A stretch of DNA of 64,000 nucleotides from assembly GCF_017309955.1 (NCBI RefSeq), contig NZ_CP021247.1, positions 2,443,001 through 2,507,000 on the forward strand. The letters are read 5' to 3'. The notes below the pieces were generated by a model. It was not told the DNA's origin. It searched no databases and saw only the letters and a program-made list of their open reading frames with translations. The position numbers and the translations under genes were made by a program. This DNA comes from Novosphingobium sp. KA1 (GTDB lineage Bacteria; Pseudomonadota; Alphaproteobacteria; Sphingomonadales; Sphingomonadaceae). Positions 1 to 64,000 of this stretch are shown here, one piece after another; the stretch's first letter is position 1, and the number at the start of each line of letters is the position of its first letter.

Positions 1-414
1 ATCGGTTCGGGCAAGGGCAAGACTGCCGGCCGCGGTCAGAAGGGTGCGAAGGCGCGCTCGGGCGTTTCGATCAACGGCTTCGAGGGCGGCCAGATGCCGC
101 TCCACATGCGTCTTCCGAAGCGCGGCTTCAGCAACAAGAAGTTCGCCAGCGACTACGCCGAAGTGAACCTGGGCATGATCCAGAAGGCGATCGATGCTGG
201 CAAGCTCGATATCGCGAACACCGTTGACCACGCCGCCCTTAAGGGTGCAGGTCTCGCTCGCGGCGGCAAGGATGGCGTGCGCCTCCTCGCCAAGGGTGAA
301 CTGACCGCCAAGGTCACCTTCAACGTCGCCGGTGCCTCGAAGGGCGCTGTTGCCGCCGTCGAGAAGGCTGGTGGTTCGGTGATCGTTCCTGTCAAGGAAA
401 CCGCCGAGGCCTGA
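1..414 (+). CDS. rplO: 50S ribosomal protein L15 (5' end outside window)
   Basis: The reading frame is open from the first base, so only the C-terminal part (about 137 residues) is present and the start lies upstream of the window. The visible segment begins with the Gly/Lys-rich loop of L15 ([12 protein letters not shown]), followed by [18 protein letters not shown], both hallmarks of the family, and the usual C-terminal domain that ends ETAEA. L15 binds 23S rRNA late in large-subunit assembly. It is directly followed by secY, the conserved order of the spc operon. The frame is intact, and identification is secure. Confidence 0.97.
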
Positions 415-449
415 GGCCGAGCGGTATCGCATCCGCGATAGCTCATAGG

Positions 450-481
450 GAGAGGGCGGGCGCCGGGCGCTTCGCCCTCTC
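450..481 (+). other. hairpin between rplO and secY
   Basis: A 9-bp perfect stem (GAGAGGGCG at 450-458 and CGCCCTCTC at 473-481) closes a 14-nt loop. No T-run follows, so it is not a good intrinsic terminator; it may be an mRNA-processing or partial-attenuation element ahead of secY. A smaller stem, TATCGC/GCGATA, lies just upstream at about 424-439. Confidence 0.45.
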
Positions 482-648
482 TTCGTTCCGGGCAATCGGA
501 TATCCGATTCCAAGGGGCAATGACAGGTAGGGGTCTTTCAGACCTTGGACGAATGTCTATATGAGCGGACCAGAACCGGGGTTCGACAAGCCTGCGCGCA
601 GTCGCTAAGGCAAGTGCGAACCGACTATTCGAGGCATTACCAATCGTC

Positions 649-2016
649 ATGGCTTCTCGCGCCGACAACGTTGCCAGCTCGCTGAACCTGGCCAATTTCT
701 CGAAGGCCACCGAACTCAAGAACCGTATCTGGTTCACGATCGGTGCGCTTATCGTCTTCCGCTTCCTGAGCTTCGTGCCGCTCCCGGGCGTCAACCCGGT
801 GATTCTCGCCAAGCTCTACGACAAGACCCAGGGCGGCATTCTCGACCTGTTCAACACTTTCTCGGGTGGTTCGCTTTCGCGCATGAGCCTGATTGCGCTC
901 GGCGTGATGCCTTACATCACCGCCTCGATCGTGGTTCAGCTGGCCGCGGCCCTGCACCCGGCGCTGATGGCGCTGAAGAAGGAGGGCGAAGCCGGCCGCA
1001 AGAAGCTCAACCAGTACACGCGCTACGGTGCGGTGCTGCTTTGCGCGATCCAGGGCTGGTTCCTGGCCGTGAGCCTTGAAGCCTACGGCGCGTCGAGTGG
1101 TCTGCCTGCCGTCGTCGATCCGGGCCTCGTGTTCCGCGTCGGGGCGGTTATCTCGCTGGTTGGCGGAACCATGTTCCTGCTGTGGCTGGGTGAGCAGATC
1201 ACCGCGCGCGGCATCGGCAACGGCGTTTCGCTGATCATCATGGCTGGTATCGTCGCGCAGATGCCGACGTTCGCCAGCAACCTTGGCCAGGCATACAGCG
1301 CCGGCGATACGGGTTCGATCCTGATTATCGCGCTCATCGTGCTGCTGGTCGGCATGATCCTGGGTATCTGCTTCTTCGAGCGCGCCCAGCGCCGCCTGCT
1401 GATCCAGTATCCCAAGCGCGCAACCCAGCGCGGCATGATGCAGGCCGACCGCAGCCACCTGCCGCTCAAGCTGAACACAGCTGGCGTCATTCCACCCATC
1501 TTCGCCAGCTCGTTGCTGTTGTTGCCGCTGACGATCACGCAGTTCGCCGGCAAGTCGCTCAATCCCGATTCGTTCGGTGGCAAGCTTGTCATCACGCTCA
1601 ACCAGTACCTTGGTCACGGCAAGCCGCTCTACATGGCGCTTTATGCAGGCGGCATCATCTTCTTTTCGTTCTTCTACACCGCCGTCGTCTTCAATCCCGA
1701 AGAGACTGCCGAGAACTTGAAGAAGAATGGCGGCTTCATCCCCGGCATCCGTCCGGGCAAGAACACTGCCAACTATCTGGACTACGTGTTGACGCGCGTG
1801 ACCGTGATTGGCGCGCTGTACCTGACCGTGGTTTGCACCGTTCCCGAGTACTTCCTCTCGATGACCGGTCTGCCGCTGCTGTTCATGGGCGGCACCAGCC
1901 TGCTGATCGTCGTCAACGTAACGGTCGACACCATCACCCAGATCCAGTCGCATTTGCTGGCGCACCAGTATGGCGACCTGATCAAGAAGGCCAAGCTGAA
2001 GGGACGTCTGCGCTGA
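649..2016 (+). CDS. secY: preprotein translocase subunit SecY
   Basis: SecY forms the protein-conducting channel of the SecYEG complex in the inner membrane. The 455-residue length is normal. The start MASRADNVASSLN is followed by the cytosolic amphipathic segment and the first membrane helix, with the family sequence RFLSFVPLPGVNP; further landmarks are the plug-region GGSLSRMSL, the PYITASIV helix, and the C-terminal ETAENLKKNGGFIPGIRPG loop that contacts SecA and the ribosome. About ten hydrophobic segments can be seen. It sits between rplO and adk as in most bacteria and is probably co-transcribed with both. Confidence 0.98.
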   Translation: MASRADNVASSLNLANFSKATELKNRIWFTIGALIVFRFLSFVPLPGVNPVILAKLYDKTQGGILDLFNTFSGGSLSRMSLIALGVMPYITASIVVQLAAALHPALMALKKEGEAGRKKLNQYTRYGAVLLCAIQGWFLAVSLEAYGASSGLPAVVDPGLVFRVGAVISLVGGTMFLLWLGEQITARGIGNGVSLIIMAGIVAQMPTFASNLGQAYSAGDTGSILIIALIVLLVGMILGICFFERAQRRLLIQYPKRATQRGMMQADRSHLPLKLNTAGVIPPIFASSLLLLPLTITQFAGKSLNPDSFGGKLVITLNQYLGHGKPLYMALYAGGIIFFSFFYTAVVFNPEETAENLKKNGGFIPGIRPGKNTANYLDYVLTRVTVIGALYLTVVCTVPEYFLSMTGLPLLFMGGTSLLIVVNVTVDTITQIQSHLLAHQYGDLIKKAKLKGRLR

Positions 2017-2053
2017 ATGCGGTGCAGACCAGGGATAATTGAGGGGTTAAGGC

Positions 2054-2701
2054 GTGAATATCATCCTGTTGGGCCCGCCGGGGGCGGGCAAGGGCACCCA
2101 GGCGCAGCGTCTGGTTGAAAAGCACGGCATGCGCCAGCTTTCGACTGGCGACATGCTGCGCGCCGCCGTCAAGGCGGGGACGCCCACCGGCCTGGAAGCG
2201 AAGGCGGTCATGGATCGCGGCGAACTGGTTTCGGACGCGATCGTTTCGGCGTTGATCGGTGAGGAACTCGATGCGATGGGCGTCGGCGTTGGCGCGATCT
2301 TCGACGGCTATCCGCGCACGGCGGCGCAGGCCGAATCGCTCGACGAGATCTTGTCGGCACGCGGTCGCAAGCTCGACCATGTGGTGGAACTCGAAGTGAA
2401 CGAAGACGCGTTGGTTGAGCGCATTACCGGTCGCTTCACTTGCTCCACGTGCGGCAAGGGCTACCACGACAAGTTCGAGCAGCCCAAGTTCCCGGGTGTG
2501 TGTGACAAGTGCGGCGGTACCGAGTTCAAGCGTCGTCCGGACGACAATGCCGAGACCGTGCGCACGCGCATGGCCGAGTACCGAGCCAAGACCGCGCCGA
2601 TCCTGCCGATCTACGAGGAGCGTGGGATCGTCTCCAAGGTCGACGGAATGGCTGAGATGGATGATGTGGCAGCCGCCATCGAGGCGGCGCTCAAATCCTG
2701 A
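2054..2701 (+). CDS. adk: adenylate kinase
   Basis: Catalyses ATP + AMP to 2 ADP in the cytoplasm. Starts at GTG 2054, 37 bp after secY. The P-loop GPPGAGKGT (residues 7-15), the AMP-binding STGDMLR and DGYPRT motifs, and a long LID are all visible. The LID carries two CxxC pairs (FTCSTCGKGYHD and VCDKCGG), so this is the zinc-binding long form, unlike the four-residue hydrogen-bond version of E. coli. The 215-residue length is normal. An intrinsic terminator follows immediately, so the secY-adk transcript probably ends here and rpsM has its own promoter. Confidence 0.97.
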   Translation: MNIILLGPPGAGKGTQAQRLVEKHGMRQLSTGDMLRAAVKAGTPTGLEAKAVMDRGELVSDAIVSALIGEELDAMGVGVGAIFDGYPRTAAQAESLDEILSARGRKLDHVVELEVNEDALVERITGRFTCSTCGKGYHDKFEQPKFPGVCDKCGGTEFKRRPDDNAETVRTRMAEYRAKTAPILPIYEERGIVSKVDGMAEMDDVAAAIEAALKS

Positions 2702-2708
2702 TGCATCA

Positions 2709-2738
2709 AGGGGCTCGCGGAATACCGCGGGCCCTTTT
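2709..2738 (+). terminator. intrinsic terminator after adk
   Basis: A GC-rich stem (GGGCTCGCGG at 2711-2720 with CCGCGGGCCC at 2725-2734) with an AATA tetraloop is followed by TTTT. It starts 10 bases after the adk stop codon and separates the spc-type transcript from downstream genes. Confidence 0.8.
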
Positions 2739-2818
2739 CGCATCCGGAATGGGGCGCTAGGCTTGCGGTGTCGCCGGGCTTGTCGTGTCATGTCCCGGAT
2801 GTTTCGACGGGGCAAACG

Positions 2819-3502
2819 ATGATGAATTCTGCAAGGTACGCGGCGTTGGCGCTGGCTGCATGGGGTGTGGCTTTTACCGGCGCGGCTGAGGCCAAAGTGC
2901 AGGAAGTAAGCGAGCGCGGGATCGTCCTGCGCTACGTTGCCCATGTGTCGGTCGGGCCGGAAGAGAGCTGGGCGGTGTTGGTGAAGCCGTCGCAGTGGTG
3001 GGATTCGGAGCATACCTATTCGGGTGATGCGGCCAATCTCACGCTTGATGCCCGGCCTGGCGGCTGTTTCTGCGAAGTGCTGCCGGCCGCCGCTGGGGCC
3101 GAGGGAGGTGCGCGTGGCGGCGTGGAGCACATGCGGGCCATCTACGTTGACAAGGGCAGGGCGCTTCGGCTCTCGGGCGCGCTCGGGCCGCTGCAGGCCG
3201 ACGCGGCGGTGGCAACGCTGACCTTCCAGTTCAAGCCGGATGAGACCGGGACGCAGGTTCTCGTCGAATACGTGGTCGGCGGTTATTTCCGCGGTGACCC
3301 GGCAAAGCTGGCGCCGATGTTCGACGGCGTGCTGGGCGAGCAGGTGGGCCGTCTGGTGGAGAAACTGGGGGGCTCATTCGCGGCGGCGTTCCGGCCGGAA
3401 ACGATGGACGAGGGTATTCCTGAAGCGGCCGCCGTGCCTGCCGAGCTGGCCGGGCCGCCAGTGCCCAAGGCGGACGGCAAGGCGCGGATCATCGGTCGTT
3501 GA
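2819..3502 (+). CDS. secreted SRPBCC-domain protein
   Basis: A 227-residue protein whose ATG at 2819 follows a purine-rich ACGGGG; the N-terminus MMNSARYAALALAAW...GAAEA is a clear Sec signal peptide cleaved after AEA. The mature part resembles START/SRPBCC (Bet v1-like, polyketide-cyclase or AHSA1-like) proteins: alternating strands, a VLVKPSQWWDSEHTYSG segment, a GGCFCEVLP core and a long C-terminal helix (FDGVLGEQVGRLVEKLGG). Such folds bind hydrophobic ligands; no specific ligand can be assigned. It is an insertion between adk and rpsM, which are adjacent in many relatives, and carries no ribosomal function. Confidence 0.75.
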   Translation: MMNSARYAALALAAWGVAFTGAAEAKVQEVSERGIVLRYVAHVSVGPEESWAVLVKPSQWWDSEHTYSGDAANLTLDARPGGCFCEVLPAAAGAEGGARGGVEHMRAIYVDKGRALRLSGALGPLQADAAVATLTFQFKPDETGTQVLVEYVVGGYFRGDPAKLAPMFDGVLGEQVGRLVEKLGGSFAAAFRPETMDEGIPEAAAVPAELAGPPVPKADGKARIIGR

Positions 3503-3556
3503 CGGGGAGAAATGCCGCGCCATTGTACGCAGGTGATTGCGCGCGCGGCGCTTTCT

Positions 3557-3585
3557 TTGACTGCGCCGGCGGAATGCGGTATAAT
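3557..3585 (+). promoter_or_regulatory. near-consensus sigma70-type promoter for rpsM-rpsK-rpoA
   Basis: TTGACT (3557-3562), a 17-base spacer, and a perfect TATAAT (3580-3585). It lies in the 398-bp gene-free stretch 3503-3900, about 305 nt upstream of the rpsM start, implying a long 5' leader. Further TTGACA hexamers occur at 3721 and 3760, but without a convincing -10. A weak GCCGCGC/GCGCGGC stem at 3514-3547 may end the upstream transcript. Confidence 0.75.
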
Positions 3586-3775
3586 CCATCTATCATGGGT
3601 GCCGCGCGACCCGCCGAAGAGCGGCAGTGCATCCGTCGGCCAGTGCGCGCGCTTCGTCGCGCCGATGAGGTCGCACATCGGGCCATGCAGCCCGAGCGCT
3701 GGAGTCGAGGTTTGCAGGCGTTGACATGCCTTGCGAATCGGTCTAAGCGCGCCGTTCACTTGACACTTGCGGCAA

Positions 3776-3820
3776 GTCCGGATGGCGCAGGCAACCATGT
3801 TGCTGTGCTCCGGACCTTTT
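3776..3820 (+). promoter_or_regulatory. strong leader hairpin upstream of rpsM (candidate attenuator or r-protein site)
   Basis: Three stacked helices form one long hairpin: GTCCGGA/TCCGGAC, GCGCA/TGTGC and GCAAC/GTTGC, separated only by a TG bulge and a single G bulge, with a CAT loop. It spans 3776-3815 and is followed by CCTTTT. It sits between the promoter at 3557-3585 and the rpsM start at 3901, so it would be in the leader RNA. Function is inferred from position and stability only. Confidence 0.6.
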
Positions 3821-3900
3821 GCCATTTCGGCAGTTTCAGGTGTTTGAGCGTTGAGATGGGAAAGCCCGAAAGGGCATTCCTGTGGAGCATGGAGAATTAA

Positions 3901-4269
3901 GTGGCTCGTATTGCAGGGGTAAATCTCCCCACCAACAAGCGCGTTATCATCGCGCTGACCTATATCCATGGCATCGGTCGTACCAAGGCCCTGGAAATCG
4001 CTGATAAGCTGGGCATTGATCACAGCCGGCGCATTCAGGACCTGTCGGACGCGGAAGTCCTGCAGATTCGCGAAACCATCGACGCTGAGCACACCGTCGA
4101 AGGCGACCTTCGTCGCGAAACCGCGATGAACATCAAGCGTCTGATGGACCTCGCCTGCTACCGTGGCCTGCGTCACCGCAAGGGTTTGCCGGTTCGTGGC
4201 CAGCGCACGCATACCAATGCGCGCACCCGCAAGGGCAAGGCCAAGCCGATCGCCGGCAAGAAGAAGTAA
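3901..4269 (+). CDS. rpsM: 30S ribosomal protein S13
   Basis: The gene begins with GTG at 3901, about 8 bases after a GGAG Shine-Dalgarno sequence. The product is 122 residues, typical for S13. Family features are [15 protein letters not shown] at the N-terminus, the helix-turn segment [13 protein letters not shown], and the basic C-terminal tail [17 protein letters not shown] that reaches the decoding centre. S13 forms intersubunit bridges in the head of the 30S subunit. First gene of rpsM-rpsK-rpoA; rpsD is not next to it. Confidence 0.98.
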
Positions 4270-4320
4270 GTCGCCTTTCGGCTTCTTTCCCGCAGCGACT
4301 AATCTACAGGATATACGGAC

Positions 4321-4710
4321 ATGGCACGCGAACCCCAGCGCATTAAGCGCCGCGAACGCAAGAACATCACCAGCGGCATCGCCCACGTGAATGCTAGCTT
4401 CAACAACACCATGGTGACCATCACCGACGCCCAGGGCAACGCGATCTCGTGGTCCTCGGCCGGCATGATGGGCTTCAAGGGCAGCCGCAAGTCGACTCCC
4501 TACGCCGCGCAGGTCGCCGCTGACGACGCCGGCAAGAAGGCCGCCGAACACGGCGTGCGCACCCTTGAAGTCGAAGTCAAGGGCCCAGGTTCGGGCCGTG
4601 AGAGCGCGCTGCGCGCCCTCCAGGCTGTCGGCTTCACCATTACCTCGATCCGCGACGTGACGCCGATCCCGCACAACGGTGTTCGTCCGTCGAAGCGCCG
4701 TCGCGTCTGA
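4321..4710 (+). CDS. rpsK: 30S ribosomal protein S11
   Basis: A 129-residue product starting [16 protein letters not shown]. The S11 core motifs [38 protein letters not shown] and the C-terminal [18 protein letters not shown] are all intact. S11 binds 16S rRNA in the platform of the 30S subunit. It lies 51 bp after rpsM and 105 bp before rpoA, in the same presumed transcript. Start is fixed by homology of the whole N-terminus. Confidence 0.98.
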
Positions 4711-4815
4711 TCGAGCTAATACGGACGGCGAACCGGTCGCCGTCCGACTTCGGAACGTCCCGGGCCTTTCCACCAGGCTTCGGGGCGTAACCGCCATCAC
4801 TCCCAGGGGAAGTCC

Positions 4816-5883
4816 ATGACTGTCAACATCAAGAACTGGCAGGAACTCAAGAAGCCGAACAGCCTTGAGATCAAGCCGGGACCCGACCCCAAGCTGAAGG
4901 CGACCTTCATCGCCGAACCGCTGGAGCGTGGCTTCGGCCTGACGCTCGGCAACGCGCTGCGCCGCGTGCTGCTCTCCTCGCTTCAGGGAGCCGCGATCAC
5001 CTCGATCAAGATCGAGAACGTCCTTCACGAGTTCTCGTCGCTGGCCGGCGTTCGCGAAGACGTCACGGACATCGTCCTCAACGTCAAGCAGATCGCGCTC
5101 AAGATGCAGGGCGAAGGCCCGAAGCGTCTCCAGCTCTCGGCCACTGGCCCAGGCGAAGTGAAGGCCGGCGACATCGCCGTGTCGGGCGATATTGAGGTCA
5201 TGAACAAGGACCTCGTGATCTGCCACCTCGACGATGGTGCGGTCCTGAACATGGAACTCACCGCCGACACCGGCAAGGGCTACGTCCCCGCCGTGTCGAA
5301 CCGTCCCGTTGATGCGCCGATTGGTCTTATCCCGGTCGACTCGCTCTACTCGCCGGTCCGTCAGGTCAGCTACAAGGTCGACAATGCCCGTATCGGTCAG
5401 GAACTCGACTACGACAAGCTGAGCCTCACGGTCGAAACCGACGGCACTGTCACCCCGGAAGACGCCGTTGCCTATGCAGCGCGCATTCTTCAGGACCAGC
5501 TCGCGCTGTTCGTCCACTTCGAGGACATTGCCCCGGTTGGCGCTTCGCCGATGATCGGTATGGCTGCTGGCGGCGCTACTGCTTCGGAGGAGAGCGACAC
5601 CAACCAACTCAACCGCTACCTCCTCAAGAAGGTGGACGAGTTGGAACTGTCGGTCCGTTCGGCCAACTGTCTCAAGAACGACAACATCATCTACATCGGT
5701 GATCTGGTCCAGAAGACCGAAGCCGAGATGCTGCGCACGCCGAACTTCGGCCGCAAGTCGCTCAATGAGATCAAGGAAGTCCTTTCGTCGATGGGCTTGC
5801 GCCTCGGCATGGATATCCCGGGCTGGCCGCCCGAAAACATCGAAGAGATGGCTAAGAAGCTGGAGCAGGAACTGCTCGGCTGA
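4816..5883 (+). CDS. rpoA: DNA-directed RNA polymerase subunit alpha
   Basis: A 355-residue alpha subunit. The N-terminal domain, which dimerises and nucleates RNA polymerase assembly, shows [23 protein letters not shown]; the linker is followed by the C-terminal domain with [15 protein letters not shown] and [14 protein letters not shown], the surface that binds UP elements and activators. The SD sequence AGGGGAAG lies 5-10 bases before ATG 4816. It is followed by a strong intrinsic terminator, so rplQ, which normally continues this operon, is uncoupled here. Confidence 0.98.
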
Positions 5884-5911
5884 TTGGCATTGTCGATACC
5901 GAATTGAAGAG

Positions 5912-5944
5912 GGCCTCGCGGGAAACTGTGGGGCCTTTTTCTTT
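5912..5944 (+). terminator. intrinsic terminator after rpoA
   Basis: A ten-pair stem (GGCCTCGCGG at 5912-5921 with CTGTGGGGCC at 5926-5935, including G-U pairs) capped by GAAA is followed by TTTTTCTTT. It begins 28 bases after the rpoA stop and separates rpoA from the downstream kinase gene and rplQ. Confidence 0.85.
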
Positions 5945-6027
5945 GGCCATTGGCTGCATGAGATGTGCGCTTCATCTGCATTAAAAGATCATTTTGGGGT
6001 GGGAGGTGCCGCGTCTACCAAGTGGTG

Positions 6028-6423
6028 ATGCACGATCATTCCAAATGCAACGCCACGTTTAGCCTGCGCGCCCGGCTAACGAGTTTAGGTTTCGCGTGGC
6101 GTGGGCTTTGCCTGATGGGCGTACGGGAGCATAATGCGTGGGTGCATTTAGCCGCGTCGATAGGTGTCGTGGGCGGCGGACTGGGCTTGAATGTTTCGGC
6201 ACGAGATTGGTGCGCGCTGCTGCTCGCCATGGCGCTGGTGTGGCTCGCAGAGGCATTCAACACCGCGATCGAGACCCTGTGCGATCGGGACGAGCCAGGG
6301 TTTGATGAGGCGATCAGGAACATCAAGGACATCGCGGCAGGAGGAGTTTTGATCGCTGCGGTCGCGGCGGCGGCTGTCGGATTTTTGACGCTCGGGCCAC
6401 CGCTTCTTGTCTTACTGACATGA
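6028..6423 (+). CDS. diacylglycerol kinase / undecaprenol kinase family protein
   Basis: A small membrane kinase (131 residues from ATG 6028) of the DgkA family, which phosphorylates diacylglycerol or undecaprenol in the inner membrane. The catalytic segment EAFNTAIE (residues 75-82) matches the ExxNxxIE signature, and IKDIAAGGVLIAA matches the helix that follows it. Three hydrophobic segments are visible (about residues 40-58, 60-75, 103-125). A longer in-frame N-terminus is unlikely because it would reach back to the rpoA terminator; GTG 6022 is an alternative start. Lying between rpoA and rplQ is unusual. Substrate cannot be decided from sequence. Confidence 0.82.
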   Translation: MHDHSKCNATFSLRARLTSLGFAWRGLCLMGVREHNAWVHLAASIGVVGGGLGLNVSARDWCALLLAMALVWLAEAFNTAIETLCDRDEPGFDEAIRNIKDIAAGGVLIAAVAAAAVGFLTLGPPLLVLLT

Positions 6424-6564
6424 GGGAATGAATTGCAACACTTGACTCTCACGCGGTTTTCGTATTGAGCGCGCCTTCACACATACCGGCTTTGGGCGAT
6501 GGCCGTACCACATCGCCAGGCAGGCAGTACCTTGAACGGCTGTCTGACGAACGGAGAAAAAGAC

Positions 6565-6987
6565 ATGCGTCATAAGTATGGTCAGCGTAAGCTGCAGCGT
6601 ACCTCGGGTCACCGCGCCGCGCTGCTGCGCAACATGGCTGCCGCGCTCATCAAGCATGAGCAGATCCAGACCACTACGCCCAAGGCGAAGGAACTTCGCC
6701 CCTATCTCGAAAAGCTGATTACGCTCGCGAAGCATGGTGGCCTTTCGAACCGTCGTTTGGCGCATGCTCGCCTGATGGACGAGGTACAGGAAAAGAAGCT
6801 CTTCGAAGTGCTGGCAGAGCGTTATGCCGGCCGTGCTGGCGGCTATACCCGTATCATCAAGGCTGGCATTCGCGCATCGGATGCCGCTCCGATTGCGATC
6901 ATCGAGCTCGTCGACCGTGATATTTCGGAAAAGGGCAAGGACTCTGGTCCGGTCCTGACCGACGAAAACGAATACGCTGAGGCCTGA
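6565..6987 (+). CDS. rplQ: 50S ribosomal protein L17
   Basis: Starts at ATG 6565 after ACGGAGAAAAAG; the product begins [17 protein letters not shown], the invariant L17 N-terminus, and runs to 140 residues. [25 protein letters not shown] and [27 protein letters not shown] are conserved family segments. A longer in-frame N-terminus starting at 6499 lacks homology and is rejected. L17 sits near the polypeptide exit tunnel. Because of the rpoA terminator and the intervening kinase gene it must be transcribed from a local promoter; a weak TTGACT lies at 6442. A terminator follows. Confidence 0.97.
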
Positions 6988-7046
6988 TCGGGTGGGGTGC
7001 CCTCCGTGACCTTTTTAGGGGCAGGGTCGGGGCAAAAATTGTAAAG

Positions 7047-7083
7047 GGCGGTTACGGGTGACGAACTCGTAACCGCCTTTTTC
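7047..7083 (+). terminator. intrinsic terminator after rplQ
   Basis: A perfect ten-base stem (GGCGGTTACG at 7047-7056 and CGTAACCGCC at 7068-7077) with an 11-nt loop is followed by TTTTTCTG. The stretch 7084-7366 that follows holds no convincing gene. Confidence 0.88.
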
Positions 7084-7366
7084 TGTTTGGCGACGAGGCG
7101 GTTAATCGGAGCATGACGAGATGGAGGTCGCTCTGAACGCTGAGGCTAGAAGCTACGCTCGATTCGTTACGACATTCAAGGCAGGGCATGATAGCGTCCC
7201 CTCCAATGGCAATGAAACGGATTCATGTGCGTCGGTTCGAACGTCTGTGTGGTGATGATTTAAGGGGCTGGGAAGGTGGCCCGGCTTGATCAGGTGGGAT
7301 CATCCGATGGCTCGAAATGGACGAAAATAGGGGCGCGAAAACAAGAATCGATTCAGTCTAGACGGA

Positions 7367-8014
7367 TCATGCTCTATCGGCCCCCTCCGGGCCATTGTGG
7401 ACAGGCAGACCTAGTGACCAGTGGATAGCGGCGCCGCGCAGAGTAAAGCCTGCTGCGGCAGCCAGCGCCCAGCTAAGGCTCGCCGATAGCCCCACAGTGA
7501 TGCCCGCCGCAGCTAGCGCAGCGGCCAGTGCGGCAGCAGTCACATAAAGTTCTGGCCGCATTAGGATGGAGGGACGACCGGCCAAAACGTCGCGAATAAT
7601 CCCACCTACACAGCCGGTCACAACACCCATGAGAATAGCGGGGGCAACCGGGACGCCCCAAGCGAGGGCCTTGATCGTGCCGAATACCGCGTACACGGAG
7701 AGGCCCAATGCGTCGGCCCATTCCAGTAGGCGGCCCTGCCACCACCTGACTGGCGTCAACCACGCGAGCAGCGCAACGGCGAGGCACACCGGTGCAACGT
7801 ATTGGTCGCGGATCCAGAACACCGGCGCGCCAATGAGCAGGTCGCGCAAGGTGCCTCCGCCGACTCCAGTCATCAGCGCGAAAAAGGCGGCGGTGATAAA
7901 TGTTTGACGCATTTGTACGGCTGAAAGTGCGCCGGACAGTGCGAAGACAGCAATGCCGAATAAGTCGATTACCGGTGGGAGTACAGGGTTAAGGGGCGGA
8001 TCCATGGTCAACAT
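7367..8014 (-). CDS. TRIC / UPF0126 family membrane protein
   Basis: A 215-residue protein from ATG 8014 (ATG 8005 is an alternative). Two copies of a glycine-rich repeat, GVGGGTLRDLLIG and GCVGGIIRDVLAG, each preceded by hydrophobic helices, define the UPF0126 family, now known as prokaryotic TRIC-type cation channels with a two-fold internal repeat and seven membrane helices. The N-terminus PPVIDLFGIAVFALSGALSAVQ is typical. An additional in-frame N-terminal extension to 8332 has no family homology and is omitted. It is a single gene, convergent with rplQ. Ion selectivity cannot be judged. Confidence 0.85.
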   Translation of the reverse strand: MLTMDPPLNPVLPPVIDLFGIAVFALSGALSAVQMRQTFITAAFFALMTGVGGGTLRDLLIGAPVFWIRDQYVAPVCLAVALLAWLTPVRWWQGRLLEWADALGLSVYAVFGTIKALAWGVPVAPAILMGVVTGCVGGIIRDVLAGRPSILMRPELYVTAAALAAALAAAGITVGLSASLSWALAAAAGFTLRGAAIHWSLGLPVHNGPEGADRA

Positions 8015-8372
8015 GTCTGTAGCATAGGTCCGTTGGGCAGGCTTCGGAAAGAGGGCCCGCTGCGCGACAGTGTGGATCGCACTCCAGCGGCAATCAAGAG
8101 GATATCCGCTATCTGATGATCCAGCGTAAGCTGATGCCCGAAGTCTTGGGTGTTCTGGGGGGCGACGAACAGAATGCGAATTCCCATTGCCTGACGGCTG
8201 AACGTTCCGGAACAGTACGATTGTTATATCTCGTAATTGTTCGTTGCAGGCGCCGCGCGTTGCAGTGCCATTTAAGTGCCGTTTTGCTGTGCCGTAGACC
8301 ATACTGCCATGTGCATGCCTGCAGCTCCGCATCGGTGGTCTGTCTGCTCTGAAACGACCGGCCTACCACGCT
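8015..8372. other. gene-free stretch between TRIC gene and mobile-element relics
   Basis: No supported coding sequence. It should hold the promoter of the minus-strand TRIC gene; a perfect GTTCCGGAAC palindrome lies near 8207. The higher-coordinate edge is the 3' flank of the group II intron relic. Confidence 0.5.
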
Positions 8373-8446
8373 GGGGAGTGGAGTAGGAAGTGCATAAGCG
8401 CTTCCCCTCCCCGAACCGTACGTGCACCTTTCAGCGCATACGGCTC
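8373..8446 (-). mobile_element. 3' end of a group II intron (domains V and VI), relic
   Basis: Read on the minus strand, 8446-8413 is a canonical 34-nt domain V: lower stem GAGCCGTA/TACGGTTC, a two-base CG bulge, upper stem TGCGCT/GGTGCA and a GAAA tetraloop, with the AGC triad near the 5' end. It is followed (8412-8373) by a domain VI-like hairpin of GGGGAG..GGAAG paired with CTTCC..CTCCCC containing an unpaired A. No reverse-transcriptase reading frame and no other intron domains were found next to it, so only the 3' end survives. Confidence 0.82.
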
Positions 8447-8528
8447 TCCATTCAACCTTGGCCCAAGGCCATGGCGACATCATGATAGCGAGAAGTGACG
8501 GTGTTTCGGAGTTCGTCCCTGAAGATGT

Positions 8529-8676
8529 AGGGGTTTCGTTCCGGGTTCCGCCACCGCAACTGCATCTTCTGGCTAGGTGTTTGGTCCCAGCATGTGATCG
8601 GCTGAACGATAAAGCCCTCGGGCTTTGATTTCCAGAGTTGTTCGATGGCCTCGTAAGGCGTCCTGAACTTCAGAGC
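8529..8676 (-). pseudogene. IS481-type transposase C-terminal relic
   Basis: The translated minus strand from about 8676 reads LKFRTPYEAIEQLWKSKPEGF, the C-terminal signature of IS481/IS3-like DDE transposases (TPYE..W..PE.F). The family ending HHMxGxNT is found as DHMLGPNT in a different frame, ending at the stop 8573-8575, so a frameshift lies around the KPEGF/DHM junction. Downstream the sequence TGTAGGGGTTTCG (plus strand from 8529) may be the element terminus. The upstream catalytic part is missing; the frame is fused to an IS110 remnant. Confidence 0.6.
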
Positions 8677-8979
8677 GACATTCTTGGCATACCGCGCATT
8701 CACGCGGATGACGTGGAAACCATGCTCCTCCAACACTTCGAACGCTGGGATCCATTAGGCGGCGGTAGATTCCATCGCCAGGCTTGTGACGCAGCACGCT
8801 TTGAACCAGCGCGCCATATCATGCAGGTCACCGGTGAATGTGTTGAATGCGCGTACGGGCCGATCATCGGCGCCGGGATTGACCGCTGCCATGTCCAGGG
8901 GGGATCCGATATCGATCGTCGCCGCGCCCGGCACAATCATCGGCATATCGCCGACTTTCGCCGCTTTTTATCTACTCAT
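8677..8979 (-). pseudogene. IS110-family transposase N-terminal relic with two nonsense codons
   Basis: From ATG 8979, preceded by GGAGGAGATGAGGA, the minus strand encodes the N-terminus of an IS110-type DEDD transposase: IVPGAATIDIGS, VRAFNTFTGDLHDMARWF, AMESTAA-stop-WIPAFEVLEEHGFHVIRVNARYAKNV. Codon 4 (8968-8970) is TAA, and a second TAA (8755-8757) replaces the tyrosine of the usual MESTGVYWIP motif. Homology stops at about 8677, where the IS481 remnant begins, so the RuvC-like catalytic domain and the Ser C-terminal domain are gone. Non-functional. Confidence 0.72.
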
Positions 8980-9097
8980 TCCTCATCTCCTCCAGAATGG
9001 GGGGCATGGGCGATGCAAACCGTCATTTTCCTAATCGGGATCACCGCTGTGCGGCGCCACCACTCTCAAGTGCGTAACTGCTCACAGACTACGTTTT

Positions 9098-9445
9098 TTA
9101 ACGGGGTATCATGCCACCAATATGCGAACGGCCGCAGCCCTCCTGGTGAGCCGCATAGCACGGCCCGTTTCTCGCGCGCGCAGGCGGGCTAAACCCGCGA
9201 CCGTTTTTTAGAATGTCGCGCTCCTCGGTCGTCCGGGCAAGCTCGCGCTTCAACTGATGGATCTCGGCATCCTTGCAGGCATCGCCAGACACCACCTTCG
9301 CCAGTTGCCGCTTCCAAGCGCACAGTGAATGCTGACTGACGCCGCGCCGCGCGGATACCTCCGCTACCGGATACCGACGTTCGGTGATCTGGGCCACCGC
9401 ATCACGCTTGAACTCATCGCTGAAATTAGGCTCCCCTTCGTCGTC
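9098..9445 (-). pseudogene. IS3-family OrfA transposase remnant
   Basis: The minus strand encodes FKRDAVAQITERRYPVAEVSARRGVSQHSLCAWKRQLAKV, the helix-turn-helix of IS3-type OrfA (HTH_Tnp_1), then a leucine-zipper-like IHQLKRELARTTEERDILK. The homology breaks at the A-rich frameshift site (AAAAAAC) and no OrfB (DDE domain) follows, so the element is truncated. No methionine codon exists where the OrfA start should be. The left terminal repeat is still recognisable at 9471-9497. Confidence 0.78.
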
Positions 9446-9470
9446 TCCAGCCCTTAAAATTAGGATAGAA

Positions 9471-9497
9471 GGCGTCCAGAAATCTAGGGGCTACTCA
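9471..9497 (-). repeat. left terminal inverted repeat of the IS3-family remnant
   Basis: Read on the minus strand it starts TGAGTAGCCCCTAG and continues to GGACGCC, matching the TGA..GCCCC pattern at the ends of IS407/IS51-group IS3 elements, and lies directly upstream of the OrfA remnant. The matching right end was not found. Confidence 0.55.
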
Positions 9498-9507
9498 TTT
9501 TGAACCG

Positions 9508-9543
9508 AAAAAGGCCGGTGGCGCTTCTGCGCCACCGGCCTTT
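9508..9543 (-). terminator. intrinsic terminator of the lpd transcript
   Basis: A perfect 15-bp stem (AAAGGCCGGTGGCGC at 9510-9524 and its complement at 9529-9543) with a four-base loop; on the minus strand it ends in TTTTTCGG, 27 bases after the lpdA stop. The plus-strand flank is also T-containing, so it could act in both directions. Confidence 0.88.
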
Positions 9544-9569
9544 GCTTGCCTTCTGGGAAGGGCCGCCGA

Positions 9570-10967
9570 TCAGATGTGGATCGGCTTGCCGGTGACGGCC
9601 ATGGCCGCTTCCTTGATCGCTTCCGAGTGGGTCGGGTGCGCGTGGCAGGTGTAGGCGATGTCTTCCGAGGTCGCGCCGAATTCCATGGCCTGCGCAGCCT
9701 GGGCGATCATCGTGCCCGCCACCGAGGCGATACACCACACGCCGAGCACGCGGTCGGTTTCAGCGTCGGCGATCACCTTCACGAAGCCATCGGGCTCGTG
9801 GTTGGTCTTGGCGCGCGAGTTGGCGAGCATCGGGAACTTGCCGACCTTCACGCCGCCGCGAGCCTTGGCGGCTTCTTCGGTCAGGCCCACGCCGGCGATT
9901 TCGGGCTGCGTGTAGACCACGCCCGGGATCACGTCGTGGTTTACGATGCCGGTCAGGCCCGCGATGTTCTCGGCCACGGCGATGCCTTCGTCTTCGGCCT
10001 TGTGCGCGAGCATCGGGCCGGGGATCACGTCGCCGATAGCCCATACGCCGGACACCTTGGTGCCGAAGTCGTGGTCGGTCTCGATCTGGCCGCGCTGGTT
10101 GAGTTCGAGGCCGATGTTCGCGAGGCCGAGGCCGTCGGTGTTCGGCTTGCGGCCGATGGCGACGAGCACGACGTCCGCGTCGATCACTTCGGCAGCGCCG
10201 CCGGCGGCGGGCTCGACAGTGACCTTGGCAGCCTTGCCTTCAACCGCAACGCCGGTGACCTTGGTCGAAAGCTTGAGCGTCATACCCTGCTTCTTGAAGA
10301 TCTTGGCGGCTTCCTTGCGGACGTCGAGGTCCATGCCGGGGAGCAACTGGTCGAGGAATTCGACAACGGTGACTTCCGCGCCGAGACGGCGCCAGACCGA
10401 ACCGAGTTCGAGGCCGATCACGCCGCCGCCGATGACGACCATCTTCTTCGGGACGGAGGCCAGTTCCAGCGCGCCGGTCGAGTCCACGACCACGCCGCCG
10501 GCGTTGTCGATCTCGACGCCCGGAAGCGGGGTGACCGAGGAACCGGTGGCGATCACGATGTTCTTGGCGGTGACGGTCTTGCCGGCAACCTCAACGCTAT
10601 GCGCGTCCTTGAACTGGGCGAAGCCCTTTAGCCAGTCGATCTTGTTCTTCTTGAACAGGAACTCGATGCCGCCGGTCAGGCCCTTCACGGCGTCCTTGCG
10701 CTGGCCCTGCATGGTGTCGAGGTCAAGCTCGGGGGTCACCTTGATGCCCATCGCCGCCATCGCGCCGCCCTTGGCCGCGTCGAAGTATTCCGAAGCGTGG
10801 AGCAGCGCCTTCGAGGGGATGCAGCCGACGTTGAGGCAGGTTCCGCCCAGCGTCTCGCGGCCTTCGGCGCAAGCGGTCTTCAGACCAAGCTGCGCGGCGC
10901 GGATCGCTGCGACATAGCCGCCAGGGCCGGCACCGATGACAAGGACGTCGTAATCGTAATCAGCCAT
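9570..10967 (-). CDS. lpdA: dihydrolipoyl dehydrogenase (E3)
   Basis: The 465-residue FAD/NAD enzyme that reoxidises dihydrolipoamide of 2-oxoacid dehydrogenases. Visible are the FAD-binding GAGPGGYVAAIRAAQLG, the redox disulfide GGTCLNVGCIPSKALLH, the NAD-binding GGGVIGLELGSVW, the second FAD motif WAIGDVIPGPMLAHKAEDEG and the C-terminal His-Glu pair in HAHPTHSEAIKE. It is the last gene of the minus-strand sucA-sucB-lpd block, 115 bp after sucB, and so most likely serves the 2-oxoglutarate dehydrogenase complex. A terminator lies between sucB and lpdA, which suggests partial uncoupling. Confidence 0.97.
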   Translation of the reverse strand: MADYDYDVLVIGAGPGGYVAAIRAAQLGLKTACAEGRETLGGTCLNVGCIPSKALLHASEYFDAAKGGAMAAMGIKVTPELDLDTMQGQRKDAVKGLTGGIEFLFKKNKIDWLKGFAQFKDAHSVEVAGKTVTAKNIVIATGSSVTPLPGVEIDNAGGVVVDSTGALELASVPKKMVVIGGGVIGLELGSVWRRLGAEVTVVEFLDQLLPGMDLDVRKEAAKIFKKQGMTLKLSTKVTGVAVEGKAAKVTVEPAAGGAAEVIDADVVLVAIGRKPNTDGLGLANIGLELNQRGQIETDHDFGTKVSGVWAIGDVIPGPMLAHKAEDEGIAVAENIAGLTGIVNHDVIPGVVYTQPEIAGVGLTEEAAKARGGVKVGKFPMLANSRAKTNHEPDGFVKVIADAETDRVLGVWCIASVAGTMIAQAAQAMEFGATSEDIAYTCHAHPTHSEAIKEAAMAVTGKPIHI

Positions 10968-11039
10968 TGTTCAGGCCTCCGTACGCTCGTGCTTCGCACT
11001 AATCGCAACGAGCGGAAAATAGTCATTGGATCTCACGTG

Positions 11040-11074
11040 AAAACCCCGCCCGACCAAGATCGGTGCGGACGGGG
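11040..11074 (-). terminator. intrinsic terminator between sucB and lpdA
   Basis: On the minus strand, CCCCGTCCG..ACC pairs with GGTCGGGCGGGG (one bulged C) and is followed by TTTTC. It starts about 8 bases after the sucB stop; lpdA downstream may be read by readthrough or from its own promoter. Confidence 0.75.
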
Positions 11075-11082
11075 CATTCGGA

Positions 11083-12312
11083 TCAGAGGTCGATGAGGAG
11101 ACGGGTGGGATCCTCGATCGCTTCCTTGATGGTCTTCAGCGCGGTAACGGCTTCGCGACCGTCGATGATGCGGTGGTCGTAGGACAGCGCGATGTACATC
11201 ATCGGGCGGATCACGATCTCGCCGTTACGCACGACCGGGCGGTCCTCGATGCGGTGCAGACCGAGCACGGCCGACTGCGGGGGGTTGATGATGGGGGTCG
11301 ACATCAGGCCGCCGAACACGCCGCCGTTCGAGATGGTGAAGGTACCACCGGCCATGTCGGCCATGGTCATGGTGCCTTCCTTGGCCTTCTTGCCGAATTC
11401 GGCAATGGCCTTCTCGATGCCGGCGAAGCCCAGCTTGTCGCAGTCCTTCACGACCGGAACGACGAGGCCGTTGGGGGCCGAGACGGCGATCGAGATGTCG
11501 ACGTAGTCGTGGTAGACGATCTCGTCACCGTCGATCTGTGCGTTGACGGCCGGGATGTCCTTGAGGGCGAGGACCGAAGCCTTGGCGAAGAACGACATGA
11601 AGCCGAGCTTGATGCCGTGCTTCTTCTGGAACACGTCCTTGTACTTCTCGCGCGCTTCGATGACGGCCGACATGTCGACGTCGTTGAAGGTGGTGAGAAG
11701 CGCGGCGTTGTCCTGTGCGGACTTCAGGCGCTTGGCGATGGTCTGGCGCAGACGCGTCATCTTGACGCGCTCTTCGTTGCGCGCAGCCGGAGCAGCGGCA
11801 GCCGAAGCAGCGACAGGGGCCGAAGCCGGCTTGTTCTTGGCCGCTTCAAGGACGTCGTCCTTGGTGATGCGGCCGTCCTTGCCGGTGCCCTTGATGGTGG
11901 CGGGGTCGATGCCATGCTCAAGGATCGCGCGGCGCACCGCCGGCGACAGAACCGAGGAACCGGCCGAAGCGTCGTCCGCGGCAGGAGCCGGGGCGGGCGC
12001 GACGGCAGCGGCAGCCGGGGCCGGAGCAGGGGCGGCAGCAGCCGGAGCGGCTGCGGGGGCAGCAGCGGCGCCCGAGCCTGCTTCGATCGTGGCGATCAGC
12101 GCGCCGACGACGACGGTGTCGCCTTCCTTGGCAAGCTGCTGTCCCATGACGCCGGCGTGCGGCGCCATGACGTCGATGGCGACCTTGTCGGTCTCGAGGC
12201 TGGCGATGGGCTCGTCAGCGGCAACCGGCTCGCCGGGCTGCTTCAGCCACTGGCCGATGGTGGCCTCGGCGACGGATTCCCCGAGGACGGGGACCTTGAC
12301 TTCGGTGGTCAT
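11083..12312 (-). CDS. sucB: 2-oxoglutarate dehydrogenase E2, dihydrolipoyl succinyltransferase
   Basis: 409 residues. Order of domains: lipoyl domain (about 1-78) with the lipoylated lysine in ETDKVAIDV; an Ala/Pro-rich flexible linker (about 80-115); the peripheral subunit-binding domain ([29 protein letters not shown]); and the acyltransferase core ending in [13 protein letters not shown], which supplies the catalytic His and Asp. The linker's GCAGCC-like repetition gives strong local base bias. Starts 8 bp after sucA, so the two are translated from one mRNA. Core protein of the complex in the TCA cycle. Confidence 0.97.
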
Positions 12313-12320
12313 GATTTATC

Positions 12321-15173
<2,853 letters not shown>

Positions 15174-15311
15174 GGGAATCACCTTCATGTGGCGTCGGGA
15201 GGGGATTCCCGGCGCTACCGAGCATAATCTGCGCGAAGCCGGCTTTCGGGGAGGAAAGTCCCGTGTCTTCGCAAATCATCCGGCGTCTTGATCACGCCGG
15301 TACTTTATAGA

Positions 15312-15341
15312 CCCGTGGCGACGGAAAACCGCCGCCACGGG
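15312..15341 (-). other. hairpin in the sucD-sucA gap
   Basis: CCCGTGGCG (15312-15320) pairs with CGCCACGGG (15333-15341). No T-run follows on the minus strand, so it may stabilise or process the mRNA rather than terminate it. Confidence 0.35.
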
Positions 15342-15351
15342 CAAAACTGAC

Positions 15352-16242
15352 TTACGCCAGTTCCTTGAGAACCTCGACCAGCGTCTCGCCAAGCAGCGAG
15401 GGCGAGGGGGAGACGCGGATGCCCGCTTCTTCCATCGCCGCGATCTTGTCCTCGGCGCCGCCCTGGCCGCCCGACACGATCGCGCCGGCGTGGCCCATGC
15501 GACGGCCCGGAGGAGCCGTACGACCGGCGATGAAGCCGACCATCGGCTTCTTGCGGCCGCGCTTGGCTTCGTCCTTGAGGAACTGAGCCGCTTCTTCTTC
15601 GGCGCTGCCGCCGATTTCGCCGATCATGATGATCGACTTGGTCGCTTCGTCGGCCAGGAACAGTTCCAGGACGTCGATGAAGTTGGTGCCGTTGACCGGG
15701 TCACCGCCGATGCCGACGGCCGTGGTCTGGCCCAGGCCCGCGTTGGTGGTCTGGAACACGGCTTCATAGGTAAGCGTACCCGAGCGCGAGACAACGCCGA
15801 CCGAACCCTTGGAGAAGATGCTGCCGGGCATGATGCCGATCTTGCATTCGCCAGGGGTCAGGACGCCGGGGCAGTTCGGACCGATCAGGCGCGACTTCGA
15901 GCCCGAAAGGGCGCGCTTCACGCGGACCATGTCGAGAACCGGAACGCCTTCGGTGATCGCGACGATCAGTTCCATCTCGGCGTCGATCGCTTCGAGGATG
16001 GCGTCGGCGCAGCCTGCGGGCGGAACGTAGATGCACGAAGCCGTCGCACCGGTAGCCGCCTTGGCTTCGGCAACGGTGTCGTACTGGGGCAGGTTGAGGT
16101 GGCTGGTGCCGCCCTTGCCGGGGGTGACGCCGGCAACCATCTGGGTGCCATAGGCCAGCGCCGCTTCGGTGTGGAAGCTGCCGGTCTTGCCGGTCATACC
16201 CTGGGTAATGACCTTGGTATTCTTGTCGACGAGAATGGACAT
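15352..16242 (-). CDS. sucD: succinyl-CoA synthetase (ADP-forming) subunit alpha
   Basis: 296 residues; begins [21 protein letters not shown] with the CoA-binding Rossmann domain, has [20 protein letters not shown] in the middle and the phosphohistidine loop [20 protein letters not shown] near residue 250. SucD and SucC convert succinyl-CoA to succinate with ATP or GTP synthesis. The partner beta-subunit gene sucC, which usually precedes sucD, is not present between mdh and sucD or elsewhere in the window. SD sequence AGGATCACC lies before the ATG on the minus strand. Confidence 0.97.
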
Positions 16243-16360
16243 AGGGTGATCCTAATTCCTGTTCCTGGGGTGGGCCGATTCCGGCTTGGTATGCGCCATG
16301 GCGTAAATTCCGCGAAGTGCAACCGCCCAAGTGGTAAAATCAACGGCCCAGATAGGCCAG

Positions 16361-16407
16361 AGCCCCGCCAGCCCCCTCGAAACGTGTCGTCGGGGGCTGG
16401 CGGGGCT
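16361..16407 (-). other. very stable 16-bp hairpin between mdh and sucD
   Basis: AGCCCCGCCAGCCCCC (16361-16376) is perfectly complementary to 16392-16407 with a 15-nt loop. It starts 12 bases after the mdh stop. No T-run follows in the direction of transcription (minus strand); ATTTTC follows only on the plus strand. Likely an mRNA 3'-end stabiliser or processing barrier, or a weak terminator. Confidence 0.55.
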
Positions 16408-16418
16408 GGATTTTCGGA

Positions 16419-17845
<1,427 letters not shown>

Positions 17846-18241
17846 TCAGCCGTTGCGGGCGATACGGCGCACCAGCGCGTCGGCCATGCGGCGATCGAGT
17901 TGACGGCAGATCGCGATCCACCAGTCGCAGCCCTGCATGTCGCCGGAGAGCCTGGCGGCTTCGGCATTGGCGCGGGCGTGGCTCGCGGCAGCGAGGCCGT
18001 AAGCCGCGAAGTGGCGCAGGGCCTCGGTCAACATGCGCTCGTCATGGCCGTTCTGGTTGGCGGCTGAGGGCAGGACCGGACCTGAGATGAAGCTGCTAGA
18101 CCTGCGCGTGGAGTCCCGGCGACTGCGTGGCTGCGGCGGTTCCCGATTGTCGTTCACCGCATCGAGCGGGGCGGAGGGGCAGAGCGCGCGCATGATCACC
18201 GGCGTCGTTCCGCCTCGTGCAGCGGAAAAGCGGATGGTCAT
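17846..18241 (-). CDS. conserved small protein of unknown function
   Basis: 131 residues from ATG 18241 (MTIRFSAARGG), preceded at a suitable distance by AAAAGGG; a longer start at 18334 exists. The N-terminal half is Pro/Arg/Ser-rich and probably disordered, while the C-terminal half (LTEALRHFAAYGLAAASHARANAEAARLSGDMQGCDWWIAICRQLDRRMADALVRR) is a helical, Ala-rich segment with a conserved-looking CDWW. I do not recognise a named domain; the general look resembles sphingomonad-restricted hypothetical proteins. It lies 123 bp downstream of the cell wall hydrolase gene on the same strand. Confidence 0.6.
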   Translation of the reverse strand: MTIRFSAARGGTTPVIMRALCPSAPLDAVNDNREPPQPRSRRDSTRRSSSFISGPVLPSAANQNGHDERMLTEALRHFAAYGLAAASHARANAEAARLSGDMQGCDWWIAICRQLDRRMADALVRRIARNG

Positions 18242-18364
18242 CGTTGCAGGCCCTTTTGTCGTTGCCGGGGGAGTTCTTCCTGCCACGACGGGGGCTAAGT
18301 CTTCGTGAGAGGCTATGGTTTCCAAAGCGTTCATGACGCTCGAAAACGCGCTCCGCTGCGGGGT

Positions 18365-19531
18365 TCAGGTGCCCGGTGTCGCTATCCATTTGCCCGAATT
18401 GGCATACTCCGGGCGAATGCCTTGGGCCTCGGGCAGCCCCTGCGCTTGATAGAGTGTATCGCCGCCACGTGTGCGCACGGCATCTGCATAACGCGGGGAG
18501 GGAGTGGTGGCATGGGCCTGAACACTGTCGCTGGTGGCGGTGCGAACTGCCGGAGCGGCGACCTCGGGCGCGGCGAAGGCGCGTTGCAGGGCGACTGGAT
18601 CGAGCGCAGCGTCGGCCATTGCAGACGCCGCCGAAAGGTCGCGTGGGTGCGGGGCGGCGATCGGTTCACCGCCGAGATAGGCGAGGCGGAAGGATGTGGG
18701 CGTACCGGCGCCGCCTTCGAACCGGTAGAACCGGTGCGCGCCGATGGTCGTCACGAAGTGCAGGCTTGGCGCCCAGTAAGGGTTGACCTGGATCGTGTGG
18801 TAATGTGTCGCGAGACCGACGGGGGCGTAGACTTCGCCTGCGAGCGCTGCGCGGGCGACCGCAGCGGCGCGGTCCCAGAAGAAGCGCTGCGGCGCACGGG
18901 CCAGCGCGCCATCGCAGGCGAAAGTGAACTGGCAGCCGGTCGGCCGTTCCGAACCTTCGAAAACGACGCCGCAGACGGTCTTGGGATAGGCCGGGTGCGC
19001 AAGGCGATTGAGCACGACTTGCGCCACCGCACGCTGGCCGGCATCGGGCTCGGTGGCGGCCTCGTAATAGATCGCCATGGTCAGGCACTGCTGCGCCCGT
19101 GCCCGGTCGAGGGTTGAGCCAGCCATGCGGAACGGGCGGGCGACGGGGGCGGCGGGATCGAGCAGGTTCTGGTCAACGCCGTTACCGTTGGTTGTCAGTA
19201 GGGCCGGATCGGGCTGGAGATAATAGAAGGCTGAGCCGGGAAAACTCTCGCCGCGCTGTTCGAACGGCATCGGGAGGACGGCCTGCTCTGCCGTCTGGGC
19301 ATTGCCGATGGTGAAGCGCTCCCAACTGCCGGGCTCGGCAAAGGCGGGCAGGGCCACGGCGGCGAGTGCGCTGGCGCCAAGGGCCCAGCGTCGCCGCATC
19401 CGTCGCCGCACATGGCGCTGGCCGCCGCGCACGAACCGTCCGCCGAAATCGCGCGGGCGCAGTTCCGGTTCGGCAGGTGCGGTAAAGGCGGCGAAATCGG
19501 TCAACAAAAGATCCCGGGCAGTGAGGCGCAC
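18365..19531 (-). CDS. SleB-type cell wall hydrolase
   Basis: 388 residues. An Arg-rich cytoplasmic N-terminus (about 1-47) is followed by one hydrophobic segment (WALGASALAAVALPAFA) that acts as anchor or signal. The Hydrolase_2 (SleB) domain begins at CLTMAIYYEAATEPDAGQRAVAQVVLNRL, with the family glutamate in YYEA, and continues through CGVVFEG, GCQFTFACDG and THYHTIQVNPYWA. Members cleave peptidoglycan as lytic enzymes. The C-terminal 100 residues are low-complexity. It is divergent from the btu operon. Very likely periplasmic; the exact bond cleaved is not known. Confidence 0.85.
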   Translation of the reverse strand: MRLTARDLLLTDFAAFTAPAEPELRPRDFGGRFVRGGQRHVRRRMRRRWALGASALAAVALPAFAEPGSWERFTIGNAQTAEQAVLPMPFEQRGESFPGSAFYYLQPDPALLTTNGNGVDQNLLDPAAPVARPFRMAGSTLDRARAQQCLTMAIYYEAATEPDAGQRAVAQVVLNRLAHPAYPKTVCGVVFEGSERPTGCQFTFACDGALARAPQRFFWDRAAAVARAALAGEVYAPVGLATHYHTIQVNPYWAPSLHFVTTIGAHRFYRFEGGAGTPTSFRLAYLGGEPIAAPHPRDLSAASAMADAALDPVALQRAFAAPEVAAPAVRTATSDSVQAHATTPSPRYADAVRTRGGDTLYQAQGLPEAQGIRPEYANSGKWIATPGT

Positions 19532-19699
19532 AGCGCCTAGCGCAAAGGAGCAGGCCGCGCATCCACGCGCTCAAGGCTGTCCCGAAGCGGTACGCTATCC
19601 TCGCAAATGATGAAGGAGTGGCGAACAAGTCACTCGGGAGCGATGACATGCAGGTGGACTCGCCCGTTCGCTTGCCAAGCTGCGGGCAGCCCTTTATCG

Positions 19700-19885
19700 G
19701 CGCAGGAGACGTCACGGGCGTCCGCGAGCGCGGGCCCAGAGGGAAATTCGGCCGAGCCGATGCTGTCCCCGCAACTGTGACCGGGGAGTGTTCTGCCCAG
19801 AGTGCCACTGGAGATCCGGGAAACCGGAAAGCCGGGAAGGCGGGCGGCGCGTGACGATCCGGGAGCCAGGAGACCTGCCCATGAC
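19700..19885 (+). promoter_or_regulatory. cobalamin (B12) riboswitch
   Basis: The conserved parts of the cobalamin aptamer occur in order: CCCCGCAACTGTGA (around 19768-19781), GTGCCACTGG (19802-19811), GGGAAGGCG (around 19834), and the B12 box AGCCAGGAGACCTGCC (19864-19879). It precedes the TonB receptor gene btuB by about 120 bases. Binding of adenosyl- or other cobalamin normally represses downstream expression. Confidence 0.93.
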
Positions 19886-19999
19886 GGTCGTTCCGCAACG
19901 GGGCGGGGTGTCCCCCTTGCAGCGAGACGCGCGCGGGCATGAGGTGCCGCGCGGGCCTCCGCCATGAGCGGCATCGCGTTCAGGTTGGAGGAACCACAA

Positions 20000-21823
20000 G
20001 TGAAGTACCTGTTTCTGCTCGGCGCGGCGCCGTTCGTCGCTGCCGCCCCCGCTTATGCCGACGACATTGCAAACGATACCATAGTCGTCACCGCCACCCG
20101 CACCGAAACCCCGGTCAGCGAGATTGGCCAGTCGGTCTCGGTCATTACCCGCGAGGATATCGAGCGCACCCAGGCCGTGGCCGCCACCGATGTGCTGGCA
20201 CGCCTTCCGGGCGTTTCGGTCTCGCAGTCTGGCGGTTTCGGCCAGCCCGCGAGCCTGTTTATCCGCGGCGCCGAAAACGCGCAGAGCCTTGTGCTGATCG
20301 ATGGCGTGCGCATCAACGATCCGGGCGATGTCGGCGGCGGTTTCGACTTCGGCTCGCTGACCGTTGGCCAGTTCGACCGCATCGAAGTGGTGCGCGGCTC
20401 GTCGGGCGTGCTGTGGGGCAGCCGCGCCATCGGCGGCGTTATCAACCTCATCACCGCGCGTCCGAGCGACCAGTGGCAAGTGCGCGGGAACGCCGAGTAC
20501 GGCTGGCGCGACCAGAAGCAGCTCGGCGCATCGGCAGCGGGCAAGCTCGGTCCGGTCGGCCTGACGCTGGGCGGCAACTGGCTCAAGGGTGATGGCTATT
20601 CGGCCTTCGACGAGCGTCTTGGCGGCAAGGAAAAGGACGGCTTCGAAAGCAAGAGCGCAAATGCCCGCGCCGAAGTGGAACTGGTGGGCGGCCTCACCGC
20701 CGATGCCGGGACGTACTGGACCAAGGCCAATTACGACTACGACAACACCGGGGCCGATGCGCTGAACCTGGGCATGAAGCGCGATACGGTCGGCTACGCA
20801 AACCTGCGCTACAAGGGCCTCGACGGGCGCCTGACTGCCCGGCTTGGTTACGGTCTCACCGACACGCGGCGTATCTCGGACGATGCAGTCTACGGTCCCT
20901 ACACCACCAATGGCCGCGCCGATCGCTTCGAAGGTCAGGTCGCTTTCGCTCCGATCGATCTCGCCAGCATCCAGATCGGCGCCGAGACCGAGAAGCAGAA
21001 GTTCTCTGACAACTACGGTTCGAAGGATTCGACCTCGATCGACAGTGTCTACGGCATGCTGACGGTTCACCCGTTGACCGGGCTGACGCTGAACGGCGGC
21101 TTGCGTTACGACGACAATTCGGACTTCGGCCACAAGACCACGTTCTCGGCCAATGGCGCCTGGGCGATCGGTTCGGGCAACGATGCCCCGATCCTGCGCG
21201 CCAGCTACGGGGAGGGCTTCAAGGCGCCATCGCTCTATCAGCTCTACACCAATGGCGGATATCGCGAGCTTTCGCCTGAAACCTCGAAGGCTTGGGATGC
21301 TGGCGTTGAACTGCCGTTCGCCGAAGGGCAGGGGCGCTTCACGGTTACGTACTTCGACCGCAAGACGAAGAACCTGATCGACTACGATTATGCCGAGTGG
21401 AACTACTATAACGTCGGCCGCGCGCGGGCGCAGGGCGTTGAGCTCGGTATGCAGGTGAGCGATTGGCAGGGCTTCGACGTCAACCTGTCCTACACATACC
21501 TCGATGCCGAGAACCGAGACACCGGGGCGCAACTGGCGCGCCGCCCGAAGAACAACTTCTACGCCAGCCTCGACCGCTTGATTGCCGAGCGGTTCCGTTT
21601 AGGCGCGGACCTGCGTGTGGGCGGCGGGCGCTATGATGATGTCGCGAACCAATACTGGCTGGCTGGCCACGTGCTGGTGGGCCTGCGGGGGACGGTCGCG
21701 GTGAACGATCACCTTGAGGTCTACGGCCGCGTCGAGAACCTGTTTGACGAGCACTACGAAGTGGTGCGGACGTACGGTACCGCAGGGCGCGCTGCCTATG
21801 CGGGGGTCCGGGTGAAGATGTGA
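20000..21823 (+). CDS. btuB: TonB-dependent vitamin B12 outer membrane receptor
   Basis: 607 residues from GTG 20000, seven bases after GGAGGA; a longer start at 19964 is less likely because the signal peptide MKYLFLLGAAPFVAAAPAYA then begins correctly. The TonB box DTIVVTATRTETP follows, then the plug domain (VLARLPGVSVSQSGG, SLFIRGAENAQSLVLIDGVRIND) and a 22-strand barrel ending in aromatic-rich strands and GRAAYAGVRVKM. The B12 riboswitch upstream and the BtuF/C/D genes downstream support cobalamin as substrate. Expected to act with TonB-ExbBD encoded elsewhere. Confidence 0.95.
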   Translation: MKYLFLLGAAPFVAAAPAYADDIANDTIVVTATRTETPVSEIGQSVSVITREDIERTQAVAATDVLARLPGVSVSQSGGFGQPASLFIRGAENAQSLVLIDGVRINDPGDVGGGFDFGSLTVGQFDRIEVVRGSSGVLWGSRAIGGVINLITARPSDQWQVRGNAEYGWRDQKQLGASAAGKLGPVGLTLGGNWLKGDGYSAFDERLGGKEKDGFESKSANARAEVELVGGLTADAGTYWTKANYDYDNTGADALNLGMKRDTVGYANLRYKGLDGRLTARLGYGLTDTRRISDDAVYGPYTTNGRADRFEGQVAFAPIDLASIQIGAETEKQKFSDNYGSKDSTSIDSVYGMLTVHPLTGLTLNGGLRYDDNSDFGHKTTFSANGAWAIGSGNDAPILRASYGEGFKAPSLYQLYTNGGYRELSPETSKAWDAGVELPFAEGQGRFTVTYFDRKTKNLIDYDYAEWNYYNVGRARAQGVELGMQVSDWQGFDVNLSYTYLDAENRDTGAQLARRPKNNFYASLDRLIAERFRLGADLRVGGGRYDDVANQYWLAGHVLVGLRGTVAVNDHLEVYGRVENLFDEHYEVVRTYGTAGRAAYAGVRVKM

Positions 21824-21882
21824 CCGACGCGCTTTCCCCTGGTTTACCGAGCCCTGCTCCCCCGGACCAGGAGGGAAAGCGC

Positions 21883-22773
21883 ATGGTATTCCTGCTCGCG
21901 TGCGCGCTGGCTGTCAGCGGCGCGTGGGTGGTGATGGCCGGGTTGGATGACACCGATATTGCCTCATCCAACCCGCCGTCGGATCCCGCAACGATGCCTA
22001 AGACACCCACTATCGTCTCGCTCAATCCCTGTACTGACGCAATTCTTGCGGAAGTGGCCGATCCGGGGCAATTGCTGGCGATTTCGAGCTATAGCCATGA
22101 CCCGGTTGCGAGTTCGATGGACATTGCTGTCGCCCGCCGATTTCGTGCGGTGTCCGGCTCGGTCGAGGAAGTCGCCGCAATCGGTCCGCAAGTGGTGGTG
22201 GCGAGTACGTTCCTCGATCCTGCCTCCTTCGGTGCATTGAATGGCCTGGGATACCGGGTGGTACGTGTTCCTATCGCTTCGGATATCGCGTCTACACGAA
22301 AACAGGTGCGTGAATTGGCGAGCCTTGCTGGCCATCCCGAGCGGGGAGAGGCACTGGTCGCGCGAATCGACGAAGCGCTGGCGCGTGCTGCGCCGCCCTC
22401 GGGCTGGAAGCCTGTACCGGCGCTGGTCTGGCAGTCCGGCGGGTTGGTTGCCGGTAATGCGACGTTGATTGCCGACATGATGCGTCGGGCTGGATTCGAG
22501 AATGCTGTTTCCACGCGTGGTCTTGGCCAGGCTGATTATCTACCGTTGGAATCAGTACTGGCAGACCCACCGCGGATCATCTTCTCAATCGGAAATCCAA
22601 AGCCGCACGGTCAGGACGACGAGTATCGGATGTTGCGTCACCCATCGCTCAAAAAGCTGGCGCGCACGACCTATTTCAAACTTGACCATGCCGCACTTTG
22701 GTGTGGGGGCCCAACTGTTCCGAGAGTGCTTGGCGAACTCGCGGCAGCAAGGCATGAACTGCGCCGGCCATGA
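21883..22773 (+). CDS. btuF: cobalamin-binding periplasmic protein
   Basis: Substrate-binding protein of the B12 ABC importer. I start it at ATG 21883, eight bases after AGGAGGG, giving 296 residues; a GTG at 21820 overlaps the btuB stop but lacks a ribosome site. The N-terminal MVFLLACALAVSGAWVVMAGL is a signal or membrane anchor. The cluster-A binding fold is shown by TPTIVSLNPCTDAILAEVADPGQLLAISSYS and later GYRVVRVPIASDI and ARTTYFKLDHAALWCGGP. The operon location between btuB and btuC fixes the assignment. Confidence 0.88.
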   Translation: MVFLLACALAVSGAWVVMAGLDDTDIASSNPPSDPATMPKTPTIVSLNPCTDAILAEVADPGQLLAISSYSHDPVASSMDIAVARRFRAVSGSVEEVAAIGPQVVVASTFLDPASFGALNGLGYRVVRVPIASDIASTRKQVRELASLAGHPERGEALVARIDEALARAAPPSGWKPVPALVWQSGGLVAGNATLIADMMRRAGFENAVSTRGLGQADYLPLESVLADPPRIIFSIGNPKPHGQDDEYRMLRHPSLKKLARTTYFKLDHAALWCGGPTVPRVLGELAAARHELRRP

Positions 22774-22786
22774 ATTCCCCCCACTC

Positions 22787-23752
22787 ATGAACATCCGTCT
22801 GATTCTCGCGCTGCTTGCTGCACTGCTGCTTGCCGTGCCGCTGTCGTTGCTGGCGGGGCGGGTGTGGATCGACCCGCTTGCGCCGCAATTGCAGACTGCG
22901 TCGGTGATCCTCGTCGAACTACGACTGCCGCGTGCAGTGCTGGCGTTGGTTCTGGGCGGAGGGCTCGGCACTGCCGGAGCCGCGATGCAGGGTTATTTGC
23001 GCAATCCGCTTGCCGACCCCGGCCTGTTCGGGATCGCCCCCGGGGCCGCACTGGGCGCAGTGCTGAGTTTCTGGACCGGCTATGCCGCCGCTCCCTATAT
23101 GTTGCCGCTCTTCGCGCTGGCGGGGGCGGGCGGGGCGATGGCTCTGCTGGCGCTGATCGCCGGACGTGGCGGCGGAGTGGCTTTGTTCACGCTTGCGGGA
23201 TTGATGGTATCCAGTCTGGCCGGCGCGCTGATGAGCCTTGCTATCAGTCTTAGCCCGTCCCCCTTTGCGATGAGTGAGATAGTGACCTGGATGATGGGTT
23301 CACTAGCCGATAGAAGTTGGCACGAGGTGTGGATCGCGGCGCCGCTTACAGTGCTGGGAGCCATGGTGCTGGGGATTGCCGGACGTGACCTCGACGCGAT
23401 GACGCTGGGTGAAGTCGCTGCCCATTCACTTGGCGTCGACCTGTTGCGTTTGCGAGCTTTGATGATTGCAGGGGTTGGGCTCACCGTTGGAGCTGGTGTG
23501 GCAGTGGCCGGGATTATCGGATTCGTCGGGCTGATGGTGCCCCATCTGGTGCGCCCACTTACCGACCGTCGCCCCTCGTCGTTGTTGTTGCCTTCTGCAT
23601 TGGCTGGTGCATTGCTGATGCTGCTGGCGGACTGCCTATGCCGCATTTTGCCGCTGGCGGGGGGCGAGTTGCGGCTGGGCATTGCGCTCAGCCTGCTCGG
23701 TACGCCGTTCTTCCTGCGGCTCTTGCTGCGCATGCGCAAGGAACTGGCATGA
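22787..23752 (+). CDS. btuC: vitamin B12 ABC transporter permease
   Basis: 321 residues from ATG 22787; ATG 22754 would overlap btuF by 20 bases and is an alternative. The FecCD-family permease features are visible: VELRLPRAVLALVLGGGLGTAGAAMQGYLRNPLADPGLFGIAPGAALG near the N-terminus and, near the C-terminus, VAVAGIIGFVGLMVPHLVRPLTD, which is the loop coupling to the ATPase. About ten membrane helices are predicted by hydrophobicity. The stop codon overlaps the btuD start (ATGA). Confidence 0.93.
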   Translation: MNIRLILALLAALLLAVPLSLLAGRVWIDPLAPQLQTASVILVELRLPRAVLALVLGGGLGTAGAAMQGYLRNPLADPGLFGIAPGAALGAVLSFWTGYAAAPYMLPLFALAGAGGAMALLALIAGRGGGVALFTLAGLMVSSLAGALMSLAISLSPSPFAMSEIVTWMMGSLADRSWHEVWIAAPLTVLGAMVLGIAGRDLDAMTLGEVAAHSLGVDLLRLRALMIAGVGLTVGAGVAVAGIIGFVGLMVPHLVRPLTDRRPSSLLLPSALAGALLMLLADCLCRILPLAGGELRLGIALSLLGTPFFLRLLLRMRKELA

Positions 23753-24531
23753 CGCTCGCTCTTAATCTGGCTGGCGTCGCAGGACGGCTTGACAGAGTGT
23801 CGCTGCAATGCCGGCGCGGAATGGTCACCGCGATCTGCGGGCCTAACGGTGCTGGGAAGTCGACCGCATTGTCGTGCCTCGCCGGGTTGATGCTCCCTGA
23901 TAGCGGCGAGACGCTGCTTGGCGGATTGCCATTGCACCGCCAGACTCTTTCGCGCCGCGCGCGATGGATCGGCTATCTTCCGCAGTCACCGGAGGTGGCC
24001 TGGGACGTATCGGTCGAAGTGTTGATCTCTCTTGGCCGGCTGCCGTGGAAGGACGCACCCGCGATCGAATCACGAGAGGCGATCGAGGACGCCATAGCGG
24101 CGATGGATTTGCAGGAACTGCGACATCGTCCGGTTTCCCGCCTGTCGGGCGGTGAGCGGGCACGGGCACTGATGGCACGGGTTTTGGCGACCCAGCCCGG
24201 CTGGCTGCTGGCTGACGAGCCTTTCGCCGCTCTTGATCTTGCCCATGCGGCTTCGCTCATGCGCCATTTCCGTCAGCAGGCGAATGTCGGTCGTGGGGTG
24301 GTGCTTGTGTTGCACGATCTGGCAACGGCGATGAACCATGCAGACCAGGTGGTGGTGCTGGAAAAGGGCAGGGTAGTTGCCGAAGGACCGCCCGAGATCG
24401 CCTTGTCACGCGAAGTCGTCACGCGTGTATGGAATTGCCCGGCGCGCTGGCTTGGGGACCCTGGTGAACGCGCATTGTCGCTGGGCGCGCCGTCCCCTGC
24501 GGCATCAGGTCTGCGTGGGCGGTTGAGCTGA
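23749..24531 (+). CDS. btuD: vitamin B12 ABC transporter ATP-binding protein
   Basis: 260 residues from ATG 23749, which overlaps the btuC TGA by four bases. Walker A GPNGAGKST (31-39), Q-loop LPQSPEV, signature LSGGERARA (132-140), Walker B WLLADEP (152-158) and H-loop VLHDLATAM are all intact. It energises cobalamin import together with BtuC. The C-terminal tail after residue 220 is poorly conserved. The operon ends here; the convergent chemoreceptor gene begins 40 bp later. Confidence 0.94.
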   Translation: MTLALNLAGVAGRLDRVSLQCRRGMVTAICGPNGAGKSTALSCLAGLMLPDSGETLLGGLPLHRQTLSRRARWIGYLPQSPEVAWDVSVEVLISLGRLPWKDAPAIESREAIEDAIAAMDLQELRHRPVSRLSGGERARALMARVLATQPGWLLADEPFAALDLAHAASLMRHFRQQANVGRGVVLVLHDLATAMNHADQVVVLEKGRVVAEGPPEIALSREVVTRVWNCPARWLGDPGERALSLGAPSPAASGLRGRLS

Positions 24532-24571
24532 TTGTGATCTTGCGGACGTCGAGCGATGGATCGCAGTCGGA

Positions 24572-26050
24572 TTAGAATCCGACCGCTTTCTTGATCACGC
24601 TGTGTACAGAACGAGCACCTTCGTCGTCGCCACGCAGGCGAGTGCGGCGCTCGAACTTGAACTTGCCTACTGTCTGGGTCATCCCGTCCGCCTGCTCGGT
24701 AAGCGCGCGTGCGGCGGCGTTCGATTCCTCGACCATGGCGGCGTTCTGCTGTGTGTTTGAGTCGAGTTGCTGGATTTCGCCCGAAAGACCTCGCATCGTT
24801 TCTGCTTGCGAGCCGGAGAGGCGGGAGATCTCGTCGGCGCGCTCGGTCGTGTCGGCGAGCTTGCCGATGATCTCCTCCAATGCGGCGCGCGTTTGCGCGA
24901 CAAGGTCTACGCCTTCGTGCACATCTTGCGTCGAGGTCGTAATGAGGTCCTTGATGTTGTTTGCCGATTCCGTGGTGCGATGGGCTAGCGCGCGCACCTC
25001 GGTGGCGACAACGGCAAAGCCTTTGCCTGCCTCGCCAGCACGGGCAGCCTCGACACCGGCGTTGAGCGCAAGCAAGTTGGTCTGGAAGGCAATGGCCTCA
25101 ATGACGTCGATGATGCTGGCAATCTGGGCGGAGCTGTTCTTGATCTTGTCCATGGCCTCGACGGCCGATTCCATCACTGTTCCGCCGTGGTGGGCGTGTC
25201 GGGCCACTTCGGCGACGCTGGCGTTGACCTGAGTGGCGCTGCTGGCTGTGGTAGTGATTGCCCCAGTCACGTCACGGATGCCTTCGGCGACACGAGCGAT
25301 CGTGGCCGCCTGACTTTCGGTTCGATAGGCAAGGTCGCTGGCCGCTGCATTGATTTCCTGAGCGCTGACTTTCACGCTTTCCGCGGATTCGGTGATGTCC
25401 ATCACCATTGCGCTCATCCGGCGTCGCATTTCATGGAAATCGACGGCAAGTTTTTCGAACGAGGATGGCAAATCCGCGAGTTGGGCCTGGAGGTTGCCGT
25501 TGGCGACTTCCGCCATGGCGTCGCTCATGGCGGTCAGTGCGCGGTCGCGGGTTTGGGCCTCGTGCAGGAAGTAGGTGCCCAGTGCGATCTGCATGTCTTC
25601 AAGGGAAGCCCGAACCAGTGTCCCGATGACTTGACCGGTGGTGCGGCTGTTGAGCGGCGTGATGAATTTGCCTGACAGCATCGCGACGATCACGTCCTCT
25701 AGCACGGTGGCATAGGCTGTGACGTAATAGTCCGGCGTTAGTCCAACACGGGCATGGATCTCGCCGATCTTTTGGCTTCGGGCGCGAGCAGCACTATCGA
25801 AGCGACCGGAGAACATCTTGAGCCAGTGCTCATACTGCGCGTTGGATGCGCGTTCTCGGATCTCTGCACTGGGAAGCATGCGGGCAAGGTCAGGAGTGGC
25901 CTCGATACGTTCGTAAAGCCGCGCGAGCGCCTTTGGGGCATGTTTGACCATCATCGCCCGCAGCTTGGGAAAGAGCCGATAGTTGCTCTCTGTAAGCGGT
26001 GCGATATTGGCTTTTGCGGCAGCGCCGATGTCGGTCGAAATCGCGTTCAT
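24572..26050 (-). CDS. globin-coupled methyl-accepting chemotaxis protein
   Basis: A soluble 492-residue chemoreceptor. I start it at ATG 26050 (MNAISTDIGAAAK). Residues about 15-180 match the protoglobin sensor domain of HemAT-type proteins, with the haem-ligating proximal histidine in KIGEIHARVGLTPDYY (H99). The rest is a coiled coil and the MCP signalling tip EAIAFQTNLLALNAGVEAARAGEAGKGFAVVATEVRALA. No membrane segments are seen. It probably senses oxygen or another gas and signals to CheA, encoded in the che operon 20 kb away. A perfect 8-bp palindrome overlaps the stop codon (24566-24583). Confidence 0.9.
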   Translation of the reverse strand: MNAISTDIGAAAKANIAPLTESNYRLFPKLRAMMVKHAPKALARLYERIEATPDLARMLPSAEIRERASNAQYEHWLKMFSGRFDSAARARSQKIGEIHARVGLTPDYYVTAYATVLEDVIVAMLSGKFITPLNSRTTGQVIGTLVRASLEDMQIALGTYFLHEAQTRDRALTAMSDAMAEVANGNLQAQLADLPSSFEKLAVDFHEMRRRMSAMVMDITESAESVKVSAQEINAAASDLAYRTESQAATIARVAEGIRDVTGAITTTASSATQVNASVAEVARHAHHGGTVMESAVEAMDKIKNSSAQIASIIDVIEAIAFQTNLLALNAGVEAARAGEAGKGFAVVATEVRALAHRTTESANNIKDLITTSTQDVHEGVDLVAQTRAALEEIIGKLADTTERADEISRLSGSQAETMRGLSGEIQQLDSNTQQNAAMVEESNAAARALTEQADGMTQTVGKFKFERRTRLRGDDEGARSVHSVIKKAVGF

Positions 26051-26251
26051 GTGATCAGCCCATCCCCTTCGCAATCACGTTCTGCCTGCCGGAAGCCCCC
26101 TGACAGGATGTCAAGCGAGCGACCTGGGAAGCTCCCGGACTGACCGCACGCTTGCGCGCTAACTGGTCTAGAGGACAGAGACTAAGATCATGAGTTGGAA
26201 GGGCTAGGGAGCGTTCCTAGGTCCGCATTCATGCTTGCACGATACTTTGAA

Positions 26252-26301
26252 GGGCAATGCCGCTCGCCTTGGCGGCGCGCGGCATTGCCCCCCCCCCCCC
26301 C
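26252..26301. repeat. 12-bp inverted repeat abutting a run of 14 C
   Basis: GGGCAATGCCGC (26252-26263) is repeated inverted as GCGGCATTGCCC (26279-26290), and the last three C of the repeat are the start of a homopolymer of fourteen C (26288-26301). It lies in the gap between the glycine-zipper gene (stop 26322, same strand) and the chemoreceptor start (26050). No T-run for an intrinsic terminator is seen. Confidence 0.7.
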
Positions 26302-26321
26302 GGCAGGTCGTCAGGCCACGA

Positions 26322-26693
26322 TCAACGACACTTCACTTCGCCGCGATCGATCTCGCGGCCGAGCAGGCCGCCAGCAACGCCGCCGATGATCGCGCCGAGG
26401 GTCTGGTCGCCATTGCCGGCGATCTCGTGGCCGGCCAAAGCGCCGGCACCGGCACCGATGATAAGGCCTGTGGTGCCATTGTCGCGCTTGCAATAATAGC
26501 GCCCGTCATGTCCGCGCCAGACATGGTCGTTGCGGGACATTCGGCGCGGTTCGGCATAGCGACCGCGCGAATCGTACTTGTGCTTGTCGCGATAGCCGTG
26601 GGCGGGAGCATGGCGGGGCGGATCGGCAGCCACTGGCGTTGCGAGCGGAATCGCGACGGCGGCCATGGTGAGCGCTAGAAGCGTTTTCTTCAT
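26322..26693 (-). CDS. glycine-zipper (17-kDa antigen-like) surface protein
   Basis: A 123-residue secreted protein: signal peptide MKKTLLALTMAAVAIPLATPVAA, a His/Arg/Tyr-rich middle (about 24-66) and a C-terminal glycine-zipper hairpin GTTGLIIGAGAGALAGHEIAGNGDQTLGAIIGGVAGGLLGREIDRG, the Rickettsia 17-kDa surface antigen / Gly-zipper_2 motif. Such proteins insert a glycine-packed helical hairpin into the outer membrane or envelope. No lipobox cysteine is present. Its single gene is upstream of the poly-C tract. Role unknown. Confidence 0.82.
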   Translation of the reverse strand: MKKTLLALTMAAVAIPLATPVAADPPRHAPAHGYRDKHKYDSRGRYAEPRRMSRNDHVWRGHDGRYYCKRDNGTTGLIIGAGAGALAGHEIAGNGDQTLGAIIGGVAGGLLGREIDRGEVKCR

Positions 26694-26872
26694 TTTACGG
26701 CTTCCCTTTTTGAAGGTGGTCAGTTTGCCGGTTTAACGCGTGATCTGGCTATAGGCTCCATCATGTTCGATGCGCCACTTGGATTACTGACGCAAATGGC
26801 CGAGGAAGAGCGTTCTGATTGCGATGGAATTTCGGGCTCGGCGGAATGAAAGGGACGAATAAGGTGACGCAG

Positions 26873-27712
26873 ATGCAGATCGATCTGGTCGATGTCTTTG
26901 CTTCAGGTCCTCTTAGCGGGAATCCGCTTGGGGTTGTGCGCGGGGGGCACGATCTCGATTCTGCACAGATGCTGGCAATAACGCGCTGGCTAGGTTTTTC
27001 TGAAACCACCTTTCTGTTGCCGCCGAATGATGCCGATGCGGACTATCGGGTCCGGATCTTCTACCCGGCGGGAGAACTGCCTTTTGCTGGGCATCCGACG
27101 CTCGGCAGCGCCCATGCCTGGTTGATGGCGGGCGGGGTGCCAAAGGTGGCAGGGCGGATCGTTCAGGAATGCGGCATAGGGCTTGTAGAGGTGCGGCAGC
27201 ATGATGGGCGCCTGGCATTTCGTGCGCCGCCGTTGATGCGTGATGGACCACTGGATGGAGCGGACTTGGCGGATACGATCAATCTGACGGGAGCGGATCC
27301 GGCGCGGATCCTCGCGGCTGTTCATGCCGCCAATGGACCGGGCTGGAAGTTGCTCCACTTGTCTAGCGTAGAGGCAGTGCTAGCTGCTGAGCCCGCTGCC
27401 CGCGCTGCGCCGGGAACCGATGTGGCGTTGCTCGGAGCGCATGCGCCGGGCGGTCCCGCCCAGTTCGAACTGCGCGCCTTCTTCGCCGATGCGACCGGGC
27501 GACTTTGCGAGGATCCGGTGACGGGCAGCCTCAACGCGGCGGTGGCGCAATACCTGTTCGGTGCCGGACTGGCCGAAGGAAGCTACGTTGCGGCGCAGGG
27601 ACGGAAGACCGGGGCCGACGGCCTGGTGCATTGTGTCCAGGAGGCCGACGGCTCGGTGTGGATCGCCGGACGGGTGGATACTGTGTCGTCCGGCGGCACG
27701 TTGGCGTTCTAA
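26873..27712 (+). CDS. PhzF-family phenazine biosynthesis-like protein
   Basis: 279 residues from ATG 26873 (AAGGTG six bases upstream); in-frame starts at 26846 and 26864 are possible. The PhzF fold is indicated by the N-terminal VDVFASGPLSGNPLGVV, the FSETTFLLP motif that contains the conserved glutamate, RIFYPAGELPFAGHPTLGSAHAW and the mirror motif CEDPVTGSLNAAVAQYL in the second half. Homologues are isomerases acting on small metabolites; the substrate is unknown here and phenazine genes are absent. Its stop codon TAA overlaps the stop of the convergent dehydratase gene. Confidence 0.85.
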   Translation: MQIDLVDVFASGPLSGNPLGVVRGGHDLDSAQMLAITRWLGFSETTFLLPPNDADADYRVRIFYPAGELPFAGHPTLGSAHAWLMAGGVPKVAGRIVQECGIGLVEVRQHDGRLAFRAPPLMRDGPLDGADLADTINLTGADPARILAAVHAANGPGWKLLHLSSVEAVLAAEPAARAAPGTDVALLGAHAPGGPAQFELRAFFADATGRLCEDPVTGSLNAAVAQYLFGAGLAEGSYVAAQGRKTGADGLVHCVQEADGSVWIAGRVDTVSSGGTLAF

Positions 27713-28884
27713 ACCGGCTTCTTCGGCAGCGCGATCTCGGCGGTGCCTACGCACATCTTCACGCCGCGCTGGTTCGTCATCAGGTGAGTAACATGGACAA
27801 GGTGACGCCCTTCGGAATCGATTGATTTTTCGGTCACTTCGGCCGTCTGGATCGTCACGTCACCGGTTAGTGCTGGGCCGCGGTAGTTTGATATCGAGTG
27901 GGCGAGCATGCCATGCTCGCCAGCCCATCCGGAGAGGTAGTCGGTTACCCAGGATCCCATCGAGGCGCCGTAGCCATAGCCGCGCGGCATGCCGATGCGG
28001 CGGGCGTACTTGGGGAACAGGTGTCCGCGTGAGGGACCGTAATAGGCGCCGTCGGTGAGGAAGGGGTTCTCCTTCATCATGTCCGGATCGTTCTCGTACC
28101 CGGCCATTTCGCGCGTGAAGCCGAGCGCTTCCAGATCGTTCTTGCGCAAGCTCATCGTCCCCCAGGTGTTGACGATATAGGCGCGCCATTCGGTGGCGAA
28201 GCTGGCCAGTGAGTGCGGGCCGAACACGCGCTCGGGAAGCTGGTCGCCCACGGCCACGTCGTCCCACCAGCGTTCCTTGTGGCCAAGATCGTGCAGCATC
28301 TTCACCCAGGTGAAGACGCGCGCCTCGATGTCCGTCAGGGCTTCGTCGGTCCACTCGGGATCGTCGAAATCGGCCGGGTTGACGGTGGCGCCGCCGGCGT
28401 GGGCGTTGTAGCGCAAGGCGGTGGAGCGCTGCGTGGCGATCTTCTCGCCATGCTGGTTGGTGTAGTTGTTGTCACCGCGCTGGAAACAGGTGGGGCCGAA
28501 GCCGGTTTCCTTGACCGCGTAGTCGAAGGGAATACGGGTGTTGGTGATGACGTCGCCCGCCTTGATGCGGGTGTCATGGAACCACCATTCGTCGCCTGCG
28601 AAGAGCAGGTGCGAATTGGGAATGCAGCCTACGCAGGCCGGGGCGGCGCCGTGACCGTCGTCGGTGGCAATCGGGAAGCTCTGCGGCGCGACAAGGCCGC
28701 CCCAGCGGCTGGCGGCCGCGAAGTCCGGATCGAAATGCACGAGGTTGGGGTAGTGCATCGCATGGACCCAGCGCCGGATATCGTTGGCCGCAATCGGCTC
28801 GCGCAGGGGCGAGAAGTCCATGACTTTGCCGAGGTACTGGTCGATGTCGGAGCAGTCGAGTGTGGCGGTTGCAGTAGCGTTCAT
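27709..28884 (-). CDS. MaoC-type acyl dehydratase with two hot-dog domains
   Basis: 391 residues from ATG 28884 (MNATATATLDC). An N-terminal half resembles the FAS1-type dehydratase domain (MDFSPLREPIAANDIRRWVHAMHYPNLVHFDP and GDEWWFHDTRIKAGDVITNT) and the C-terminal half a second hot-dog domain with FGPHSLASFATEW and the MGSWVTDYLSGWAGEHG helix. Such two-domain proteins hydrate enoyl-type or steroid/terpenoid side-chain intermediates. It is followed on the minus strand by nothing, being convergent with the PhzF gene, and preceded by the reductase-like gene at 28943-29458, 58 bp away. Substrate unknown. Confidence 0.72.
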   Translation of the reverse strand: MNATATATLDCSDIDQYLGKVMDFSPLREPIAANDIRRWVHAMHYPNLVHFDPDFAAASRWGGLVAPQSFPIATDDGHGAAPACVGCIPNSHLLFAGDEWWFHDTRIKAGDVITNTRIPFDYAVKETGFGPTCFQRGDNNYTNQHGEKIATQRSTALRYNAHAGGATVNPADFDDPEWTDEALTDIEARVFTWVKMLHDLGHKERWWDDVAVGDQLPERVFGPHSLASFATEWRAYIVNTWGTMSLRKNDLEALGFTREMAGYENDPDMMKENPFLTDGAYYGPSRGHLFPKYARRIGMPRGYGYGASMGSWVTDYLSGWAGEHGMLAHSISNYRGPALTGDVTIQTAEVTEKSIDSEGRHLVHVTHLMTNQRGVKMCVGTAEIALPKKPV

Positions 28885-28942
28885 CGGAAAAGGTGTCCTT
28901 GGGCGGCAAGGCAGCCGCCGGTGTCGTTTTCGGAAGTTAAGG

Positions 28943-29458
28943 TCAGGCGTTGCGCAGGCCGGTGGCGTCCTCGGGCTTGAAAACCGAGATTTCTTCGTCT
29001 GCTTTGAGCAGAACCAGCGGCAGCACGCGGTCGGTCGACTTCTGGTAGTCGGCATAGAAGGGGTGGCAATCGATGAAGAAGTCCCACACCTTCTGGCGCT
29101 CTGCCCCTTCCGGCTCGCGCCAGGTGCCGCGAAAGGCCTGCGTGGCGATCTGGAACTCGACCTCGGAAGTGGCGACGAGGTTCAGATACCATTGCGGATG
29201 ATGGTCGGCCCCGCCCTTGGAGCCGCAGATCACCACTTCGCCACCGATATCGGCATAGCAGAGCGGGGTGATGAACACCTTGCCGCTCTTGCGGCCGGTG
29301 TATTTGACCAGACAGTGCGTCGCGAACTTGCGACCGCCGACGGGGGTGATGTCCACGATATGGCCCTGCACGCCGCCGGAGCCCAAGTACATCTCACGAT
29401 GCTCGGTCACCCAGTCGCGCCGGACGGCACTGATGGCCGCTGCGGTTTCGTCGCTCAT
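28943..29458 (-). CDS. nitroreductase/deazaflavin-dependent (DDN) family protein
   Basis: 171 residues. The segment VDITPVGGRKFATHCLVKYTGRKSGKVFITPLCYADIGGEVVICGSKGGADHHPQWYLNLVATSEVEFQI matches the split beta-barrel of the F420/FMN-dependent Ddn family (mycobacterial deazaflavin-dependent nitroreductase relatives), in which GGADHHPQWYLNL is strongly conserved. Sphingomonads are not generally noted for F420, so FMN or another deazaflavin may be the cofactor. It is the first gene of a two-gene unit with the dehydratase gene, suggesting that both act on the same lipid-like substrate. Confidence 0.78.
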   Translation of the reverse strand: MSDETAAAISAVRRDWVTEHREMYLGSGGVQGHIVDITPVGGRKFATHCLVKYTGRKSGKVFITPLCYADIGGEVVICGSKGGADHHPQWYLNLVATSEVEFQIATQAFRGTWREPEGAERQKVWDFFIDCHPFYADYQKSTDRVLPLVLLKADEEISVFKPEDATGLRNA

Positions 29459-29591
29459 GCCGTGCTCCTCTCCACGCTTGTTGCGGCGAAGGATCGCGAA
29501 GGTTGGCCGGTGGGTCCAGAGGCTATGGCTGAACGCGGAGAAGTATCATCGGGGCGGGTTTTTTTGGGCGGGCGAACTCCTCCTTTCCGGT

Positions 29592-30305
29592 ATGAGGATG
29601 TCTCGATTCGATAGTTGGATGTCTGGTTTGTCGCGTGGTCGTTTAATTCCGCTTTGCCTTGCCTTCATGATGTTCGCTCAGCCAGCACGAGCGGAGGACA
29701 CGGTGAGTATCGATGTCTACGCCATTCCGTCCCGATCCATCGTTGATCTCGTCGCGAAAACCAGCAGCGACCTTGCCCGGCATGGCATGAGGACATTCTT
29801 CGCGCAGGGCCATGCGGTTCACGTCACGCTCTACATGACCCGATACCCTATGAGCGCGGAGCCCCAGCTAAAGGCTGCTGTGGCCAGGGCAGTGAAGGAT
29901 TGCCGGTCCTTTCCCCTCGTCGTCGAAGGATCGGAACGGACGGCATCCAACTGGCTGTTTCTGCGCGTCGGACGGAGCGTAGCCCTGCAGCGATTGGCGG
30001 ACGAAATTACCCTCACGGCCGAGCCGTTTCGGTCGCGTGACGTTACCCCTCCTGCGTGGATGGGCGAATACCCCGCAAAGCTGCCCGCATTCGAACGCTA
30101 TGGATCGCCCAACGTCTTCATGCAGTTTGACCCGCATCTGACTTTGCTGGCAAACGAGACGCACAACGGCTTCGCGGCGTTCGTGGCCGAGCTGGAAAAG
30201 AACCCGCCCAGGGCCAATGGAACTGTGGAAGGCGTAGGTATCGGGATCGTCGATGCCAATGGTCAGGTGGTGAAGACCTTGGCCGAATATCGCTGCGCGC
30301 CCTGA
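29592..30305 (+). CDS. exported 2H phosphoesterase (2'-5' RNA ligase-like)
   Basis: 237 residues from ATG 29592. The N-terminus ending LCLAFMMFAQPARA is a Sec signal peptide (cut after residue 34). Two HxT motifs, HVT (77-79) and HLT (182-184), about 105 residues apart, define the 2H phosphoesterase superfamily (LigT, cyclic phosphodiesterases). Normal members are cytosolic RNA-processing enzymes; an exported one is unusual and may act on periplasmic 2',3'-cyclic nucleotides. It is convergent with the GGDEF-EAL gene and has no operon partner. The identity of its substrate is not visible. Confidence 0.72.
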   Translation: MRMSRFDSWMSGLSRGRLIPLCLAFMMFAQPARAEDTVSIDVYAIPSRSIVDLVAKTSSDLARHGMRTFFAQGHAVHVTLYMTRYPMSAEPQLKAAVARAVKDCRSFPLVVEGSERTASNWLFLRVGRSVALQRLADEITLTAEPFRSRDVTPPAWMGEYPAKLPAFERYGSPNVFMQFDPHLTLLANETHNGFAAFVAELEKNPPRANGTVEGVGIGIVDANGQVVKTLAEYRCAP

Positions 30306-30323
30306 GGGCGCATGGCCCCACAA

Positions 30324-30356
30324 GCCCGGTCCATCGACGTCTTCAATGGGCCGGGC
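30324..30356. other. hairpin between convergent genes
   Basis: GCCCGGTCCAT (30324-30334) pairs with ATGGGCCGGGC (30346-30356), allowing one G-U pair. It lies between the convergent phosphoesterase and GGDEF-EAL genes. No strong T-run flanks it, so it may only weakly terminate transcripts. Confidence 0.35.
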
Positions 30357-30376
30357 CAAATCTGCCTCTTGGACGC

Positions 30377-32224
30377 TCAGGCATTGAGCTGCCGCGTCGG
30401 GGCGCTTTCTTGCCAGTCGGCCATCCAGCCCAGGACGTCCTCATAGGGCATCGGGCGGCAGATGCCGTAGCCTTGGCCGTTGAAGCAGCCGAGCGATACG
30501 AGCAAGTCGCGGATTTCCTCATTTTCCACGCCCTCGGCGACGAGAGGAATGCCAAGGCTTTCGCACAGCACCACGAGGCTGTTGACCAGCGACTGATCGA
30601 AACGGTTTTCGGTGAAGCGCTGGATGAATGAGCGGTCGATCTTGATCTCGCTGATCGCGAAGTCGCGCAAATAGCCGAATGAAGTGAAGCCGGCGCCGAA
30701 GTCGTCGATGGATAGGGCAATGCCGTTCTCGCGCAGCCGTTCGACAACTTGGCGTGCTTGCGAGGGGTTGGTGATGAGCGCGGTCTCCGTCAGTTCGAGC
30801 GTCACTCGCCTGGCGTCGATACGATGGCAGTTCACCATATCGACAAGGTCATCCACGAAACTGGTGCGTTCCAGCATACGCGCCGAGAGGTTTATCGAGA
30901 TCGAGGCGCCGTCGACCTTGTCCTGAATCCGTGCGAATTGTTCTAGCACCTTGTCGATGCACTGGTGGGTAAAAGTCTCCAGCATGGGGCTGTGTTCTAC
31001 CGCGCGAACCAGCTGGTCGGCGGGGATGTTGCCGATGCGTGGGTGCTCCCAGCGGACGAGCGCCTCAAAGCCGAGTACTCGGCCGTCGCGCATGTCCACC
31101 TTGGGTTGCCAATGCCATTGCAGGGCATCGTGTGCGATTGCGGTTTCCAGTTCCTCCAGCATGAGCCTGGGATCGAGCGGAGGTTGCGAGGGCATGTCCT
31201 CTTGCCAGGTCGCCAGTTTGGCAAGTCCGCGCTTGGCCTCGTACATGGCGTCATCAGCGGCTGAGAGCAGTCCCGCCGGCGAGAAACCGCGTTGCGGGCA
31301 GAGCGCAATGCCGAGCGAGGCGCCGACGTGAAGGACGCGGCTTTCATGGACGATTGGTTGTTCGATCAGGCGGACCAGCTTGGCGCCCATGGCTGCGGCT
31401 GTTTCGTCGCTGTCGATGTCCTGCAGCAGCAGGGCGAACTCGTCGCCGCCGAGGCGGGCTACGGTGTCAACTTCGCGCAAATGGCCGCGCAGGCGCCGGG
31501 CGACCGTGGTAAGGACGATATCACCCACCGCGTGGCCGAAGCTGTCATTGATTTCCTTGAAGCGATCGAGGTCGATCATCATGACTGCAAAACCGTCGCC
31601 GGTGCGACGCGCACGGGCGCAAGACTGGCCAAGCCGGTCAAACAGCAAGGTGCGGTTCGGTAGGTCAGTCAGGGGATCGTGAAGGCTGCGGTGGGTCAGT
31701 TCCTCCTCGGCGCGGCGCAAGTCCTGTCGGTACTTGCGCCAGGCGATGCCTTCCTCGACTGAAGCGGCGACGCGTTCGGGCGAAAGGCCACGCTTGGTGA
31801 GGAACTCTGTCATGCCGGACTTGATCGAATCTGCGGCGATCTGCTCGTCGGCGTTGCCGGTGACTGCAACAATTGGGCAGTCTGGATCAACTTCGGCGCG
31901 GATAGTCGGCACCAGGTCGCGGCCGTCGCCGTCGCCCAGGCCGAAGTCGAGGAAGACGATGTCAAATTGCGGTTCCGCAAGGCGGATCAGTTGCAGCGCC
32001 TCCGCCTGCGATGCTGCTTCCATCACGTTGATCCGGCGCGGGCAGCGCTCCAGCATGCGGATCAGGCGTTCGCGGTCGACATCGTCGTCATCGATTACCA
32101 GGGCCTGGATGTCGGAAGTGCCGTTTTGAAGGGATTCCATGCGAGGTATCCCTTCGCCGGATGGGCTGGAGGCGATGAGGTAGGGTTCGGGGTGATAGGC
32201 TTCGGGCCGGGCTTGAAAGGTCAT
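30377..32224 (-). CDS. response regulator with GGDEF and EAL domains
   Basis: 615 residues from ATG 32224, two bases after the receiver gene's stop (AGGAG upstream); ATG 32140 is an alternative with its own GAAGGG. Order: REC domain (VIDDDDVDRERL, phosphoacceptor in VFLDFGLGDGDG), diguanylate cyclase with intact RLGGDEF and a RxxD inhibitory site (REVD) five residues before, and phosphodiesterase with FEALVRWEHP, NLSARM, ELTETALI, DDFGAGFTS, KIDRSF. A c-di-GMP synthesis and degradation module controlled by phosphorylation, the last gene of the kinase-receiver operon. Confidence 0.92.
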   Translation of the reverse strand: MTFQARPEAYHPEPYLIASSPSGEGIPRMESLQNGTSDIQALVIDDDDVDRERLIRMLERCPRRINVMEAASQAEALQLIRLAEPQFDIVFLDFGLGDGDGRDLVPTIRAEVDPDCPIVAVTGNADEQIAADSIKSGMTEFLTKRGLSPERVAASVEEGIAWRKYRQDLRRAEEELTHRSLHDPLTDLPNRTLLFDRLGQSCARARRTGDGFAVMMIDLDRFKEINDSFGHAVGDIVLTTVARRLRGHLREVDTVARLGGDEFALLLQDIDSDETAAAMGAKLVRLIEQPIVHESRVLHVGASLGIALCPQRGFSPAGLLSAADDAMYEAKRGLAKLATWQEDMPSQPPLDPRLMLEELETAIAHDALQWHWQPKVDMRDGRVLGFEALVRWEHPRIGNIPADQLVRAVEHSPMLETFTHQCIDKVLEQFARIQDKVDGASISINLSARMLERTSFVDDLVDMVNCHRIDARRVTLELTETALITNPSQARQVVERLRENGIALSIDDFGAGFTSFGYLRDFAISEIKIDRSFIQRFTENRFDQSLVNSLVVLCESLGIPLVAEGVENEEIRDLLVSLGCFNGQGYGICRPMPYEDVLGWMADWQESAPTRQLNA

Positions 32225-32226
32225 GA

Positions 32227-32685
32227 TCAGGGTAGCTCCTGGGTCCGGGCATATTTGCCGATGAATTGAGCCAGTTGTGCGAATTGCGGGCCAACCGAGG
32301 ACTTTACCATGTAGCCTGCGACATGTTCGTCGTAGGCACGGGAGCGGTCCTGATCGCGGCAGCTTGTGGTCAGTACGAAGACGACCGTGCGGCACAGTTC
32401 AGGGTCGGCTCGCAGGGCGCGAAGAAACTGGAAGCCGTCCATGATCGGCATGTTGAGGTCGAGCAGAACGATGACCGGGGTAGCGGCGTGACTTTTTGGG
32501 TGACGATTCTGCAGGATCGCAAGTGCTTCGGCGCCGTCGGTCGCGGTGACCAGATTGCAGGGGACATCGTGTCGGACGAAGCTGCGCAACACGCCTTCGA
32601 GCGCAACGTCGTCGTCGTCCACCACCAGAACCGTGCATACGGATTGGCGAGTGTCGTTTGTCACCTTTTCAAGAGTATCAGTCAT
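32227..32685 (-). CDS. single-domain response regulator
   Basis: 152 residues from ATG 32685, overlapping the end of the kinase gene by eight bases. It is a lone REC domain of the Rcp1-like class: acidic pocket VVDDDDVALEG, phosphoacceptor aspartate in VLLDLNMPIMDG, threonine in VLTTSCRDQ and lysine in YMVKSS. There is no output domain. Position between the histidine kinase and the REC-GGDEF-EAL gene suggests it relays or competes for phosphate. A longer in-frame N-terminus (to 32742) inside the kinase gene is not supported. Confidence 0.88.
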   Translation of the reverse strand: MTDTLEKVTNDTRQSVCTVLVVDDDDVALEGVLRSFVRHDVPCNLVTATDGAEALAILQNRHPKSHAATPVIVLLDLNMPIMDGFQFLRALRADPELCRTVVFVLTTSCRDQDRSRAYDEHVAGYMVKSSVGPQFAQLAQFIGKYARTQELP

Positions 32686-34147
32686 CTTCGAACTCCTTGA
32701 GCAGGATGCGCGGCCAGTGGATCTCGAAGCTGGCGCCGCCAAGCGCCCCTGGCGATTGTACCGTGATCATGCCTCCGTGGGCGTTGATCATCCGCCGCGT
32801 GAAGGCGAGGCCGAGGCCGTCGCCGCTGGTGCCGGGAGAGGCGCGGTGGAACAGCTTGAAGATGCGCTCTTCGGTACCGGGGGTGACCCCTCGCCCATCG
32901 TCATCGACGGTGAAGACCGCGAAGCGGCCTTCGTCATGCATGGTAATGCGAATTACACCGGTTTCGCTGCCATGGTGTTTGACCGCATTGCCGATCAGAT
33001 TGCGGAGGCTGGTCGCAAGAGGCGCCAGCGGGGCGCTGAAGCGCGAGCCGTTGACTTCGATGGTGACGGTGAAACCGTCCGGCACGTTGGCAAGAGTTAC
33101 GGCCTCTTCGATGAGCTTGGCAGGGTCGATGGATTCCATGTGCGGATCGCGCACGCCAACCCGGGCATACGTCAGGAGATCATCGATCATTTGCTCTGCG
33201 CGAGTTATGCGCAGCGAGATGCGGTCGAAGTTGTGTTTTACTCCGTCGGAAAGGTGTTCGTCGCCGATGTCTTCGCGTATCCACGAGACAAGGTCGCCGA
33301 TCCCACGCAGTGGTGACCGCAAGTCATGGCTGGCGACATAGGTGAATTCTTCGAGTTGTGTATTGGTCTGCTCGAGCGCCATCTGTGCGCGCTTGCGTTT
33401 CGAGATGTCGGTGATGATCGCCATGAAAAGCGGTTGGGCGACCGTCTCGAGACGGGTGAGGGCGATCTCTACAGGGATCTCGCGACCGGAACGATGGCGT
33501 CCGGTAAGGTCGCGGCCAGAGCCCATCGCCCGGGATTCGGGCGCTCGAGTATAGCCTTCGACATGGCCTGCGTGACTTGCGCGATAGCGCTCGGGCAGCA
33601 ACATTTCGAGTGATCTGCCGACAAGCTCTTCACGGGCGTAGCCGAACTCGTCGGCCAGCGCGGAGTTGACCTGAACGATCCGCTGGCGACCATCTATTAC
33701 GAGAAGACCGAGGGGTAGGTTCTCGAAGATCTGGGTGAAGCGCTTTTCCGCCAAGGTCAGTTGGGCAAGGCTCTTCACGTAAAGGATCGCCCATTGGTCG
33801 AATGCTGCGGTGCAGGGCACAAGGGTGATTTCGCAGGGCTGTTCGGCACCATCTCGGCGGTTGAAGTTGATTGCTCGGGACCAGGGGACGCGCGTTTCCG
33901 GCAAGGCGTCGAAATGGGACTCGATCATCTGCAACAGCGCGTCGCCTTCTTCCGTCTCGAACCAGACGGTGATCAATGAAAGGCGCAGGGCGGTGGCATC
34001 CGTTTCGCCAACGATTGAGCCCAGGGCAGGATTGGCCCACGAAATGACTCCGGCCCTATCGAGGATGGCGGCGCCGATCGGCGCATGTTGGAGCGCGGCG
34101 TGGGTTTCGGCCAGGCTATCGACAGTAATCGTCACACGACCTCCCAT
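32678..34147 (-). CDS. PAS-domain sensor histidine kinase
   Basis: 489 residues without membrane segments. Two PAS domains (about 15-125 and 135-250, the second with FENLPLGLLVIDGRQRIVQVNSALADEFGYAREELVGR) are followed by the HisKA dimerisation segment with the phosphorylated histidine H274 in YVASHDLRSPLRGI, and an ATPase domain with NLIGNAVKHH (N box), DDDGRGVTPGTEERIFKLFHR and GDGLGLAF. The closest motifs are those of phytochrome-type and similar soluble kinases. First gene of the three-gene kinase-receiver-GGDEF/EAL unit; the ligand of the PAS domains is unknown. Confidence 0.9.
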   Translation of the reverse strand: MGGRVTITVDSLAETHAALQHAPIGAAILDRAGVISWANPALGSIVGETDATALRLSLITVWFETEEGDALLQMIESHFDALPETRVPWSRAINFNRRDGAEQPCEITLVPCTAAFDQWAILYVKSLAQLTLAEKRFTQIFENLPLGLLVIDGRQRIVQVNSALADEFGYAREELVGRSLEMLLPERYRASHAGHVEGYTRAPESRAMGSGRDLTGRHRSGREIPVEIALTRLETVAQPLFMAIITDISKRKRAQMALEQTNTQLEEFTYVASHDLRSPLRGIGDLVSWIREDIGDEHLSDGVKHNFDRISLRITRAEQMIDDLLTYARVGVRDPHMESIDPAKLIEEAVTLANVPDGFTVTIEVNGSRFSAPLAPLATSLRNLIGNAVKHHGSETGVIRITMHDEGRFAVFTVDDDGRGVTPGTEERIFKLFHRASPGTSGDGLGLAFTRRMINAHGGMITVQSPGALGGASFEIHWPRILLKEFEDD

Positions 34148-34355
34148 GCAGATCGCCAGTCCTTTCCCGGGAGCGGGAAGGATCAGGCGGTGCGACCGGG
34201 AGGTCGTTTCGCGTTCTTCAGCGACGCGAGGAATGAACCTCCAGCGTCATACTTTGGACCTAGGCCGTTTGCGGCTCACGAAGGAGCACTTCCGTCTATT
34301 CCCGTAATGCGAGGGACTCGCAACGATTGCTGGGCGGATTTTACAGGGTGAGCGC

Positions 34356-34847
34356 TCAGATCGCGACGAACTTGCCTGCGTCGCGGTCCTTGCGCACCAT
34401 GAGCCCGTCGAACACCGACCCGCTCATGGTGATCCACACGCCGGGCTGTGCAGACTGACAGCAAGCAAAGGCCATGCCAAGGTTGAAGGTTGCATCGCTT
34501 TCGGCAAAGCGCGCGGGGGCGAGGGCACCGGTCAGCACCACGGTCTTGCCTTCCAGACCTTCCAGCGCCTTGGCGGTGTCGGTCATGGTGTCGGTGCCAT
34601 GAGTGACGACCACGTGGCTTTCGGGCGCCGCGGCGATGGTAGCGCGGATGAGGGCGCGATCCTCGTCGGTGAGTTCGAGGCTGTCCTTGCGGAGCAGTTC
34701 CACCACGCGAAACGGATGGGCCACGCGCGAGGTCTTGAGCAGCTTTTCGATGACGCTTTCGGCGATCTGGTATTCGCTGAGCGCGTCGAAGTACTGCTTG
34801 TCGAACGTGCCGCCGGTGGTGACGACGAGGATGGGGGCGAGAGTCAT
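34356..34847 (-). CDS. single-domain asparaginase-like protein
   Basis: 163 residues from ATG 34847 (MTLAPILVVTTGGTFDK). It contains the N-terminal asparaginase motifs TTGGTFDK (nucleophile threonine) and HGTDTMTDTA (second catalytic threonine and aspartate) plus LTGALAPARFAESDATFNLGMA, but lacks the C-terminal domain of the roughly 330-residue asparaginases. Such short versions are recorded as asparaginase-domain proteins; whether they are active is unknown. Conserved length and lack of frameshift argue it is not a broken gene. A 23-residue extension upstream in frame is not supported. Confidence 0.75.
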   Translation of the reverse strand: MTLAPILVVTTGGTFDKQYFDALSEYQIAESVIEKLLKTSRVAHPFRVVELLRKDSLELTDEDRALIRATIAAAPESHVVVTHGTDTMTDTAKALEGLEGKTVVLTGALAPARFAESDATFNLGMAFACCQSAQPGVWITMSGSVFDGLMVRKDRDAGKFVAI

Positions 34848-34920
34848 GCCGGCGCCTTTAAACCGGCGGCGGGGGCGGGGCAACCGTTGGCGATAGTGCC
34901 TGACACTTCCGCACAAACGC

Positions 34921-35005
34921 TGTCGTCCCCGCTAATGCGGGTATCCCGCTTCCTTCTGCAACCTCGCCAAGCGGGGCCCCCGCCTTCGCAGGGGCGACGA
35001 GGTTG
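34921..35005. repeat. REP-like palindromic element
   Basis: GTCGTCCCCGC near 34922 is repeated inverted as GCAGGGGCGACGAGG near 34988-35002, with nested GC-rich palindromes (GCTAATGCGGG, CCCCGCC..GCGGGG) between. Such CGTCCCCGC..GCGGGGACG units resemble dispersed intergenic repeats of many alphaproteobacteria. Whether it recurs elsewhere in this genome cannot be seen from one window. Confidence 0.5.
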
Positions 35006-35035
35006 GGGTTGAACGGTTGGCTCTTGCTCGCCCAA

Positions 35036-38000
35036 CTACGCTTTCGCCATCTCGTTCAGCGTCACATAGTCAAGCTTGCCGGTGCCCAGCACGGGCAGGG
35101 CGTCCAGCACGCGGATCTCGCGCGGGATCGAGAGTTCGGCCACGCCGTTGGCGCGGCCCCATTCCTGCAGCGCCTTGTGGTCGGCACCCTTGGCGGTGGT
35201 GTAGAGCACCAGTTGCTCGCCCTTCTTCGCGTCGGGCCGGGTGACCACGGCGCTTTCCGCATCGGGCCAGACTTTGGCGGCATAACCCTCGACGGCGGGG
35301 AGAGAGACCATTTCGCCGGCGATCTTGGCAAAGCGCTTGGCGCGGCCACGGATGGTGACGAAGCCGATCTCGTCGATGGTGACGATATCGCCGGTGTCGT
35401 GCCAGCCCTCGACAGGCGGCTGGAGGACGCCGGGTTCACTCGCCAACAGGTATCCGGCCATGACGTTGGGCCCGCGGACATAGAGACGGCCGCCCTCGGC
35501 GATGCCGGGCACCTCCTCAAGCCGCGCTTCCATCGCGGGCAGCATCCGGCCGACCGTGCCCGCCTTGAAGTGCATCGGCGTGTTCACCGCGATCACCGGC
35601 GCGCACTCGGTAGCACCATAGCCTTCGAGGATGCGCAGGCCGAACTTGTCGGCATAGGTGCGGCGGGTTTCCTCACGCACTTTCTCCGCGCCCGCGAAGA
35701 TGTAGCGCAGCGAGTAGAAGTCGTAGCTGTGCGCCATGCGGGCATAGCCGGAGAGGAAGGTGTCGGTGCCGAACAGGATCGTGGCATTGGCGTCGTAGGC
35801 GAGCGCGGGCACGATACGGTAGTGCAGCGGGCTGGGGTAGAACACCGTGCGAATGCCGTTCAGCAGCGGTAGCAGAGTGCCGCCGGTCAGCCCGAACGAG
35901 TGGAACACCGGCAGCGCGTTCAGCACCACGTCGGCAGGGTTGAAGTCGATCCGCGCGGCCAGTTGTGCGCAGTTGGACAGCAGGTTGCGGTGGCTGAGCA
36001 CCACGCCCTTGGGCGCGCCTTCGGAGCCTGAGGTGAACAGGATCACCGCCGGTGCATCGGGCGAGACCTTGCGGCGGGCATGGCGGCTGGCGGCAAGGCG
36101 GCCGGTCACCATGTGCCAAAGCTTGGCGGTGGTGCCGATCTCTGCGGCCAGGTCTTCGAGGTAGAGTACGTTGCGACCGTCCGCTTCCAGCGCGGCGATC
36201 ACGGCGTCCAGCTTGCCCTGTTCGACGAAGGCGCGCGCGGTGACGACGGTTTCGATCTTCGCGGTGGCGCAGGCGGACACGAGGCTGGCCTGGCCCACCG
36301 TGAAGTTCAGCATGGCAGGCACGCGCCCTTCGGCCTGAAGCGCGAAAAAGGCGAGGGCGACGCCGCTGACATTGGGCAGCAGCAGACCGACGGCTTCGCC
36401 GGGGCGGGTGCGATAGGCAAGCCGCTCGCCCAGCAGTTCGGCGCCCAGGATCAGGCGGTTGTAGGCCAGCGGCGTGCGCTTGATGTCTTCCACCACCTTG
36501 GTCTTGCCGCCGTGGACCGCGCGCGCTTCGCAGAGCGCGGCGAACAGCGTGCGGTCGGTGTGGCTGGTGTCGAAGATCATCCGGCTCATCTCGTCATAGA
36601 GACGGCGACCGGCGATGGCGCGGCGCTGGCGGGCAGGCATCTCGCCTTCAATGCTGAAGCGGCGTGCGGGCAGCACTTCGATCGAGACTTTGGGGAACCA
36701 GCGCTGGCGGACTTTGCCCTTGAGGTGGGAGAAGGGCGTGTACTGCGGCCCGTCAAGGCGGACGGGGATGATCGGCGCGTCGGCCTTGTCGGCCACCATG
36801 CCGGGGCCGTCGAACACCTTCATCAGCGCGCCGGTCACGGTGATGCGGCCTTCGGGGAAGATCACCAAGGTGCGGCCTTCCTTCACGGCGCGGACCATGG
36901 CCTTGGCCGCCATCGGATTGGTGGGATCGACCGGGAAGGCGCGGAACAGCTTGAGGAAGGGCTGGATCCACCAGCTCTTGGCAATGGCGGTGTGGACCGC
37001 GAATGTCGGCTTGCCGGGCAGGAAGGCGCCCAGCAGCACGCCGTCGAGGTAGGAGAGGTGGTTGACGACGACCACGGCCGGTTCGCCGGGCTTGGGCATG
37101 TTCTCGATGCCGGTCACTTCCACGCGGTAGAGCATGCGCAGCACCGTGCGGATCACCGCCTTGAACAGCGTTTCGGGCAGCAGCCAGATCGAGGTGACGG
37201 CAACCAGCAGCGTCGCGAAGCCCAGTACGCCGATCACGCCCGGCACGCTCATCCCGTTGCCCAGCAGCACCGCGACAATGCCCACGGCTGCCACGGTCAT
37301 GCCGGCGTTGAGGATGTTGTTGGCGGCGATCACCTGAGAGCGTTCCTCGGGCGCTGAATGGATCTGGAGGATCGCGTAGAGCGGCACGATGAACATCCCG
37401 CCGGAGAAGGCGATGATGACGAGGTCCGCGAAGATCTTCCACGACTGCGGGTTGGCCACGAACTGGCGCACATCGGCGTCGATCACCGTTGGCACGAAGG
37501 CGCGGGTGGAGAGCCACAGGTCGATCAGGCCGATGGCCAGCATCAGCGCGCTGACCGGCACATAGCGGGCCGAGACTTCGCCCTTCAGCATGCGGTTCAC
37601 CGTCATCGAACCCAGCGCGATGACGACCGAGAACACGACAAGGAACAGCGTCGCCACGTCCTTTTGCGCCTGCAGCGTGTCGGAAACGAGGGGGACGAAT
37701 TCGGTCAGCAGGATCGCGCCCGCCGTGAAGAACCAGCTGATGCCCAGCACCGCCAGCCACACGCCGCGGCCGCGATGGGCGGCGGCGATGATATGCCATG
37801 TGCCGCGTGCGATGTTCCAGTCGATCGGATGGCCGCCCCGGCTGGGCGGTGCGGGCGGGATCGCCTGCGCGGCCAGCCAGCCCACCACGGCAAGACCCAT
37901 GGCGACCAGACCCGCTTCCCATGGCACGACCTGCCCGGCTAGCAACTGGCCGCCCAGAATGGCAAGGAACGTGCCCGCTTCGATCAGGCCGGTGCCGCCC

Positions 38001-38431
38001 ATGACTTCGCGCTCGCCAAGGTGCTGCGGCAGGATCGAGTACTTCACCGGGCCGAACACGGTGGAATGCAGGCCCATCAGGAACAGGCTGGCGAGCAGGA
38101 CCGTGATCGATTCCCACGCGAAACCAATGAGGGCAAGGCCCATGATGCCGACTTCGGCCAGCTTGATCCAGCGGACGAGTTTCGCCTTGTCGATCCGGTC
38201 CGCGATCTGGCCGGCAAGGGCAGAGAACAGGAAATAGGGCAGGGTGAACAGCCCCGTTGCGACCACCGACAGCATCCCCGCCTTGTCCGGCGCATCGCGC
38301 AGCAGGCCGTAGTTGGCCAGCAGCAGCATCGCGTACTTCAGCAGGTTGTCGTTGAAGGCGCCCAGGAACTGGACGCAGAACATCGGCGCGAACCGCCGCT
38401 TGGTCAGCAATGAAAAGTCTGGTGCCGCCAC
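35036..38431 (-). CDS. MFS transporter / PlsC acyltransferase / AMP-dependent ligase fusion
   Basis: 1131 residues from GTG 38431 (AAAAGGGGG upstream). Three parts: an LplT-like MFS domain (about 1-425; KRRFAPMFCVQFLGAFNDNLLKYA and about twelve helices), an acylglycerophosphate acyltransferase domain with NHLSYLD (HX4D, H458-D463) and FPEGRIT, and an acyl-CoA/ACP synthetase domain (from about 650) with VILFTSGSEGAPKG, YGATECAP and YVRGPNVMAGY. The layout matches lysophospholipid flippase-acyltransferase-acyl-ACP synthetase (Aas plus LplT) in one chain, for phospholipid repair. Divergent from a TetR gene with tandem operators, so it is likely TetR-controlled. Confidence 0.9.
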   Translation of the reverse strand: MAAPDFSLLTKRRFAPMFCVQFLGAFNDNLLKYAMLLLANYGLLRDAPDKAGMLSVVATGLFTLPYFLFSALAGQIADRIDKAKLVRWIKLAEVGIMGLALIGFAWESITVLLASLFLMGLHSTVFGPVKYSILPQHLGEREVMGGTGLIEAGTFLAILGGQLLAGQVVPWEAGLVAMGLAVVGWLAAQAIPPAPPSRGGHPIDWNIARGTWHIIAAAHRGRGVWLAVLGISWFFTAGAILLTEFVPLVSDTLQAQKDVATLFLVVFSVVIALGSMTVNRMLKGEVSARYVPVSALMLAIGLIDLWLSTRAFVPTVIDADVRQFVANPQSWKIFADLVIIAFSGGMFIVPLYAILQIHSAPEERSQVIAANNILNAGMTVAAVGIVAVLLGNGMSVPGVIGVLGFATLLVAVTSIWLLPETLFKAVIRTVLRMLYRVEVTGIENMPKPGEPAVVVVNHLSYLDGVLLGAFLPGKPTFAVHTAIAKSWWIQPFLKLFRAFPVDPTNPMAAKAMVRAVKEGRTLVIFPEGRITVTGALMKVFDGPGMVADKADAPIIPVRLDGPQYTPFSHLKGKVRQRWFPKVSIEVLPARRFSIEGEMPARQRRAIAGRRLYDEMSRMIFDTSHTDRTLFAALCEARAVHGGKTKVVEDIKRTPLAYNRLILGAELLGERLAYRTRPGEAVGLLLPNVSGVALAFFALQAEGRVPAMLNFTVGQASLVSACATAKIETVVTARAFVEQGKLDAVIAALEADGRNVLYLEDLAAEIGTTAKLWHMVTGRLAASRHARRKVSPDAPAVILFTSGSEGAPKGVVLSHRNLLSNCAQLAARIDFNPADVVLNALPVFHSFGLTGGTLLPLLNGIRTVFYPSPLHYRIVPALAYDANATILFGTDTFLSGYARMAHSYDFYSLRYIFAGAEKVREETRRTYADKFGLRILEGYGATECAPVIAVNTPMHFKAGTVGRMLPAMEARLEEVPGIAEGGRLYVRGPNVMAGYLLASEPGVLQPPVEGWHDTGDIVTIDEIGFVTIRGRAKRFAKIAGEMVSLPAVEGYAAKVWPDAESAVVTRPDAKKGEQLVLYTTAKGADHKALQEWGRANGVAELSIPREIRVLDALPVLGTGKLDYVTLNEMAKA

Positions 38432-38563
38432 GCCTGTATTCCCCCTTTTGATGGGACTGCTTGGACTTCAAGGACTTTGCGGGCGGGTAACGGTGCCAGC
38501 CACTCGCCCATCCTCCGCAACGAATCATGTCACATCATCGTCGCGATGGTAGGGGTGGCATTT

Positions 38564-38605
38564 AATTGATCGTTGTTCAATTAAAAAATTAGACATCGTT
38601 CAATT
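38564..38605. promoter_or_regulatory. two tandem TetR-type operators (AATT..GTTCAATT)
   Basis: Two 19-bp imperfect palindromes, 38564-38582 and 38587-38605, both read AATT-x-G-A-...-GTTCAATT and are spaced 23 bp centre to centre. They occupy the 213-bp divergent gap between the fusion gene (start 38431) and the TetR gene (start 38645). The half-site GTTCAATT is identical in both copies. Confidence 0.72.
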
Positions 38606-38644
38606 TATTCGGTTATCTGGTGCTGCAATCGAATGAGGGCATGA

Positions 38645-39250
38645 ATGGGACGGCGATCGGATCACAGCCGCGAGGAACTGCGCGAACTCTTCGTGGCGCA
38701 GGGCCATGCCCTGCTGTCCGAAGTCGGTTTCGCCCGGTTTTCCGCGCGCGAAGTGGCCAAGCAGGTCGGCTATTCGGTGGGTACGATCTACAACGTGTTC
38801 GGCTCGCTGGACGCGCTGATGGTTGAGATCAACGGCCGCACGCTCGATATGTGGATCGCCTTTCTGGAGGGGCGGCTGGCGGCTTGCGAGGACGGTGCCG
38901 TGCGTCTTGACGCAGCGATCGGCGCTTATTTCGATTTTGCGCTCAGCCATCGCCACGCCTGGACTGCGCTTTACGACTTCCGCCTGCCGGAAGGCAGCGA
39001 ATCGCCTGCGTTCTACCGCCAGAAAGTGGCGACCATCACTGGCGTGATCGTGCGCGAGATTGCTGCAGTCCTGCCAGAAGGCGTGCGTGAGGAGGCCGTC
39101 CCGCTGGCGCGCTCGCTGCTGGCGAGTGTCCATGGGCACTGCTTCTTCGCGCTCAACGGCACTTTCGCGATGCTGGGCGAGGACGATCCGCTTGCAGCCG
39201 CCAAAGCGCGCGTGGCGGATAGCGTCGCCTGCGCGATCTCAGGCCGGTAA
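38645..39250 (+). CDS. TetR-family transcriptional regulator
   Basis: 201 residues from ATG 38645 with GAGGG six bases upstream. The N-terminal helix-turn-helix is FSAREVAKQVGYSVGTIYNVFGSLDALM; the rest is an all-helical ligand-binding domain of the TetR_C type. It is divergent from the acyltransferase fusion and 3' overlaps the next TetR gene by 12 bases. The tandem palindromes at 38564-38605 are probably its operator. The likely ligand is an acyl-CoA or fatty-acid derivative (inference from the neighbour). Confidence 0.88.
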   Translation: MGRRSDHSREELRELFVAQGHALLSEVGFARFSAREVAKQVGYSVGTIYNVFGSLDALMVEINGRTLDMWIAFLEGRLAACEDGAVRLDAAIGAYFDFALSHRHAWTALYDFRLPEGSESPAFYRQKVATITGVIVREIAAVLPEGVREEAVPLARSLLASVHGHCFFALNGTFAMLGEDDPLAAAKARVADSVACAISGR

Positions 39251-39862
39251 GGGCTCTGCCGGCAGGGTGCGAGGCCAGTCGATCAGGCCGATCATCATGT
39301 CGATGAAAGCTTCACGGTCGCGCAAGGTGGGCCGCTCCGGACGCATAAGCACGTCCGAGCGATAGCCGATCATGGCCGAGACGGTCATCAGCGTCAGTCG
39401 CTCCGCCTCCTCGTGCGAGAAGCGGGTTTCGAAGAATCTGGTCACGCAGGCGCGGAACTTGAAGGGGCCGCGCTCGTAGAACATCTCGTTGATTTCGGGG
39501 AAGCGCTCGCCCTCGCTGACGACGAGACGGAACAGTTGCACCGAATTCTCGCGCAGCAGGCAGTCGAGGAAGCGCAGGCACGCGCGGCGCAGCGCCGGGA
39601 AGGAGAATACCTGCCCGGTAAGCACTTCGTCCACGTCCTGGGAAAAAGTCTCGACCTTGTTATCGACCACTGCCGCGAACAGTTCTTCCTTCGAGGAGAA
39701 GTGCGCCCAAAGCGTGGCCTTCGATCCGCCCAGTTCGTCGGCGATGGCCGACATGCTGGTGGCGGCATACCCGCGGCCGAAAAACGATCGCGTTGCAACC
39801 TCGACGATCTCGGCGCGCTTCTTTGCCTTGTTGAGCTCTCTCTTACCCGTACATCCTGTCAT
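39239..39862 (-). CDS. TetR-family regulator of the efflux operon
   Basis: 207 residues; HTH region ATRSFFGRGYAATSMSAIADELGGSKATLWAHFSSKEELF and a C-terminal AefR-like helical domain (ERFPEINEMFYERGP). The ATG at 39862 has no Shine-Dalgarno; the TTGCCC-N17-TACTAT promoter on the minus strand (39899-39871) would start transcription at or within a few bases of the ATG, so the mRNA is probably leaderless. Its operator GTACTGCATAGTAC (39864-39877) overlaps that -10. It is divergent from the NodT-EmrA-EmrB operon and most likely represses it. Confidence 0.85.
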   Translation of the reverse strand: MTGCTGKRELNKAKKRAEIVEVATRSFFGRGYAATSMSAIADELGGSKATLWAHFSSKEELFAAVVDNKVETFSQDVDEVLTGQVFSFPALRRACLRFLDCLLRENSVQLFRLVVSEGERFPEINEMFYERGPFKFRACVTRFFETRFSHEEAERLTLMTVSAMIGYRSDVLMRPERPTLRDREAFIDMMIGLIDWPRTLPAEPLPA

Positions 39863-39863
39863 A

Positions 39864-39877
39864 GTACTGCATAGTAC
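39864..39877. promoter_or_regulatory. palindromic operator GTACT-N4-AGTAC, copy 1
   Basis: GTACTGCATAGTAC, two bases upstream of the TetR ATG and overlapping its TACTAT -10 (39871-39876). A second copy with the same arms occurs 56 bases away. Confidence 0.72.
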
Positions 39878-39899
39878 ACTTTTCGATTGACAGGGGCAA
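39871..39899 (-). promoter_or_regulatory. promoter of the efflux regulator gene
   Basis: TTGCCC (39894-39899 on the minus strand), a 17-base spacer and TACTAT (39871-39876). The predicted start is within a few bases of the ATG at 39862. On the plus strand a TTGACA (39887-39892) overlaps this -35 and could drive the efflux operon, but its -10 (GATGAA) is poor. Confidence 0.55.
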
Positions 39900-39910
39900 G
39901 GCCGAGGTCG

Positions 39911-41395
39911 ATGAAAACTGTACTGATGAGTACGATCACACTCCCCCGAGTCGCGGCAGCCTCGATGCTGGCCGTCGGCCTTTCGCTGTCCGCCTGCGCG
40001 GTGCCCGACCTTGGGCCGAAGCCGCAGTTGCGGGCTTCTTCAACGCTGGAAAGCACGAAGTCACTATCTGGGGCACTTTCGGCGGCTGAGGCTGCCCAGT
40101 GGCCGCAGCAGCAGTGGTGGAGTGCCTATGGCGACCCGCAGCTTGATGCGCTGGTGGCCGAAGCCCTCGCAGGCTCGCCGGATGTCGCCTCCGCGCAGGC
40201 GCGCATCCTGCAGGCGCGCGGCGCAGCCCAGGTGGCGGGCGCCGCGACCCTGCCGAGCCTCAATGGGCAAGGCTCAGGTGGCTTCACCAAACAGAGCTAC
40301 AACAACGGCTTCCCCAAGGCCTATGTTCCCAAGGGCTGGAACAGTACCGGCGATCTAGCGCTTTCGGGCGACTTCGACCTCGATCTCTGGGGCAAGAACC
40401 GCAAGCAGCTTGCCGCCGCCACGTCGGAACGCATGGCTGCCGAAGCCGATGCCCGTCAGGCCGAGCTGATGATCTCGTCCAACGTGGTCTCCTCCTACTT
40501 CGACCTTGCCCGCCTGATCGCGCGGGGCGAGGCGCTGAAGGATGCGCTCAAGGCGCGCGAGGCACTGGTCGATCTTACCGGCCAGCGCGTGCGTCAGGGC
40601 CTCGATCAGGAAGCGCCGCTGCGCCAGTCCGAAGCGCTTGCCGCCTCGGCCCGGGTCGCGCTGTCGCAGAACGATGAGCAGATCCTGCTGCGCCGCCATG
40701 CCCTGGCCGCGCTGCTGGGCGCCGGCCCCGATCGCGGCCTGTCGATCAATCCCACCGCCATCTCCGCGATCCCGGTCGCGGCGCTGCCCGCCGATGCCGG
40801 GATCGGCCTTGTCGGCCGCCGCCCCGATATCGTCGCGGCCCGCCTGCGCGCGGAAGCGGCGGACAAGCGCATCGGCGTCGCCAAGGCGGCGTTCATGCCG
40901 GACATCTCGCTCTCGGGTCTGATCGGTCTCCAGTCGCTTGGCCTGTCGAACCTGATCAAGACCGGCTCGACTTATGGCAATGCCACCGGCGCGATCAGCC
41001 TGCCGATCTTCGAGGGCGGCCGCCTCAAGGGTGACTACACCCAGGCGCGCGGCAGCTACGACGAGGCGGTGGCGAACTACAACTCCACCGTGATCGGCGC
41101 GTTTCAGGACGTCGCCGACGCGCTGGCAAGCCGCAATGCCGCGCAGGATCAGGAAAGCGCTGCCGCCGATGCGGCGGCCAAGTCCGCCCGCGCGCAGGAC
41201 CTTGCTTTCCAGCGCTACCACGGCGGCATCGGCAACTATCTCGATGCCCTGACCGCCCAGACCACCGCTCTCGACGCACGCCAGCAGGCGGTCGACGCTC
41301 ATTTCCGGACGCTTTCCGAAGACGTCGCGCTCAAGCGCGCGCTCGGTGGCGGTTACGAAGACAATTCCAGCAAGAAGGCCGCTGACAATGACTGA
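39911..41395 (+). CDS. NodT/OprM-type efflux outer membrane lipoprotein
   Basis: 494 residues from ATG 39911 (39926 is the alternative). The signal ends in LSLSAC, a lipobox giving an N-terminal acylated cysteine. The outer membrane efflux protein repeats follow: WWSAYGDPQLDALVAEALAGSPDVASAQARILQARGAAQVAGAATLPSLNGQGSGGF, and the second repeat AVASYDEAVANYNSTVIGAFQDVADALA. It forms the outer membrane channel of a tripartite pump. Translationally overlaps the EmrA gene by eight bases. The second operator palindrome (39920-39933) lies inside its first codons. Confidence 0.92.
   Translation: MKTVLMSTITLPRVAAASMLAVGLSLSACAVPDLGPKPQLRASSTLESTKSLSGALSAAEAAQWPQQQWWSAYGDPQLDALVAEALAGSPDVASAQARILQARGAAQVAGAATLPSLNGQGSGGFTKQSYNNGFPKAYVPKGWNSTGDLALSGDFDLDLWGKNRKQLAAATSERMAAEADARQAELMISSNVVSSYFDLARLIARGEALKDALKAREALVDLTGQRVRQGLDQEAPLRQSEALAASARVALSQNDEQILLRRHALAALLGAGPDRGLSINPTAISAIPVAALPADAGIGLVGRRPDIVAARLRAEAADKRIGVAKAAFMPDISLSGLIGLQSLGLSNLIKTGSTYGNATGAISLPIFEGGRLKGDYTQARGSYDEAVANYNSTVIGAFQDVADALASRNAAQDQESAAADAAAKSARAQDLAFQRYHGGIGNYLDALTAQTTALDARQQAVDAHFRTLSEDVALKRALGGGYEDNSSKKAADND
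39920..39933. promoter_or_regulatory. palindromic operator GTACT-N4-AGTAC, copy 2
   Basis: GTACTGATGAGTAC, identical in both arms to copy 1 and 56 bp away centre to centre. It lies within the first codons of the outer membrane protein gene, close to where transcription from the TTGACA at 39887 would start. Confidence 0.72.
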
Positions 41396-42539
41396 CGAAG
41401 CGCAGGGTTCGCCCGCAGGAAACGCTGGAGACACCAGCGTGCTGGGCAAGAGCCGCCGCAAGCCTTTGCTGCTGGGCCTTGGCGCCGCGGTTGTCGGCGT
41501 CGCGGTGCTCTATGGCGCCTACGATCTCTTCATCGGCAGCCGCTCGGTTTCGACCGACAATGCCTATGTCGGCGGTGACAATGCGCAGGTGACGCCGCTC
41601 ACGTCGGGCCGCGTGGTCGAAGTGCTGGTCACCGACACGCAGCCGGTGCGCAAGGGCCAGCTGCTGTTCCGCATCGAAGATGCCGACCAGCGGATCGCGC
41701 TTGAACAGGCCGAGGCCGAACTGGCTTCGGCGCAGCGCACTTACGGCCAGTCGCTTGCCAACAACCGGGCGCTGGGCGCTTCGGCAGACGCCAGCGATGC
41801 GCAGATCAACTCGGCCAAGGCGAAGCTCGCTTCCGCGCAGGCCACGCTGACCAAGGCGCAGGCCGATTACGGACGCCGCGCCGCTCTGGTCGGTTCGGGC
41901 GCGGTTTCGGCCGAAGACCTGACCACCGCGCGTGAGGCTCTGGCCTCGGCTAAGGCGTCGGAAGGCGAAGCCCGCGCGATGCTGGCGCAGATGGAAGCCG
42001 CTGCCGTCAGCGCCCGCCGTCAGGAAGACGCCTCGGTCGCCATCACCCAGGGCACCACGCTCAGCACCGCGCCGCAGATCCGCCAGGCCCAGGCCAAGGT
42101 CGATCAGGCCAAGCTCGATCTCGAACGCACCATCGTGCGCGCGCCGATCGACGGTGTGATCGCCAAGCGCGCCATTCAGGTGGGACAGAAGGTTCAGGCC
42201 GGCAATGTGGCGATGACCGTGGTTCCGGTCGGCCAGCTCTATGTCGATGCGAACTTCAAGGAAACGCAGCTCGGCAACGTGCGCCCCGGCCAGAAGGCCA
42301 CGCTGACCTCGGACTTCTACGGTTCCAAGGTCCGGTACCACGGCAAGGTGATCGGCTTTGCCGGCGGCACCGGCGCCGCTTTCGCGCTGATCCCGGCGCA
42401 GAACGCAACCGGCAACTGGATCAAGGTGGTGCAGCGCCTGCCGGTGCGCATCGAACTCGATCCCAAGGAACTGCAGGAGCATCCGCTGCGCATCGGCCTG
42501 TCGATGGACGCGGAAGTCGAACTGACGGACGCTGACTGA
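41388..42539 (+). CDS. emrA: EmrA-type membrane fusion protein
   Basis: 383 residues from ATG 41388, eight bases inside the previous gene. The N-terminal cytoplasmic segment and one membrane helix (KPLLLGLGAAVVGVAVLYGAY) are followed by the HlyD lipoyl-half motif SVSTDNAYVGGDNAQVTPLTSGRVVEVLV, an alpha-helical hairpin of coiled coil (about 90-230), and RTIVRAPIDGVIAKRAIQVGQKVQAGN. It bridges the inner membrane EmrB pump and the outer membrane channel. The frame closes with TGATG overlap to emrB. Confidence 0.92.
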   Translation: MTDEAQGSPAGNAGDTSVLGKSRRKPLLLGLGAAVVGVAVLYGAYDLFIGSRSVSTDNAYVGGDNAQVTPLTSGRVVEVLVTDTQPVRKGQLLFRIEDADQRIALEQAEAELASAQRTYGQSLANNRALGASADASDAQINSAKAKLASAQATLTKAQADYGRRAALVGSGAVSAEDLTTAREALASAKASEGEARAMLAQMEAAAVSARRQEDASVAITQGTTLSTAPQIRQAQAKVDQAKLDLERTIVRAPIDGVIAKRAIQVGQKVQAGNVAMTVVPVGQLYVDANFKETQLGNVRPGQKATLTSDFYGSKVRYHGKVIGFAGGTGAAFALIPAQNATGNWIKVVQRLPVRIELDPKELQEHPLRIGLSMDAEVELTDAD

Positions 42540-44092
42540 TGGCCGGCGCTCCCCCCGCTGCTGCCGGGGCGGTTGACGGGCCAACGTTCACCGGCGCGAA
42601 GTTGCTGGTGGCCGGCTTCCTGCTGGCGATGGCCAACTTCGTCGTCGTGCTCGACATGACGATCGCCAACGTCTCGATCCCGCACATTTCGGGCGGGCTC
42701 GGGGTGTCGGTGTCGAACGGCACCTGGGCGATCACGTCCTACGCCGTGGCCGAGGCAATCTGCGTGCCGCTTACGGGCTGGCTCGCAGGGCGCTTCGGCA
42801 GCCTGCGGGTCTTCCTGCTCTCGCTGATCGGCTTTGGCCTGTTTTCCGCGCTCTGCGGTATCGCCCATACGTTCCCGCTGCTGGTGCTGTTCCGCCTTGG
42901 ACAGGGCTTCTGCGGCGGCCCGCTGATGCCGCTGACGCAGACGCTGCTGCTGCGGATCTTCCCCAGGCACATGCATCCCCGCGCCATGGCGATGTGGGCG
43001 ATGACGGTGGTGACGGCGCCTATCGCCGGTCCGATCGTGGGTGGCTACATCTCCGACAACTGGTCGTGGGAGTGGATCTTCTTCATCAACGTGCCGATCG
43101 TGGCGCTGGTCTTCTTCGGCCTGTTCACGATCTTGCGCGGGATCGTGACGCCCACGCGCAAGCTGCCGATCGACGTTGTCGGTCTTGGCCTGCTGATCGC
43201 ATGGGTGGCCGCGTTCCAGATGATGCTCGACCTCGGGCGCGAGCATGACTGGTTCGGCTCGCCCTTCATCGTCGCGCTGGCGGTGATCGCGGTGATCTTC
43301 TTCATCGCCTTCGTGGTCTGGGAACTGACCGAGGATCACCCGGTGGTGGACCTGAAAGTCTTCCGCCATCGCGGTTTCTCGGCGGCGACGTTCTCGCTCA
43401 CCATCGCTTTCGGCACTTACTTCGCGTCGGTGGTGGTGATCCCGCAGTGGTTGCAGGCCTCGATGGGCTACACCGCGACGCAGGCGGGTGAGGCGATGGC
43501 CTTTTCCGGCGTGCTGGCGGTCTTCGCATCGCCCTTCGTGCCCAAGCTGATGCAGCGCTTCGATCCGCGTCTGCTGGTGTTCCTCGGCATTTCGTGGATC
43601 GGTATCGTCGCAATCTTCCGCACCAGCTGGTCCACCGACGTGGCGTTCTGGACCATTGCCTGGCCGCAGCTGGTGCAGGGCGTGGGTGTGTCGCTGTTCA
43701 TGGTGCCGCTGACCACGATCAGCCTCGCCTCGGTCGATCCGGACGAGACGGCGGGCGCGGCGGGCATCGCCAACTTCGGCCGCACCCTTGCCAGCGCCAT
43801 CGCCACGGCTCTGGTGACGACCACCTGGGAAGACATGTCGCGTGCCAACAGCGCCGACATGGCCGCCTCGATGAACGGCGCGCAGCAGACGATGGACCAG
43901 CTTCAGGCCGCCGGGTTCTCGCTGGCGCAGGCACGGCAGACTTTGGCCAACCTCGTCGACGGGCAGGGCACGGCGCTGGGCACTGTCCATGTTTTCGCGC
44001 TCTGTGCCGTGCTGCTGTTCATCGCAGCCTTCACGATCTGGATTGCCCCGCGTCCGCCTCGCGGTGCGAAGCCGGCCTCGGGCGGACATTAA
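42539..44092 (+). CDS. emrB: EmrB-type DHA2 multidrug exporter
   Basis: 517 residues; start ATG 42539 overlaps the EmrA stop. DHA2-family features: LLVAGFLLAMANFVVVLDMTIANVSIPHISGGLGVS, the LTGWLAGRFGSLRVFL loop between helices 2 and 3, and FRLGQGFCGGPLMPLTQTLLLRIFP; about 14 hydrophobic helices are visible. A proton-driven drug or metabolite exporter in the inner membrane. An excellent intrinsic terminator follows. The regulator is probably the TetR gene at 39239-39862. Confidence 0.93.
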   Translation: MAGAPPAAAGAVDGPTFTGAKLLVAGFLLAMANFVVVLDMTIANVSIPHISGGLGVSVSNGTWAITSYAVAEAICVPLTGWLAGRFGSLRVFLLSLIGFGLFSALCGIAHTFPLLVLFRLGQGFCGGPLMPLTQTLLLRIFPRHMHPRAMAMWAMTVVTAPIAGPIVGGYISDNWSWEWIFFINVPIVALVFFGLFTILRGIVTPTRKLPIDVVGLGLLIAWVAAFQMMLDLGREHDWFGSPFIVALAVIAVIFFIAFVVWELTEDHPVVDLKVFRHRGFSAATFSLTIAFGTYFASVVVIPQWLQASMGYTATQAGEAMAFSGVLAVFASPFVPKLMQRFDPRLLVFLGISWIGIVAIFRTSWSTDVAFWTIAWPQLVQGVGVSLFMVPLTTISLASVDPDETAGAAGIANFGRTLASAIATALVTTTWEDMSRANSADMAASMNGAQQTMDQLQAAGFSLAQARQTLANLVDGQGTALGTVHVFALCAVLLFIAAFTIWIAPRPPRGAKPASGGH

Positions 44093-44115
44093 CCCGTCCA
44101 CCCACCGACCGGCGA

Positions 44116-44158
44116 GCCGCCGACGCCTCCCCTATCCCTCGGCGTCGGCGGCTTTTTT
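44116..44158 (+). terminator. intrinsic terminator of the efflux operon
   Basis: A perfect 12-bp stem (GCCGCCGACGCC at 44116-44127 and GGCGTCGGCGGC at 44141-44152) is followed by TTTTTT. It lies 23 bases after the emrB stop. Confidence 0.93.
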
Positions 44159-44269
44159 GTTGGGAGCGTTCGTCACACTTGTGACGAGCTTGCGGCGACC
44201 TCCCAGATTCTATCCCGTAGGGGAGGCAGGGAGGGGGAGCGGGCCGGTGCCGTAGGAAAGGTGGGTGCT

Positions 44270-45307
44270 TTAACCCTCCGCCGCACCGCACTGGGTCAGC
44301 ACATCGGCAGCAAGTTCTTCCAGCTTCAATTCGGCATCGACTGCGCCCGCCTCGACCGCAGCCGCGGGCGCCTGCGGTACCGTTGCCGTTCCGCGGTCCT
44401 GAGCGAGGGTACGACAGCCCGCCGCCTGCAGGAGTTTTAGACCTTTTGCGCCATCCTCGCCCATACCGGTCAACACCGCGCCGATGGCGGGAAGTCCGCC
44501 GCGCGCGATAGTGCCGAACAGCAGCGTTGCGGAAGGGCGGAAGCCTTCGACCGGTTCGCGTTCGACCGTCCGCAGTTTCGGCGGGCTACCCGGCTCCACG
44601 ATCACGTGTTTCCCGGGATCGAACGCGATATGGACCGTTCCCGCCACCAGTTCCGCTCCATCGGCGACCGCCTTGATAGTGCATGCACAGTCCTTGTTGG
44701 CACGGGTGATGAACATTTCGGCGAGGGCTGGTTCGGTCTGAAGAATGATGACTGTGGGTGGACAATTCTTTGGATAGTGGCCCAGCACTTCGGTCAAGGC
44801 GTCGACGCCGCCCATGGAGGTACTGAAAGCGGCGATCTTGCCATTGGGCGTATAGCCCTCGGTGCTCTCGGCCTTGGGGCCGCGATGGCGGGGACGGTCG
44901 CGCACGTTCGAGTTGGCTGCGGCGACGACCACCTTGCCCAGTTTGCCGACCGTCTTGGCGAATTGTTCGGGTGTGGCCTTGAGCGGCTTTGGAAAGCACT
45001 CCACCGCCCCCAGTTCGAAGGCCTTGAGTGAGGTTTCCGTGCCGCTTTGAGTAAGGGCGGAAAGCATGACCACCGGCATCGGGTTGGTGCTCATGATCTC
45101 CTCGAGGAATTCGATTCCGCTCATCCCCGGCATCTCGACGTCAAGCGTCACGACATTGGGCTGCAGTTGGGCGATCTGGCTGCGGGCCTCGGCGGCGCTT
45201 GCGGCGGTTCCAACGACGACGACGTTCTTGGATTGCTCAAGGACGTCGCAGAACAACGCGCGCATCGCTGCTGAATCGTCGACCACGAGTACGCGGGCGT
45301 CATGCAT
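44270..45307 (-). CDS. CheB-like protein lacking the catalytic histidine
   Basis: 345 residues with an intact receiver domain (DDSAAMRALF, phosphoacceptor D56 in VTLDVEMPGMSG) and a C-terminal domain that aligns with CheB methylesterase. The esterase triad is broken: the serine is kept (S164 in FSTSMGGVDAL), the aspartate too (D285 in TGMGEDGAKG), but the histidine of the QHMP motif is Thr191 (ILQTEP). The FGMP motif near the end is also lost. It is divergent from the che operon and 199 bp from its first gene. Probably a regulatory or phosphate-sink paralogue; loss of activity is inference. Confidence 0.82.
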   Translation of the reverse strand: MHDARVLVVDDSAAMRALFCDVLEQSKNVVVVGTAASAAEARSQIAQLQPNVVTLDVEMPGMSGIEFLEEIMSTNPMPVVMLSALTQSGTETSLKAFELGAVECFPKPLKATPEQFAKTVGKLGKVVVAAANSNVRDRPRHRGPKAESTEGYTPNGKIAAFSTSMGGVDALTEVLGHYPKNCPPTVIILQTEPALAEMFITRANKDCACTIKAVADGAELVAGTVHIAFDPGKHVIVEPGSPPKLRTVEREPVEGFRPSATLLFGTIARGGLPAIGAVLTGMGEDGAKGLKLLQAAGCRTLAQDRGTATVPQAPAAAVEAGAVDAELKLEELAADVLTQCGAAEG

Positions 45308-45506
45308 CGGGTTTCGCCTTCTTCCTAAGATTTCTCACCATGCCGATACCGCCGATTAGCCGACCAATTTCCTTAACGGAGATAAGGGCTTCGACTGAGA
45401 ATGCGCACAACGCACCGTTGGCATGGCTGGGCATAGAACGGCGTCGAGCCCGTTCTCTTCCTGCTCGGAAGAAGACGATGTGGGGCAATGCGACGAGGAA
45501 ATTTCG

Positions 45507-45791
45507 ATGACAGCGATCAGCGAGGCAAGTGGGGCTGGGATAGTCCTTCCCGCCCGTTGCGACCGGGCCGCGGCCGAAGTGCTGTTGCCGGAGTTCGTGG
45601 CAGCTGTGGGTCTTCAGCCCATCAGCATCGACGGCAGCGGGGTCGAACATGTCGGTCAGGCCGTGCTGCAATTGCTCGTCTCGGCGCGGCGAAGCGGCGG
45701 CGGAGCGGTGATCACTGCGTCCCCGGCTCTGCTCGATGCCGTGCAACTGACGGGCCTGGAGTCCGAACTCTTTGAGGAGGCCGCGCTGTGA
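45507..45791 (+). CDS. STAS-domain protein of the che operon
   Basis: 94 residues from ATG 45507 (GAGGAA eight bases upstream). The order of strand and helix, ending LLDAVQLTGLESELFEEAAL, and the central ISIDGSGVEHVGQAVLQLLVSARRSGGGAVITAS match STAS (anti-sigma-antagonist-like) domains, as found at the head of many alphaproteobacterial che operons. The serine at the typical phosphorylation position (around the SGVEHVG loop) is present. It overlaps the cheA GTG by four bases (GTGA). May modulate CheA or localise the array; function unproven. Confidence 0.78.
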   Translation: MTAISEASGAGIVLPARCDRAAAEVLLPEFVAAVGLQPISIDGSGVEHVGQAVLQLLVSARRSGGGAVITASPALLDAVQLTGLESELFEEAAL

Positions 45792-48085
45792 GTCCCGAAG
45801 AAATCCAGCAGATATTCTTCGCTGAGTGCGAAGAGTCGCTGGCTGCCGCCGAAGCGGGGCTCGCGGCGTGCAAGGCGGGTACTCACGATTCGGATACCGT
45901 GAACGCGGTGTTTCGCGGGGTTCATTCGATCAAGGGTGGTGCCGGCGCTTTCGGTTTTGGCGCGCTTCAGGCTTATACTCATACATTCGAGACGCTGCTG
46001 TCCGACGTGCGTGAGGGCCTGGTGCCGATCGACCCGAAACTCGTCGATCTCCTGCTGCGTGCGCTCGACACCCTGGCTGATCACGTCGAGGCCGCACGCG
46101 AGGGCGGGGATGCACCTGCCGATGCGGCGCTGATCGCCGAGATGGAAGGGGCGATGGCGGCCAATGTTGCGGGCGCGGCGCATGCTGCTGAATCCGATCG
46201 CGAGCCTGACCCCGCTGTGACGAGTTCTTCCGGCGGTGATGATGATTTCGGTATAGATCTCGATTCGCTGCTCGACGATCTGACCGGTGGATTCGATGCT
46301 CCCGCCAGTGCGACAACTGCAGACGGCGCGGTCGAACCTGCCAGTTGGCATGTCCAGGTGCGCCCGCGAGCCGGAGCCATGCGCAACGGAAGCGAACCGC
46401 TGCTCATGCTGCGTGAAGTCGCATCACTCGGCGGGCGTGTGGCTGCCTGCGACGTTTCGCAAGTGCCGCCGCTCGATAGTCTCGACATTGCCGAGGGATA
46501 TCTGGCCTGGACTTTTGCGATGCCCACCGAAGTGAGCGAAGATGCAGTGCGCGACATCTTCGACTTCATCGGTGATGACTGCGCGGTGGTGTTCGGCGAT
46601 GACTCGGCCGAAGACGCTGTAGCTTCGACCGAACTGGATCCGACCACCATTTCAGCGCAAGTCGGCCCGGCCGTGACCGAGGCTGCGGATGGCTTGCCGG
46701 ACGGGACAGGAAGGGCATCAGAAGCTGAGCCGGTTTCCAGCCGACCTGTTCCTGTTCCGCCGCCTATGCCAACGCCGGTCGCGGCGGCAGTTTCGCCGCC
46801 AGCCGCTGAACCGGCGGCAACTGCTGCAGCGACCGCTTCCGCGGCTCCTGCTGGGGGAACTGCTCCGGTATCCGGGGCAGGTCAATCGATCCGCATCGAC
46901 CTGTTCAAACTTGATCGGCTGATCGATCTGGTTGGCGAACTGGTAATCGCCCAAGCCATGCTGGTTCAGCGCCTTGAAGGGGTGACGATCAATGCCAGCG
47001 AGGAACTTTCACTGCTCGAGAGCTTGACGCGCGACATCCAGGAAAGCGCGATGTCGATCCGAGCCCAGCCGATTGGGAGCGTATTCAGCCGTGTGCCTCG
47101 CATTTTACGGGATCTCGCGGCTTCGACGGGCAAGCATGTAAAGCTGGATGTTTTCGGCGAAACCACGGAACTCGACAAGACGGTGATCGAGCGGCTCGGT
47201 GAGCCGTTGACCCACCTCATCCGCAACGCGGTCGATCACGGCATCGAGACTGCCGAAGCGCGCATCGCCGCGGGCAAGTCACCGGAGGGTACGCTGACCC
47301 TTTCGGCCGAACACCGTGCCGGCCGCATCCTCATTTCGATTGCCGACGATGGCGCCGGGATCAACCGCGAGCGGGTTCTGGCCAAGGCGATCGAGAAGGG
47401 CATCGTCAGTGCCGATGCACAGCTTTCCGCCGAAGAGATTGACAACCTGATCTTCGCGCCAGGGTTCTCCACTGCGCAGGTTGTCTCGAATATCTCCGGG
47501 CGCGGGGTCGGCATGGATGTCGTGCGTCAGAACGTGAAGGATCTGGGCGGGCGTATCACTATCGAAAGCAATCCCGGCAAGGGGACGGCTTTTATCCTGA
47601 CGCTGCCGCTTACGCTGGCAATTTCCGATGGCATGATAGTCAATGTCTGCGACCAGACGCTGGTGGTCCCGCTTGCACATGTGGTGGAGAGCTTGCGGCC
47701 CTCGCCGGATGATGTGCAGGGCTTGGGATCGAGCCAGGCGATGCTCAACGTGCGTGGCCGTTTCATTCCGGTCATTTCCCTGCGTGAGGCACTTGGTGCC
47801 CAGATGGGTTCGGAGGATAGGCTTGCCGGGCATCCAGAGCAGGGGGTGCTCATCGTTGTCGATACCGAAAGCGCGGGCCAGGCAGCCTTGCTGGTCGATG
47901 ATATCCAGGACCAGCGCCAGTTCGTTATCAAAAGTCTCGCCACTAATTTTCGTCCCGTGGAAGGCGTGGCGGGGGCGACCATCCTCGGCGATGGCCGGGT
48001 GGCGCTGATTGTCGATGTCGACGGTCTGGTCGCCTGCGCTCTGCCGGCCCAGGATCGCGCCGGTCATGAGAGGCAGGTCGCATGA
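45788..48085 (+). CDS. cheA: chemotaxis histidine kinase CheA
   Basis: 765 residues from GTG 45788. Domains: P1 Hpt with the phosphorylated H46 (VFRGVHSIKGGAGAFG); an acidic and Ala/Pro-rich linker region (about 120-365) that may include a divergent P2; P3 dimerisation (KLDRLIDLVGELVIAQAML); P4 ATPase with HLIRNAVDHGIE, ADDGAGINRERV and GRGVGMDVV; P5 CheW-like domain with VVPLAHVVESLRP. It phosphorylates CheY and CheB. Overlaps the cheR start by four bases. A long low-complexity linker is the only oddity. Confidence 0.96.
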   Translation: MSPEEIQQIFFAECEESLAAAEAGLAACKAGTHDSDTVNAVFRGVHSIKGGAGAFGFGALQAYTHTFETLLSDVREGLVPIDPKLVDLLLRALDTLADHVEAAREGGDAPADAALIAEMEGAMAANVAGAAHAAESDREPDPAVTSSSGGDDDFGIDLDSLLDDLTGGFDAPASATTADGAVEPASWHVQVRPRAGAMRNGSEPLLMLREVASLGGRVAACDVSQVPPLDSLDIAEGYLAWTFAMPTEVSEDAVRDIFDFIGDDCAVVFGDDSAEDAVASTELDPTTISAQVGPAVTEAADGLPDGTGRASEAEPVSSRPVPVPPPMPTPVAAAVSPPAAEPAATAAATASAAPAGGTAPVSGAGQSIRIDLFKLDRLIDLVGELVIAQAMLVQRLEGVTINASEELSLLESLTRDIQESAMSIRAQPIGSVFSRVPRILRDLAASTGKHVKLDVFGETTELDKTVIERLGEPLTHLIRNAVDHGIETAEARIAAGKSPEGTLTLSAEHRAGRILISIADDGAGINRERVLAKAIEKGIVSADAQLSAEEIDNLIFAPGFSTAQVVSNISGRGVGMDVVRQNVKDLGGRITIESNPGKGTAFILTLPLTLAISDGMIVNVCDQTLVVPLAHVVESLRPSPDDVQGLGSSQAMLNVRGRFIPVISLREALGAQMGSEDRLAGHPEQGVLIVVDTESAGQAALLVDDIQDQRQFVIKSLATNFRPVEGVAGATILGDGRVALIVDVDGLVACALPAQDRAGHERQVA

Positions 48086-48951
48086 ACGCTATGGCAACGG
48101 CGACCGAACAGGTCCCCGGGGTCAGCCCGGACATCTATGGGGACGCCGATTTCGCGGCGATCGCCAAGATTGTCTATGATGCGGTGGGCATCGTGCTCTC
48201 GCAGCGCAAGTCGATGTTGGTCTATTCGCGTCTTGCTCCCCTGGTGCGCGAGACGGGCGCGATCAGCTTTGCGCGTTATGTCGAAATGATGCGCGCAGAC
48301 AGCACCGAGATGGGGCGTGCGGTGGCCGCGCTGACCACCAATCACACCTTCTTCTATCGTGAAGCGCACCACTTCGAGCATCTTGCCGAGCATGTCCGGC
48401 CCCATGCGATCGAATGCTTGCGCGCAGGGCAGCCGGTGCGTCTATGGTCGGCGGGATGTTCGAGCGGCGAGGAAGTGTGGTCAATCGTGATGACCATGCT
48501 GGGCAGCGACCGGAGTGCTGGCCTTGACATGGCCCGGCGTGATTTCGTGCTGCTGGCGAGCGACATCGCTCCTCACGCGCTGGCAAAGGCCGAGGCGGCG
48601 ACGTATGCGGCGGGGGATCTCGACCCGGTGCCGGCCGCGCTGCGGTCGGCATGGAGTGCATCGAGCGGAGGGCAGGTCCGCATCGCCGATGCCGCGCGTG
48701 CATTGGTGCGGTTCCGGACACTCAACCTGCAAGGCGAGTGGCCGATGAAGGGGCGCTTTGATGCGATCTTCTGCCGCAACGTGATGATCTACTTCGACAA
48801 TGAAACCAAGGAGCGGCTTGTTGCCCGCTATGCCCAGGCCCTGCAGCCGGGAGGCTTTCTCTATATTGGCCATTCCGAGCGCGTCACCGGTCCGGCAACG
48901 CAGGTGCTTAGGCTGGTCGGTCCAACCATCTACCAGAGGAGCGCGGCGTGA
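48082..48951 (+). CDS. cheR: chemoreceptor methyltransferase CheR
   Basis: 289 residues; ATG 48082 overlaps the cheA stop. N-terminal all-helical domain and C-terminal SAM-dependent methyltransferase with LWSAGCSSGEEVWSIVM (SAM site), LLASDIAPHALAKAEAATY and FDAIFCRNVMIYFDNETKERL, and the late LYIGHSERV. Adds methyl groups to glutamates of chemoreceptors. It overlaps the next gene's GTG by four bases, so translation is coupled through the operon. Confidence 0.96.
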   Translation: MNAMATATEQVPGVSPDIYGDADFAAIAKIVYDAVGIVLSQRKSMLVYSRLAPLVRETGAISFARYVEMMRADSTEMGRAVAALTTNHTFFYREAHHFEHLAEHVRPHAIECLRAGQPVRLWSAGCSSGEEVWSIVMTMLGSDRSAGLDMARRDFVLLASDIAPHALAKAEAATYAAGDLDPVPAALRSAWSASSGGQVRIADAARALVRFRTLNLQGEWPMKGRFDAIFCRNVMIYFDNETKERLVARYAQALQPGGFLYIGHSERVTGPATQVLRLVGPTIYQRSAA

Positions 48952-50021
48952 GCATCAGGGTTCTCATCGTCGACGATTCGCCGACCATGCGGGCGATCCT
49001 GATGTCGAGGCTGCGCGAGCAGGGCGACATCGAGGTTGTCGGCACCGCTTCTGATGCGGCCGAGGGGAGGGCTCTTATCAAGCAGCTCGATCCCGACGTG
49101 GTGACGCTCGACATCGAGATGCCAGGCATGAACGGGCTCGACTTTCTCGAAAAGATCATGGCCTTGCGTCCGACCCCGGTGATCGTGGTGTCGGGCGCCA
49201 CCCAGGACGGTAACGAGGTGACTGCCCGTGCACTCGCGCTCGGGGCAGTCAATTGTTATGCGAAGTATGATCCCGGCGGCAAGCTGGCGTTGCAGGACGG
49301 CGGGGAACTGGCGGATCTAATCCGCGATGCGGCGCAAGTGCGTTTCGATGCTCGAATCGAATCGAGGCCGGAGCAGCGGCCGCGGGATGTCCGAGTTGGC
49401 GCTGCTACCATGGTAGCCGCTGAAAGTCGGCTCTCGATCCGGCGCGAAACCCGGTTGATCGCGATCGGCTCCTCGACAGGCGGTGTGGAGGCGTTGCAGG
49501 TCGTGCTGGGAGGCTTCCCGATCGATTGTCCGCCGACCGTGATCGTCCAGCACGTCAACCCGCGCTTTGCTCCGGCTATTGCCCGGACGCTCGATCTGGC
49601 CTGTCCGGCGCACGTCCAGGCTGCCGACATGGATACGCCCTTGTTGCCTGGAAATGTCTATCTTGCAGCCGCCGCCAGTTGCCATTTGACTGTGAAGCTC
49701 GATCGGGACGGAAGCACGCTGCTGGGGAAAATGCGGCGCGGCGAACCGATCAGCGGTCATGTCCCGAGCGTCGATGCCCTGTTCGCCTCGGTGGCACAGG
49801 TCGTAGGGGCTGAGGCGGTCGGCATTCTTCTTACCGGTATGGGACAGGACGGTGCGCGGGGGTTGCTGGCCATGCGTCAGGCCGGCGCGCATACGATTGC
49901 GCAGGATGAACGCACTTGCACGGTGTTCGGGATGCCGCGCGTGGCAATTTCGCTCGGTGCGGCAAATGTAGTGGCCCCGGTCGACCGGATTGCCGGCCAC
50001 GCCCTCAACAAGGCGGCATGA
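48948..50021 (+). CDS. cheB: protein-glutamate methylesterase CheB
   Basis: 357 residues from GTG 48948. Receiver domain with phosphoacceptor D55 (VTLDIEMPGMNG) and methylesterase domain with intact catalytic residues: S176 in IGSSTGG, H202 in VQHVNPRF, D301 in TGMGQDGARG. The FGMPRVA segment is present. It removes methyl groups from chemoreceptors when phosphorylated by CheA. It is the functional counterpart of the degenerate CheB-like gene at 44270-45307, which it flanks across the operon. Confidence 0.95.
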   Translation: MSIRVLIVDDSPTMRAILMSRLREQGDIEVVGTASDAAEGRALIKQLDPDVVTLDIEMPGMNGLDFLEKIMALRPTPVIVVSGATQDGNEVTARALALGAVNCYAKYDPGGKLALQDGGELADLIRDAAQVRFDARIESRPEQRPRDVRVGAATMVAAESRLSIRRETRLIAIGSSTGGVEALQVVLGGFPIDCPPTVIVQHVNPRFAPAIARTLDLACPAHVQAADMDTPLLPGNVYLAAAASCHLTVKLDRDGSTLLGKMRRGEPISGHVPSVDALFASVAQVVGAEAVGILLTGMGQDGARGLLAMRQAGAHTIAQDERTCTVFGMPRVAISLGAANVVAPVDRIAGHALNKAA

Positions 50022-50025
50022 CAAG

Positions 50026-50568
50026 ATGGCATCTGCAAATTCACCCGCGAGTACGCACCTTACGGTGCTGCAGGGGCAGTTCAGGGTCAGTGCGGGCCCC
50101 AAGGTGGAACTCAGTACGGTCTTGGGCTCGTGCGTTGCGACGTGCCTCTATGATCCGGTGATCGAACTGGGCGGCATGAACCATTTTCTGCTTTCCGAGC
50201 CGCCCGCTACGCACGCGCGGGGGGAGGTCGATGTCCACTATGGGGTTTACCTCATGGAGATGCTGATCAACGAGATGCTCGCCTATGGTGCCCGCAAGGA
50301 GCGGCTCAGAGCCCATCTGTACGGCGGCGCGAACATCCGAGCGGGTATGCAACGGATTGGCACGGCCAATGCTGAATTCGCGCGGGGTTTCCTGGTCCGA
50401 GAGCGCATCGAGCTAATGCGTGAGGATCTCGGCGGTACTTGTGCGCGCCGTGTCGATTTTCGACCGGCATCCGGTCTCGTGCGCTGCCGTACCGTTGCCG
50501 AGGCTCCGGAAGTGGCTGTCCAGCCGGTGGTCCGGCGGGAACCGCGCGGCGAAGTCGAACTGTTTTAA
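50026..50568 (+). CDS. cheD: chemoreceptor glutamine deamidase CheD
   Basis: 180 residues from ATG 50026, four bases after the cheB stop. The catalytic cysteine (C36) lies in STVLGSCVATCLYDP and the histidine (H53) in GGMNHFLLSEPP, both diagnostic. HARGEVDVHYGVYLMEMLINEM and RAHLYGGANI follow the family pattern. CheD deamidates receptor glutamines and in several species also binds CheC. No CheC gene is seen here, which would leave CheD to the receptors. Confidence 0.92.
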   Translation: MASANSPASTHLTVLQGQFRVSAGPKVELSTVLGSCVATCLYDPVIELGGMNHFLLSEPPATHARGEVDVHYGVYLMEMLINEMLAYGARKERLRAHLYGGANIRAGMQRIGTANAEFARGFLVRERIELMREDLGGTCARRVDFRPASGLVRCRTVAEAPEVAVQPVVRREPRGEVELF

Positions 50569-50602
50569 GGGTCGATCTGTTTCAAGGAAAAATGAGGATC
50601 CG

Positions 50603-50974
50603 ATGTCCAAGACCACCCGAGTCCTGACCGTTGACGATAGCGCATCCATGCGGGCGCTGCTCAATCATGCGTTGTCGAACAACGGCTTCGACGTGTCGCA
50701 GGCCGACGATGGCGTTTCTGCGCTGGAATGGCTGGCGCTGAACGAAGTCGATGTCGTCATAACTGACATCAATATGCCGCGCCTCGATGGCTTTGGCCTG
50801 ATCGAGCAGGTCCGTGGAGGCACCCGACATCGCGATCGCCCCATCCTGGTACTGACAACCGAGAGTTCGGACGAGAAGAAGGCGCGTGCGCGAGCAGCCG
50901 GCGCGACCGGTTGGATCGTCAAGCCTTTCGACACCGACAAGCTCGTCGCGGCGGTCCGCCGCGTCGCCCACTGA
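50603..50974 (+). CDS. cheY: chemotaxis response regulator CheY
   Basis: 123 residues from ATG 50603 with GAGGA five bases upstream. Acidic pocket TVDDSASM, phosphoacceptor D55 in VVITDINMPRLDG, switch threonine in VLTTESSDE, and K108 in IVKPFD are all present. It is a stand-alone receiver, the diffusible signal to the flagellar switch, positioned between cheD and cheW. Expected to be phosphorylated by CheA. A longer upstream start is incompatible with the cheD frame. Confidence 0.94.
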   Translation: MSKTTRVLTVDDSASMRALLNHALSNNGFDVSQADDGVSALEWLALNEVDVVITDINMPRLDGFGLIEQVRGGTRHRDRPILVLTTESSDEKKARARAAGATGWIVKPFDTDKLVAAVRRVAH

Positions 50975-50988
50975 AGGAGGCCTCGGTT

Positions 50989-51429
50989 ATGCACCGCGAA
51001 CTCATCACCTTCGAAGTCGCCGGCCAGATCTTCGCGCTCGACATCATGGCGATCCGCGAGATCCGCGCCTGGACCCCGGTAACGCCGATGCCGCGTGTCC
51101 CGCATTACGTGGCAGGCGTGGTCAACTTGCGCGGTACGGTATTGCCGGTGATCGATCTTGCTGCCCGGCTGGGCTGGACGCCGACCGAGGCCACGCCGCG
51201 CCACGCCATCATTGTCTGTCAGGTCAATGGGCAGTCGCAGGGTCTGATCGTGGATTCGGTGTCGGACATCGTCGCGCTTCATTCCGAAACCTTGCAGGCG
51301 CCGCCCAGTGCCGGACAGGACGGGGTGATCCCATTTCTCGAGGGGCTGGTGGCGATAGACGAGCACATGGTCATGGTGCTTGATCTCCAGACGCTGGGGA
51401 CATCCGGGGATGCGTTGGCGGCGGCCTGA
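50989..51429 (+). CDS. cheW: chemotaxis coupling protein CheW
   Basis: 146 residues from ATG 50989, nine bases after GAAGGAGG. The SH3-like double barrel is shown by LITFEVAGQIFALDIMAIREIRAWTPVTPMP, HYVAGVVNLRGTVLPVIDLAARLG and the ligand-facing GLIVDSVSDIV. Links chemoreceptors to CheA. It follows cheY by 14 bases and precedes the last gene of the operon by three. The C-terminal LQTLGTSGDALAAA is poorly conserved. Confidence 0.95.
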   Translation: MHRELITFEVAGQIFALDIMAIREIRAWTPVTPMPRVPHYVAGVVNLRGTVLPVIDLAARLGWTPTEATPRHAIIVCQVNGQSQGLIVDSVSDIVALHSETLQAPPSAGQDGVIPFLEGLVAIDEHMVMVLDLQTLGTSGDALAAA

Positions 51430-51432
51430 GCC

Positions 51433-51804
51433 ATGATCCACGAATCGCGCTTTCTGGCCCCGAGGCTGCTTGAACCCCGATTTCTGGCTATGGCCGAAGT
51501 CTTGACCGAGCTTGCCGGCGAGATCGAGGCCCTGGGCGAAGTATTGTGTCGGGACGAGGGTTTCGCTGCAGGGCACATTCGCGAGCTTCAGGCGATCGAT
51601 CTGATTTCCCAGAAGCAGCGTGCGTTGTCGGCCATTCTCAGTGCAGGGTTCAGTGCGACAGAGATGCGCCGCATCAACCTGGAGGCGATCAACCTGCGCT
51701 TCCGTCATTTTCTCGACGACAGCGAAACACTCTGCGAGGTACCGCTTGATTCTCCGCCGGCCAACGGAAACGGCGATGGTGGACCGCTCGACTTGTGGGA
51801 TTGA
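51433..51804 (+). CDS. small terminal che-operon protein with a CheZ-like DxxxQ motif
   Basis: 123 residues, almost entirely helical by sequence; the segment IRELQAIDLISQKQRALSAIL contains DLISQ (D56-Q60), which matches in spacing and context the catalytic DLTGQ of E. coli CheZ (D143/Q147), the CheY-P phosphatase. It ends in an acidic/aromatic tail, GGPLDLWD, that could act like a CheY-binding C-terminus. Small proteins at the end of the che operon in alphaproteobacteria have been described as CheT with this motif (from memory). No classical CheZ is seen. The function is inference, but the position and motif are seen directly. Confidence 0.62.
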   Translation: MIHESRFLAPRLLEPRFLAMAEVLTELAGEIEALGEVLCRDEGFAAGHIRELQAIDLISQKQRALSAILSAGFSATEMRRINLEAINLRFRHFLDDSETLCEVPLDSPPANGNGDGGPLDLWD

Positions 51805-51828
51805 CCGGGCGGCGATAACTCGTCTGGC

Positions 51829-52443
51829 ATGTCCGGCTCGTCACATTCCGACCGTCGCTATGCTCCGGCTGCGATGCGTAATCGCGATCCCATTCTGGCC
51901 GTGCTGCGCGAGGTGCTACCCACGTCGGGCACTGTACTCGAGATCGCTGCAGGGACTGGCGAACATGCGGTCTATTTTTCTCGATTTTTGCCGGGAATCT
52001 TCTGGAAACCGAGCGATCCTGACGCCAATGCCCGTGCTTCTATCGCCGCATGGCGCGAGGCGGAGGGGCTGCATAACCTGATGGTCCCGATTGCTCTTGA
52101 TGCAGCGGCTGCGCAGTGGCCGCTGGAGAGCGCTGATGCGTTGGTCTGCATCAACATGATCCACATCAGCCCATGGTCGGCAACGCTTGGATTGATGGCA
52201 GGCGCGGGGCGCCTCTTGTCTCAGGGCGCTCCGCTGGTACTCTACGGCCCCTATCGCCGGGAAGGTCATGCAATCGAACCGGGAAATGCCGCGTTTGATG
52301 AGGACCTGAAGCGCCGCAATCCGGGATGGGGGCTGCGCTGTCTGGAAGATGTCGCCAAAGTGGCGGTTGGGCATGGGCTTGCTCTTGAGCGGGTGGTCGA
52401 GATGCCCGCCAATAACCTGACGGTGGTCTTCAGGAGGTGCTGA
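51829..52443 (+). CDS. DUF938 SAM-dependent methyltransferase-like protein
   Basis: 204 residues. The N-terminus SSHSDRRYAPAAMRNRDPILAVLREVLP, the SAM-binding loop TVLEIAAGTGEHAVYFSRFLPGIFWKPSDPD and INMIHISPWSATLGLM define the DUF938 (UPF0585) family of putative class I methyltransferases. Substrate unknown. It follows the che operon by 24 bases on the same strand and may be co-transcribed, but nothing in it ties it to chemotaxis. Its 3' end overlaps the convergent MATE gene by 14 bases. Confidence 0.88.
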   Translation: MSGSSHSDRRYAPAAMRNRDPILAVLREVLPTSGTVLEIAAGTGEHAVYFSRFLPGIFWKPSDPDANARASIAAWREAEGLHNLMVPIALDAAAAQWPLESADALVCINMIHISPWSATLGLMAGAGRLLSQGAPLVLYGPYRREGHAIEPGNAAFDEDLKRRNPGWGLRCLEDVAKVAVGHGLALERVVEMPANNLTVVFRRC

Positions 52444-53767
52444 AGCTGCTACGCGTCTTACGGGGTGTCAGGACGAGCTGTCCTGCCCCGCGCAGCAGGA
52501 AAAAGACCGTGAAGGCACTCCACAGCCCGGCATTGCCAAGCGGGTGGAGCAACCAGAGCAGCAAGGTATAGCCCGCCAGCGCCAAGGCCATCGTGCCCAG
52601 CATAGCCCGTGTCCAGCCGGTTCCGACAAATACGCCGTCGAGGACAAACGACGTAAAGCTGGCCAGCGGCAAGACGGCGAGCCACGGTACGTAAGTCGCA
52701 CTTCGAGCCGCGACTGCAGGGTCGGTGGTGAAGCGCGCGGCAAGAACTTCACCTCCTGCCGCGTAAGCAAGAGTCATGGCCAATGCGGCAGCGCCGGCCC
52801 ACAGCATCGATGAGCGGACGGCTTTGTCGAAGCGTGTGCGCTCGCGGGCTCCGAGTGCTTCGCCGCAGAGGACTTGTGCTGCGCTCTCGAAGCCATCAAG
52901 GATCAGTGCGGCCAGCATGAAGAGTTGGAACAGGATGCCGTTGGCCGCCAATGTCACTGGCCCATCCTGAGCGCCACTCCGTGCAAACAGCAGCATTGCG
53001 GCGGTCAGGAGCAGCGTCCGCAGGAACAGGTCGCGATTGAGGGCAAACAGGGCTGCCAGTTCGCGGCGGCGCCATGTCGTTCGCGCCGCGAACGATGTGA
53101 GTACGCCTCGCCCGTCCGAACGGCGCAGCACCAGAATGCCGAGCACTATAAACTTGAAGCATTCGGAAGTGAGCGTGGCAATAGCAACCCCGGCTACTCC
53201 CCAGTGGGCAAGCAGAACCAGCAGCATGTCGAGTGCGATATGCACCAGGTTGGCGGCCACTTCGACGACCAGCACGTGACGCACCAGGCGTTGGCCGATC
53301 AGCCATCCAACCAACGCGCAATTGCCCAGCCATAAGGGGGCGGCCCAGTAGCGGATGGCGATGTAGTGCCGCGCGCTTTCGCGAAGGGACTCTTTGGCGC
53401 CTAGCAGGTCAAGGCCAAAAGGGATCGCGAGCGGCATCGCGAGCAGCAGGACGGTGCCGATGCCGAGTGCGACTGCAAGAGCGCGGGCAAGGGTTTCTGC
53501 TTGTGCATGCGTGCTACCCCGGCCAGCACCTTGCGCGGTTAGCGCAACGGTGCTCGTGCGCAGGAAGTTGAACACGTTGAGCAGTGCCATCATGAACTTG
53601 GCGCCCAGTTCTACAGCACCTTGCGCGGGAGCGTCGCCAAGGCGTCCGATCGCCCACATGTCTGCTAGCCCGAACAGCGCCGTTGCCACGTTGGTGAGCA
53701 TCGCGGGCAAGGCTATCGACCATAAGAGGCGGGTCTGCGATGCCGAATTGAAGGAAGGACTACGCAA
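52430..53767 (-). CDS. MATE-family efflux transporter
   Basis: 445 residues starting from a TTG at 53767, the only start that keeps the first helix; no ribosome site is seen. It has the DinF-like MATE pattern: RLLWSIALPAMLTNVATALFGLADMWAIGRLGD at the N-terminus, then twelve hydrophobic helices with a two-fold repeat, and QVLCGEALGARERTRFDKAV in the second half. Sodium- or proton-driven exporter of drugs or metabolites in the inner membrane. It is convergent with the DUF938 gene and has no operon partners. Confidence 0.85.
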   Translation of the reverse strand: MRSPSFNSASQTRLLWSIALPAMLTNVATALFGLADMWAIGRLGDAPAQGAVELGAKFMMALLNVFNFLRTSTVALTAQGAGRGSTHAQAETLARALAVALGIGTVLLLAMPLAIPFGLDLLGAKESLRESARHYIAIRYWAAPLWLGNCALVGWLIGQRLVRHVLVVEVAANLVHIALDMLLVLLAHWGVAGVAIATLTSECFKFIVLGILVLRRSDGRGVLTSFAARTTWRRRELAALFALNRDLFLRTLLLTAAMLLFARSGAQDGPVTLAANGILFQLFMLAALILDGFESAAQVLCGEALGARERTRFDKAVRSSMLWAGAAALAMTLAYAAGGEVLAARFTTDPAVAARSATYVPWLAVLPLASFTSFVLDGVFVGTGWTRAMLGTMALALAGYTLLLWLLHPLGNAGLWSAFTVFFLLRGAGQLVLTPRKTRSSFSTS

Positions 53768-53809
53768 GCGGGGAACCCGGTGTCTGGTGATTGGCTTTCG
53801 TCAGTCCGC

Positions 53810-55405
53810 CTAACTGACCATGTTGCGTATCGCAATCATCCCGAACACGGCGGCTACGCCAGCCGCGAAGCCAGGGGCGACGTCGTGGGGACCAGAGAGC
53901 GGCGCGGTGCAGCCACCGATGGCATATAGACCTGAAATCGGTGTTCCATCGATCCTCGTCACACGTGCGAAAGGATCAACGGTGACGCCACCGCACGTCC
54001 CTAGACTTTCCGCCCTGAGCGGCACAGCATAGAACGGTCCCCGTGAAATCGGTCCCATGCAGGGGTTGGGGGCGTGAGCGGGGTCACCGTGATAGCGGTC
54101 GTAGGATGATGCGCCTTTCCTGAAATCGTCGTCAATGCCGCGGCCCGCCATGACGTTCCAGCGGTTGATCGTGGCCTCCAGTCCGGTAGGATCGATCCCG
54201 CATTCGCGGGCGAGCGCATCGAGCGTTGCTGCGCGGACGAGGCTGCCGTCTTGCAGGCGTTGCCGGGGAATGCGCCCCGGTGCGATCGGTCCGAAGCGAT
54301 AGCGAGAGCGGTGGCGAGCATCGAAGATCGCCCATGCCGCGGGAGCGGCACCCGAGGCTTTTTCCAGAGCGAGGCTCGCGCTGCCTACTTCCATCGGAGG
54401 GGCGGCCTCGTCGACGAAACGACGTCCGTCACGTCCGACAACGATCAAATGAGGCTTGCCCAGAGCAGTCAGCACGGTGGTTGCGGGGCGCGCCTGTTCG
54501 GAAGCAAGCCTGAGGAAGCGCCAGTCCTCGTTCATCCAGCCCGTGCCCGCGCCGAGGCCGAGCATCCCTGTAACGGCATCGCCGTCGGCGGTCGGTAACG
54601 GCGAGGGCTGGGGAATGCGTCCAGTGGCGATCACTACACCATGACGTACATGGACCCGGCGATGCCAACTGTCGCAATCGATCATCGCGCCGCAGACACG
54701 GCCGTTGCTATATTCCAGTGACAGCAGCGCGGTGCGCGTACTGATTCTGGCGCCAAGTTGGAGTGCCGCAAGCAAAAGCCGTGCCTGCAAGGCGGCTCCG
54801 GCAGACAGCAGTTTCTGCGCTCGAACTCGGGCTGCCAGACTGCGCCAACGCAGTCTGGCAGCCCCGATGCGTCCGTCCCATGTGGATTCGGTGCGACCGA
54901 GCCGCGCCCATTCCGATGCACGGGCGGGGATCGGGTAACTTTGCGGTCGAATGCGACGTTTCCAGGTTCCGAGCTTTTCGGCGTCGATCACTTCGGTTTC
55001 AACGGCTCGTCCGGTGGCATGGCCGCCTGGGAGCGTATCGTAATGGTCGGGGTAGCCTTCGCACAGGTGCAGCGGAATGTTGCGGGATTCATAGAGCGCT
55101 ACGAGCGGTGCGACGCCGTCGACAAAGGCCGCGCGCCGTTCGGGGCAGGACGAGGGATCGCCATCATCCACGAAGTTGGCAAGATAATCGAGTGCGGCCC
55201 GGCGCGAATCGGGCACTTTTTCGCGCAACATAAGCGGGCTGTTTGGCAGCCAGAGCATGCCGTTGGAGGCGGAGGAAGGCCCGCCGATCAGCAAGTCCTG
55301 TTCGACCACGAGAGCTTCCAGGCCAGCCATGCGGGCCGCAATGGCGGAGGTTAGGCCACCGATCCCGCTTCCCACGATTAGAACGTCGCACTCGATGTCG
55401 GGCAT
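53810..55405 (-). CDS. FAD-dependent dehydrogenase (FAD_binding_2 / ketosteroid dehydrogenase-like)
   Basis: 531 residues from ATG 55405 (MPDIECDVLIVGSGIGG). The dinucleotide motif GSGIGGLTSAIAARMAGLEALVVEQ, the GGPSSASNGMLWLPN segment typical of FAD_binding_2 proteins, and the C-terminal second FAD site (SGLYAIGGCTAPLSGPHDVAPGF) support a flavoprotein dehydrogenase akin to 3-ketosteroid 1-dehydrogenase or fumarate-reductase-like enzymes. Substrate not identifiable. No start has a strong ribosome site. A 16-bp perfect inverted repeat lies inside the coding sequence (54829-54864). Confidence 0.78.
   Translation of the reverse strand: MPDIECDVLIVGSGIGGLTSAIAARMAGLEALVVEQDLLIGGPSSASNGMLWLPNSPLMLREKVPDSRRAALDYLANFVDDGDPSSCPERRAAFVDGVAPLVALYESRNIPLHLCEGYPDHYDTLPGGHATGRAVETEVIDAEKLGTWKRRIRPQSYPIPARASEWARLGRTESTWDGRIGAARLRWRSLAARVRAQKLLSAGAALQARLLLAALQLGARISTRTALLSLEYSNGRVCGAMIDCDSWHRRVHVRHGVVIATGRIPQPSPLPTADGDAVTGMLGLGAGTGWMNEDWRFLRLASEQARPATTVLTALGKPHLIVVGRDGRRFVDEAAPPMEVGSASLALEKASGAAPAAWAIFDARHRSRYRFGPIAPGRIPRQRLQDGSLVRAATLDALARECGIDPTGLEATINRWNVMAGRGIDDDFRKGASSYDRYHGDPAHAPNPCMGPISRGPFYAVPLRAESLGTCGGVTVDPFARVTRIDGTPISGLYAIGGCTAPLSGPHDVAPGFAAGVAAVFGMIAIRNMVS
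54829..54864. repeat. 16-bp perfect inverted repeat inside the FAD gene
   Basis: GGGCTGCCAGACTGCG (54829-54844) and its exact complement (54849-54864) with a four-base CCAA loop. It lies in coding sequence and translates symmetrically, so both strands read a similar Ala/Leu/Arg-rich stretch. Confidence 0.7.
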
Positions 55406-56135
55406 GTGCTTCGGTCCAGTCGGGCCGCCACGGCACAAGGCCGCGGGGCGAATCACGGATGGTCAATCGTGGCCATGTGGCCGCGAATCACCGGCGGGGT
55501 TCGCTAATGCACAAGATTTATACGTTCTATGCTGCGGCTGCGTAGGGTTACTTAGGCCTTAGACGCAAAAAACACTTGCGCCTCCAGTCGGAAAATTCGC
55601 GTAAACCACGAACTTAACGGACTGGAGGCGCAAATCGAACTTTACATTGCGTCTATCGGAGCAGATGTTGCACTTGCGAAGATTCGGCGCGCCGGAAAGG
55701 ATTTTAATCCCCCCGGCGCGCTCTCTCCCAACACCGGCAAGGCCGAAAAGGCCTTTCGCTGACTACCTTGCAACATCTTTTGCCATTCGAAAAGCGCGAA
55801 TTTGTTCTGGAGGTGCAACTTCTTGTGATGTTTGTCTGTGGTGTGTCCCTTAGGCATCGTTGCGTGGCTGGTGCCCCGGAAATCGCGTAATTATCTTCAT
55901 TCCCGTGGAAAGTGGCCATGACGGGTCGCGTCAAGGGACTGCTGGAAACTTGTAAAAACCAATTTCGCGGGATCAGCCGACTCGCCTGTCAGCTGGCCAA
56001 CGACCCTATTCCTAGAGGCTGCTCAGGGCTATTCAGTTTCCGTTGGTCGGAGATGGATCGATCTCTATCCCTCTGAGCGCTCTACGGGGCAGGGACTGGA
56101 CCTTATGCGATCCAATCCCCGAGCGTCGTGTCGAA
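55406..56135. other. 730-bp gene-free region with several inverted repeats
   Basis: No supported gene; candidate frames on either strand have no homology I recognise. Contains a 14-bp inverted repeat, TTGCGCCTCCAGTC (55576-55589) and its complement at 55620-55633, with a 30-base AT-richer spacer, and a wider AGATGTTGCA (about 55661) / TGCAACATCT (about 55768) pair. The region is more AT-rich than its neighbours. It separates the FAD dehydrogenase gene (starting at 55405) from the 3' end of the P450 gene (56136). Confidence 0.6.
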
Positions 56136-57395
56136 TTACCAGACCAACGGCACTTCTTCCGGCCCGATTACGCCGCCTGGTCGGTACTCTATGTGGGTGC
56201 CGGGCTTGAGGCCGAAGTCGGGAATGCGCCTCAGCCATTCCTGAAGCGCGATCTTCACTTCCAGGCGGGCCAGGTGTCCGCCCATGCAGCTGTGCACGCC
56301 AACCGTGAAGGCGAGGGTTGTCTTGCGCGGGCGGTCGAAGTCTACCGTCAGAGGATCGGGGAAGACATCGGGGTCGAAGTTGCAAGCGGGTAGGATGAAG
56401 GTCACGCGGTCGCCCTTCTTGAGCTGCACGCCGCGCATTTCATAGTCCTGATCAAGGACGCGGCCCGAGAATGTGACGGACCATCGCCGCAGCAGTTCTT
56501 CTACCACCTTGTCGATGTCCTGCGGACGATCGATGATTTCCTGGCGCTTTTCCGGGTTCTGCGCGAGCCATGCCCAGACGTTGTTGAGCGTTGCGAACAC
56601 GGTGTCCAGCCCGCCGATGAACAGGAAGCAGACGAAGCCGAAGATCTCCTTTTCGGATAGCGGCACGCCGCCCGGTTCTGCATGGGCAATCAGGCTTACC
56701 ACGCCTTGATCGGGGTGCGCCTTCTTCTCGGCGATGGCGTCCTTGAGATAGGCAGTGATGTTCTGCATTGCCTGGCCCATGATCGCGCGGTCGTTCGAGT
56801 GGAGCAGATCCATCGCCCAGGACACGAACGTGTCGCGCATGTCCTGCGGCAGCCCCATGATGTCGAGGAATACCGAAACCGGTAGCGGTCGGCCGAAATC
56901 TTCGGTGAACTCGCATGTTCCTCCGGCTGCGACCTTGGCCTCGATCTCGTCGATCAGGTCGTTGGCGCGCTGGCGGATTTGCGCCTCCAGCTTGAGCACG
57001 CCCTGGGGACTGAACACCGGGTCGACGATGTTGCGATACTTGCGGTGGTGCGGCGGATCGATCTCGATCGGGATGAAGTAGAAATAGTCGTTTGGATCAC
57101 GCGGAAACGGCGTGGCCCCCTCGTTCGAGAATATCTCCGGATGGCGCAGGCCGAACAGGGCATCCTCGTGGCGGGTGAAATGCCACATGTTGCCCATCGG
57201 GCTGACGTCGTAATAGATCGGCGGCTGCTTATCATGCAGCGCGGCCATGAAATCGTGCGGAGCGGCGAGAAATTCCGGCCCGAAGGTAAGGCCTACCTGG
57301 CGAACCAGGTCGGCGGGGACATGATCGGGCACCTGATCCATGCCGACGTGGCGCGGAAAGCTGGGCGGAACCGGATTGGCGGCGTCGATAGGCAT
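56136..57395 (-). CDS. cytochrome P450
   Basis: 419 residues from ATG 57395 (MPIDAANPVPPSF), with GGGAGAGAG upstream; a longer in-frame N-terminus within the ferredoxin gene is rejected. The haem loop FTVGVHSCMGGHLARLEVK holds the ligand C370 in the FxxGxHxCxG pattern; the I-helix FIGGLDTVFATL has the oxygen-activating Gly-Gly-x-Asp-Thr, and the EELLRR ExxR pair (E300/R303) is present. Class I bacterial P450, fed by the ferredoxin gene directly upstream. Substrate unknown, possibly a terpenoid or steroid-like molecule (inference). Confidence 0.92.
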   Translation of the reverse strand: MPIDAANPVPPSFPRHVGMDQVPDHVPADLVRQVGLTFGPEFLAAPHDFMAALHDKQPPIYYDVSPMGNMWHFTRHEDALFGLRHPEIFSNEGATPFPRDPNDYFYFIPIEIDPPHHRKYRNIVDPVFSPQGVLKLEAQIRQRANDLIDEIEAKVAAGGTCEFTEDFGRPLPVSVFLDIMGLPQDMRDTFVSWAMDLLHSNDRAIMGQAMQNITAYLKDAIAEKKAHPDQGVVSLIAHAEPGGVPLSEKEIFGFVCFLFIGGLDTVFATLNNVWAWLAQNPEKRQEIIDRPQDIDKVVEELLRRWSVTFSGRVLDQDYEMRGVQLKKGDRVTFILPACNFDPDVFPDPLTVDFDRPRKTTLAFTVGVHSCMGGHLARLEVKIALQEWLRRIPDFGLKPGTHIEYRPGGVIGPEEVPLVW

Positions 57396-57409
57396 CGGCT
57401 CTCTCCCGC

Positions 57410-57736
57410 TTAGAACTGGTGTTCGGGAAGGTGGACGACAAGCCCGTCGAGCGCCTCGGTGACGACCATCTGGCAGGACAGGCGGCTGGAGGGTTTTACT
57501 TCGCTGGCTGCGGATTCGAGCAGTTCCTCCTCGGCCTGCGAGGAGGGGCCGCCAACCGCCGCGGTCCAGTCCGCGTCGACATAGCAGTGGCAGGTGGCGC
57601 AAGACAGGCCGCCGCCGCATTCGCCGGTGATCCCTTCGACCCCGTTGTAAATTGCGCCGCGCATGACGTTTTCGCCGGCATCGACCTCTACGGTCGTCGC
57701 GTGGCCGGTATGGTCGACATAAGTGACCTTGGGCAT
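57410..57736 (-). CDS. 2Fe-2S ferredoxin, electron donor for the P450
   Basis: 108 residues with the adrenodoxin/putidaredoxin-type cluster cysteines C40, C46, C49 and C88 (GECGGGLSCATC and LSCQM). It starts MPKVTYVDHTGHATTVEVDAGENVMRGAI. The stop is 14 bases before the P450 ATG, so the two form a redox operon. A ferredoxin reductase gene is not in the window. Likely controlled by the divergent TetR gene via the palindrome at 57773-57787. Confidence 0.93.
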   Translation of the reverse strand: MPKVTYVDHTGHATTVEVDAGENVMRGAIYNGVEGITGECGGGLSCATCHCYVDADWTAAVGGPSSQAEEELLESAASEVKPSSRLSCQMVVTEALDGLVVHLPEHQF

Positions 57737-57772
57737 CGGAACTCTCCTGATTTCCTGTCTTCGCGCCTTTAT

Positions 57773-57787
57773 GAGAACGCTGTTCTC
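57773..57787. promoter_or_regulatory. perfect GAGAAC-GCT-GTTCTC palindrome (TetR operator candidate)
   Basis: A 15-bp perfect inverted repeat (6-3-6) in the 163-bp divergent gap between the ferredoxin-P450 unit (start 57736) and the TetR gene (start 57900). Fits a TetR-type operator. Confidence 0.68.
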
Positions 57788-57899
57788 GACATTTTTAGCG
57801 TGAGGGCGGTGATCGAGTCAATTGATACGGGAGCGGACGAGCCAAGGCATCGCAGGACGGGCTGGACCCGTGATGGGAGACGCGATACGCGATTGATCG

Positions 57900-58595
57900 A
57901 TGGCTACGACGAAATCCCATCTCGCCTTGTCCGCTGCATCTGATGAAGGCGATGAAGATCGCTCCCAGAAGCTCATCGCGGCGGCACACGAATTGCTTGA
58001 CGAAGCAGGACTGGAAGGCCTGACGATCCGCGCGGTGCTGGCACGCACGGGGCTTGCGCGCAGAGCCTTCTATGAGCGTTTCCAAAGCAAGGACGATCTT
58101 GTTCTCGCGGTCTTCGATACCACGTTGCGTTCGGCCGCGCGGGCATTCGAAGCGATGACGAAGCCGGAAGTGGGGTCGGCGCAGGCGCTTGAGGGGATCG
58201 TCCGTGGCATTGTCGTCGGCCAGGCGCAGTTTCAGGGCAAGTCTCAGGACCGGTCTTCAGTTGCGGCGCAAGGCATGCCGGTTGGCGGAGCTCACTTGCG
58301 CAGTGCGGCGCTCAGCCGGGAGCATTTGCGGTTGGCGCAGCAGCGTCCCGCTGAATTGAAGGCCGCGCTTCAGCCCTTGCTGGATTTAATGGCGGGGCAT
58401 ATCGGCAAGGGGATGGCCGCTGGGGTCTTCCGGCAGGCCGATCCGCAGTTGCAGGCGCGGCTTATCTACAACCTCGTTTCGACGACGGTGCACACGCTCT
58501 TGCTCGAAGAGGAAGGACGGGCGCCCGATCGAGCCGAGCGCGAGGCGCTTGCGCAAGCGATCTGGTCGTTCTGTTTGCGGGCGATTGCGGCGTAA
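57900..58595 (+). CDS. TetR-family regulator of the ferredoxin-P450 operon
   Basis: 231 residues from ATG 57900. The HTH segment LEGLTIRAVLARTGLARRAFYERFQSKDDLVLAVFDTTL is typical TetR. The rest is an all-helical ligand domain that I cannot assign to a subfamily. It is divergent from the ferredoxin-P450 pair, which suggests that a substrate or product of the P450 is the inducer. It ends seven bases before the convergent sugar kinase gene. Confidence 0.85.
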   Translation: MATTKSHLALSAASDEGDEDRSQKLIAAAHELLDEAGLEGLTIRAVLARTGLARRAFYERFQSKDDLVLAVFDTTLRSAARAFEAMTKPEVGSAQALEGIVRGIVVGQAQFQGKSQDRSSVAAQGMPVGGAHLRSAALSREHLRLAQQRPAELKAALQPLLDLMAGHIGKGMAAGVFRQADPQLQARLIYNLVSTTVHTLLLEEEGRAPDRAEREALAQAIWSFCLRAIAA

Positions 58596-58602
58596 GACGA
58601 CT

Positions 58603-59532
58603 TCAGGCCGGCTCGACCATCCGGAGCAGGCGCTCGATGTCCGCGGGACGGGCCAGGTCCGTGCCTGCGCGCAGGACCGCCGCCGACCCGGCGGCAAGGC
58701 CGATCCGAAAGGCAGTGAGGTCATCGTCGCCCCGGCACAGGGCGTGGACCATCGCGGCAACAAAGCTGTCACCGGCGCCGACGGCACTGGCAGCGTCGAT
58801 CTTGAGCGCGGGAAGATAGGTGGTGCCCCCGGCATTGGCGAGCAGTGCGCCTTCATGGCCCATGGTGACGGCAACGAGCCGGACCTTGCCGGTGGACACG
58901 ATATCCATCGCCGCGGTTCCGATTTCTTCGAGGTTGTCGAGCGTACGACCTGTGTACTGCGCCAGTTCACCGATGCTGGGCTTGACCAGCGCCAAGTCAC
59001 CTTGCGCGATGCCTGCTGCCAGCGCCTCGCCCGAGGTGTCGAGCACCATCTCGATGCCCCGCGGCGCGAGCAGGCGGGTGACCCGGGCGTAGAAGTCTGT
59101 CGGTACGCCGGGGGGGAGGGAACCGCTCATGACCATGACGTCGCAATCTGCTTCGGCGAGCAGGTCCAGGCAGCGGCCCCACTCGGCCTCGCTGACATGG
59201 GGGCCGGCGGGAGTGAAGCGGAATTCCTTGCCGGTGTCGTGTTCGAGAATGTCGGCGGCGATACGCGTCGGGCCCTCGATCGGGATGCGTGTGCGGACCA
59301 GTTGATGCAGGTCGATCAGGCCGTCGAGCGCGGGGCCGGTGGCACCACCGGACAGGTAATAGCATCGCGCGTTGCCACCGAGTCGTACGAAGACCCGCGC
59401 GACATTGATGCCGCCGCCCCCAGGTGCGTAGTGTTCGTTGTCGGTGCGCATCTTGTGCGTGTGGCGGACTTTGCCGACGTTGTAGGAGACGTCGATCGTC
59501 GGGTTCATGGTTAGCGTGGCGATGCTTTTCAT
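58603..59532 (-). CDS. PfkB-family sugar kinase (1-phosphofructokinase / tagatose-6-P kinase type)
   Basis: 309 residues from ATG 59532 (MKSIATLTMNPTIDVSYNVG). Family features: APGGGGINVARVFVRLGG near the N-terminus, GSLPPGVPTDFYARV in the middle and SAVGAGDSFVAAMVHALCRG, with the catalytic Asp in GAGDS, at the end. Sub-family signatures fit LacC/FruK/6-phosphofructokinase-2 enzymes that phosphorylate sugar phosphates. It lies convergent with the TetR gene; no sugar transporter is nearby, so the substrate is undecided. The 50 codons upstream in frame are not part of the protein. Confidence 0.88.
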   Translation of the reverse strand: MKSIATLTMNPTIDVSYNVGKVRHTHKMRTDNEHYAPGGGGINVARVFVRLGGNARCYYLSGGATGPALDGLIDLHQLVRTRIPIEGPTRIAADILEHDTGKEFRFTPAGPHVSEAEWGRCLDLLAEADCDVMVMSGSLPPGVPTDFYARVTRLLAPRGIEMVLDTSGEALAAGIAQGDLALVKPSIGELAQYTGRTLDNLEEIGTAAMDIVSTGKVRLVAVTMGHEGALLANAGGTTYLPALKIDAASAVGAGDSFVAAMVHALCRGDDDLTAFRIGLAAGSAAVLRAGTDLARPADIERLLRMVEPA

Positions 59533-59638
59533 CGGGCGGCTCCAAGAGGGGGCGTTTATGAGTTTACGACCTAAGTGACGGAAAACATGCCCGTCATTGG
59601 CGACAGCCGTCAAGCTGTGCGGTCGGAGGCTTGTCGGG

Positions 59639-61759
59639 TCAAGCGGCGTTGCAGGCGCGGGGAAGCAGGCTCTGGAAATCAACCATCGCTGCCGGGCCCG
59701 GCTTGCCGAACAGGAAGCCCTGGCCCTGGGTGCAGCCTTCGCTGCGCAAGTATTCGCGCTCCATCTCGCGCTCGATACCTTCGGCCACCACGGTCACGCC
59801 CAGACTGCGGCCAAGTCCGATGACCGCGCGGATCACCGCGCGCGAATTGGCCTCGCGCTGGAGGTTCAGGATGAACGACTTGTCGATCTTGATCTTGGTG
59901 AAGGGGTAGTTGAGCAGATAGCTGAGCGACGAATAGCCGGTACCGAAATCGTCGAGCGAGATGCCGATGCCGAAGGCCCGCAAGTTGCGGATGATCGCAG
60001 CCGGGCGGGGGCCGCGCTCCATCAGCACGGCCTCGGTGATTTCCAGTTCGAGCCGCTCGGCGACAAGGCCCGAGGAGGAGAGCGCATTGATCACGGTGCT
60101 GAGCAGATTGCCGTTGCGGAACTGCAGGGGCGAGACATTGACCGAAAGCCGGACATGCTGCGGCCAGGACATCGCCTCGCGGCAGGCGGAATTGAGTACG
60201 AAGCGGCCGACCTGATCGATCAGCCCCAGTTCTTCCGCAAGCGGGATGAAAACTTCGGGCGATACATGCCCGCGTTCGGCGTGGTGCCAGCGCAGCAGGG
60301 CCTCGCAGCATTCGATCTGCCCGGTCTCGAGATTCACGAGTGGCTGGTAGTGGACTTCCAGGTCGCCGTCCTGCACGGCCTTGCGCAAGTCCTTCTCGAG
60401 CCGGCTCTTGGCCTGAGCCGCCTCGTCCATGCGCAGTTCGAAACTGCGGCAGGTGCCGCGTCGTTCGGCCTTGGCCGCATAGAGCGCAAGGTCTGCGTAG
60501 CGCATCAGGGTTTGTGAATCGGAACTGTCGTAAGGCGCTACCGAGAAGCCGATGGTCGCGCCGATGTGCAGCATGTTGCCGTGGATGAAGAACGGTTCGC
60601 TGAGGGCGGTGATAATGGACTTGGCGACGAGTTCGGCCTGGGTCTGGCTGGCGCGGCGGAAGATGATCGCGAATTCATCACCGCCGATGCGGCACAGCAG
60701 GGCGCCTGGCGGGATCAGTTCGCGCATGCGGCGGGCCGCGTCGGTCAGCAGCATGTCGCCGAAGTGATGGCCGTATGTGTCGTTCACCGCCTTGAAGTGA
60801 TCGAGGTCTACCAGCGCAAGGGTGACCGTGTTGGCCGGTGACGCTTCTTCGAGCACGGCGCTCAGGTATTCGCGGCAGTGCGGGCGGTTGGCGAGGCCGG
60901 TCAGTTCGTCGTGACGCGCCATGTGCGCCATGCGCTGTTCGATGCGGCGGCGTTCGGTGACGTCGACGATCGAGACGATGGTGACCGGTTCGTCTTCCAT
61001 GTGCGAAAGGCGCGTCGATACCATGGCTTCGACGTTCGTGCCGTCACGGCGTCTCAGTGGCCAGCATGAATCCCCTTCGGGGCAATCGCTGGCCAAGAGG
61101 GCCATGGCGCTGTCGCGGTCGGCGCGGGAGAACAGGCATTCGGCGTCCAGGCCGGCCATCTCGTCGGCGCCGTAGCGGAACAAGCGGCACGCCGCCTCAT
61201 TGGCGGAACGGATAAGCCCGGTCGCGGCGTCGTAGACCAGCATCGCCAACGGGTTCTGCTCGAACAGCAGGCGGAAGGCTTCCTCGCGCCGGCGGATGTC
61301 GGTGATGTCGACGCGGATGCCGATCGTGCCGCCGCTTTCGGTCTTGCGCTCTTCGATCAGGATGCAACGGCCATTGGAAAGGCGCTGTTCGTGGCGGCAG
61401 TCGGACTGGCGCAACATCTCGATGCGGCGGGCCAGCCATTCCTCTTCCTGCCCGATCGCTTCGGGATAATCGCCGCGGGCCACGCCGATCCGCAGGGTGT
61501 CGCCCAGCTTTGCGCCGGGTTGCAGCAGATCGGCCGAGCGGCAGTAGATTTCCGCATAGCGGCGATTCCAGAGAATGTAGCGGTCTTCCTCATCGAGGAT
61601 GACGATACCCTGGGGCATGGCTTCGATCGCGTCGCGCAGCAGTCTTTCGGCGCGTGAAGCGGCGGAAAGAGCCGCTGCGAGCGATTCGTGCGTGAGCGCT
61701 ACCGACGGATCATCCGCCGGTTTCCTTGCTTCCCGTTCGAAATCGTCCCCAAGAATCAA
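59639..61759 (-). CDS. PAS-PAS-GGDEF-EAL c-di-GMP turnover protein
   Basis: 706 residues from TTG 61759; the start is uncertain, with GGGGG ten bases upstream. Two PAS domains (about 40-155 with AMPQGIVILDEEDRYILWNRRYAEIY and 160-285 with AMLVYDAATGLIRSANEAACRLF) precede a GGDEF domain (RIGGDEFAIIF, with no RxxD inhibitory site) and an EAL domain (CEALLRWHH, NVSPLQF, EITEAVLM, DDFGTGYSS, KIDKSF, EGIE). Both enzyme motifs are intact, so either activity is possible. No membrane segment is visible. Close paralogue of the next gene. Confidence 0.9.
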   Translation of the reverse strand: MILGDDFEREARKPADDPSVALTHESLAAALSAASRAERLLRDAIEAMPQGIVILDEEDRYILWNRRYAEIYCRSADLLQPGAKLGDTLRIGVARGDYPEAIGQEEEWLARRIEMLRQSDCRHEQRLSNGRCILIEERKTESGGTIGIRVDITDIRRREEAFRLLFEQNPLAMLVYDAATGLIRSANEAACRLFRYGADEMAGLDAECLFSRADRDSAMALLASDCPEGDSCWPLRRRDGTNVEAMVSTRLSHMEDEPVTIVSIVDVTERRRIEQRMAHMARHDELTGLANRPHCREYLSAVLEEASPANTVTLALVDLDHFKAVNDTYGHHFGDMLLTDAARRMRELIPPGALLCRIGGDEFAIIFRRASQTQAELVAKSIITALSEPFFIHGNMLHIGATIGFSVAPYDSSDSQTLMRYADLALYAAKAERRGTCRSFELRMDEAAQAKSRLEKDLRKAVQDGDLEVHYQPLVNLETGQIECCEALLRWHHAERGHVSPEVFIPLAEELGLIDQVGRFVLNSACREAMSWPQHVRLSVNVSPLQFRNGNLLSTVINALSSSGLVAERLELEITEAVLMERGPRPAAIIRNLRAFGIGISLDDFGTGYSSLSYLLNYPFTKIKIDKSFILNLQREANSRAVIRAVIGLGRSLGVTVVAEGIEREMEREYLRSEGCTQGQGFLFGKPGPAAMVDFQSLLPRACNAA

Positions 61760-61860
61760 GATGGTGCCCCCAAAGCTGGCAACCGGGGGATACTAGGCAA
61801 GGCGTTAATTTTCTTGTCAATGTTACATGCGACAGGCTGAGGCCCTCGTGCCGCGGGCAC

Positions 61861-64000
61861 TCAGTTGCTGGTTGCGCTTGCCGTTCGTGCTGGTTCCGAG
61901 GCGTCTTCGCATTCGCGCGGCGGAGCGGCCGGCCGTCCGAACAGGTAGCCCTGAGCCTCGTCGCAGCCTTCATCGCGCAGCACGGCCAGTTGCTTTTCGG
62001 TTTCGACCCCTTCGGCCAGAACCGGGATCTGCAGGCTGCGGCCGAGCGCCAGTACGGCGCGGATGATGGCGCGGGCCTGATTGCTGTGTTCGGCGCGCGA
62101 CATGAAGGATTTGTCGATCTTGATTTTGTCGAAGGGGAAGGAGTGCAGGGTGTCGAGCGAGGAATAGCCGGTGCCGAAGTCGTCAATGGCGACGCTGACG
62201 CCCATGCTCTTGATCTGGCGCAGGCAGTGCAGGGCGCGCAGCTTGTCGGAGATGATCGCGGTTTCGGTGATCTCCAGTTCCAGCCGGCTGGGGGAAAGAC
62301 CCGTTTCGACCAGAATCTCGCGCAGTGTCTCGACCAGCCCGGGCTGGAGGAATTGCACCGGGGACAGGTTGACCGCGATCTTGATTGCACTCGGCCATTT
62401 GCGGGCTTCGCGGCAGGCCTCGCGAAGCACCCATTCGCCGATGCGGATGATCTCGCCGTTCTCCTCGGCGATCGGAATGAAATCATCGGGGGGCACCAGG
62501 CCATGGGCGGGGTGATGCCAACGCAGTAGCGCTTCATAGGCGCTCAATTGGCCGGTGTGGAGCGAGCGTTGCGGTTGGTACAGTAGCGAGAGCTCGCCGC
62601 GGTCCACCGCATGGCGCAAGTCGGCGGCCAATTGCCGACGCTGGCGGGCGGTTTCGTCCATGCCGTGCTGGAAGAAACAGACGCTTTCGCCGAGTGTTGC
62701 CTTGGCCCGGTACATGGCAAGATCGGCGTTGTTGAGAAGGGTCTCGCGATCGGTCCCGTCGTTCGGGTAGAGCGCGATGCCGATGCTGCCGTCCACCACA
62801 AAATGGTGCTCGCTGTCACCTATCGGCGCGATGATGGCATTGCGCAGACGCGCGAGGAAGTCGTTCAGTTCGCTGCGGTTGGCGAACATCTTGCAAGCAG
62901 CGAACTCGTCACCACCGAGGCGAGCGACCGCTTCTCCTTCGCCAAGCATTTCGCCAAGCCGCTGGGCTATCGACTGGAGCACGAGATCGCCCGCCGCGTG
63001 GCCTTGCGAATCGTTGATTTCCTTGAAGCGGTCCAGGTCCACGCCAATGACGGCGAGCTGCTTTTTCTGCGGTGCCGCTACCGCCAGAAGTTCATCCAAC
63101 AGCATGGCAAAGCGCGTACGGTTCGGCAGGCCGGTCAGCGGATCGTGCAAGGCCATGTGCGCGATCTTGGCCTCCGATTTGCGCTGTTCGGTGATGTCGT
63201 CGCAGGTCGTGACCCAGCCGCCTTCGGGCAAGGCGCGGTTGGCCACCGAGATCACATGGTTCTCTCCGAAGTCCGCGATGATGGGGTGGCTTCCGGTATC
63301 GGCCAGGGTTTCCTCGAGGATGTCCTTCATGTTCTGGAGGACCTGTGAGCCGGCTTGCTCGCCTCCCAGGTTCATGAAGCCGCTGGCGATCAGCGCGGCT
63401 AAATCGGTGCCGTTGCGGCAATCGTCTTCTTCGAGTGACCAGATCTCCCGGAAACGACGGTTGCACAGGACGACGCGCTGGTCGGCGTCGAACAGGCACA
63501 GTCCCTGGAGCATGTTTTCGAGCGCAGTGTCGAGATGGCGCGAGGTTTCCGCGATCAGTGCCTGGGCTTCGCGGAACGGGGTGATGTTGTGCATCACGAA
63601 GGAGAAGCCCAGTTCCTCGCCCGATGGTGCAAGCAGCTTTTCCACCGTGCCATGGGCCCAGAAGCGCGAGCCGTCCTGTCTCAGGCATTCACCCGTGCCA
63701 GAATGAAGGCCGTTTTCGCGGGCCTGGGCAAGCAGGAAATTGGGCAGGCCCGCAGTCCGATCCTCTTCGGTGAACAGGCGCGCGATCGGCAGGCCGATCA
63801 TTTCCTGCGCGTTGTAGCCGGTCAGTCGCTTGGCCCCGAGATTCCATTGCGAGATGCGACCGTCGTGGTCGAGCATGCAGATCGCATAGTCGGAAATCGT
63901 CTTCACCAACTGCGAGAAGCGACGCTCGCTTTCATCCAAGGCGTTACGGGCGATACGATTGACGATTTGGGCGGTCATGCCGAGCGCGAAGATGCCCAGG
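61861..64000 (-). CDS. PAS-GGDEF-EAL protein, N-terminus outside window
   Basis: The frame stays open to the right edge of the window; an internal ATG at 63978 is preceded in frame by hydrophobic LGIFALG, which looks like the end of a membrane domain (perhaps MHYT), so the true start is probably beyond 64000. Visible are two PAS domains (SQLVKTISDYAICMLDHDGRISQWN and DTALENMLQGLCLFDADQRVVLCNRRFREIW), a GGDEF domain (RLGGDEF, no RxxD site) and an EAL domain (YEALLRWHHP, NLSPVQF, EITETAII, DDFGTGYSS, KIDKSF, EGVET). Ends 101 bases upstream of its paralogue. c-di-GMP synthesis or breakdown. Confidence 0.88.
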   Translation of the reverse strand, partial: LGIFALGMTAQIVNRIARNALDESERRFSQLVKTISDYAICMLDHDGRISQWNLGAKRLTGYNAQEMIGLPIARLFTEEDRTAGLPNFLLAQARENGLHSGTGECLRQDGSRFWAHGTVEKLLAPSGEELGFSFVMHNITPFREAQALIAETSRHLDTALENMLQGLCLFDADQRVVLCNRRFREIWSLEEDDCRNGTDLAALIASGFMNLGGEQAGSQVLQNMKDILEETLADTGSHPIIADFGENHVISVANRALPEGGWVTTCDDITEQRKSEAKIAHMALHDPLTGLPNRTRFAMLLDELLAVAAPQKKQLAVIGVDLDRFKEINDSQGHAAGDLVLQSIAQRLGEMLGEGEAVARLGGDEFAACKMFANRSELNDFLARLRNAIIAPIGDSEHHFVVDGSIGIALYPNDGTDRETLLNNADLAMYRAKATLGESVCFFQHGMDETARQRRQLAADLRHAVDRGELSLLYQPQRSLHTGQLSAYEALLRWHHPAHGLVPPDDFIPIAEENGEIIRIGEWVLREACREARKWPSAIKIAVNLSPVQFLQPGLVETLREILVETGLSPSRLELEITETAIISDKLRALHCLRQIKSMGVSVAIDDFGTGYSSLDTLHSFPFDKIKIDKSFMSRAEHSNQARAIIRAVLALGRSLQIPVLAEGVETEKQLAVLRDEGCDEAQGYLFGRPAAPPRECEDASEPARTASATSN

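Follow-up and report, generated by a model that had tools for sequence, protein, structure and literature searches.

A probable sphingomonad CheT closes a chemotaxis operon of Novosphingobium sp. KA1

The last gene of a chemotaxis operon in Novosphingobium sp. KA1, here called P0001, probably encodes a sphingomonad CheT. By analogy with the rhizobial protein of that name, its product would be small and mainly helical, would bind phosphorylated CheY (CheY~P) and speed its dephosphorylation, and would take the place of CheZ in the operon, a reading to which we give a probability of roughly three in four. We infer the fold, the binding, the catalysis and the residue roles alike; the protein would probably serve to end the swimming signal in a genome with no CheZ above the search cut-off.

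The window, that is, the whole analysed stretch of 64,000 nucleotides (contig NZ_CP021247.1, positions 2,443,001 to 2,507,000, of the genome labelled G000), holds the operon in the order STAS-like gene, cheA, cheR, cheB, cheD, cheY, cheW, P0001 (Table 1). CheY and CheW were called by Pfam, CheA and CheD by genome searches, and CheR and CheB by reading together with the annotated operons L130 and L132. The ATG of P0001 lies 3 bases past the cheW stop, a start that agrees with the N-termini of close orthologues. At its phosphorylated Asp, its Thr and its Lys, the window CheY reads TDINMP, LTTES and VKPF, respectively. No CheZ- or CheC-like gene is present among the che operon genes of the window; in the genome searches, the best CheZ match (PF04344) had an E value of 0.22, below the cut-off, and CheC (PF04509) and CheX (PF13690) gave 0 matches at E 1. 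This bears out the sequence-only reading, which had described an operon with neither CheZ nor CheC. P0001 has no Pfam family at E 10, an NCBIfam scan was also empty, and a PDB profile search returned nothing better than E 0.25. Next comes a methyltransferase-like gene, putatively of the DUF938 family; a relative of it stands downstream at 8/8 distinct places of the closest orthologues, and the stretches fetched for the other 41 places showed none.

Table 1. P0001, its operon and neighbouring features, in window positions
Feature	Position	Strand	Basis
cheT-like gene P0001, 123 aa, closes che operon	51433..51804	+	ORF and orthologue N-termini
LQAIDLISQ motif, residues 52-60	51586..51612	+	alignment of 43 relatives
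Q53 codon	51589-51591	+	
D56 codon	51598-51600	+	
Q60 codon	51610-51612	+	
Acidic/aromatic C-terminal tail GGPLDLWD	51778..51801	+	closest orthologues end LW[DE]
cheW	50989..51429	+	PF01584, E 2.1e-40
cheY, single receiver domain, likely substrate	50603..50974	+	PF00072, E 1.5e-27
cheD	50026..50568	+	PF03975, E 2.7e-23 at G000:C1:2493209-2493493
cheB, triad Ser, His and Asp all present	48948..50021	+	reading and triad check
cheR	48082..48951	+	reading; annotated CheR at the equivalent operon place in L130 and L132
cheA	45788..48085	+	PF02895, E 8.5e-16 at G000:C1:2489883-2490059
Putative STAS-like gene, operon head	45507..45791	+	reading; annotated STAS there in L130 and L132
CheB2, receiver and CheB domain, without catalytic His	44270..45307	-	PF00072, PF01339, triad check
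Methyltransferase-like gene, next after P0001	51829-52443	+	reading

The identification rests on profile comparisons, which show P0001 to be a homologue of the Sinorhizobium meliloti protein whose gene occupies the CheT place. In strain Ak57 the gene order is cheA, cheW, cheR, cheB, response regulator, cheD, hypothetical protein, fliF, and CheT was assigned by this position, after cheD and before fliF. The CheT-place protein of Sinorhizobium sp. K101, which is followed by a gene for FliF (Pfam), was matched by the 43-sequence profile of the P0001 family with an E value of 3.5e-8 for 1000 sequences. In a direct BLASTP comparison of P0001 with the K101 protein, 21/47 residues are identical (45%; E 6e-6 for this single comparison), and D56 and Q60 of P0001 align with D57 and Q61 of the Sinorhizobium protein. 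Scores from hhalign were 50.6 against six CheT-like proteins (A3; maximum of 60 column shuffles 16.5) and 40.9, with 27% identity over 77 profile columns, against a pair made up of the S. meliloti protein, chosen by gene position, and a Shinella protein found with a CheT-place query (A4; maximum of 60 column shuffles 17.3). The pair is the fairer test, because the set of six contains members found with the 43-sequence alignment (A2). With the K101 protein as query against 289 genomes of the class, the top match lies in a che operon of G539 (E 3.7e-5); the second-best is a member of the window gene's family in G063, at an E value of 0.008 per genome that is not significant alone.

S. meliloti CheT (atu0522 in Agrobacterium fabrum) resembles P0001 in being small, in lying in a che operon and in carrying LQxxDxxxQ. 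The two differ in position: CheT is placed between cheD and fliF, whereas P0001 comes after cheW and before the methyltransferase-like gene. P0001 does not follow cheD directly, a position that CheT is not known to need, but a paralogue in its own genome does. This paralogue belongs to a second che operon (L069, G000:C1:754000-770000) in the order CheY, CheA, CheW, CheR, CheB, CheY, CheD, family member, with a MotB-like gene after it; this is the S. meliloti order, with the family member at the CheT place. Since position varies inside a homologous family, the place of P0001 does not disqualify it. Across this genome, 5 CheA-type matches were found.

The consulted part of PMC12654446 describes S. 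meliloti CheT as a DXXXQ protein that is predicted to be CheZ-like and enhances the dephosphorylation of one CheY, and names CheT in S. medicae, R. leguminosarum, C. crescentus and Hoeflea, to which the original paper may add more. CheT is also treated in a review (PMC13401364, consulted in part), and rhizobia of the S. meliloti type are reported to be without CheZ in the portion of PMC8429497 used here. Among the literature matches listed, judged by title and the start of the abstract, there was no sphingomonad CheT. On an Acetobacter pasteurianus plasmid, a hypothetical gene directly after cheD (L135:4577-4975) has LQNLDSATQ and the terminus VEMF, and is possibly another CheT, though unmatched by the profile. 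NZ_CP104131.1 (L133), a Sinorhizobium record of 3.5 Mb classed as a plasmid, contains the main che-fli operon; by the CheT-place match, so do S. meliloti CP090106.1 (pSymB, 3.7 Mb) and NZ_CP021802.1. Plasmid searches with the G462 and G539 proteins gave no match, and no relative of P0001 was found in viral contigs.

The residues on which catalysis would depend are the best conserved of the family. The sequence-only reading had pointed to D56 and Q60 in QAIDLISQKQR, and both read as claimed, residues 51-60 being ELQAIDLISQ. A single DxxxQ is weak evidence, because 18% of shuffled P0001 sequences contain one; the motif goes beyond chance because it is invariant in 43/43 divergent relatives. In the alignment of these relatives, from which near-identical members and all PilZ fusions were excluded, no column is invariant except those of Q53, D56 and Q60 (25% mean column identity, 84 well-occupied columns); an earlier alignment of 21 sequences had eight invariant columns, with the same three among them. 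The conservation of D and Q on which the earlier proposal hung thus holds in every stand-alone relative, and QxxDxxxQ is present in 19/20 of the PilZ-fused forms described below. The P0001 search had matched 21/61 genomes of relatives, including a chance match in G060, a TPR-like ORF (L023) that was set aside. The spacing of Q53, D56 and Q60 is i, i+3, i+7, which would put all three on one helix face if the helix at 49-69 is right; it comes from a single-sequence AlphaFold2 model of low confidence (pLDDT 54.9, pTM 0.30), with helices at 15-40, 49-69 and 75-100.

In CheZ, a glutamine orients the water molecule and an aspartate contacts the lysine of CheY. The mechanism proposed for P0001 builds on that of CheZ and on the reported activity of CheT. 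P0001 would dock on CheY~P so that a helix bearing D56 and Q60 on the same side enters the CheY active site; Q60 would sit by the phosphoryl group and orient a water, D56 would contact the conserved CheY lysine, and the hydrolysis of CheY~P would be accelerated. The C-terminal tail, suggested earlier to bind CheY, may contribute to this docking. Its sequence is as described, and an LW[DE] terminus is found in 8/8 closest orthologues, P0001 included. The six CheT-like proteins end in F or W, 5/6 of them having an acidic residue within the final four positions, and the ten CheZ that were read also finish with acidic/aromatic tails. A family-wide need for the tail did not hold up, since most of the other sphingomonad relatives compared have no acidic/aromatic tail.

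Family members are closely tied to chemotaxis genes. At 52/54 family loci, or 47/49 distinct places once 5 duplicate fetches are removed, the family ORF has a che gene upstream of it in the same orientation. In 20 longer regions, the family ORF follows CheW (2), CheB2 (7), CheD (3), CheB (1) or CheY (1), stands apart from any che gene (2) or is fused to PilZ (4). In 37/45 rows, CheA is found at a distance of 4.5-5.7 kb upstream, in the same orientation; the rows were drawn from 97 module matches and restricted to the 39 genomes in which the module (the conserved region of the family) and a strong CheA occur together; a second G204 row, with no listed CheA nearby, was omitted, and including it gives 37/46. 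A pair of CheY and CheT-like genes stands at L078:6399-7152 with no other che gene recognised in the 13-kb stretch, and L055 and L058 hold similar pairs, CheY being the only che gene recognised in these short stretches. CheB2 copies were compared from the window, L070-L074, L077, L084 and L130; in L130, CheB2 directly precedes the CheT-like gene.

Within the order Sphingomonadales, the module was found in 84/297 genomes (18/77 genera), all listed under the family of the window's genome; these counts are lower bounds, because up to 17 candidates were scored per genome. CheZ (PF04344) was above the cut-off in 60 of the 297 genomes searched. The PF04344 matches listed fall in 59 genomes outside the window's family and 10 inside it, where only G084 is strong (E 3.1e-10; by the listing, the one genome of this family with CheZ above the cut-off) and the others range from 0.007 to 0.04. 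CheA was found in 258 Sphingomonadales genomes, 203 of them within the window's family. With strong CheA defined as E up to 1e-11, a threshold chosen after inspection of the list, 39/43 family genomes have the module; the remaining four comprise G084, a genome with CheZ, and G155, G275 and G325, in which neither module nor CheZ was found. The module was present in 44/160 family genomes with only weaker CheA matches: either many CheA systems run without it, or the search overlooked it.

Across the class, the 43-sequence profile matched 12/289 alphaproteobacterial genomes at E 0.01, and in 5/12 (G000, G063, G360, G462 and G459) the matched gene has che genes around it. The matches in G452, G469 and G493 were taken as chance for want of a che neighbour within the fetched stretch, and those in G384, G512, G592 and G613 on weak score and ORF length only. 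Of 24 CheD loci, drawn from 22 genomes of the class, 3 (L120, L124 and L127) had a recognisable family gene as the immediate neighbour of CheD, and in a fourth, the window operon (L122), the family gene lies further on; CheD thus does not generally come with the module.

Two competing explanations would deny P0001 any kinship with CheT. A chance motif in an unrelated small protein draws on the frequency of DxxxQ in shuffled sequences; set against the invariance among relatives and the che linkage of the distinct places, it is the least credible explanation of all. A true CheZ shortened past recognition is also highly improbable. CheZ and P0001 share DxxxQ and a presumed job, and P0001 and its closest orthologues also end, like CheZ, in acidic and aromatic residues, but the ten CheZ read are 213-383 aa long, against 123 aa, and the defining family PF04344 has no match in P0001 and is not among the ten families matched by any of 21 P0001-family members. 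Compared by hhalign with a profile of eight CheZ of the order (A5, 8 of the 10 read), the score was 13.2, which is not above the null (shuffled maximum 19.9, reversed alignment 16.7), as against the 40.9 and 50.6 obtained with CheT. An AXXFQ motif, which precedes DXXXQ in CheZ according to the consulted part of PMC7750401, is absent from P0001, where the residue preceding D56 is I. CheC and CheX (PF04509, PF13690) likewise gave no family match to P0001 in the Pfam scan at E 10. A distant relationship to both CheZ and CheT had been suspected from the DNA; the CheT half is upheld (40.9 against 17.3 for shuffled columns), and the CheZ half is not, its score being within the null. P0001 could work like CheZ without being CheZ.

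The other two alternatives accept the family and change its task. The phosphatase might act mainly on the receiver of CheB or CheB2 rather than on CheY, the pair forming a phosphate sink with a drain. CheB2 is a probable pseudo-methylesterase by its sequence, the catalytic Ser or His being lost in 9/9 copies compared, and perhaps a phosphate sink or adaptor; the receiver domain of the window copy matches Pfam, and CheB2 is the gene immediately before the family member in 7/20 regions and in S. parapaucimobilis. The nearest upstream che gene is mostly CheW or CheD, however, with CheY close by; the stretches read for L055 and L058 show CheY as the sole upstream che gene; and the window CheB2 lies at the opposite end of the operon on the opposite strand, all of which makes this target unlikely. 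Equally doubtful is a non-catalytic adaptor for CheY, CheR or CheD, in which Q53, D56 and Q60 are a binding surface only. P0001 is small, most family members are tail-less, and S. meliloti CheT is reported in complex with CheR (PMC12654446, consulted in part); yet the invariant set includes D and Q at catalytic spacing, and the same part of that source reports that CheT enhances CheY dephosphorylation.

The module also occurs in a second form. In 20 ORFs of related genomes, from 24 regions read, a PilZ-type domain is followed by the CheT module (L079-L082, L150-L162, L164, L165 and L167); P0001 itself is without PilZ. These fusions first appeared as weak module matches and proved to be longer ORFs. 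The other four regions comprise L166 and L168, with a family ORF without PilZ, L169, with nothing, and L163, a cysteine-desulfurase-like ORF rejected as a chance match. The Pfam PilZ domain (PF07238), that of c-di-GMP proteins, was detected in 19/20 fusions, and the c-di-GMP motif RxxxR...[DN]xSxxG in 18/20. The one departure from QxxDxxxQ is L167, in which E replaces D and T replaces the first Q, with the last Q kept. The C-terminal part of the fusions scored 77.7 against the P0001 family (maximum of 60 shuffles 15.4) and 37 against the rhizobial CheT pair, the latter a score without a shuffled control; the PilZ part scored 11.2 against the P0001 family, which is no match. The L080 fusion adjoins flagellin, the L082 fusion lies ~1.2 kb from a sigma-54 activator, and the neighbours of the L079 fusion read as housekeeping genes. 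In 5/5 fusion genomes examined there is a che cluster with CheA, CheW, CheY, CheB and CheR, and no stand-alone module was seen within the 16-kb stretch of these five clusters.

A fusion of PilZ with CheT, CheZ or a CheY-P phosphatase was not described in the literature among the matches listed, judged by title and the start of the abstract, and the PilZ-CheT module fusions are new here. Control of the fusions by c-di-GMP is a prediction. Tentatively, the CheT module could be a portable CheY~P phosphatase that replaces CheZ in Sphingomonadaceae-type genomes and whose PilZ form, controlled by c-di-GMP, couples the biofilm messenger directly to the termination of the chemotaxis signal.

As a probable CheT, P0001 offers an answer to how CheY~P is shut off in sphingomonads without CheZ. 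LQxxDxxxQ is now available as a motif for the CheT-type family, whose range is extended beyond the alphaproteobacteria named in the consulted part of PMC12654446, and the PilZ fusions point to a link between c-di-GMP and chemotaxis within one protein.
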